From: Alphaproteobacteria bacterium
GTDB lineage: Bacteria > Pseudomonadota > Alphaproteobacteria > UBA9219 > RGZA01
Assembly (NCBI GenBank): GCA_010031785.1
Contig: RGZA01000005.1
Coordinates: forward strand, 1 to 39,539
Direction: 5' to 3'
DNA: 39,539 bases
The notes beneath the pieces were generated by a model. That model had not been told where the DNA came from, did no database searches, and worked only from the letters and a program-made list of their open reading frames with translations. Positions 1-39,539 of this stretch are shown piece by piece. Numbering within the stretch: the first letter of the stretch is position 1; the number at the start of each line of letters is the position of its first letter. A program made the position numbers and the translations under genes.

Positions 1-1
1 C

Positions 2-100
2 TTTCTCACGCCCTATGAAAAAATAATCGAGGATTGGAAAACAAACCCTGAACTCTTTTATATAAACCCACTCCACTTCAAAACGGGACTAAACAACTAA
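2..100 (+). CDS. 3' end of an upstream CDS (partial), product unknown
   Basis: Frame 2 is open from the window edge: FLTPYEKIIEDWKTNPELFYINPLHFKTGLNN*, stop TAA at 98-100. Short, so only tentative. Confidence 0.35.
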   Translation, partial: FLTPYEKIIEDWKTNPELFYINPLHFKTGLNN

Positions 101-121
101 CCCCTCCCGCAAAGGGAGGGG
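101..121. repeat. GC-rich hairpin CCCCTCCC-GCAAA-GGGAGGGG between two genes
   Basis: Perfect 8-bp inverted repeat with a 5-nt loop immediately upstream of the comF-like ORF. Confidence 0.5.
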
Positions 122-130
122 AATTACACA

Positions 131-916
131 ATGCCAAGGCTAGCTTTTATGAATAGCATTGCATCTTTATTGAATCAGTTTCATCAACAGGCGGTGAACA
201 GTTTAAATGTTCTGCTGCCGCCGCTTTGCGTTATGTGCGATGATCTGGTCAGTGAGAGTCATGGTTTTTGTGGCCCGTGCTGGCAAGGCCTTACATTTAT
301 TGCGCCACCTTTGTGCGTATGCTGCGGATTGCCATTTGAATATGAAGGGCAGAGCATTAATGAGGATGCGTTATGCGGTGCGTGTCTGCTGGCGATGCCG
401 CATTTTACACATGCGCGCTCGGCGCTTGTTTATAATGATGCGAGTAAATCATTGATCCTTCCCTTTAAGCATAATGACCGCACCGATTATTCGCGCGCGC
501 TGGCGCGATTGCTGCTGAATGCAGGGCAGGCGATGATTGAGCGTGCTGATGCGTTATTGCCGGTGCCATTGCATTTCATGCGACTTTTTTCGCGGCGTTA
601 TAATCAATCAGCATTGCTTGTGCATCATCTTGCCAAAGCAACGGGCAAGGACATGCTGTTGCATGGGCTTGTGCGCAGTAAAGCAACGCAAAGCCAGGGG
701 CATCTCTCGCGTGAACAGCGTGAGAAAAATGTAAAAAATGCATTCCTGGTGCGGCCAAAGGCGATTGCAATGATTAAGGGAAAACATTTGTTGCTGATTG
801 ATGATGTGCTAACCACAGGCGCAACGGCCAATGCATGTGTTTCTGCGCTGTTAAAGGCGGGTGCAGCCCGTGTTGAGGTTTTAACTATCGCTCGAGTGGT
901 CAAAATCAACCAATAA
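131..916 (+). CDS. comF: ComF family protein (amidophosphoribosyltransferase-like)
   Basis: N-terminal Cys pairs (CVMC..CGPC, CVCC..CGAC) and C-terminal PRTase motif LLLIDDVLTTGATA. Confidence 0.9.
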   Translation: MPRLAFMNSIASLLNQFHQQAVNSLNVLLPPLCVMCDDLVSESHGFCGPCWQGLTFIAPPLCVCCGLPFEYEGQSINEDALCGACLLAMPHFTHARSALVYNDASKSLILPFKHNDRTDYSRALARLLLNAGQAMIERADALLPVPLHFMRLFSRRYNQSALLVHHLAKATGKDMLLHGLVRSKATQSQGHLSREQREKNVKNAFLVRPKAIAMIKGKHLLLIDDVLTTGATANACVSALLKAGAARVEVLTIARVVKINQ

Positions 917-922
917 TCCCGA

Positions 923-1029
923 TTACACTGGCTGCTTTTCGCGTTTTTTCTGCGCTTCCGGTACGCATGTACTTAATGTACATTTGCGTTCCGGTTCTCG
1001 AAAGAAACACGAAAATCACCTCAGTGTAA
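923..1029. repeat. Long imperfect palindrome between comF and grxC
   Basis: Left arm TTACACTGGCTGCTTTTCGCGTTTTTTCTGCGCTTCCGGTACGCATGTAC; reverse complement of right arm TTACACTGAGGTGATTTTCGTGTTTCTTTCGAGAACCGGAACGCAAATGTAC. Most positions match by eye. Confidence 0.8.
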
Positions 1030-1066
1030 CGAGATTCTGAACAGGTACTATTTTAAGGAGAGAGCG

Positions 1067-1324
1067 ATGCCCACCATTACCGTTTATTCCGGCCCCAATT
1101 GCCCCTATTGCGTGCGCGCAAAAGAATTACTCAAGAAAAAGGGCGCAAACTTTGATGTGATTGATGTGAAAGCCGATCGCGAACAGTTTGACGTGATGCT
1201 GTCTAAATCGGGTGGCCGCCGTACCATTCCGCAGATTTTCATTGGCGAGTTGCATGTGGGCGGATGTGATGATTTGCATGCGCTTGATGCTGCCGGAAAA
1301 CTTGATGCGTTGTTGGCAGGATAA
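1067..1324 (+). CDS. grxC: Glutaredoxin 3
   Basis: 85 aa with YSGPNCPYCVRAKELL, RTIPQIFIGELHVGGCDDL; upstream AAGGAGAG. Confidence 0.95.
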   Translation: MPTITVYSGPNCPYCVRAKELLKKKGANFDVIDVKADREQFDVMLSKSGGRRTIPQIFIGELHVGGCDDLHALDAAGKLDALLAG

Positions 1325-1327
1325 ACC

Positions 1328-2149
1328 ATGACGAGGCTTACCATTTCCTGCATCCAGACCAATATCGGGCCAGTGCTGACGGATAATCTGACGACGATTG
1401 AAGGATTGATCCGAAAGGCAAAAGCGCAAGGCGCAGAGATGGTAGTTTTGCCAGAAAATGCAGATTGCATGGTGCATGACCGCGCGAAAAAGCGCGCGCA
1501 AAGCTTTCCCGAAGATGATAATCCATCGGTCAATTTATACCGGAAACTCGCGAATGAACTCAGCGTTTGGATTATCTGCGGCAGCATTGCCGTACCAGCG
1601 GTGGAGGATAAATGCGCCAATCGCTGTCTGGTATTCAGACCCGATGGCAGCATTGCTGGCCGTTACGACAAGATCCATCTCTATGATGCTGTGCCAAAGC
1701 CGGGTGAAGTCTACCGCGAGTCTGAGCTGTTTGTGCCGGGTGACAAAGCCGTGCTGGTTGAAACGCCATGGGGCAAATTGGGCCTGAGTATTTGTTATGA
1801 TGTGCGCTTTCCCCATTTATATCGCGCCCTCGCCAAGGCAGGTGCGGTGATGCTGAGCGTGCCTGCGGCCTTTACGGAAACATCGGGCAAGGCGCATTGG
1901 CATACGCTGCTGCGCGCACGCGCGATTGAAACCGGATGCTTTGTGTTTGCAGCAGCACAAACGGGCACGCATGATGGCGGGCGCAGGACGTTTGGTCATT
2001 CGCTGATTATTGCGCCATGGGGCGAAATCATTGCTGATGGCGGTGAAGCTGTGGGCGTAATTACCGCGACTATTGATCTTGATAAGGTTACAGAGGCGCG
2101 CAATGCGATTGCATCACTGCAGCATGACCGCACGTTTACGCTGGAATAA
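1328..2149 (+). CDS. Carbon-nitrogen hydrolase (nitrilase superfamily, Nit1/omega-amidase-like)
   Basis: Catalytic motifs VLPENAD, YDKIHLYD, LGLSICYDVRFPHLYRAL, HWHTLLRARAIET. Confidence 0.92.
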   Translation: MTRLTISCIQTNIGPVLTDNLTTIEGLIRKAKAQGAEMVVLPENADCMVHDRAKKRAQSFPEDDNPSVNLYRKLANELSVWIICGSIAVPAVEDKCANRCLVFRPDGSIAGRYDKIHLYDAVPKPGEVYRESELFVPGDKAVLVETPWGKLGLSICYDVRFPHLYRALAKAGAVMLSVPAAFTETSGKAHWHTLLRARAIETGCFVFAAAQTGTHDGGRRTFGHSLIIAPWGEIIADGGEAVGVITATIDLDKVTEARNAIASLQHDRTFTLE

Positions 2150-2151
2150 AA

Positions 2152-4890
2152 TTACTCCAGCGAGCCGTGGCAGTGTTTGAACTTCTTACCCGAATTGCAA
2201 GGGCAGGGGGAGTTGCGTTGGATTTTCCCCCATGTGGCAGGATTTTTTGCATCAAACCCTAACGCTGCAACGGTTGCTGCGCCTTTGCCATACGCCGTTG
2301 GCGCTGCAGATTTACGCATCATGCCTTTGGGCAGCATTTCATCTTCGTCTGCGCCGCGATTTTCGATCATCGGCTGACCACGACGTTGTGCAAGCACTTC
2401 ATCTTCGGTGGGTGGGCGCTGTATATCCGCGAGTAATTTGGATGTGGTATCTTCGCGTAGCTGATCCAGCATATTACTGAACAGATCAAACGCTTCACGG
2501 CCATATTCATTAAGCGGATCGCGTTGACCATAGGCGCGCAGACCAATGCCGCTGCGCAAATGATCAAGCGCGAGCAAATGATCTTTCCAGACCTGATCAA
2601 GTGTTGAGAGCAGCAACAACTTTTCAACCTGATGACGCATATGTTCTTCAAACATACCGATGCGCTGCGCATATTTTTCATCAGCCGCTTTTTTAATGCG
2701 TGCTTCAAACTCGGCTTCGGCAATGCCGTCTTCCTTGCCCCAGTCTTCAATAGGAAGATCAAGGTGCAGAACGGTTTTGGCGCGTTCCTGCAGATCAGCA
2801 AGCGCCCATTGCTCAGGATAGGAATGGGGCGGCACGGCAGTGCTTACCATGCCTTCAATCACATCATAGCGCATGGCGGTGATGGTATCGGTGACATTGG
2901 TTGCGGTCATGATTTCGCGGCGCTGTTCGTAAATTACCTTGCGCTGGTCGTTCATGATGTTATCGAATTTGAGCAGGTTTTTACGCACATCGAAATTGCG
3001 CGCTTCGACTTTTTCCTGCGCCTTGAGAAGGGCGCGGCTGATCCATGGATGCTCAATTGACTGGCCATCTTTAAGGCCAAGGCTGGCGAGCATTGCATCC
3101 ATCCGGTCAGCGCCGTAAATACGCAGCAGATCATCCTGCAGTGAAAGGAAGAAGCTGGATGTACCAGGATCGCCCTGACGGCCCGAACGACCACGCAGCT
3201 GATTGTCAATGCGGCGTGATTCATGACGCTCCGTACCAATCACATACAGACCGCCGGATTGACGCACGAGTTCGCGCGCTTCTTCGATTTCCTTGCGGAT
3301 GGTTGCGATTTTTGCTTCGCGTTCATTGGTGTCCTGAATATCCGCCGCTTCCTGCGCGATACGCATATCAAGATTACCACCGAGCTGAATATCGGTACCG
3401 CGACCCGCCATGTTGGTAGCGATGGTGACAGCGCCGGTGCGGCCAGCTTGCGCAATAATATAGGCTTCCTGTTCGTGGTAGCGCGCATTGAGCACATTGT
3501 GCGGGATTTTGCGCTTCTTTAGCAGTTCCGAGAGCAATTCCGATTTTTCAATCGATACCGTGCCGACCAATACCGGCTGCATACGCTTTCTGCATTCTTC
3601 GATCACATCGATGATTGCATTGTATTTTTCAGCAGCGGTGCGGAAAACAACGTCATCATGATCAATACGCAGTACGGTGACGTTGGTTGGCATATCGACA
3701 ACCGACAGATTATAAATTTCTTCAAATTCTGCCGCTTCGGTCAATGCCGTTCCGGTCATACCGGAAAGTTTTGGATAAAGACGGAAATAATTTTGATAGG
3801 TGATGCTGGCGAGCGTCTGGTTTTCACGCTCGATCGTGACACGTTCTTTTGCTTCGAGCGCCTGGTGCAAGCCTTCGCCATAGCGGCGGCCTTCCATCAT
3901 GCGGCCAGTGAATTCATCGATGATGACAAGCTTGTCATCTTTTACAATGTAATCGACATCGCGCGCAAACAGCGTATGCGCGCGCAAGGCCTGTTGAATG
4001 TGATGCAGCGTATTGACGTTGGAGCTGTCATAAAGCCCGCCGGGGTTGAGCATGCCAGCTTGCGAGAGCCAGCCTTCAACATCGACCATGCCGGTTTCGG
4101 TCAGATTGACGGTGCGGGCTTTTTCATCCTTCTCATAATCTTCCGGTTTGAGATTTTTGACGAGGATTTCATCAATACGGCGATAAAGCTCGGATGAATC
4201 TTCGGCAGGGCCAGAGATAATAAGCGGTGTACGTGCTTCATCAATCAGAATGCTATCGACTTCATCAACGATCGCGTAGTTGAACGGGCGTTGCACAAGA
4301 TCCGATGCGCGGAATTTCATATTATCGCGCAGATAATCAAAGCCGAATTCATGGTTGGTACCATAGGTAATGTCAGCGGCATACGCATCACGGCGCTCAT
4401 CTTCGTTCAGGCCATGCACAATGCAGCCAACGGTAAGGCCAAGGAAATTATGCACGCGGCCCATCCAGCCGCTATCGCGCTGGGCCAGATAATCATTTAC
4501 AGTAATAATATGTACGCCTTTGCCGGTCAACGCATTGAGGTATGCAGGAAGCGTGGCAACAAGGGTTTTACCTTCACCGGTGCGCATTTCAGAAATCTTG
4601 CCTTGATGCAGCACCATGCCGCCCAGCAACTGCACATCGAAATGGCGCTGGCCAAGTACCCGTTTTGCAGCTTCGCGCACAACGGCGAAGGCTTCAGGTA
4701 ATAAACGATCCAGTTTTTCGCCATCTGCAAGGCGTTTGCGGAATAATTCGGTTTGCGAGCGCAGCTCAGCATCGTACATGCCTGAGTATTTTGACTCTAA
4801 GCCATTAATGACGCCAACAACCGGGCGCAGATTTTTCAGAAAACGGTCATTGGCAGAGCCAAAGATATTACGGGTTAGTGCCGCGAACAT
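2152..4890 (-). CDS. secA: Preprotein translocase subunit SecA
   Basis: 912 aa; [62 protein letters not shown]-terminal zinc motif [14 protein letters not shown]. Confidence 0.99.
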
Positions 4891-5151
4891 TTAACAACCT
4901 CAAAATAAGTGTATTCGTCATAAGTAAGCCGCGCAAATTAGCCGAAATTTTGACCATTTGCCAACAGCAAGCTGCGGGCCTTGCGTAAAACCTTCATATC
5001 TTTGCCATTATTGCTTGTTAGCACTCCTTTTGCAGGTGGGTCTTGCAGCCAAGGGGTGCTTTCCGCTAAACAATGAAGGCTTTTTTCTACAATGATTCTC
5101 CCCATCCCAATCACGTTTTCGCGTTCCCAACACATAAGAAAGGACTATTCG

Positions 5152-6012
5152 ATGTTCAACCCTAAAAAAGCACTGATCACCGGTGTTTTACTCTCAGCTT
5201 TTCTGGCTCCGTTTCCGGCAATCGCTGCGGATGATCTGGTGGTTGCGCGCGTCAATGGTCAGGAAATTCACAAGTCCGATGTGATGCGCGAGTTGGCAGC
5301 CTTGCCACCGCAATTGCAACAGGTTCCGGTTGAGCAAATCTATCCGCAACTTCTGGATCGGATGATTGATGCCAAGCTGCTGATCGCACAAGGCTATGCA
5401 GAAAAAGTAAATGAAACTGCTGATTTCAAGGAACGCATGAAGCGCGCGGAAGAACGTATCATCACCGATGTAACCTTGCGTGAAAAAATCAAGCCGATGG
5501 TCACCGATGACAAGATCAAAGCGCTCTATGATGAAATCGTAAAGCACAGCACACCTGAAGAAGAAGTGCGCGCACGTCACATCCTTGTGAAGACTGAAAA
5601 GGAAGCCAAGGATATTATCGAGCAACTCGGTAAGGGCGGCGATTTCAATAAGCTTGCGACTGAAAAATCAACCGATACGGCTTCTGCGCAACAAGGCGGC
5701 GATCTGGGTTACTTCTCCAAAAAAGCAATGGTAAAGCCCTTTGCTGATGCTGCGTTTGCAATGAAAGCCGGTGAATACAGCAAGACACCCGTGAAGTCTG
5801 ACTTTGGTTTCCATGTGATCAAGGTTGAAGACAAGCGCAAGTCAAAGCCTGTTGAACTGGAAAAGGTAAAGCCACAATTGGAAGCAAAAGTTTCTGATCA
5901 GGCCGCGAATGAATATGTGGAAACCATGAAGAAGAACGCAAAGGTCGAGCGTTTTGGTCTTGATGGCAAGCCTCTGGTTGAAACAAAGCCAGAAGCGGCA
6001 CCAAAGAAATAG
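5152..6012 (+). CDS. Peptidylprolyl isomerase, parvulin/PpiC-SurA type, exported
   Basis: Signal peptide MFNPKKALITGVLLSAFLAPFPAIAA; parvulin core VRARHILVKTEKEAKDIIEQLGKGGDFNKLA...GGDLGYFSKKAMVKPFADAAF. Start chosen at the internal ATG 5152, preceded by AGAAAGGA. Confidence 0.9.
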   Translation: MFNPKKALITGVLLSAFLAPFPAIAADDLVVARVNGQEIHKSDVMRELAALPPQLQQVPVEQIYPQLLDRMIDAKLLIAQGYAEKVNETADFKERMKRAEERIITDVTLREKIKPMVTDDKIKALYDEIVKHSTPEEEVRARHILVKTEKEAKDIIEQLGKGGDFNKLATEKSTDTASAQQGGDLGYFSKKAMVKPFADAAFAMKAGEYSKTPVKSDFGFHVIKVEDKRKSKPVELEKVKPQLEAKVSDQAANEYVETMKKNAKVERFGLDGKPLVETKPEAAPKK

Positions 6013-6041
6013 AAAAGAACATTTCTTTTCTGATCGAATGA

Positions 6042-6077
6042 AACATCCCCGCTTTCTTATTGCGGGGATGTTTTTTT
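6042..6077 (+). terminator. Rho-independent terminator after the PPIase gene
   Basis: AACATCCCCGC-TTTCTTAT-TGCGGGGATGTT followed by a T run. Confidence 0.85.
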
Positions 6078-6104
6078 AAGGACCACAAATTTCCAAGGAT
6101 CACG

Positions 6105-7346
6105 ATGATGAAGCATAAACGTTCTCCACTAGCGCCAAAGAAGCCTGCAGTTTTAAAACCGGTACGCGGCGTACAACTTGCCACGCTTGCAACGGGCCTG
6201 CGTTATGTTGGCCGGGATGATTTATTGCTGGTAACGATGCCAAGGGGCACAAGCGTTGCGGGTGTGTTTACGCAATCATCTGCTGCGGCAGCGCCGGTGG
6301 GTTGGTGCCGATTATTGCTCAAGGATAAAAAAGCACGCGCATTGCTAGTGAACGCTGGCAATGCCAATGCTGCAACAGGCAAGGCAGGACTTGCGCTGCT
6401 TGAAGAAAGCGTGCGCGCGGTTGCGCTTGAAACCGGATGTAATCCTGCAGAAGTGTTTATTGCATCAACCGGTATTATTGGCCGGCCACTGCCGAAAAAA
6501 GCACTGGCAAATTTTGTGCCAGCAATTGCAAAGAAACTGAAACCTGATGCTGCGAATTGGGCCAAGGCCGCACGCGCGATTATGACGACGGACACCTTTG
6601 CAAAAATGGTAAGCCGTAAAGTTTCGATTGGCGGAAAAAATGTCACGCTTTCTGCATTCGGTAAAGGCTCGGGCATGATTGCGCCAAACATGGCAACCTT
6701 ACTGGCATTTGTATTTACTGATGCTGCGGTGGATGCCAAGGCCCTGCAGGCAATGATGGATGTGTCGGCAGATAAAAGCTTTAACAGCATCACGGTCGAT
6801 GGTGATACCTCGACCAATGATACGCTGCTGGTTTTTGCAACTGGCGGTGCTGGCAACGAAAAAATTATTAGGAGCGATAGCAAGGATGGCCGTGTGTTTG
6901 CCAAGGCGCTGGAAGAAGTATTGATCGAGCTTGCGCTGCTTGTGGTGCGCGATGGTGAGGGCGCACAAAAGCTTGTTACCATTGATGTAACGGGCGCTGT
7001 GAATGACAAGGCCGCGCGCGTGCATGCGCTCACAATTGCGAACTCTCCTTTAGTAAAAACCGCGATTGCGGGTGAAGATGCTAATTGGGGCCGTCTTTTG
7101 ATGGCGGCTGGACGTAGCGGTGAAAAACTCAATCTCAAAAAATTCAAAGTCGCAATTGGTGGCTTCACCATTTGCAAAAATGGCGGGCAGATTAAAAATT
7201 ATGATGAAACACCCGTTGCCAAGCACATGAAGGGCCGCGACATTCACATTGCGCTTGATGTTGGTATGGGCAAGGGCAAGGCACGAGTTTGGACCTGTGA
7301 CCTTACGCATGGGTATATTGATATCAACGGTAGTTACAGAAGCTAG
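6105..7346 (+). CDS. argJ: Bifunctional glutamate N-acetyltransferase / amino-acid acetyltransferase ArgJ
   Basis: ASTGIIGRPLPKKAL, KGSGMIAPNMATLLAFVFTDA, TVDGDTSTNDTLLVFATG, C-terminal DLTHGYIDINGSYRS. Start placed at ATGATG (6105), since 6060 lies in the terminator. Confidence 0.97.
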   Translation: MMKHKRSPLAPKKPAVLKPVRGVQLATLATGLRYVGRDDLLLVTMPRGTSVAGVFTQSSAAAAPVGWCRLLLKDKKARALLVNAGNANAATGKAGLALLEESVRAVALETGCNPAEVFIASTGIIGRPLPKKALANFVPAIAKKLKPDAANWAKAARAIMTTDTFAKMVSRKVSIGGKNVTLSAFGKGSGMIAPNMATLLAFVFTDAAVDAKALQAMMDVSADKSFNSITVDGDTSTNDTLLVFATGGAGNEKIIRSDSKDGRVFAKALEEVLIELALLVVRDGEGAQKLVTIDVTGAVNDKAARVHALTIANSPLVKTAIAGEDANWGRLLMAAGRSGEKLNLKKFKVAIGGFTICKNGGQIKNYDETPVAKHMKGRDIHIALDVGMGKGKARVWTCDLTHGYIDINGSYRS

Positions 7347-7348
7347 TC

Positions 7349-7798
7349 ATGAGCTGTGTTGACGTCACACTGCCCCCCCAACAATCAGCGTCAAAGCCAG
7401 CGCCGTTAGTGCTGGTCGTGGCAGGTGCGTTGATCGATGCCGATGGTCGTGTGTTATTGGCGCGGCGCCCACCGGGCAAAGCCATGGCAGGTTTGTGGGA
7501 ATTTCCTGGTGGCAAGGTGCATGAAAAAGAAACGCCGGAGCAGGCCCTATGCCGTGAATTGCGTGAAGAGCTTGGCATTGAAACATCGCCCGGATGCCTT
7601 TATCCGCTTAGCTTTGCAAGCCATGCGTATGAAGCATTTCATTTGCTGATGCCGCTTTATATATGCCGAGTGTGGAATGGCGTGCCCGAACCTAAGGAAG
7701 GTCAAAAACTTGCATGGGTGCGCATTGATCAGCTCGGCGAATTTGAAATGCCGCCTGCGGATGTGCCACTGATTGCTGCCTTGCGCGATAAATTATAA
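7349..7798 (+). CDS. NUDIX hydrolase, MutT-like (8-oxo-dGTP diphosphatase)
   Basis: Nudix box GGKVHEKETPEQALCRELREELGIE. Confidence 0.92.
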   Translation: MSCVDVTLPPQQSASKPAPLVLVVAGALIDADGRVLLARRPPGKAMAGLWEFPGGKVHEKETPEQALCRELREELGIETSPGCLYPLSFASHAYEAFHLLMPLYICRVWNGVPEPKEGQKLAWVRIDQLGEFEMPPADVPLIAALRDKL

Positions 7799-8979
7799 CT
7801 CATCAGCGCAAGCATCACCGCCGTTGCAATATGGCCTGACAACCACCACGCTTGCAGTAATGAGAAAGTTGTATTGAGCATCATCAGACTGCAAAAGGCC
7901 GCTGCAATCATGTAAGGCTGTGCAATCTCATGCGCCTTATACATGCGGTAGGTGAGAAACAATAGCAGCGTGCCCCACAGGATCGCGCCCACCATTCCAA
8001 AATCAAGCCAGAGCTGTAAGAAGATATTATGGGGATGATGACTGACAACATTCACGCCCGGCTCAAAAAAGCCTGCCCCCAAAGAATTGGGCGCATCGCT
8101 TTGCAATCCCGTGGATGCATCAATGCCATGACCAAAAAACGGTTTTTCAAGAATATGCTTCGAGGTAACGGTCCACACCTTGATGCGGGCAAGGGCGGAG
8201 TCAAACAGCTGGCCGGTAATTTCCGGCGAAACAAGGGGTAGAACGGTTGAAACGGGTACAATAAAGAACAGGCCAAGGCCAATCAGCAGGGTTAGCGCCC
8301 AGCGTGCCAATACCGCCTGATAAAGGGCAAAAAACAGCACCCCAGAGCCAACCACCATACCCAGCAGCGATGAACGGTTGGTTAGAAAAATGCTGATGCT
8401 GGTAAAAGCAAGCACTGATAAAATACTCAAAACATTTTTGCCTTTGGTCTTGAGCCATAAGGCAAACGGCCAGATGGACAGCGCAAATAACCCTGCCATG
8501 CGCTTGGTTACGTTTTCATATACTGCGATATTGCTATCCATCTGATTATACCAGCGATGGATCGGGTGATTGAAAAAACATTCAACGCATAATAATCCAA
8601 GGCCGATGATCCAGCTGGTGACAAACAGTTTGATCAAAACATCAAGCGTATGCGGTTTGATAAAAGGCAGTGTCAAAAAAATAATGGCGCAACATATGCA
8701 AAGATAAAGCAGGCCAAACGCAGTATGTCCAGCGCTGTCATTGGGGCTCCATAATGCTGTCAGGCACGTATAACCAACGGCGCAGGCCAGCAGGATAAAG
8801 CTTTGTTTATCTATGGTTTTGATGATATCCGTCCAATGTTTTTTAAGCGATGGCAAAAGCACAAGGGCAGTATAAATCACCAGTGCCATCATCCCGCGCG
8901 GCATCAGCGCCATGAGTGGCCCAAACAATAACGCAGGAATGCAAAGCAACAGGGTGGTGAATGAAAAGTTTTTCATCAT
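7729..8979 (-). CDS. O-antigen ligase family / polymerase-like membrane protein
   Basis: 416 aa, many hydrophobic segments, Wzy/WaaL-like region HHPHNIFLQLWLDFGMVGAILW. The 3' end overlaps the NUDIX gene by ~70 bp; start overlaps the ruvX stop (ATGA). Confidence 0.82.
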   Translation of the reverse strand: MMKNFSFTTLLLCIPALLFGPLMALMPRGMMALVIYTALVLLPSLKKHWTDIIKTIDKQSFILLACAVGYTCLTALWSPNDSAGHTAFGLLYLCICCAIIFLTLPFIKPHTLDVLIKLFVTSWIIGLGLLCVECFFNHPIHRWYNQMDSNIAVYENVTKRMAGLFALSIWPFALWLKTKGKNVLSILSVLAFTSISIFLTNRSSLLGMVVGSGVLFFALYQAVLARWALTLLIGLGLFFIVPVSTVLPLVSPEITGQLFDSALARIKVWTVTSKHILEKPFFGHGIDASTGLQSDAPNSLGAGFFEPGVNVVSHHPHNIFLQLWLDFGMVGAILWGTLLLFLTYRMYKAHEIAQPYMIAAAFCSLMMLNTTFSLLQAWWLSGHIATAVMLALMSYNLSRKAAISGTSAGGISNSPS

Positions 8980-9461
8980 TTCAGTTTTGCGTAATCTTCA
9001 AGTGCAGATTGCAAGATACTATGCGCGGCGAGTTTATCAATTACCTCTGCGCGGCGTTTGTGGCGCAAGCCGATTTCTTCGGTTAGAAAATCCTGCATCG
9101 TGCTGGTGGTAAGACGTTCATCGTAAAAACTGATGTGTGGTTCATTCGAAAAGATGTTTTTTGCTTCCAAAATCTGTTGTGCAAAGAGTTTGATTTTTTT
9201 AGCGCTTGTGCCTTCGCTATCATCCATATTAAGCGGCAGACCGATCACAAGCCCGCCTGCATTGCGCTCGGCGATTAATGCGGCAAGGGCAGCCAGATCA
9301 TCTGCCAGTTTTTTGCGCTGAATCGTTAAGAGGGGTGAGGATTGCTTAAATTCCGGATCGCATACCGCAACACCAATGGTTTTGCTGCCTACATCAAGGC
9401 CCAGCAGGCATTGACCTTTTTTAACGCGCTTTAAAAGATGGGGCCATGGGTGAATGGGCAT
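8976..9461 (-). CDS. ruvX: Putative pre-16S rRNA nuclease / Holliday junction resolvase YqgF (RuvX)
   Basis: LLGLDVGSKTIGVAVCDP, GLVIGLPLNMDDSEG, FYDERLTT. Start placed at ATG 9461; the ORF can extend to 9521 but the extension translates a repeat. Confidence 0.9.
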   Translation of the reverse strand: MPIHPWPHLLKRVKKGQCLLGLDVGSKTIGVAVCDPEFKQSSPLLTIQRKKLADDLAALAALIAERNAGGLVIGLPLNMDDSEGTSAKKIKLFAQQILEAKNIFSNEPHISFYDERLTTSTMQDFLTEEIGLRHKRRAEVIDKLAAHSILQSALEDYAKLK

Positions 9462-9600
9462 GGAACGAAGGGCCGGAGTTACGAAGGGACGAAGGGGAGA
9501 AGATTTATATCCTACCATCATTATTTTAATTTGCGCAAAGCCTCATCTGCTATAAAAGTAATGCCTTCGTCCCTTCGTAACTCCGGCCCTTCGTCCCATG
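9459..9600. repeat. Inverted-repeat pair (37-bp arms, 36/37 identical) forming the ruvX-gatC intergenic region
   Basis: Left arm 9459: CATGGAACGAAGGGCCGGAGTTACGAAGGGACGAAGG. Reverse complement of 9564-9600: CATGGGACGAAGGGCCGGAGTTACGAAGGGACGAAGG. Confidence 0.9.
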
Positions 9601-9885
9601 ACAATCGATAAAAACACCGTTGCCCGTATTGCAAATCTCGCCCGCATCCGCCTCACCGAGGAGGAGCAGAATACCATGGCCAAGGAATTTCAGGGTATTT
9701 TGTCCTGGGTGGATCAACTTCAGGAAGTGAATACCGATAATATTCCCCCGTTAACCTCGGTCGTCGAAATCACGCTGCCCTTGCGCGAGGATAAAGTGAC
9801 CGATGGTGGTTATGCCGATGATATTCTGGCCAATGCGCCCAAACAGGCGGCTGGCTTTTTTGTTGTTCCAAAAGTTGTTGAATAG
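9598..9885 (+). CDS. gatC: Asp-tRNA(Asn)/Glu-tRNA(Gln) amidotransferase subunit C
   Basis: 95 aa; VARIANLARIRLTEEE, FQGILSWVDQLQEVNTDNIPPLTSV. Confidence 0.95.
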   Translation: MTIDKNTVARIANLARIRLTEEEQNTMAKEFQGILSWVDQLQEVNTDNIPPLTSVVEITLPLREDKVTDGGYADDILANAPKQAAGFFVVPKVVE

Positions 9886-9892
9886 TCTCACA

Positions 9893-10073
9893 TACATCCC
9901 GGCGTAGGCCGGGATCCAGCAAAGCTGTTTTATAGAAGGCAGGAAAAAACTTTATGTCTACGCTGCTACCAACAAATCCTATGACACACTTAATGGAGAG
10001 ATTTGAGCGATGATCTTATTTCTTATTAAACACAATAACAAACATGCTGGATCCCCGCCTACGCCGGGATGTA
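9893..10073. mobile_element. Small element with 28-bp terminal inverted repeats between gatC and gatA (MITE/REP-doublet-like)
   Basis: 9893-9920 TACATCCCGGCGTAGGCCGGGATCCAGC; 10046-10073 GCTGGATCCCCGCCTACGCCGGGATGTA; inverse complements with one mismatch. No convincing ORF inside. Confidence 0.6.
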
Positions 10074-10103
10074 CGTATCATTCTGTATCTTTAGGATAAT
10101 CTC

Positions 10104-11585
10104 ATGTCATCATTACTTGAACTGACCCTTGCGCAAGCGCTGGATGGTCTGAAGACCAAAAAATTCACCGCAACCGAGCTGACGAATGATTACATCAAGG
10201 CAACGGAAAAATGCCGGGGCCTGAATGCCTATATTGTTGAAACGCCGGAGCTTGCGCTTAAGCAAGCCAAGGAATCCGATGCGCGTTATGCAAATGGCAC
10301 AGCACGGCCGCTTGATGGTATGCCCCTTGGTATTAAGGATTTGTTCTGTACTGATAATGTGCAGACAACTGCAGGCAGCAACATCCTGCGCGGCTTTAAA
10401 CCGCAATATGAATCAACCGTGACAAGCCAGTTGTTCCGCGATGGCGCGGTGATGTTGGGTAAGCTCAATCTTGATGAATTTGCGATGGGCTCCGCGAACA
10501 TTACTTCGGCCTATGGCAATGTGATTAATCCGTGGAGTGGGGCTGACCCAGTAAATGCTGCGCGTAAACTTGTGCCCGGTGGTTCAAGCGGTGGTAGTGC
10601 AGCGGCAGTTTCCGCACGCTGCGCCATTGCGGCAACAGGAACCGATACTGGTGGTTCAATCCGCCAGCCTGCGGCCTTTAGCGGCATTACCGGCATCAAG
10701 CCAACCTATGGCCGTTGCTCTCGCTGGGGGATTGTGGCCTATGCATCTTCGCTCGATCAGGCCGGCCCGATGACGCGCGATGTGCGCGATGCGGCGATCA
10801 TGCTGCGTTCGATGGCGGGATATGATGCGAAGGATTCTACATCAGTCAACCGCCCGGTGCCGAATTATCTTGATGCGATTGAAGGCGGTATTGCCGGCCT
10901 GCGCATTGGCATTCCAAAAGAATATCGCGTTGATGGCATGCCAGCGGAAATTGAAACGCTGTGGCAGCAGGGCATTAAGATGCTGCAGGATGCTGGCGCA
11001 GAAATCGTGGATATCAGTCTGCCACACACCAAATATGCACTTGCGACCTATTATATTGTCGCAACGGCGGAATGCTCTTCCAACCTTGCGCGCTATGATG
11101 GCGTACGTTTTGGTGAGCGCGAGATTGGCAAAAACCTGAATGAAATGTATGAAAATACCCGCGCCAAGGGTTTTGGCGCAGAGGTGCGCCGCCGGATTAT
11201 GCTTGGCACCTATGTATTGTCAGCGGGCTATTACGATGCCTATTACCTGAAGGGCCAGAAGGTGCGCAATTGCATTGCGCGCGATTTTGGACAGGCCTTC
11301 AAGCAGTGTGATGCGATTTTAACGCCAACCGCGCCATCGGATGCGTTTGCGATTGGTGAGAAGCAGGATGATCCGGTCAAGATGTGGCTTAATGACGTAT
11401 TCACTGTGCCGGTCAATCTGGCGGGTTTGCCAGCAATGTCACTGCCGGTTGGGTTGAGCGCAAATAAATTGCCGCTTGGCTTGCAGATTATTGGAAGGCC
11501 TTTTGATGAATCAACAGTTCTGGGCATTGGTGCAGCGCTTGAAGCAGCGGCTGGCTTTAAACATGTTCCACCATTTCACGCATAA
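10104..11585 (+). CDS. gatA: Asp-tRNA(Asn)/Glu-tRNA(Gln) amidotransferase subunit A
   Basis: Amidase signature [51 protein letters not shown]. Confidence 0.98.
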
Positions 11586-11602
11586 GATTTCAGGAATACA
11601 CA

Positions 11603-13066
11603 ATGAACACGAATAAAAACTTGATCAAAGGCGAAACAGGCGATTGGGAAATTGTCATCGGCATGGAAGTGCATGCGCAGGTGCTTTCGGAAAGCAAACT
11701 TTTCTCCGGTGCAGCCACCGCGTTTGGCGCGGAGCCCAATGCGCAGGTGAGCTTTGTTGATGCTGCGATGCCCGGCATGCTGCCTGTGATCAATAAAAAA
11801 TGCGTGGAGCAGGCCGTGCGCACCGGTTTTGGCATTAACGCCAAGATCAATCTGCATTCGGTGTTTGACCGCAAAAATTATTTCTACGCCGATTTGCCAA
11901 GTGGTTATCAGATCAGCCAGTTTAAAGATCCAATTGTGGGCGAAGGAAAGATCGAGCTCGATATGCCCGATGGCACCACGCGCACGATTGGCATCACGCG
12001 TTTGCATCTGGAACAGGATGCAGGCAAAAGCCTGCATGATCAGAACCCAGCGGAATCTTATATTGATCTTAATCGCTCTGGCGTTGCGCTCATGGAAATC
12101 GTTTCCGAGCCTGATCTGCGCTCGGCTGAGGAAGCGGGCTTGTACCTTAAAAAGCTGCGCACCATCCTGCGCTATCTTGGCACCTGCGATGGTAATATGG
12201 ATGAAGGCAGCATGCGCGCCGATGTGAACGTATCGGTGCGTAAACCCGGCGGTCCGCTTGGCACACGCTGTGAAATCAAGAACGTCAATTCCATGCGGTT
12301 TGTGATGCAGGCGGTGGAGTATGAAGCGCGCCGCCAGGTTGAAATCATTGAAGGCGGCGGCGTGATCAAGCAGGAAACGCGCCTGTTCGATAATGCCAAG
12401 GGCGAAACACGCTCGATGCGCAGCAAGGAAGAGGCACATGATTACCGCTATTTCCCTGATCCTGATCTCTTGCCGCTTATTCTTGATGAGGCATGGGTTG
12501 CCAATATCAAGGCAACGCTTCCTGAATTGCCCGATGATCGCAAGCATCGCTATATCAAGGATTTTGGCTTGAGCGCTTATGATGCAGGCGTGCTGGTCGC
12601 TGAAAAAGACACAGCAGTTTATTTTGAAAAAGCTGCAAAAGGCCGCGAAGGAAAACTCGCCGCTAATTGGGTGATGGGTGAATTGTTCGGCGCACTGAAT
12701 AAGGAAAATAAGGGCATCAGCGAAAGCCCGGTGTCAGCAGAAGCGCTTGGCGGATTGCTTGACCTGATCCTCAACAACACGATTTCAGGCCGCACGGCAA
12801 AGGAAGTGTTTGAAGAAATGTATGCAAGCGGTAAGGCCGCAGCAGCCATTGTTGAAGAAAAAGGCCTGCAGCAGGTCAGTGATGTTGGCGCGCTTGAAAA
12901 AGCGATTGATGAAATCTTGGCGCAAAATCCGGATAAAGTTGCCGACTATCGCGGTGGTAAGGACAAGCTGTTTGGATTCTTTGTCGGTCAGGTGATGAAA
13001 AACACCGGTGGTAAAGCCAACCCTTCGCTCGTCAATGATTTGCTCAAGAAGAAATTAGCAGGATAA
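11603..13066 (+). CDS. gatB: Asp-tRNA(Asn)/Glu-tRNA(Gln) amidotransferase subunit B
   Basis: [71 protein letters not shown]-terminal YqeY-like tail. Confidence 0.98.
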
Positions 13067-13072
13067 TAGAAA

Positions 13073-13094
13073 AGGCCAGCAAACATACTGGCCT
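13073..13094. terminator. Probable terminator hairpin between convergent gatB and the small ORF
   Basis: AGGCCAG-CAAACATA-CTGGCCT, 7-bp perfect stem between convergent genes. Confidence 0.5.
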
Positions 13095-13118
13095 CTCTTA
13101 ACATTCGTTTTGAAAAAC

Positions 13119-13352
13119 TTATGCGTAGCCGCTAACGGTTTCCTGGAAGCGACGACGACGACCGCGACGTGGAACGCTTTCGCTAATGCCATCATCGGTG
13201 ATCCGTGCACCGGTGAGTGCTGAAAGTTCGCACATTGCTTTTTGAAGGGTAACTTTTTCGCGCAAATCATCGCGATCTTGGACTGTCATACAGCTCAATT
13301 TAATTTCGATTAAATCAATTAATGACGTTACTGTTTGTCTTGATAGGGACAT
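13119..13352 (-). CDS. Small hypothetical protein with arginine-rich C-terminal segment
   Basis: 77 aa MSLSRQTVTSLIDLIEIKLSCMTVQDRDDLREKVTLQKAMCELSALTG...PRRGRRRRFQETVSGYA; AAAAGGTG upstream of ATG; no competing long ORF. Confidence 0.65.
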   Translation of the reverse strand: MSLSRQTVTSLIDLIEIKLSCMTVQDRDDLREKVTLQKAMCELSALTGARITDDGISESVPRRGRRRRFQETVSGYA

Positions 13353-13774
13353 AGCCGCACCTTTTCCCAGAAATTGTTGAAAATCACTTTGTAATCAGCG
13401 AATGACATAGTTTTGCCAGAAATAAGTAAAAACAATGATAAGTTTGAACTAAAATTTCGTAAAAGATCCTTCAAAATCAGATAGTTAAGGCTTTGCTAAC
13501 CAGCTAAGTCGTTGAGATATATAAGGAGCGGTTTTTATCCCCAAAAGTTTTTTCAAAAAAAGTAAAACTAATTTCTATTCAGCATACAAAAGCAGGCTTT
13601 GAATGGCGGCGCGGCGCTGTTTTGCATGAATGATGCGTTTTGGCCTTTAAATACGCCTTTGAATATAGGAGGAATCCGCGCTCTTGTTTTTAAAGAACGA
13701 GCTTGCTACAAAGCACACACTATATATGTGATGAGCATATGCGGCGAAGTGTAGCGTTTTTGCTGATCTATTGT

Positions 13775-14017
13775 GGACAGGTGGCCGCCCGTTTGCCGAA
13801 AGGCAAACATAAAGTGCACCACGAGGCCTCCAATGGGGTTTCGTTTATGAAATGTGGACAGGTGGCCGCCCGTTTGCCGAAAGGCAAACATAAAGTGCAC
13901 CACGAGGCCTCCAATGGGGTTTCGTTTATGAAATGGGGACAGGTGGCCGCCCGTTTGCCGAAAGGCAAACATAAAGTGCACCACGAGGCCTCCAATGGGG
14001 TTTCGTTTATGAAATGG
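13775..14017 (+). repeat. Three tandem 81-bp repeats, each starting with the first 13 nt of the adjacent tRNA-Ser
   Basis: GGACAGGTGGCCG starts at 13775, 13856, 13937 and (as the tRNA) 14018, exact period 81. Units differ only at the last base (T, G, G). Confidence 0.97.
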
Positions 14018-14109
14018 GGACAGGTGGCCGAGTGGCCGAAGGCGGCGGTTTGCTAAACCGTTATACGAGTAACATTGTATCGGAGGTTCGAATCCTCTCC
14101 TGTCCGCCA
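14018..14109 (+). tRNA. tRNA-Ser (anticodon GCT), CCA encoded
   Basis: Acceptor GGACAGG/CCTGTCC, anticodon stem GCGGT/ACCGT with loop TTGCTAA, long variable arm ATAC..GTAT, T-arm GGAGGTTCGAATCCTCT, GCCA 3' end. Confidence 0.97.
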
Positions 14110-14110
14110 C

Positions 14111-14148
14111 TAATAAAAAAGGCCCTTTTTAAAGGGCCTTTTTTATTA
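14111..14148. terminator. Strong bidirectional rho-independent terminator after tRNA-Ser
   Basis: TAATAAAAAAGGCCCTTT-TT-AAAGGGCCTTTTTTATTA, 18-bp perfect arms. Confidence 0.92.
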
Positions 14149-14163
14149 GATGATTAGCAGAGC

Positions 14164-14234
14164 TTCGAACCGATAAGAGGTTCGACAATTTTTGTGAGTA
14201 ACCAAGCTACGCGCAGGTTACGATCAAAAAATTG
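14164..14234. promoter_or_regulatory. Two adjacent palindromes upstream of the hypothetical gene pair
   Basis: TCGAACC-gataaga-GGTTCGA (14165-14185), then CAATTTTTG..GTAACC-...-GGTTAC..CAAAAAATTG (14186-14234). Confidence 0.45.
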
Positions 14235-14272
14235 CAACTTTATGAGCAGCTCAGTCAGAGTTAGTAGAAAAT

Positions 14273-14881
14273 ATGGAATTTGTGCAGTTAAAATTCAAAG
14301 TACTAAGATTAGTATTTTCGCTTATTACCAGCGCTTTGCTGGCATGGATAATCACAAAAACTACTGAAGTAAATTTTATTACTGTATTTTTTCTCTTAGT
14401 AATAGGTCTCCCACTGGCAATTTGGCTTGAGCGTTTAAAAAATACGCCAGCTCATTTGCTAAGCGCGTGTCTAATGAACAAAGACTTGGTCAATGAAACA
14501 AAAAATAAATTAAGAAGGCTTCCGTTAAAAACAGCAGAAGAATGGAATGATTTTCAATCTTTCTATGATAGTGACCAAGCTATTGCTGAGCATACAGCTT
14601 CTGATTCAAAAGCATTTGCAGTATCAACGCGTTACAGTATTCAGACTCTAAGAGATACTGGTAATTTTTTAGACTTCATGAATTGCGGATTGATATCTTC
14701 GCGAGCAATTGACCAAATTTATTGGGAAATCGCCAATAAAGAGGAGGGGGAATTTGTCAGATCGAAAGGCTATGAAAGCTGGGCGGAATATATGGTAGAT
14801 CATGGTATTGGGGAAGATGTGCGTGAAAGTTATAAAGAAGCAGCCCTTAAAGAAAAACAGAAACGTGAAGGAAAAAAGTGA
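14273..14881 (+). CDS. Hypothetical membrane-anchored protein (two N-terminal hydrophobic segments)
   Basis: 202 aa; hydrophobic VLRLVFSLITSALLAWII and FITVFFLLVIGLPLAIWL, then charged cytoplasmic-type domain. Family not recognised. Confidence 0.7.
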   Translation: MEFVQLKFKVLRLVFSLITSALLAWIITKTTEVNFITVFFLLVIGLPLAIWLERLKNTPAHLLSACLMNKDLVNETKNKLRRLPLKTAEEWNDFQSFYDSDQAIAEHTASDSKAFAVSTRYSIQTLRDTGNFLDFMNCGLISSRAIDQIYWEIANKEEGEFVRSKGYESWAEYMVDHGIGEDVRESYKEAALKEKQKREGKK

Positions 14882-15351
14882 TGTACGAAACATCCTTTTG
14901 GGAAGGAACTGGAGCTGCTTTAATAAGCGTATTCTTAGGGGTGGCGTTTACTTATTTCCTTTCTACTCGTTCTGAAAAGCGCAGATTAAGCTCATACAAA
15001 TCAAGTCTTCGTGCAGAGATTGACCTCTGCAAAATAATGTCAGAAGAATATAATAAGCAAGACGCTCCTCAAGCCCCATCATGGCGGATGCCTACACATG
15101 CATGGACAAATTCATATCCTGAATTATTAAGCTTAGGGGTTATGACGCAAGAGCAAGTTACGGCACTTAATGAGATATACGTTGAAATCAACGCTCTTAA
15201 TCTTGGTCTGGATCAAATAAATGATGCCAGATTAATAGCGCGAGGGGCAGGAAATATTATGCAAGAGGAGGCTGATAGAAATAAACTAAAGGCCTCTAAA
15301 ATAATATCTAGGCATCAAAAAGCTTTAGACGCTTTGTCCTCAATAAAATAG
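14881..15351 (+). CDS. Hypothetical membrane-anchored protein (one N-terminal hydrophobic segment)
   Basis: ~156 aa; GTGAALISVFLGVAFTYFLS then helical, charged domain. ATG overlaps the upstream stop (TGATG). Confidence 0.7.
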   Translation: MYETSFWEGTGAALISVFLGVAFTYFLSTRSEKRRLSSYKSSLRAEIDLCKIMSEEYNKQDAPQAPSWRMPTHAWTNSYPELLSLGVMTQEQVTALNEIYVEINALNLGLDQINDARLIARGAGNIMQEEADRNKLKASKIISRHQKALDALSSIK

Positions 15352-15368
15352 GTGTATGTCAGTTTAGG

Positions 15369-16127
15369 TTATACTCGCCTAATCCTATAAACGCAAAACG
15401 CTCCAACAGCAGCAATCGCATAGGACCAGACCAGCGTTGGGCCTGATGGCAAATCGGTGAATGCAGAAAAGACGAGGCCACCAAACACTGCTGCAAACGC
15501 AATGCACCAGCCCTGCATAATCCCTTTGCGACCCTCTACATGCGCAGTTGCAAGGGCAGGCAGGATCAGTGAAGCGAAAACAAGATAAATGCCGACAAGC
15601 TGCACCGACAAGGTGATGCTCGCTGCAAAAAGCGGATAGAAAAATCGTTTTGCAAGGTCATGACGAAAAAGCAGGATGTAGAGGATGGGTATGTAAACCA
15701 TTGCCGTCAGGCCGACCGCTTTCCATTGTACCCAGAGAATTTGTCCTGCGAGCAGATTGTTGACTTCCTCGCCGCCATGGGGGTCGCCGGAGAAAATAAG
15801 GATAACCAGTGATGCAGCAAGAACAAAGGCGCAGCCAATAAACGCTTCCTGTGTTGTTTGGCCTTTCTTTTCAAGCCATGAAAATGCAAGCGAGGCGGTA
15901 AGGGCGCAGATAAATGCAATTATCTGTCCGGCAATACCATCAAGGCCCAGCAAGACCGCAGCAGCAATCGCGCCTAATCCTGCAATCTGCGCCACGGCCA
16001 GATCAAGAAAGATGATGCCGCGCTTTAATACTTCGCGTCCCAGTGGCACATGGGTAGCAGCAACAAGTAGACCAGCAGCAAGTGCCGGGGCAATGAGCCC
16101 CGGCAAGCCGTTTAGGAATAACTCCAT
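15369..16127 (-). CDS. Metal (Zn/Mn-type) ABC transporter permease, ZnuB/ABC-3 family
   Basis: 252 aa polytopic; LLVAATHVPLGREVLKRGIIFLDLAVAQIAGLGAI; VQLVGIYLVFASLILPALATAH. Confidence 0.88.
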   Translation of the reverse strand: MELFLNGLPGLIAPALAAGLLVAATHVPLGREVLKRGIIFLDLAVAQIAGLGAIAAAVLLGLDGIAGQIIAFICALTASLAFSWLEKKGQTTQEAFIGCAFVLAASLVILIFSGDPHGGEEVNNLLAGQILWVQWKAVGLTAMVYIPILYILLFRHDLAKRFFYPLFAASITLSVQLVGIYLVFASLILPALATAHVEGRKGIMQGWCIAFAAVFGGLVFSAFTDLPSGPTLVWSYAIAAVGAFCVYRIRRV

Positions 16128-17026
16128 TATATACTCCCTTCCAGTATCGAGAGTGTGCGCTCAAACACTGCTTCCAGCGTATCGGTATCCTCCATGCCGC
16201 CGACCGTGAAGGGCAGCAGCACAATTTTCGCGTTGATTTGTTCTGCCAGCCATTGCGAGCCCTGGCTGTTATCAAACGGTGTCAGCATGATCAGTTTCAC
16301 GCCTGCTGCTTTTGATGCTGCAAGAACAGCCTGCAAATGCGAGGGCGTGGGCGGAATGCCAGGTTTGACTTCAAGGGTGTGGATCTGTTTCATGCCCAGC
16401 CATCTGATCAGGTAGTTCCAGTTATTATGATACACAACCACTGGAACGTCGCGCAGTTTCGCTGCGCGTGCCTGCCATTTTTGAATATTGGCCTGCCAGC
16501 GCGACGTAAACTCTGCCAGATTTGCCTGATAGGAAGCGGCATTAGCTACATCCAACTGTGACACTCTTTCCGCAAACGCTTTGGCGACGATGAGAATATT
16601 GCGGGGGTCGGTCTGGATATGCGAGTTGCCATTGGGATGAATATCGCCCATCGAACGATCCACGCGCGGTGGCTTGTCCATCAGCGCGATATAGTCCGAG
16701 GCCATGAAGTAACCTGGCATGCCGTTCTGGATATTTGCTCCGGCAGCCTGTTGCATGAGAATAGGCATCCAATCCACTTCAAGCCCGGCGCCTGTGCAGA
16801 AAATCATCTCCGCTTTTTGCATGGCAGCCAGCAGGCTGGGCCTTGCGCGGATATGGTGCGGATCTTGTGTGCCATAGGTGGCAGACGTCACCGACACATG
16901 ATCCTTGCCGATCTCTTTCGCCAATGCTGCCCATTCAGGCTCGCAGGTGAAGATATTAAGCTCTGCGTGGGCAATGACGGGCGCGCAGAACAGCATAAAC
17001 ATAAGAAGAGCGAATAAGCGTTTCAT
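16127..17026 (-). CDS. Metal ABC transporter substrate-binding protein, ZnuA-like
   Basis: Signal peptide MKRLFALLMFMLFCAPVIAHA; FTCEPEWAALAKEIG, GTQDPHHIRARPSLL, GDIHPNGNSHIQTDPRN, VVVYHNNWNYLIRWLG. Start at 17026 preferred over 17266; TAATG overlap with the permease. Confidence 0.88.
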   Translation of the reverse strand: MKRLFALLMFMLFCAPVIAHAELNIFTCEPEWAALAKEIGKDHVSVTSATYGTQDPHHIRARPSLLAAMQKAEMIFCTGAGLEVDWMPILMQQAAGANIQNGMPGYFMASDYIALMDKPPRVDRSMGDIHPNGNSHIQTDPRNILIVAKAFAERVSQLDVANAASYQANLAEFTSRWQANIQKWQARAAKLRDVPVVVYHNNWNYLIRWLGMKQIHTLEVKPGIPPTPSHLQAVLAASKAAGVKLIMLTPFDNSQGSQWLAEQINAKIVLLPFTVGGMEDTDTLEAVFERTLSILEGSI

Positions 17027-17045
17027 CGTTTGATTTCCTTTTCGA

Positions 17046-18392
17046 TTAGAATGCATGTGCGCGATGTGCACCAATGCCCATGATGTATTGCAGCATGACC
17101 TGATGGTCGCGTGTATTTGCCGCCGGTTCTTCATACCCATATTGCAAACGGATGCGGCTGAACTCGCTATTTGTCCAATCCGCCATAAAGGCTGCGTTCC
17201 ATGGTTTGTGACCGCTCGAGTCAAGAACAGTTCCTGCAAGCTCCGATGGCGTATTGCGCGGATCAAGTTCGCTATAGCGTGCCCCTATGCGCCATTGCTG
17301 ATGAAATTTGTAGAGGCCTTGCGCATACCATCCGGTCTGGTAACCGTTATAGGCAATGGCGCCCGTGGCGTTATCTACGCTTTCATAGGTGCCATGCTCA
17401 TCGCGCAGGAAATACTCCGCCTGCATAGTCACTTCTTTTTGAGCGTTATTGCCATTCGGGCTCCAAGCATAACGCAGCGAGGCAGCATAAAGGTCGCTAT
17501 CTCCCCTGAAGATGAGGTTATCGTCGTTACTCTTGCGCTCATCCGGGCGTGATTGCAGCGTTGAAAGGCTGGCCAGCCAGTTGTGATTAGTACCAATATC
17601 CCCGCCAACACGGCCATAGGCAACCCACGCTCCCGGTTTTGACTGGTCAATGCGGCCAACAGGAAAGTCGGCGCCGCGCAGAAGTGAGCCGCCGATTTCA
17701 GCATAAGTTTCTGTTGGCAATATCCATGATGCCATCGCGCCATCATCCCTGTATCCATTATTCAGGAAGATGCGATTAGGCAAAGCGCGGTCGGCAAAAT
17801 CATCGCTATGCGTATGATGATCGTTGATATAGCCAATCGGTTGGAAGAACCGGCCTGCTTTGAAACCCAGGCCGGAAGGAAGGCCAAGCGATTTGACATA
17901 GGCTTCTTCAAGCTCAATGCCATCCCCGCTTAATGCGGCGGTGAGTTGCGCTGTAAATTTGTCATCAACGTTCGAAGCGATGCTGAGTTCGCTTTCATCA
18001 AGCGATAATCCATCATTAATGCGTCCGCCTTCTTCGCCGGTGCCAAAGCCTGCAATTGCAGGGTTCTTATTGCTAAATGCTCCAAAATGGCCGTTGAATA
18101 TGGCGCTGACGGAGGGGTTGAACATGTTATCGTTGAACTGCACCCCTGAAACAGGTGTCACCGGATTTGTTGCAGCAGATGGTGTTTGCTGCTGCTGTGC
18201 TTGCTGCTGGTGTACGTGTTGCTGATGGGCCTGTTGTTGTTGAGCTTGTTCAAGCTGGTTGATACGATTTTGCATCTTTACAAGGTCAGCCTTAAGGCTT
18301 TGAAGATCAGATGCGTCGCTATGTGCCCACGCTGGCGCGGACAGTGATAAGAGGGCGGCCATACAGACCATCCCCATAAATATAGGGGTCAT
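17046..18392 (-). CDS. Outer-membrane porin-like protein with N-terminal coiled coil and His/Gln-rich segment, likely metal-uptake associated
   Basis: Signal peptide; coiled coil DLQSLKADLVKMQNRINQLEQ; QQQQAHQQHVHQQQAQQQQ; beta-barrel-like alternation, GLGFKAGRFFQPIGYINDHHTHSDDFADRALPNRIFLNNGY. Confidence 0.75.
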   Translation of the reverse strand: MTPIFMGMVCMAALLSLSAPAWAHSDASDLQSLKADLVKMQNRINQLEQAQQQQAHQQHVHQQQAQQQQTPSAATNPVTPVSGVQFNDNMFNPSVSAIFNGHFGAFSNKNPAIAGFGTGEEGGRINDGLSLDESELSIASNVDDKFTAQLTAALSGDGIELEEAYVKSLGLPSGLGFKAGRFFQPIGYINDHHTHSDDFADRALPNRIFLNNGYRDDGAMASWILPTETYAEIGGSLLRGADFPVGRIDQSKPGAWVAYGRVGGDIGTNHNWLASLSTLQSRPDERKSNDDNLIFRGDSDLYAASLRYAWSPNGNNAQKEVTMQAEYFLRDEHGTYESVDNATGAIAYNGYQTGWYAQGLYKFHQQWRIGARYSELDPRNTPSELAGTVLDSSGHKPWNAAFMADWTNSEFSRIRLQYGYEEPAANTRDHQVMLQYIMGIGAHRAHAF

Positions 18393-18440
18393 GAGAGGAG
18401 TTCCTTTTCTTTCCTGTCAGTTGAATAAAATTAGACTGTC

Positions 18441-18803
18441 TTAGGAAAGAAAGAGGGGCGGACCACGAGCAGAATAAACAGAAGGTTGATATGCGCGTAA
18501 ACGCTGTTCCACCGCAGGCGTGAAATGAACGCGCAGCAAGGTGATGACCAATGCCATAACGGCAGCAAAAGGCAGAAGCTGTGACAGGGTCTTGGAGAAT
18601 ACGCAGATATGACATTTATTTTGATGACGACTTTTTTCATGATTGCTGTCATCAGAAGGTGCGCCAGAATTTTGCGCATGCTGCTGGGCGATGCCATTTT
18701 GCGTATCTTCATTAAAATGAATGATATAGTGATGGGCCAGCAGCAATTGTGCGGCCAGCATCACTGTTACTAAGAGAGCGGATATGAGCTTTCTAACATT
18801 CAT
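18441..18803 (-). CDS. Small membrane protein with His cluster and CxxC motif (resembles DUF2946-type proteins)
   Basis: 120 aa; LLAHHYIIHF, HQNKCHICVFSK, C-terminal ARGPPLFLS; first gene of the metal cluster on the - strand. Confidence 0.6.
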   Translation of the reverse strand: MNVRKLISALLVTVMLAAQLLLAHHYIIHFNEDTQNGIAQQHAQNSGAPSDDSNHEKSRHQNKCHICVFSKTLSQLLPFAAVMALVITLLRVHFTPAVEQRLRAYQPSVYSARGPPLFLS

Positions 18804-18934
18804 GGCGCAGGATATTTAAGCCATCTGGAAAAATATGCAAGTTCGGAAAAAAGTGATATAAAATCGCTGTTTAAGGATAAAATAAGAATATAGTTTTACG
18901 TTTACGCCCATCCGTTACCTAAAAATGAAAAATA

Positions 18935-19801
18935 ATGACACCTTTTATATCGATCATTATTCCTACCTATAACCGCGCTAATACACTTGGCAATGCGTTG
19001 CACTCGCTTACGCAGCAAAGTTTTCAGGATTTTGAAATCATCATTGTGGATGATGGATCAGCCGATAAAACCAAAAGCGTCATAAAAGAATTCCAACAAA
19101 AAAATTTACAACACAAAATCATATATGTGAGTCAGGATAACCAAGGCCCCGCAATTGCCCGGAATACGGGCGTTGAGCATGCGCGCGCTGACATCATCGT
19201 TTATTTGGATTCCGATGATCGCCTTTATTCTTCAGCATTAGAGGATATTGCTTGGGTATTGAAAGACCCCAAGGTCCTATATGGCATTACCAACCATAAC
19301 CGTACGATTCGACTGCTTGATAAAGCAGGTGATGAGATCGCTAGAAAATTTGATGTATCAGGAATAAACAAGAGTGCTACGCTTGAACAGATCTGTGACT
19401 GGGACATAAAAATAACATCGAGCGGTCTTTTTCACCGGAAGCAACTATTTGATGATGGCGTGCGCTGGCGTTCTGGTTTCTGGATAGAGGATCTGGAATT
19501 CATGTTGCAACTCGCTGCGGTTGCGCCATCTGGTTTTATGCATATTCCTAAAGTGTTGGTCGATTATGTTCAAACCTATGGCGGGGATGGGTTATGTTCT
19601 AATTCGTCATATAATGATTGGGCGCATGCCTTTAGCAGCATTTACGAATTGCATAAGAACGATCCGCTCATGAAAAATCCAAACGCTTATCTTGATCGAA
19701 TAGAAAAATATAAAGAACTGCATGCGCAAGTGCTGAAGGGAAAAACACCGCCCCCGCAGTACAAATATTTCCCTGAAGTTTATGGCAGGAACGAGCAATA
19801 A
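18935..19801 (+). CDS. Family 2 glycosyltransferase
   Basis: PFISIIIPTYNRANTLGNALHSLTQQSFQDFEIIIVDDGSADKT; ADIIVYLDSDDRL. Confidence 0.92.
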   Translation: MTPFISIIIPTYNRANTLGNALHSLTQQSFQDFEIIIVDDGSADKTKSVIKEFQQKNLQHKIIYVSQDNQGPAIARNTGVEHARADIIVYLDSDDRLYSSALEDIAWVLKDPKVLYGITNHNRTIRLLDKAGDEIARKFDVSGINKSATLEQICDWDIKITSSGLFHRKQLFDDGVRWRSGFWIEDLEFMLQLAAVAPSGFMHIPKVLVDYVQTYGGDGLCSNSSYNDWAHAFSSIYELHKNDPLMKNPNAYLDRIEKYKELHAQVLKGKTPPPQYKYFPEVYGRNEQ

Positions 19802-19810
19802 TCTAAGTGG

Positions 19811-20425
19811 CTACTGCAATCCCGCAATCCGCAGCAGCCCGTGCTCCAGATCATGCTTGAACAGATCAAGGTTGTTGCGTACGCGGGCGGTGGTCATAAT
19901 ACCGATGATGAATACATCCATCTCGCGCGCTTTTTCTTTCAGGCCGTTTTTATCAATAGATTGCTGCGCAACAGCCGTTTCAAGAATTTTTTCAAGATAA
20001 CCGGTCGCGTTTTCGAGTTTGGCTTCCACGGCTTTGCGCAAAGGCTCGTCCTGCATGCTCATTTCACTGCCCAGCGATGCATAGGGGCAGCCACACACAT
20101 GACCGATTTCATCGAATTTTTGTTTTTGCTGATCGTGAATAAACTGCGCGAGTTGTTTGATCATCTCCTGCGCTTTAGCTGCGCTGGCAAGAATTTTTTC
20201 TAGTTCAGGTGCAATCGTCTGCCAATGGTCATCAATCGCGGCAATCGCTAACGTCGTCTTGCTCGGGAAGAAATGATAGAAGCTGCCCTTGTTTACGCTT
20301 GCGCGGCGGCATATATCGTCCACACTCACGCTGCTATAGCTGTTTTGCCATATCAGGGTGTGCGCTGCTTCCAGCAGGCGGGTGCGCGTATCCGTAGTTT
20401 GAGGGGTGGGAGCGGGCGCGATCAT
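19811..20425 (-). CDS. TetR/AcrR family transcriptional regulator
   Basis: N-terminal HTH TRTRLLEAAHTLIWQNSYSSVSVDDICRRASVNKGSFYHFFPSKTTLAIAAI; divergent from the RND operon. Confidence 0.93.
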   Translation of the reverse strand: MIAPAPTPQTTDTRTRLLEAAHTLIWQNSYSSVSVDDICRRASVNKGSFYHFFPSKTTLAIAAIDDHWQTIAPELEKILASAAKAQEMIKQLAQFIHDQQKQKFDEIGHVCGCPYASLGSEMSMQDEPLRKAVEAKLENATGYLEKILETAVAQQSIDKNGLKEKAREMDVFIIGIMTTARVRNNLDLFKHDLEHGLLRIAGLQ

Positions 20426-20463
20426 TGCTCTTTTCTATACCTTATATATTATATGTATGTTGC

Positions 20464-20483
20464 AGTTGACCAATCAGTCAACT
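20464..20483. promoter_or_regulatory. Candidate TetR-family operator
   Basis: AGTTGAC-CAATCA-GTCAACT, 7-bp perfect arms in the tetR/RND intergenic region. Confidence 0.6.
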
Positions 20484-20531
20484 ATGGCTATATCATGGTT
20501 CGTAATCTAAGGGCCTATTTTGGAGAAACTT

Positions 20532-21830
20532 ATGGTTCCGTTCAATCAAAAAAACTGGCAAAAAAACTTGCGCAAACCGCTAACCGTTGCGGGCATTGTT
20601 ATTGTTGCCTTATTTGCGGGCAACCGGCTTTTTTTCGCACATGCTGAAGGCCCCCCTGCCATGCCGCCCCCACCGCCCATCACCATGGCGGCAGTGATTG
20701 AAAAAGATGTCACGGAGTGGACCGAGTTCGCGGGGCGCGTGCAAGCGGTTGATGATGTCGAAGTAAAACCAAAAGTTTCCGGCACAATTGAAAAAGTGCA
20801 TTTTCAGGATGGCGCGCAAGTGCAAAAAGGTGATGTGCTGTTCACCATCGACCCGCGCCCTTATCAGGCGGAATATGATCGTCAGATTGGTGCAGTTTCA
20901 GCGGCTGAATCCGCACTCACCAATGCCAAGCAGGAAATTGCACGCGCAAAAAACCTGATGCAGAGCAAAGCGATTTCCAAACGCGAATATGATGAACGCG
21001 CTAGCACCTTGCGTATTGCCGATGGTAATTTCAAGGCAGCTAAAGGTGCGCTGGATGCAACCAAGCTCAATATGGAATATACTAAGGTGGTTGCGCCCAT
21101 TTCCGGCAAGGTAAGCCGCGCCGAGATTACCGAAGGTAATATTGTCAATGCAGGCGGTAATGCGCCAGTATTGACGCGCATTGTGGCATTATCGCCCATT
21201 TACATCAGCTTTGATGTGGATGAGCAGACGTTCTTAAGTAATATCCAGAACTACCCGGCTGAAGCGCTCAAGCAAATCCCGGTGCAGGTGGGCCTTGCCA
21301 ACCAAACCGATACGCCCATTCCCGCAACGATCCATTCGTTTGATAATCAATTGAATGTGTCATCAGGCACAATCCGTGTGCGTGCAATCAACGAAAATGC
21401 TGACGGTAAACTTGTGCCGGGTCTTTTTGCGCGCGTGAAGCTTGGTACGCCAAAAGCTGAATCACATATCCTGATTAATGAAAAAGCGATTGGCACTGAT
21501 CAGAGCAAAAAATATGTGTTCGTGGTGAATGCACAAAACATGGCGGAGTATCATGAAGTGACGCTGGGTTCTGTGGTCGATGGTTTGCGCGTTGTACGTA
21601 GTGGCTTGAAAGCAGGTGATCGCGTGATCGTGAATGGGTTGATGCGTGTGCGCCCCGGCGCGCCAGTAACACCAGAAATGGTTGATATGCAAACCGGTGG
21701 TGCGCCTGTTGCTGCGCCAGCGCCGATTGCTGCCCAACCAACTGAAAGCAAAAAAGATGATGTGCCCGTGCTGATCCCGGCTGAAAAAGAATCCATCCGA
21801 ATTGAAGACGTACCAACGAAACAAAAGTAA
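20532..21830 (+). CDS. RND efflux periplasmic adaptor subunit (AcrA/MexE-like)
   Basis: N-terminal hydrophobic segment, VEVKPKVSGTIEKVHFQDGAQVQKGDVLFTIDPRPYQAEYDRQ, YTKVVAPISGKVSRAEITEGNIV. Start at ATG 20532 after GGAGAAAC. Confidence 0.93.
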   Translation: MVPFNQKNWQKNLRKPLTVAGIVIVALFAGNRLFFAHAEGPPAMPPPPPITMAAVIEKDVTEWTEFAGRVQAVDDVEVKPKVSGTIEKVHFQDGAQVQKGDVLFTIDPRPYQAEYDRQIGAVSAAESALTNAKQEIARAKNLMQSKAISKREYDERASTLRIADGNFKAAKGALDATKLNMEYTKVVAPISGKVSRAEITEGNIVNAGGNAPVLTRIVALSPIYISFDVDEQTFLSNIQNYPAEALKQIPVQVGLANQTDTPIPATIHSFDNQLNVSSGTIRVRAINENADGKLVPGLFARVKLGTPKAESHILINEKAIGTDQSKKYVFVVNAQNMAEYHEVTLGSVVDGLRVVRSGLKAGDRVIVNGLMRVRPGAPVTPEMVDMQTGGAPVAAPAPIAAQPTESKKDDVPVLIPAEKESIRIEDVPTKQK

Positions 21831-21842
21831 CGGGCCAACGCG

Positions 21843-24800
21843 ATGAATATCTCCAATACCTTTATCGATAAGCCCATTCTTGCATCAGTTCTATCGTTGT
21901 TCATTTTCATCGCCGGGCTTATTTCGCTGCCCTTGATGCCGATCTCAGAATATCCCGAAGTGGCGCCGCCTTCGGTTGTGGTGCGCGCGGCCTATCCCGG
22001 CGCTAATCCCAAGGTAATTGCCGAAACCGTTGCTGCGCCTTTGGAAGAAGCGATCAATGGCGTTGAAAACATGCTGTACATGTCTTCGCAAGCAACCACC
22101 GATGGCAATGTAAATATCACGATTACGTTTAAGTTGGGCTCGAACGCCGATCAGGCGCAGCAATTGGTGCAAAACCGGATTTCGCAAGCATTGCCACGTC
22201 TGCCGGATGTTGTACGTGCAATTGGGGTGACGACAGTTAAAAGCTCGCCCGACCTCACCATGGTTGTGCATTTATTCTCCCCCAATGATCGTTATGACAT
22301 GCTTTACTTGCGCAATTATGCGCTGCTGAACGTCAAAGATCGCCTTGCGCGCATCGAAGGCGTGGGACAGGCATTATTATTTGGTGCAGGCGATTACGCA
22401 ATGCGGGTCTGGCTTGATCCACAAAAGGTTTCTGCGCGCGGTTTGAATGCCAGTGATGTTGTCAGAGCCATTCGTGAGCAGAATATTCAGGTAGCAGCCG
22501 GGATCATTGGTGGCTCGCCCATTGCCAAGGATGTGTTTTTTGAATTGCCAGTGAATACGCAAGGGCGTTTGTCTACGACCGAAGAATTTGGCGATATTAT
22601 TTTAAAAGCCAGCGCGGATGGATCGGTAACCTATCTCAAAGATGTCGCTCGGCTTGAACTGGGTGCATCGGAATATGCGCTGCGCTCGCTGCTTAACAAT
22701 AAAGCAGCAGTCGCTGTACCGATTTTCCAGACGCCGGGATCGAATGCGATCCAGATTTCCGACCGCGTGCGCACCACGATGGATGAGCTTAAGAAAGATT
22801 TCCCCGAAGGACTTGATTACAGCATCGTTTACGATCCAACCGTGTTTGTACGCCAATCGATTGAAAAGGTTGTGCATACGCTGCTGGAAGCGGTCGCCCT
22901 TGTTGTGCTTGTGGTGATTATCTTTTTGCAGACATGGCGCGCATCGATCATTCCGTTGCTAGCAGTACCGGTTTCCATTGTGGGTACCTTTGCCTTTATG
23001 CATCTGTTCGGTTTTTCGATTAATGCGCTTTCGCTATTCGGCCTTGTGCTTGCGATCGGGATTGTGGTCGATGACGCCATTGTGGTTGTTGAAAATGTGG
23101 AGCGCAATATTGAGGCCGGCCTGACCCCGCGCGATGCTGCCTACCAGGCGATGCGCGAAGTAAGCGGGCCGATTGTGGCCATTGCGCTTGTGCTGTGCGC
23201 TGTGTTTATCCCCATCGCCTTCATCAGCGGTTTGACGGGCCAGTTTTACCGCCAGTTTGCGCTAACGATTACGATCTCAACGATTATTTCTGCATTTAAC
23301 TCGCTTACGCTGTCGCCAGCACTCGCAGCCTTGCTTTTGAAGAGCCATCATGCACCTAAGGATGCGCTAACGCGGCTGATGGATCGTTTGTTTGGGCCGT
23401 TCTTTAATTGGTTCAACCGGTTTTTCCGCAAGAGTTCGGAAAATTATTCGGGCGGCGTAGCCAAAATTCTTGGTCGTAAGACAGTGGCGATGATGATCTA
23501 TGGCGGGTTGATTGCGCTCACCTTTGTGCTGTTTGGCCTTGTGCCTGCTGGCTATGTGCCATCACAAGATAAGCAATATCTGGTAGCGTTTGCGCAATTG
23601 CCGGGCGGTGCATCGCTGGAGCGCAGCACCGAAGTCATCCGCGAAATGTCGGATATCGCACTCAAAGAACCGGGCGTTGCCAATGCTGTGGCATTCCCCG
23701 GCCTTTCTATTGCCGGTTTTAGCAACAGCCCCAATGCCGGGATTGTGTTTGCAACACTCAAACCGTTTGAAGAGCGCGAAGATCCAGAGCTTGCAGGCAG
23801 TGCGATTGCAGCGTCGCTGACCGGAAAATTTGCAGGGATCAAGGATGCGTTCACCGCAATCTTCCCGCCACCACCCGTTCAGGGGCTTGGCACGATTGGC
23901 GGTTTCAAGTTGCAGATCGAGGATCGCGGTGATGCAGGCTATGATGCGCTGAATAATGTTATGCAGGAAGTAACGGGCAAGGCGCGCATGTCAAGGCTGC
24001 TTGATCCCTGGAGTGTGTTCAGCTCCTACCAAATCAATGTGCCGCAGCTTGAAACCGATGTAAACCGCGCCAAGGCCAAACAACTCGGCATTCCGCTCAA
24101 TGATGTGTTTGATACGATGCAGATCTATCTTGGCTCGCTCTATATCAATGACTTTAACAAGTTTGGTCACACCTTCCGTGTGGTTGCCCAGGCGGATGCA
24201 CCATTCCGCGCGCATCCAGATGATATTCTACAACTGAAAGTGCGTAATGCAAATAATGAAATGGTGCCCCTTGGCGCACTCATGAGTGTGAAGGAAACCT
24301 ATGGCCCGGATCGCGCGATGCGTTACAACGCCTATCGCGCTGCTGATCTAAATGGTGGCCCGCCACGCGGTGTATCATCGGGCCAAGCACAGGCGGAGAT
24401 GGAGCGCATTCTCAAAGAAACGCTACCCAAAGGCATGAGTTATGAATGGACAGATTTGACCTATCAGCAAATTCTGGCGGGGAACACCGCGCTGCTCGTC
24501 TTCCCCTTATGCGTGCTGCTCGTGTTCCTTGTGCTTGCTGCGCAATATGAAAGCGTAAGCCTGCCGCTCGCGGTTATTCTGATCGTGCCGATGTGTTTGC
24601 TCTGCGCCATTACTGGCGTGTGGATCATGGGGAAGGAGAACAATATCTTCACCCAGATCGGGTTCATTGTTCTGGTCGGCCTCTCGTGCAAGAATTCGAT
24701 TTTGATTGTTGAGTTCGCGCGTGAGCTGGAGCTGCAAGGCAAAAGCATTGTCGATGCTGCTGTGGAAGCATGCCATCTGCGTTTGCGCCCGATTTTGATG

Positions 24801-25028
24801 ACATCCTTTGCCTTTATTATGGGCGTTATTCCGCTGGCAACCTCCACCGGCGCGGGCGCTGAAATGCGCCGCGATATGGGCGTTGCAGTGTTTTCAGGAA
24901 TGCTTGGTGTGACTTTCTTTGGGCTTTTCCTGACACCGGTCTTTTATGTCCTCATTCGTAAATTTGCCACACGTAATAATGCGGGCAACCAAAAGCCGAT
25001 TCACCCTGAAGGCATGCATCATGAATAA
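21843..25028 (+). CDS. RND efflux transporter permease (AcrB/MexF-like, HAE-1 family)
   Basis: 1061 aa; NTFIDKPILASVLSLFIFIAGL, LVLAIGIVVDDAIVVVENVERN, LVGLSCKNSILIVEFARELE. Confidence 0.97.
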   Translation: MNISNTFIDKPILASVLSLFIFIAGLISLPLMPISEYPEVAPPSVVVRAAYPGANPKVIAETVAAPLEEAINGVENMLYMSSQATTDGNVNITITFKLGSNADQAQQLVQNRISQALPRLPDVVRAIGVTTVKSSPDLTMVVHLFSPNDRYDMLYLRNYALLNVKDRLARIEGVGQALLFGAGDYAMRVWLDPQKVSARGLNASDVVRAIREQNIQVAAGIIGGSPIAKDVFFELPVNTQGRLSTTEEFGDIILKASADGSVTYLKDVARLELGASEYALRSLLNNKAAVAVPIFQTPGSNAIQISDRVRTTMDELKKDFPEGLDYSIVYDPTVFVRQSIEKVVHTLLEAVALVVLVVIIFLQTWRASIIPLLAVPVSIVGTFAFMHLFGFSINALSLFGLVLAIGIVVDDAIVVVENVERNIEAGLTPRDAAYQAMREVSGPIVAIALVLCAVFIPIAFISGLTGQFYRQFALTITISTIISAFNSLTLSPALAALLLKSHHAPKDALTRLMDRLFGPFFNWFNRFFRKSSENYSGGVAKILGRKTVAMMIYGGLIALTFVLFGLVPAGYVPSQDKQYLVAFAQLPGGASLERSTEVIREMSDIALKEPGVANAVAFPGLSIAGFSNSPNAGIVFATLKPFEEREDPELAGSAIAASLTGKFAGIKDAFTAIFPPPPVQGLGTIGGFKLQIEDRGDAGYDALNNVMQEVTGKARMSRLLDPWSVFSSYQINVPQLETDVNRAKAKQLGIPLNDVFDTMQIYLGSLYINDFNKFGHTFRVVAQADAPFRAHPDDILQLKVRNANNEMVPLGALMSVKETYGPDRAMRYNAYRAADLNGGPPRGVSSGQAQAEMERILKETLPKGMSYEWTDLTYQQILAGNTALLVFPLCVLLVFLVLAAQYESVSLPLAVILIVPMCLLCAITGVWIMGKENNIFTQIGFIVLVGLSCKNSILIVEFARELELQGKSIVDAAVEACHLRLRPILMTSFAFIMGVIPLATSTGAGAEMRRDMGVAVFSGMLGVTFFGLFLTPVFYVLIRKFATRNNAGNQKPIHPEGMHHE

Positions 25029-26261
25029 TATTACGCGCGCGCCAGAGCAGGCGTTGCGGATAGTGCTTTATTGCCGCGTCTGGATCTGGGCGCGGGGCCA
25101 AGCATCCAGCAGCCAGCATCGATCGCAACGGGCGCTTCACATGGTAGCATTCCAGCAACCCAATATCGTTACACGGCGCAAGGGATCATTTCCTATGAGG
25201 TGGATCTGTTTGGCAAAAACCGCGCCGCATCAAATGCGGCAGAGTTTAATGCAGAAGGTGCCGATGCTGCGTATCAGGCAGCTCTGTTGTCACTCGAAGC
25301 CGATGTTGCACAGGCCTATTACGCGCTGCGTTCGCTTGATCGCGAACAGGAAATTCTTAACACCACGCAAAAGCTGCGGGAGGAAACGCGCGATCTGACC
25401 CGGCGCAGTTTAAAAATCGGCGATGTGAGCGAGCTGGATGTAACGCGCGCGGAATCCGAACTTGCTGCAACCAAGGCCGAGGCATTGGGCGTAAGCAGGC
25501 GCCGCGCAGAAGCCGAGCATAATCTTGCGTTATTATTGGGCAAGCCGCCTGCTGCTTTAACAATGGATAAGCATGCAATTAAAGGCGTGCCGCCAATGGT
25601 TCCTGCCGGCCTGCCATCGGAATTACTGGAGCGCAGGCCTGATATTCAGGCAGCGCAAAAGCGTATGGCAGCTGCTAATGAAACGATTGGCGTTGCACGC
25701 GCAGCATTTTTCCCGGTGCTAAACCTGACCGCAATCGGCGGATTTCAATCAGGACAATTAGGGCAGCTCTTTGATTGGTCGAGCCGCTCATGGCTGCTTG
25801 GACCTTTTTTTGGAACCGTTGCAACGCTTCCCATTTTCGATGCCGGACGTAATTTTTCTAACCTTGCGCTGAGCAAGTCTGAATTTCAGGAAGCGGTTGC
25901 AACCTATCGCCAGAATGTGCTGGTGGCGTTTCGTGAAGTCGAAGATCAGCTTAGTGGGCTTTATTACCTGAAGGGCCAGGCGGATGCGCAGGCCGAAGCG
26001 GTGCGCGCAGCACGCAAGGCATTCTCCATTTCCAAAACGCGTTATGAAAATGGCTATATTAGCTATCTTGAATTTATTGATGCGCAGCGTTCGCTGCTTG
26101 CTGCCGAACGTGCCGAGGTGCAGGTGCTTGGCGGGCGGTACATTGCAACCGTACAGCTGATCCGCGCGCTTGGTGGTTCATGGGAAAATGGTTTGGGGAC
26201 GGATAATACCGTTGAGCCTGCGCTAGCGGCTGATTCTATTGCTACCAAAGCAGCACCGTAA
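25029..26261 (+). pseudogene. Outer-membrane efflux factor (NodT/OprM family), probably 5'-truncated
   Basis: Family-typical body (ALLPRLDLGAG, YEVDLFGKNR, GLPSELLERRPDIQAAQKRMAAANETIGVARAAFFP, YENGYISYLEFIDAQRSLL) but no signal peptide or lipobox. Annotated ORF starts at TTG 25071; an ATG overlapping the RND stop (25021) is in another frame. Confidence 0.6.
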
Positions 26262-26305
26262 CGGTTTAAGCTGAGACTCTATACGGCCTGGTTTTTTTCT
26301 TTTAT

Positions 26306-26342
26306 CCTTTGGATCCTACCCTCCACGAGGATCCCCAAAAGG
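26306..26342 (+). promoter_or_regulatory. Hairpin overlapping the Shine-Dalgarno of the following gene
   Basis: CCTTTGGATCC-taccctccacga-GGATCCCCAAAAGG just before AAAAGGATTTTAATG (ATG 26349). Confidence 0.4.
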
Positions 26343-26348
26343 ATTTTA

Positions 26349-28496
26349 ATGACGCAAGATATTCCTTCGCCCAAGGCAGCACCTAAAAGCAGGCAAACCC
26401 TTTTTCAAAAAATGATTAAGGGATCTGATGATCGAAATTCGCAAGCCTATTTTCATGTTCCTTTGCAGCAAATGGCGCTTACGATTAAAACAGTCGATTG
26501 GACCCCAACAGACTTTGAGAAAAAAATACAGCACTACGGTGTGTTGTTTGAATATTTACATCGCCGTTTCGGTAAAGAAGCTGAACCGTTAAATACGGTT
26601 TTATTATCACAAGATCTTATCGCATGGTTATTAGAGCCTGCGGAAGAGAAATATCCATTACCTCTCACAAATTTCCTGTGGCTTATCGCCCACTATGTAG
26701 AGCCTTTTAATCGCCTTTACGACATTAAAACCAAAAGAGGGATCGAGGGGCTCTATCGCAGTATGGCGGCTGAATATTATATCGGCATGAATTTACCCGC
26801 GATACTATTGCCGGATGCAGTCTTTGATTATCTGGCGCAAGATTATCCATGTGCTCATGCGCCAGCGGCTCCTGTCATGCCATTGTCGCGCGGCCTTGCC
26901 CATATATGGCGTGAATATATTCCTGAAGTGCCTTTTACACCGGATGATGCACTGGCACGTACCAAGTTCTTTATGCGCTTCCTTGTGTTTGCCCAAATGA
27001 CCGAGATTGATTTGCGATTATTTAATCCGGCATTAGTGCATTATCTCAACACCCCTCTCTTTGAAACTGATATGCAGGGTGTGCATGCAACCGGCCTCAT
27101 ATATGAAGTGCTGCACATGGCAGGCATGGGCAATATCGTGGAATGGCAAAACAAAACCTATGTCAGTGAAATGACACGCCGTTTTTTTGGCGGCGCATTT
27201 TCGGCCATGATGTTACCAGCAGCAATTATGGATCCTCATGCGGTTCTTGCAGCGCGCTGTGGGGTTTCCAAGCATATACCAAAATATTTGACCGGAGGTA
27301 CGCGCGCTCAGAAAAAATATATTATGCAGGATGAACAAGCTTTACCGCAGGATCATAACAAAGCATGGGTCAATATTATCGAAACAGGGGATGGTCTAAC
27401 CCCGTTTAATGCAATGACGCGGCAAATTCATTTGGCTATTAAAGAGGCGCGGGTGCCTGCAACAACGATCCTACCGCCTTATGCGCCTTATAAAGATTAT
27501 ATAAAAAGCCAGCAGCTTGAAAATATGCCTTGGGGTGGCATAAATCTCTTTGCCGTTGATTTAAAAAAATGTGCAGATGTGATGCTATCGCAAGGCCTTG
27601 CAACCATGAATGGACGCATTAATATTGGTTATTGCACATGGGAGACAAATTTATTGCCGCTTTCTTACCGCGTTGGCGCAGAGTTATTGGATGAGATTTG
27701 GGTGCCAACCGAATATGTAAAAAAGGTTTTTGCTGCTGCAACAGCAACGCCGGTATATGTTATGCCTTATCCGGTTACGCTCTGCAAACCATGTGCGCAT
27801 TTGGGACGTCAGCTGTATGATCTGCCTGATGATGTGTTTGTGTTTATTACGGCCCTTGATTGTTTTGATTTGATGGCACGCAAGAATCCAGTGGCAGCCG
27901 CCCGCGCTTTCCAGCAGGCTTTTCCGGATAATCCCAAGGTGCGCTTGCTGATTAAGATCGGCAATCTTGATAAGGCAAATGTGCCCAAGGAATTTTCAAG
28001 CCTTGAAAAAATACAGGAATATAGCCGACGTGATCCACGTATTATTCTTGTGCATCAGAATTTTTCCGATGAAGAAATGAGTGCATTCATGAATATGGCG
28101 GATTGCTATATCAGTCTTCACCGTCACTCGGCCTATGGTCGCGCCATTATGGAGGCGATGCTGCTAGGTAAGCCTGTAATTCTTACCAAGGGGTCCGGGC
28201 CGGCTGATTATGCGACTGAAAAAACAGCCGCGCTGGTCGAATGCGTGGAGTGCAGCGTGGTCTATGATGCCTATGAGTATTTGGATCGCGAACGCGGCCA
28301 TCGTTGGCATGATCCGGAACTTTCTCATGCCGCCACGCTTATGCAACGCATGGTGGAAGATAGCGCATATGCGCAATCGCTTGCCAGGGCAGGGCAGCAC
28401 CATATTGCTACTCATTATCATCCTGAAGTGATAGGCAAAAAAATGCGTGATCGCATTGAAACGATCATGAAATCAAATTATGGAAGCGCTGTATGA
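26349..28496 (+). CDS. Glycosyltransferase with C-terminal GT4-like domain and unrecognised ~300-aa N-terminal region
   Basis: 715 aa; C-terminal MADCYISLHRHSAYGRAIMEAMLLGKPVILTKGSGPADYAT. Confidence 0.8.
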   Translation: MTQDIPSPKAAPKSRQTLFQKMIKGSDDRNSQAYFHVPLQQMALTIKTVDWTPTDFEKKIQHYGVLFEYLHRRFGKEAEPLNTVLLSQDLIAWLLEPAEEKYPLPLTNFLWLIAHYVEPFNRLYDIKTKRGIEGLYRSMAAEYYIGMNLPAILLPDAVFDYLAQDYPCAHAPAAPVMPLSRGLAHIWREYIPEVPFTPDDALARTKFFMRFLVFAQMTEIDLRLFNPALVHYLNTPLFETDMQGVHATGLIYEVLHMAGMGNIVEWQNKTYVSEMTRRFFGGAFSAMMLPAAIMDPHAVLAARCGVSKHIPKYLTGGTRAQKKYIMQDEQALPQDHNKAWVNIIETGDGLTPFNAMTRQIHLAIKEARVPATTILPPYAPYKDYIKSQQLENMPWGGINLFAVDLKKCADVMLSQGLATMNGRINIGYCTWETNLLPLSYRVGAELLDEIWVPTEYVKKVFAAATATPVYVMPYPVTLCKPCAHLGRQLYDLPDDVFVFITALDCFDLMARKNPVAAARAFQQAFPDNPKVRLLIKIGNLDKANVPKEFSSLEKIQEYSRRDPRIILVHQNFSDEEMSAFMNMADCYISLHRHSAYGRAIMEAMLLGKPVILTKGSGPADYATEKTAALVECVECSVVYDAYEYLDRERGHRWHDPELSHAATLMQRMVEDSAYAQSLARAGQHHIATHYHPEVIGKKMRDRIETIMKSNYGSAV

Positions 28497-30004
28497 TTTC
28501 GGTCATTCTGTATGGTCGCAATGACAGTCATGGATATAATCTGCACAAGCGTGCAGCGATAAGTCTGAACTGTATTGCGGAAGTATTAACCGACGCGGAT
28601 GATGAAATCATTTTTGTCGATTATAACACACCCGATGATTTTATCACGTTTCCTGAAGCGATTGCCGATACGCTTACCGAAAAATGCAAAAAACTTCTGC
28701 GTATTATTCGCGTGCGGCCAAAGCATCATAATAAATATTTTAAAGCAACGACCGATCTTGTGGCACTTGAACCCGTGTCCCGCAATGTAGGGTTTCGCGC
28801 CAGTAATCCCAAGAACCGTTGGATGCTCTGCACTAATACCGATATGGTGTTTGCTCCGCATGATGATGCCAAGTCACTCAGCGATATTGTGCGCAATTTG
28901 CCGGATGGGTTTTATGAGCTGCCACGCTATGAAATGCCTGATTTATTGTGGGAGCGCCTTGACCGTAAAAATCCGGTAGAGAATATCCGCCTCATGAAAG
29001 AATGGGGGATGCGCTATCACATCAATGAAATATTGGAGCGAATGGATTTTGTTCGTTTTGATGCACCGGGTGATTTTCAGCTCTTTTTACGTAGCGATAT
29101 TTTCAAAATTAATGGCTTTGATGAGCGTTATAATCTGGGATGGCATATGGATTCCAATTTATGCAAGCGGTTCAGCTTTATGTATGACCGGATTGAATCA
29201 GCGGACTCTTATCTTGCGGGCTGGCATTGTAATCACACGCGCACCAACAGCATCACGCATGGCTCGGGACGCAAAGCAAATTCATGGAATGACGTAGTCA
29301 AGCACGTTGTACGCCCTGATGTGCCAGAGCAGTGCGACACATGGGGATTGGTAAACGAGAGACTTGAAGAAATCAGACTTCCGGAAGTGCTTTACGAAGA
29401 TGTTTTGACCTTTCTTGACAGGCTTTCGTTTTCAGCGCTGGCCAAACCTTATCATTACCCGTGTCACGCCGATGAATGGATTGAATGTCCGCCTGAGCAT
29501 GTTAAGCCTTATCTCGCGGATATTCTCTATCCGTTATCGCGGGATGTTGTTGCAGGATATGTGGGATATGATGCAGAACAGTTTGTTGCCTTTGTTGAGG
29601 TATGGAAGGCGATGGGATTCAAAGGCGATATTCTTTTAGTTGGCCGCGAACAACAGGAAGCCTTTATCAAGGCATCGGGTCTTCCAACGTTAAAATGCGT
29701 GTTCCCCGAAGAGGCGGATCAGCAATGCGATATATTCGTTGGCCATTTTAGCACATGGACGCAGACAAGTTACTTGCGAATAAAAGAAGAAAATATTCGT
29801 ATGATTAATACCTTGCTCTATCTTTTGACATTGGAGCAGGATCGCGCAGTGTCCCCTACACATACGCTGCGCAAATTTCTGGTAACCAATGGGGGGCAAC
29901 TCGATGTATTGAAGCTTCTTAATCGTTATACGAATGCACAAAATGCCCCGTTTGGCACACGAATCAGGCATGGATTTGTTGTTCCCGCAAAGAAAGAAAA
30001 ATAA
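28493..30004 (+). CDS. GT-A fold glycosyltransferase-like protein
   Basis: 503 aa; EIIFVDYNTPDDF, NRWMLCTNTDMVFAP, DFQLFLRSDIFKINGFDERYNLGWHMDSNL. ATGA overlap with the upstream gene. Confidence 0.68.
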   Translation: MISVILYGRNDSHGYNLHKRAAISLNCIAEVLTDADDEIIFVDYNTPDDFITFPEAIADTLTEKCKKLLRIIRVRPKHHNKYFKATTDLVALEPVSRNVGFRASNPKNRWMLCTNTDMVFAPHDDAKSLSDIVRNLPDGFYELPRYEMPDLLWERLDRKNPVENIRLMKEWGMRYHINEILERMDFVRFDAPGDFQLFLRSDIFKINGFDERYNLGWHMDSNLCKRFSFMYDRIESADSYLAGWHCNHTRTNSITHGSGRKANSWNDVVKHVVRPDVPEQCDTWGLVNERLEEIRLPEVLYEDVLTFLDRLSFSALAKPYHYPCHADEWIECPPEHVKPYLADILYPLSRDVVAGYVGYDAEQFVAFVEVWKAMGFKGDILLVGREQQEAFIKASGLPTLKCVFPEEADQQCDIFVGHFSTWTQTSYLRIKEENIRMINTLLYLLTLEQDRAVSPTHTLRKFLVTNGGQLDVLKLLNRYTNAQNAPFGTRIRHGFVVPAKKEK

Positions 30005-30073
30005 CGCATACCTTGCATCCATAAGCATTTAGCGACAGATTAGAGGCTCTTATTCTTTAGGAGCGTTGAGATA

Positions 30074-31426
30074 ATGTCGGTTATGTCACTTTCGGTTATT
30101 GGTCTTGGAAAACTGGGTTCGCCCTTTGCAGCCGTCATGGCAGCCAAAGGGTTTAATGTCATTGGCATTGATAAAAACAAGAAATTTGTAACAGCGATCA
30201 ATAATGGCATCGCCCCCGTACCCGAACCGCAATTGCAGGAATATATTCGCAAAGGAAAATCACGCCTCAGCGCGACCATGGCGATGGATGAAGCGGTTCT
30301 GAATTCCGATATCAGTTTTATCATTGTACCAACCCCGTCGGGCAAAGATGGCACATTCAACAATGCCTATGTGCTTGATGCGATTAAGGAGATGGGACCA
30401 GCGATTGCCAAGAAAAAATCGCGGCACATTATTGTGGTGACTTCAACAGTTATGCCGGGGTCGAGCGATACGGTTATTCGCGCTGTGATTGAAAAGCATA
30501 CGGGAAAAATTGTCGGCGATACGGTGGGCTATTGCTATAACCCTGAATTTATTGCCCTTGGCAGTGTGGTCGCCGATATGCTTGATCCTGATTTTATTTT
30601 AATTGGTGAATCTGATGCGCGTTCGGGAAAAATCATTGGCGATATATATAAAAAAACCTGCGGTAAGGACACAGTTTTGCACCGCATGAATTGCGTCAAT
30701 GCAGAGCTGACCAAGATTTCGATCAATACCTTTGTCACCGCAAAAATTTCCTATGCGAACATGCTCACCGATATTTGCGAGCGTTTGCCGGGCGCCGATA
30801 TTGATGTGGTAACCGCAGCCGTGGGCGCAGATAGCCGCATTGGCAAAAAATATCTCAAAGGCGGCGTTGCCTATGGCGGCCCGTGCTTTCCGCGCGATAA
30901 TATTGCGCTATCGATGATGGCGCGCAAACTGGGTGCGCGCGTTGATCTGTCGTTTGCAACCGATCGCATCAATGATTACCAAACAGAACGTTTGGTTAAA
31001 CGCATTGAAAAAATGTTTCCATCGGGCGCGCATATTGGCATTGCTGGCATGTCCTATAAACCCAATACACCTGTGATTGAACGCAGCGCGGGTGTTGCAC
31101 TTGCCGCTGCGCTTATCCGCGAAGGGTACAAGGTTTTTATTACTGATCCACTAGCAGCAAAGCCAGCCAAAGAAGCCTTAAAAGGTAAAGTAACCATTAT
31201 CAGCGATATTAAAATGCTGAGTGCCAAGGTAGATATGTTGCTCGTGATGACCCCATTAAATGAATATCGCGTTTTGAGTGCACGCAGCCTTGGCAAGCGC
31301 AAAAACCCTCTTGTGATCATCGATTGCTGGCGCATCTTTGATCAAGGCAGCTTTGGTAAAAAGGCGACCGTGCTCGCACTGGGCCGCGGCGATAGCTTTG
31401 TACATATAAAATCGAAAAAAGGATAA
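30074..31426 (+). CDS. UDP-glucose/GDP-mannose dehydrogenase family protein
   Basis: SVIGLGKLGSPFAAVMAAKGFNVIGID, YNPEFIALGSV, catalytic GGPCFPRDNIAL, GMSYKPNTPVIERSAG. Confidence 0.93.
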   Translation: MSVMSLSVIGLGKLGSPFAAVMAAKGFNVIGIDKNKKFVTAINNGIAPVPEPQLQEYIRKGKSRLSATMAMDEAVLNSDISFIIVPTPSGKDGTFNNAYVLDAIKEMGPAIAKKKSRHIIVVTSTVMPGSSDTVIRAVIEKHTGKIVGDTVGYCYNPEFIALGSVVADMLDPDFILIGESDARSGKIIGDIYKKTCGKDTVLHRMNCVNAELTKISINTFVTAKISYANMLTDICERLPGADIDVVTAAVGADSRIGKKYLKGGVAYGGPCFPRDNIALSMMARKLGARVDLSFATDRINDYQTERLVKRIEKMFPSGAHIGIAGMSYKPNTPVIERSAGVALAAALIREGYKVFITDPLAAKPAKEALKGKVTIISDIKMLSAKVDMLLVMTPLNEYRVLSARSLGKRKNPLVIIDCWRIFDQGSFGKKATVLALGRGDSFVHIKSKKG

Positions 31427-31429
31427 ATC

Positions 31430-32572
31430 ATGCCCATTAGTCTTATAAATGAAGCCAAGAATGAATGGATTGTTGTAACCGGCGCGGGTGGGTTTATCGG
31501 TGGCCATCTGGTGGCGGAACTTCGCCGCAAGGGATTTACGAAAATTCGTGGTGTGGATGTAAAACCGCTCGTCGAGTGGTATCAACGCTATGATGATGTT
31601 GATAACCGCCAGAATAATCTAAAAGAAATGCAAGCCTGCTATGATGTGTGCAAGGGTGCACGTGTTGTATTTAATCTTGCGGCCGATATGGGCGGTATGT
31701 GGTTTATCGAGCGTTTTAAAGCTGAATGCATGCTCTCCGTCCTCATTAGCACCAATATGCTGCTTGCTGCGCGCGATAGTGGCGTTGATCGCTTCTTTTA
31801 TGCATCCTCAGCGTGCGTTTACAATGCCGACAAGCAGAAAAATGCTGCGGTAACACCGCTTCGTGAATCCGATGCCTATCCTGCACTGTGCGAAGATGGC
31901 TATGGCTGGGAAAAATTATTCTCCGAACGCATGGCGCGGCATTTTATGGAAGATTATTTCATGACCACGCGCGTTGCGCGCTTTCATAATGTTTATGGTC
32001 CGCAAGGTACCTATGATGGCGGGCGCGAAAAAGCACCCGCTGCGATTTGCCGTAAAATTGCGCAAGCTAAACTGACCGGGCATCATGAAATTGATATCTG
32101 GGGCGATGGCGAACAAACACGTAGCTTTATGTATATTGATGATTGCCTTGAAGGCATTCTGCGCATCATGGAAAGTGATTGCAGCGTACCGCTCAATCTG
32201 GGTAGTGATGAGCTGGTATCAATCAACCAGATGGTATCGATTGTACAAGGCATTGCCGGGATTAAGCTAAAACGCAATTACCAGCTTGATGCGCCGCAAG
32301 GCGTGCGTGGCCGTAATAGCGATAACACCACAATTAAAAAAGAAATCGGTTGGGCGCCAAATATTACGCTGCAAGCTGGCCTTGAAAAAACCTATGCATG
32401 GATTTATGACGAATTAAGTAAACCGGTGAGCGAACGCAAGGCTGCTTTTGTCGAAAAAACCGATGATCGCTATGCAGGTGCATTGGGTCTGTCTGCCTTG
32501 GCGGGCTTGCCCGAAAATATTCCAGCGATGGGTCTGTTTAAGTCAGACGATAAAGCAAAGAAATTCGTTTAG
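31430..32572 (+). CDS. NAD-dependent epimerase (SDR), GDP-mannose 3,5-epimerase-like
   Basis: VVTGAGGFIGGHLV, NLAADMGGMWFIE, FFYASSACVYN, RFHNVYGPQGTYDGGREKAPAAICRK, WGDGEQTRSFMYIDDCLEGILR, GVRGRNSDNTTIKKEIGWAPN. Confidence 0.85.
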   Translation: MPISLINEAKNEWIVVTGAGGFIGGHLVAELRRKGFTKIRGVDVKPLVEWYQRYDDVDNRQNNLKEMQACYDVCKGARVVFNLAADMGGMWFIERFKAECMLSVLISTNMLLAARDSGVDRFFYASSACVYNADKQKNAAVTPLRESDAYPALCEDGYGWEKLFSERMARHFMEDYFMTTRVARFHNVYGPQGTYDGGREKAPAAICRKIAQAKLTGHHEIDIWGDGEQTRSFMYIDDCLEGILRIMESDCSVPLNLGSDELVSINQMVSIVQGIAGIKLKRNYQLDAPQGVRGRNSDNTTIKKEIGWAPNITLQAGLEKTYAWIYDELSKPVSERKAAFVEKTDDRYAGALGLSALAGLPENIPAMGLFKSDDKAKKFV

Positions 32573-33399
32573 CGCGCAATTGCTGTTACGCAGAGATGCC
32601 AGCCTAACCATTTTTCCAGCCAGCGGAATAGCGGGCGGGGCATCCATGCGAAATACCATTCGCGGCGATAGATATACTGCACATAATCAGGAATGAAATA
32701 GGGAAAGATGTGATCGACAAAAATGTCTTTCACTTCAAAGCCTTGCTTTTCAACATACTCGGTAAGGCTTTTCTTGGTATAGACATAGGTCACGGGGCAC
32801 CCCGTTTGTGCCTCGGAATGCTTGGCAATCAGCGCTTCGGTCTGGCTAAAACGGAAGCCTTCCTGCGCCAATATCCAGAACACTTTCCACGACCATTTGT
32901 AATACATCATGATTTTGATTTCGGTGCCGGGCTTGGCGTAATTACGAATTTCGGCCAGTGCCACATCGGGGTGCGGCGTGTGATGCAATACACCAAACGA
33001 ATAAATGAGATCATAGATTTCAATGGGAACTGTTTTGCTCAGCTCCTCTGAATTGCAATTATAAAATCTAATTTTATCGGATAGACCCAAAACCTCGGCG
33101 CGTTGCTTGGCAAGATTGATGGATTCCGTGGAAAGATCAACAGCGGTGACGGTTGCGCCCGCGCGCGCAAAGTTGATAGTATCTGTGCCAAGGCCACAGC
33201 CGATTTCCAAAACTTTTTTGCCTTTCCAACGTTCAAATTCGGCAAAGGCAGGAATATGCGGCTCAACAAAATATTTACGCGCTTCTATCTCATTAAAATA
33301 GTCTTTGCTGCCAACGGGTTTGGTCGAATGGCGGATGTTGCACGGGCGCTTATCCCAATAGGATTTTACCTGTTCGATCGGTATTTTGGCAAAATCCAT
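32569..33399 (-). CDS. Class I SAM-dependent methyltransferase
   Basis: KVLEIGCGLGTDTINFARAGATVTAVDLSTESI; YDLIYSFGVLHHTPHPDVAL. Confidence 0.93.
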   Translation of the reverse strand: MDFAKIPIEQVKSYWDKRPCNIRHSTKPVGSKDYFNEIEARKYFVEPHIPAFAEFERWKGKKVLEIGCGLGTDTINFARAGATVTAVDLSTESINLAKQRAEVLGLSDKIRFYNCNSEELSKTVPIEIYDLIYSFGVLHHTPHPDVALAEIRNYAKPGTEIKIMMYYKWSWKVFWILAQEGFRFSQTEALIAKHSEAQTGCPVTYVYTKKSLTEYVEKQGFEVKDIFVDHIFPYFIPDYVQYIYRREWYFAWMPRPLFRWLEKWLGWHLCVTAIAR

Positions 33400-33499
33400 A
33401 GCAAGGCCTTTATGTGCGTTTTAAGAGTGGGGTTGCGGCGCAGGAATGATATACGATATTATTTCTGGACCATTTTCACAACTATCAAAAAGATCCCTT

Positions 33500-34948
33500 A
33501 TGAACCCGCTATCGCAAACCCCATTATTCCAAACCAACGACCTTTTCTTTAACCGCTCCGGCATGGATCAGGGGCGGATTGAGCGGCTGGTGCAAGACAC
33601 GCTCAGAGGCCTGGATGATGGCGAATTATTTCTTGAATATGTTTCAAGCGAAAATTTTGTCTTTGATGATGGCAAATTGAAAATGACCAATGTCGATACT
33701 TCGCAAGGCTTTGGCCTGCGCGGGGTGGTTGGCGATGTCACGGGCCTTGCGCATGCAACGATGCTTGATGAAGCAGCGATTATCCGCGCTGCGCAAACCG
33801 TGCAGGCGGTAAAATCAGGACGTAGTGGCAGTGCTGCGCTTGATCCTGTGCCGACCAACCGTCATCTTTATACCGATGCCAACCCGCTCACCGCGATGGG
33901 CTTTGAAGATAAAATAAAATTACTGCAGGCTATGGATTCCTATGCGCGCGGCAAAGATCCGCGTGTATCGCAGGTTAGTGTTACGCTGGCGGGTTCATGG
34001 CAGGCGGTGCAGATTATTCGCGCATCGGGCCAGCGTCTTGCGGATATCCGTCCGCTTGTGCGCTTGAACGTAACTGTAATCATGCGCGATGGCACGCGCC
34101 AGGAATCCGGCTGGGCAGGCGGTGGTGGTCGTGAAGCCTATGCGCGGTTTGTCGAGCCAACCTACTGGATGCCGATGGTGGATACGGCCGTTGCGATGGC
34201 AGAAACCAATTTGCGCTCGGTTGATGCGCCTGCCGGTGAAACAACAGTGGTGCTGGGGCCCGGCTGGCCGGGCGTATTGCTGCATGAAGCAATCGGCCAT
34301 GGGCTGGAAGGCGATTTTAACCGCAAGAAAACATCGGTGTTTTCATCACTGATTGGCAGCCGCGTGGCAGCGCCCGGCATAACGGTAGTGGATGATGGTG
34401 CGATTGAAAATCGCCGTGGCTCATTATCGATTGATGATGAAGGCACGCCAACCCAGCGCACCGTATTGATCGAAGATGGGATTCTGGTTGGCTATATGCA
34501 GGATCGTCTCAATGGGCGTTTGATGGGCACGGGCTCAACGGGCAATGGCCGCCGTCAGGGCTTTGCGCATAAACCAATGCCACGCATGACCAATACGCAT
34601 ATGCTTTCGGGCACCTATTCCCCGGAAGAAATTATCGCATCGGTTAAAAATGGAATTTACGCCGCGCAATTTGGCGGTGGGCAGGTGGATATTACATCGG
34701 GCAAATTCGTATTCTCCGCGCAGGAAGCCTATAAAATCGAAGATGGCAAAATCACCACACCCATCAAGGGCGCAACGTTGATTGGCAGCGGCGCGGATGC
34801 ACTTAAACGCATCAGCATGGTGGGCAATGACAGCACGCTGGATGGCGGTATTGGCACCTGTGGCAAAGATGGCCAAAGCGTACCGGTTGGCGTTGGCCAG
34901 CCGACCATGAAGATTGATGCGATGACGGTAGGCGGAGCAGCAGTTTAA
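33500..34948 (+). CDS. tldD: Metalloprotease TldD
   Basis: GPGWPGVLLHEAIGHGLEGDFNRKKTSVFS (HExxxH), GTGSTGNGRRQGFAHKPMPRMTNTHMLSG. Start at ATG 33500 (AAAAAGATCCCTTATGAAC). Confidence 0.96.
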   Translation: MNPLSQTPLFQTNDLFFNRSGMDQGRIERLVQDTLRGLDDGELFLEYVSSENFVFDDGKLKMTNVDTSQGFGLRGVVGDVTGLAHATMLDEAAIIRAAQTVQAVKSGRSGSAALDPVPTNRHLYTDANPLTAMGFEDKIKLLQAMDSYARGKDPRVSQVSVTLAGSWQAVQIIRASGQRLADIRPLVRLNVTVIMRDGTRQESGWAGGGGREAYARFVEPTYWMPMVDTAVAMAETNLRSVDAPAGETTVVLGPGWPGVLLHEAIGHGLEGDFNRKKTSVFSSLIGSRVAAPGITVVDDGAIENRRGSLSIDDEGTPTQRTVLIEDGILVGYMQDRLNGRLMGTGSTGNGRRQGFAHKPMPRMTNTHMLSGTYSPEEIIASVKNGIYAAQFGGGQVDITSGKFVFSAQEAYKIEDGKITTPIKGATLIGSGADALKRISMVGNDSTLDGGIGTCGKDGQSVPVGVGQPTMKIDAMTVGGAAV

Positions 34949-36915
34949 GGCTTTGCTAGCAAGCCTTGCTTGACCTTATAGAGGCTGAACTCTTTTTCCG
35001 ATGGGATGGTCACGGGCTCTAGCCACGCTGGAATTTTATCCTTGGATAGGCGAAAGCCGAGTGAGGCTTGTGCTATCTTTTTCTCATCTGTTTCAATTTC
35101 TGAACTCAGCGTGCCTTGGTAATAGGATGCTTTGCACACCAGCACGTAATCGAGGTTGAGTTTTTTAGCAATGGATCGCGCAGCGTTATCATCATCTTTG
35201 GAGCGGAAGAATAGCACCATATCGGTGATGCCGCGATCATTGCGGTGATAGGGCGCGCTGATGAAATTGTGTGGCGTATAGAACATGAATTCCGGCGTGT
35301 AATCCATCTGCGCCATGATTGTGGCTGTTACCTTTTCCTTATCATGCAGATTGTGTAGATAACCAATGACGCGCGAGCGGTCATTGCATGGCAATGGCGC
35401 AGCATTGCCCAGATAAAACATCAGATCTGGATTGATTTTACTGCCCTGAATAATCCCCGGAATAAGAAGCGCTGGCAGCAGCGTGAAGGAAAGAACAACG
35501 GTTATTTCCCATGCAAAGAGCTGCCGCCCGCTATAATGCTGCGGCAGGGTGCGCAGGTAATTGAGCATGAGCCAGACAAGGGGAATAATCGCTACCATTT
35601 GCGCATAGCTGATCACGCGCACTTCCCAGAACATCGCAAGGCCCGTATAGAAGCTTGCAAAAAAGGCATAAAGCAGCCACATCCGCCGCATGCGCAGCGA
35701 GGTGCGCGGTTTAAATAATTGATAAAGGCTTGTCGCAACTGCAATGCTCGGTGCAAAGAGCCGTGTGGTCATGTAATAAATCGCACCGCCAATGCTTTGG
35801 TTGGGCGTGATGGCAAAATGATCGCCCAGCGTTAGCCATGCCTCAAAAAACGGCACTGCTTCGCGAATATTGGGAAAGAAAACTTGGTTTAGTAATGGGT
35901 TCACTTTGGCATAAGGCCCTGCGATAAAATCAGGAAATTGCTGCAGAAAAAAATACAGATCAACAAGGCCCGCAAACAGCGCGAAAGCAAAAAGAATGGC
36001 GCTGTTTTTAGTAAGGCGCGAACAGCCCCATAACGCTGTAAAAAATGCGAGCGTATAAGCCGCAACCATCACATAAAAGAACGAATAGGAATCATAATTG
36101 ATGACCCAGCGATCTGCAGGCGCTTTGGCCACCAATAATACAAGAAGGCTGGTTACCAAAAGCGATGCACCAAACACCACGCCATCGCTGAAATGCGGGC
36201 GCTTGAACAGGATCATGAGCAGGCTAAGGCAGAGCCCTGTTCCCAGAAGCATGGGGAGGATTTCTGCGCCATTCCACATCGTAATGCCAATCGCAGCACC
36301 CGCAAGGATCGCCATCAAACGATGCTGGATGCCAAGCGTCATATTTTGCAGCGCATAAAACGCAATCGCAGCGCCCAGCAAAATATAGGCATGATGATCA
36401 ACCCGCATCGGCATATATTGAAAGATCAGTTGCATGCATAGCGGCACGATGAAGCAGACAATCCCTGCCCATGATTTGCCAAGCATTGGGCGCGCCCATG
36501 CGCGCATAGTTTTTAAAAGCGCAAATAGCAACATGCATGGCACAATAAAAGCGGCCAACAATGCAATGCTGGTGCGCGGTGCATCCCAGCGGAAGAAATG
36601 ATTGACCGCATCAAGGATAATCATTAGCCCGGCGAGAGGCACGTCCACCAGACGTGCCCAATGCATGCTTATAATATGCTGCGGGTACAGATGTGGCAGC
36701 TGCATATCAAACCAGCTTTGCCCATCAAGCCAGTTGGAAACCTGGATCAGGCGCACATAATCATCGGTATCGGGAAGGGTCCAGTGATGAAAATTGCTGT
36801 TCGGGTTGTAAATGACCGACACAATGACATAGAGCAATACAACCCAATGCGTGGTGCGAAAAGGCGGACGAAACGCATCAATAAAAAAGCGAAAAAGGAT
36901 GGTCGTCCAGGTCAT
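34945..36915 (-). CDS. Polytopic membrane protein, probable GT-C/oligosaccharyltransferase-like glycosyltransferase
   Basis: 656 aa; N-terminal loop DTDDYVRLIQVSNWLDGQSWFDMQLPHLYPQHIISMHWARLVDVPLAG; many hydrophobic segments. Confidence 0.65.
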   Translation of the reverse strand: MTWTTILFRFFIDAFRPPFRTTHWVVLLYVIVSVIYNPNSNFHHWTLPDTDDYVRLIQVSNWLDGQSWFDMQLPHLYPQHIISMHWARLVDVPLAGLMIILDAVNHFFRWDAPRTSIALLAAFIVPCMLLFALLKTMRAWARPMLGKSWAGIVCFIVPLCMQLIFQYMPMRVDHHAYILLGAAIAFYALQNMTLGIQHRLMAILAGAAIGITMWNGAEILPMLLGTGLCLSLLMILFKRPHFSDGVVFGASLLVTSLLVLLVAKAPADRWVINYDSYSFFYVMVAAYTLAFFTALWGCSRLTKNSAILFAFALFAGLVDLYFFLQQFPDFIAGPYAKVNPLLNQVFFPNIREAVPFFEAWLTLGDHFAITPNQSIGGAIYYMTTRLFAPSIAVATSLYQLFKPRTSLRMRRMWLLYAFFASFYTGLAMFWEVRVISYAQMVAIIPLVWLMLNYLRTLPQHYSGRQLFAWEITVVLSFTLLPALLIPGIIQGSKINPDLMFYLGNAAPLPCNDRSRVIGYLHNLHDKEKVTATIMAQMDYTPEFMFYTPHNFISAPYHRNDRGITDMVLFFRSKDDDNAARSIAKKLNLDYVLVCKASYYQGTLSSEIETDEKKIAQASLGFRLSKDKIPAWLEPVTIPSEKEFSLYKVKQGLLAKP

Positions 36916-36943
36916 AGGGAAAAAGCATTCGTTTTATTGAAAA

Positions 36944-36973
36944 CTGTCACGCCCGCCTTCGCGGGCATGACAG
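36944..36973. repeat. Short palindromic repeat (REP-like hairpin)
   Basis: CTGTCACGCCCGC-CTTC-GCGGGCATGACAG, one mismatch in a 13-bp stem. Confidence 0.75.
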
Positions 36974-36989
36974 CCTTTTATGACTATTC

Positions 36990-38903
36990 TTACGTACCTT
37001 GTGTTTCAACGCCGGGTGGCAGGCTTGCGCTGGAAGGCACAGAACCCTGTTTGCTTGCAACCGGCTTGGCAGGCGGCGGGTTGTTATTGTCACGGTTGAT
37101 GTTTTCACCACGCAACAGCGCCCGCACTTCATCGCCCGACAAGGTTTCATATTCAAGTAACGCGCTTGAAACCTTATGCAGATCATCAAGGTGCGTTGTC
37201 AGGATTTCGCGCGCCTTGCTTTCTGCCCAATCAATGATCTTGCGCAATTCTTCGTCAATACGGCGGTTGGTTTCTTCCGATACATTTTGTTGGCGTGCAA
37301 CGGAATGGCCCATAAACACTTCTTCTTCGTTTGAATTATAACGAATGGTGCCAAGCGTTTCATTCATGCCAAATTCTGTGACCATGCGCCGGGCTAGACC
37401 AGTTGCGCGTTCAATATCATTGGATGCACCGGTTGTGACATGATCGCTGCCAAAAATGATTTCTTCAGCTACGCGGCCACCAAACAATGATGCAAGCTGT
37501 GATTTAAGTTGCAGCTTGGACATCGAATAACGATCCTGCTCTGGCAAACTCATGGTTACACCAAGGGCGCGGCCGCGCGGAATGATCGTAACCTTATGCA
37601 ACGGGTCATGTTCAGGCATATGAATACCCACCAGCGCATGGCCAACTTCGTGATAAGCCGTCAGCTTCTTTTCCTTTTCGGTCATGACCATGGAGCGGCG
37701 CTCAGCGCCCATCATAACCTTGTCTTTGGCATGTTCAAGTTCGGCCATACCAATGGTATTAAGGTTGCGGCGCGCTGCCATCAACGCTGCTTCATTGACA
37801 AGATTGGCAAGATCAGCACCTGAAAAGCCCGGTGTGCCGCGTGCAATCACACGCGCATCAACATCAGCAGCCAAGGGCACTTTACGCATGTGCACGCGCA
37901 GGATTTTTTCACGGCCCGCAATATCAGGGTTAGGAACAACCACTTGCCGGTCAAAACGACCCGGACGTAAAAGCGCAGGATCAAGCACATCGGGGCGATT
38001 GGTTGCTGCGATCAGGATCACGCCTTCATTGGCTTCAAAGCCATCCATCTCAACAAGCAATTGATTGAGCGTTTGCTCGCGCTCATCATTGCCGCCGCCA
38101 ACACCTGCGCCGCGTTTGCGGCCCAGCGCATCAATTTCATCGATAAAGATAATGCATGGTGCATTCTTTTTACCTTGTTCAAACATATCGCGTACGCGGG
38201 CAGCGCCAACGCCAACAAACATTTCAACAAAGTCAGAACCGGAAATGGTGAAGAACGGCACATTGGCTTCACCCGCAACCGCGCGCGCGATCAAGGTTTT
38301 ACCAGTACCTGGTGGGCCAACAAGCAAAACACCTTTTGGAATTTTACCGCCCAAACGCTGGAATTTTTGTGGTTCCTTAAGAAAATCGACGATTTCAGTC
38401 AGTTCTTGCTTGGCTTCATCAACGCCTGCGACATCTTCAAATACAACCTTGCCGGTTTTTTCGGTCAGCATGCGTGCGCGGCTTTTGCCAAAGCCCATTG
38501 CCTTGCCGCTGCCTGATTGCATCTGGCGCATAAAAAAAATCCATACGCCTATCAGCAGCAGCATGGGGAACCAGCCGATCAGTACGCCAAGAAGACTTGG
38601 CTGATTGCCATCTTCGGGCTGTGCAGTAACGCGCACATTCTTATCGCGAATGAGGTCGGTGAAATTCGTATTGGGCGGCACATAGGTGCTGAAGGATTCT
38701 TTATCAGGACCACGGCCATAAATCGTCTGGCCTTTAATGGTGATGTCGCTGACTTTTTTCTCATCCACGCGGGCAAGGAGATCACTGAACGGAATGGTTG
38801 CGCTAACCACAACTGGGGATTGCGTTTGCATCATGTTATAAAGACCGGCCAGAATGGCGATCATTAAAATCCATACCAGAATGTTTTTGCCAAAATTATT
38901 CAA
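36990..38903 (-). CDS. ftsH: ATP-dependent zinc metalloprotease FtsH
   Basis: [51 protein letters not shown], two N-terminal TM segments. Confidence 0.99.
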
Positions 38904-38996
38904 AGGATCCTCGATTGTTGGGTCGTTTTACGTAAAGACATTATATAGTGCCCGGAAATGATTAAACAACATCAAACGGCCCCATAAATAAACGAG

Positions 38997-39539
38997 TTAT
39001 AAATAAAGCGGCGGGCAAACAGAAAAAGGCGGAATGATCAACGCACGCCTTGGTAAAAAGATAGCCTTTACAAGCGCTTGGCTTTTATTCTGTGTCATGA
39101 ATTCTGGAACGGAATGGAGTGCATTATTGCGATAGAAGGCAGGCATAATGGCGCGCTGGGTTGCAGGGTATTCAGCGACCTGTTTGAGATGCATTTTTTC
39201 CAGCGTATTGCGGCTGTGATTGCCAAGTGGCGCAACCACAAGATCCTGATCCAGTAAGGATGGATCGCAGATGATTTTAAAACGATTATCCCACAGCATA
39301 TTATTTTCTAGCGGCATAGGCGTGGGCAATGCTGCTTCCTCGCGGTAGATATGTAGTGTTTCGTTTTGCAGGGCAATGCGGCAGCCCGAAAGAGTCTGAT
39401 TGATGGTGGCGTGCGTTGAAAGATTTTGAATAAGCGTATCGAGCGAGGCATTGCGCGGCGGATAATCTTCCCCGCTTGTAGTTAATAGCGCGCGGATAAG
39501 CGCGCGACGTTTTTGTTCATCATCAAGTTTTTTCCATGC
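38997..39539 (-). CDS. tilS: tRNA(Ile)-lysidine synthase TilS, C-terminal part (runs off the window)
   Basis: Frame is open to the edge: AWKKLDDEQKRRALIRALLTTSGEDYPPRNASLDTLIQNLSTHATINQTLSGCRIALQNETLHIYREE...; upstream neighbour of ftsH. Confidence 0.75.
   Translation of the reverse strand, partial: AWKKLDDEQKRRALIRALLTTSGEDYPPRNASLDTLIQNLSTHATINQTLSGCRIALQNETLHIYREEAALPTPMPLENNMLWDNRFKIICDPSLLDQDLVVAPLGNHSRNTLEKMHLKQVAEYPATQRAIMPAFYRNNALHSVPEFMTQNKSQALVKAIFLPRRALIIPPFSVCPPLYL

Follow-up and report, generated by a model that had tools for sequence, protein, structure and literature searches.

Tandem modules carrying a copied tRNA end beside many tRNA genes of poorly known alphaproteobacteria: candidate cis-acting elements on tRNA precursors

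Short modules that lie beside many tRNA genes in poorly known alphaproteobacteria, each holding a duplicate of one end of the adjoining tRNA, look like an undescribed kind of tRNA-linked element; in the open-access literature, we found no description of such modules. One case is in the window, the whole 39,539-nt stretch of DNA analyzed here, which belongs to a 2.18-Mb draft genome. There, three 81-bp units at 13775-14017 precede tRNA-Ser(GCT). The initial annotation of this DNA had reported three contiguous units with a period of 81 and, as a fourth start, the tRNA itself, and this is borne out by the sequence, by ARAGORN and by Tandem Repeats Finder, which reports 13775-14030 as 3.2 copies of period 81 (99% matches; score 505). 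The three starts are 13775, 13856, and 13937, and the fourth GGACAGGTGGCCG begins tRNA-Ser(GCT) proper. The 13 shared nucleotides had been read as the acceptor 5' strand and the start of the D stem; indeed, 7 nt make up the acceptor 5' strand, and UG and the initial bases of the D stem follow. Also as annotated, the units are identical except for their last base, which is T in unit 1 and G in units 2 and 3. One reading was wrong: 'GTTTGCCGAAAGGC vs GTGGCCGAAGGC', taken for continuing similarity to the tRNA, is a separate and perfect hairpin that is conserved in the family. The features of the locus are:

13684..13712, + strand: promoter-like TTGTTT-N17-TACAAA, upstream of the array (located by script)
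13775..13855, + strand: unit 1, consisting of tRNA-end copy GGACAGGTGGCCG (13775-13787), CCC, hairpin, linker, anti-D-arm-like segment, and leader-like tail
13791-13808, + strand: hairpin of unit 1, GTTTGCC-GAAA-GGCAAAC (sequence and hairpin fold)
13819-13828, + strand: anti-D-arm-like CCACGAGGCC of unit 1 (assigned by inspection)
13856..13936, + strand: unit 2, parts as in unit 1, with hairpin at 13872-13889 and anti-D-arm-like segment at 13900-13909 (sequence, Tandem Repeats Finder, SL2 model)
13937..14017, + strand: unit 3, parts as in unit 1, with hairpin at 13953-13970 and anti-D-arm-like segment at 13981-13990 (sequence, Tandem Repeats Finder, SL2 model)
14018..14109, + strand: tRNA-Ser(GCT) gene, source of the copied end (ARAGORN, anticodon GCT; Rfam RF00005, 56.8 bits)
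14110..14149, + strand: terminator-like inverted repeat AAAAAAGGCCCTTTTTAAAGGGCCTTTTTT, directly 3' of the tRNA (read from sequence)

The SL2 model matches unit 1 at 13786-13814, and the tail of unit 3 forms the immediate leader of the tRNA. A comparable inverted repeat lies 3' of the same tRNA in a congener (L003). Farther 3' in the window, two ORFs (14273-14881 and 14878-15351; 202 and 157 aa) have no Pfam match. The gene flanking the array encodes TrcR, a cell-cycle regulator of alphaproteobacteria, in agreement with the class of the genome.

The array lies between the tRNA and a promoter-like site, and in two congeners without an array (L003 and L004), tRNA-Ser(GCT) is preceded by the same two hexamers at the same 17-nt spacing. 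Because this putative promoter also precedes the same tRNA where no array intervenes, the window array is probably part of the transcribed leader, a possibility raised in the initial annotation. By eye, similar hexamers are also seen before the arrays of L010, L071, and L079.

The array, for which recent expansion or homogenization had been suggested, is not a recent peculiarity of one tRNA-Ser: its relatives are found at many isoacceptors and on both sides of the tRNA, with inheritance that spans genera and families. The window genome itself holds four arrays, at Ser-GCT (3 units), fMet (2), Ser-CGA (1), and, on the 3' side, Gly-GCC (1 and a partial second). Among relatives, modules are found at about 10 isoacceptors (Ser-GCT/GGA/CGA, fMet, Lys, Gly, Thr, Val, Gln, and Ala), with units of 64-149 bp across the family. 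Two genomes of the same order have units before the same tRNA (L007, 2 x 86 nt; L010, 1 x 81 nt), and a pattern scan brought in three more records from alphaproteobacteria, with units before Ser-GCT in PRO1 and Micavibrio UBA7657 and before Ser-GGA in OFTM66. With a hairpin-only model, independent of the tRNA, we found tandem units 5' of fMet, Lys, Gly-CCC, Thr-TGT, and Ser-GGA and, on the opposite strand, units downstream of Lys, Ala-CGC, Val, and Gln tRNA genes.

To compare tRNA flanks with their own tRNAs, we scanned every flank in three genomes (120 tRNAs) at a score of >=26, with reversed flanks as controls. The tRNA's own 5' end was copied in 11 of 120 upstream flanks and its own 3' end in 3 of 120 downstream flanks, compared to none on either side in the controls, and thus the tRNA-end copy of the window is not a product of chance. 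Of the 11 upstream cases, two belong to the Ala/Ile tRNA pair in an rRNA operon, and the one at Ser-TGA differs in kind, being a longer copy. The latter (L319, G015:C10) is a degenerate self-copy of 5'-half length before tRNA-Ser(TGA), representing another kind of tRNA duplication.

Beyond the order of the window genome, modules are present in PRO1, UBA7657, possibly OFTM66, and, from another order, G135. The last is the single case that pattern GTGGCCGAGTGCCCG gave in another order, in a genome listed with 10% contamination and the sole one sampled from its order; outside the class this one Ser-specific pattern, a narrow test, gave no case. When the Ser-type pattern was run over public genomes, 3 of 120 loci among the matches listed were real, most being chance matches in coding regions; eight viral contigs matched it, none near a tRNA-Ser. 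Over 395 genomes of the class, the SL1+SL2 model yielded one new real genome and one coding-region match, and the hairpin model no tRNA-linked case outside the order. Hairpin-model matches in another alphaproteobacterium, G119 (L245-L260), were rejected as family members, as they belong to a dispersed repeat in an unrelated genome, where a REP-like element ending TGATGCCCGCGGGCGCTGCCCGCAAAAAATTAAA is present in at least 14 copies. In G183, tandem GCCTGCCGGCGCAGGCCGGCAAACAAAAACCAGCC repeats (L241) lie ~800 nt from a tRNA-Gly, not at it. The M17 peptidase adjoining the L079 array is no nearer to this order than to the class, and its family is paralogous.

The units share one anatomy at many tRNAs and on both sides. 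A typical unit contains a copied tRNA end, CCCG, a 6-7-bp hairpin, an A-rich linker, often an antisense of the arm in which the copy breaks off, and leader or trailer sequence. Modules on the 5' side copy the tRNA 5' end up to the D-loop, and those on the 3' side copy the 3' end from the T-loop. The 5'-side order is tRNA nucleotide 1 to about G18, CCCG or a variant, a hairpin with a GNA or GNNA loop, the A-rich linker, often an anti-D-arm, and a tail resembling the leader. In the sense direction, the 3'-side order is trailer, antisense to the 5' strand of the T-stem, linker, hairpin, CGGG or a variant, and the tRNA from T-loop to CCA. At Thr-TGT and Val-TAC, the copy extends into the anticodon arm and the antisense shifts along with it. 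Several units, including those of the window, contain CCACGAGGC(C), which by its sequence could pair with GGCCGAGUGG via tandem G.A mismatches. Hairpins are alike at different tRNAs of one genus (the window and the Lys array of G002). At Gly-CCC of G015 (L217), the stem GCGAGC-GAAG-GCGAGC contains two mismatched G/A positions, which together would make a tandem sheared G.A pair. The initial annotation was right that the array is real, but its scope was too narrow, and it missed the covarying hairpin and the cognate antisense of many arrays.

Judged by synteny, the arrays are orthologous and have been passed down across genera and families. Both in the window (family f1) and in G025 (family f2), gatC-gatA-gatB precedes the Ser-GCT array, and further syntenic arrays are found at fMet in G000/G003/G004, at Ser-GGA in G015/G024, and at Ser-GCT in PRO1/UBA7657. 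Units per locus in three congeners are 3/0/0 at Ser-GCT, the copy-number comparison that the initial annotation had proposed, 2/0/1 at fMet, 1/6/0 at Ser-CGA, and 1/2/1 at Gly-GCC. As some congeners have no copies, the module is dispensable. In the hairpin alignment, 48 of 48 cells are paired and 14 are changed on both sides (shuffles, 76% paired). Such covariation across loci is also expected from independent hairpins, and only two orthologous comparisons bear on selection: compensated stems of congeners at fMet (ATTCTGC/GCAGAAT vs GGTTTGC/GCAAACT) and at Gly (ATGCGGC/GCCGCAT vs GTGCCGC/GCGGCAC). Antisense identity is 92-100%, compared with 58-61% for the adjacent tail or trailer at Ser-CGA and Gly and 80% for the fMet tail, in few comparisons. 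The antisense is cognate-specific in 11 of 20 5'-side arrays, where no tRNA of other amino acid specificity, among 99-108 compared, pairs equally well. The window array is among the weaker ones, with no significant specificity (13 of 99 other tRNAs pair as well), and likewise specificity is not significant for PRO1, UBA7657, Lys, and Gly-CCC.

That the copies compete for the 3' acceptor strand had been suggested for the window and is supported, in principle, by predicted folds, in which the copied end is favored in most arrays. The swapped acceptor is predicted at a probability of 0.96-1.00 for Gly (G000), Lys (G002), Ala (G021), Gln (G011), and Ser-CGA (G001 and G004); for Gly-CCC and Lys of G015, the native fold is predicted. 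P(native) is below 0.2 for 75% of 20 one-unit array tRNAs and for 41% of 100 array-free tRNAs folded with their natural 85-nt leaders (Fisher p=0.007, with loci that are not independent). When the tail is shuffled and copy and hairpin are kept, mean P(native) is still 0.23, and much of the disturbance of the fold is therefore due to the copy alone. These are equilibrium predictions and offer moderate evidence at most for an exchange of ends. An effect of odd or even copy number in the window fold was set aside as an equilibrium curiosity, as it is absent from other arrays.

Our best explanation, which we hold tentatively, is that the window array belongs to a family of modules that act in cis on tRNA precursors. 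The module would be transcribed together with its tRNA, and the precursor could adopt two folds. In the native fold, the acceptor stem would be closed by the genuine end. In the other, end-swapped fold, the tRNA body would pair with the copied end, which closes the acceptor stem, while the antisense, matching the genuine arm better than the truncated copy, would hold the genuine end. Processing by RNase P or at the 3' end might then be delayed or misdirected, making the module a brake or tuner of the maturation of its own tRNA. Whether all this amounts to a new class of tRNA-specific cis-regulatory RNA is more doubtful; in such a class, tandem end-swap modules, placed on one side or the other of many tRNA genes in several lineages of alphaproteobacteria, would let a duplicated end replace the genuine one to control the maturation of individual tRNAs, and copy number would be an adjustable setting. 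tRNA genes are usually seen as plain units that are processed constitutively. Duplication of a tRNA's own end, often with a matched antisense arm, on both sides of many isoacceptors would instead point to maturation control tRNA by tRNA.

The main rival places the cause in the DNA, and we consider it a serious possibility, if somewhat doubtful. A nascent strand would enter the tRNA gene from outside, stall at the D- or T-arm, switch strand to give the antisense, and return to give a second copy of end and flank. Each event leaves the tRNA intact and would be tolerated, and slippage and unequal exchange would then alter copy number and homogenize the units. Such template switching accounts for the outside-in symmetry at both tRNA ends, for copies that stop at the D- or T-loop with the antisense spanning the breakpoint, for the joint shift of the two at Thr-TGT and Val-TAC, and for near-identical units in 0-6 copies; occurrence on both sides also fits a process at the DNA level. 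However, it leaves unexplained the non-tRNA CCCG-hairpin-CAAA piece common to the units, the retention of hairpin and antisense while the adjacent tail diverges between congeners, and the persistence across families. A plain duplication hotspot, as first offered for the window, accounts for neither hairpin nor antisense. Were template switching correct, the arrays would record recurrent, replication-driven remodeling of tRNA genes. At loci that vary from 0 to 6 units among congeners, both ideas can be tested directly.

Variable stems with GNA or GNNA loops stand between constant CCCG and CAAA flanks, and hairpins are similar at different tRNAs of one genus. Both features bring to mind a palindromic mobile element of very small size (REP/MITE-like), inserted into the D- or T-loops of tRNAs with a long target duplication, only tRNA-restoring insertions surviving. 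In support, a duplicate of the leader adjoins the copied end at fMet of G002 (29 nt including the tRNA part), relative to the empty site in G001. We nonetheless think this improbable, since the arrays look vertically inherited, the antisense goes unexplained, and hairpin-model matches in the order that are not tRNA-linked are mostly chance-level, in coding regions, or other repeats. tRNA ends are standard attB sites, and the units could be att-site duplicates that phages or genomic islands left behind when they integrated site-specifically. A gene for a serine recombinase (Resolvase, Recombinase, and zinc ribbon; L365:6284-7717) near the Ser-GGA array of G024, with a 77% identical ORF at the syntenic place in G015 (L363:7057-8646), agrees with this. 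Yet the units are 64-149 bp long, carry no cargo, and sit at many tRNAs and at both ends; no cargo with an integrase lies between the duplicated tRNA ends in the window, where the 81-bp units are without genes. Relics of att sites would moreover share no covarying hairpin or antisense, and we regard this origin as very unlikely. The arrays were read from draft assemblies, with repeats from short reads, and the G030 array lies at a contig end. An assembly artefact is still barely credible, as units recur, with differing sequences, at orthologous loci of independent assemblies, including the two-contig genome G010.

Several known systems resemble the modules in part. In the window and eight array loci, Rfam gave no family matching the module. 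T-box riboswitches and other tRNA-related leaders are likewise leader RNAs able to interact with tRNA sequence, but in the present modules the regulated gene would be the tRNA itself, and no T-box model matched in the window or the eight loci. tRNA 3' external transcribed spacers of the leuZ type act as sRNA sponges. Like the modules, they are pre-tRNA spacers with a possible base-pairing function; here, in contrast, the units are tandem and complementary in cis to the tRNA. REP/BIME and other small palindromic repeats share short hairpins and constant flanks. The modules differ in that they go with tRNA ends, one of which they duplicate, and REP-like dispersal was seen only in G119; in the window genome, scores drop from 28.1 bits for the three array copies to 21.9 and 20.2 bits for the next matches, which have no tRNA link or array. 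The nearest known system is rtT of tyrT, whose repeat contains 19 bp of the tRNA 3' end. Like the modules, it consists of tandem repeats that lie beside a tRNA gene and carry one tRNA end; the repeats are within the tRNA transcript, as those of the window probably are, and have the same gross form as the 3'-side arrays. The initial annotation had named it as an analogue, which is fair for sister arrays with downstream repeats and the tRNA 3' end (e.g., Gly-GCC, L267) but not for the window array, which lies upstream with the 5' end. Rfam's RtT family had no match in the window at the gathering threshold and none in eight array loci at E<=0.5. The E. coli tyrT repeats give rise to rtT RNA (Bosl and Kersten, 1991, as cited in PMC2965389 and PMC4986893), which those two articles, where they cite it, describe as being freed from the tyrT transcript and possibly connected to the stringent response. 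Compared with rtT, the present units are shorter, also occur on the 5' side, are found at about 10 isoacceptors, and carry a conserved hairpin and often a cognate antisense.
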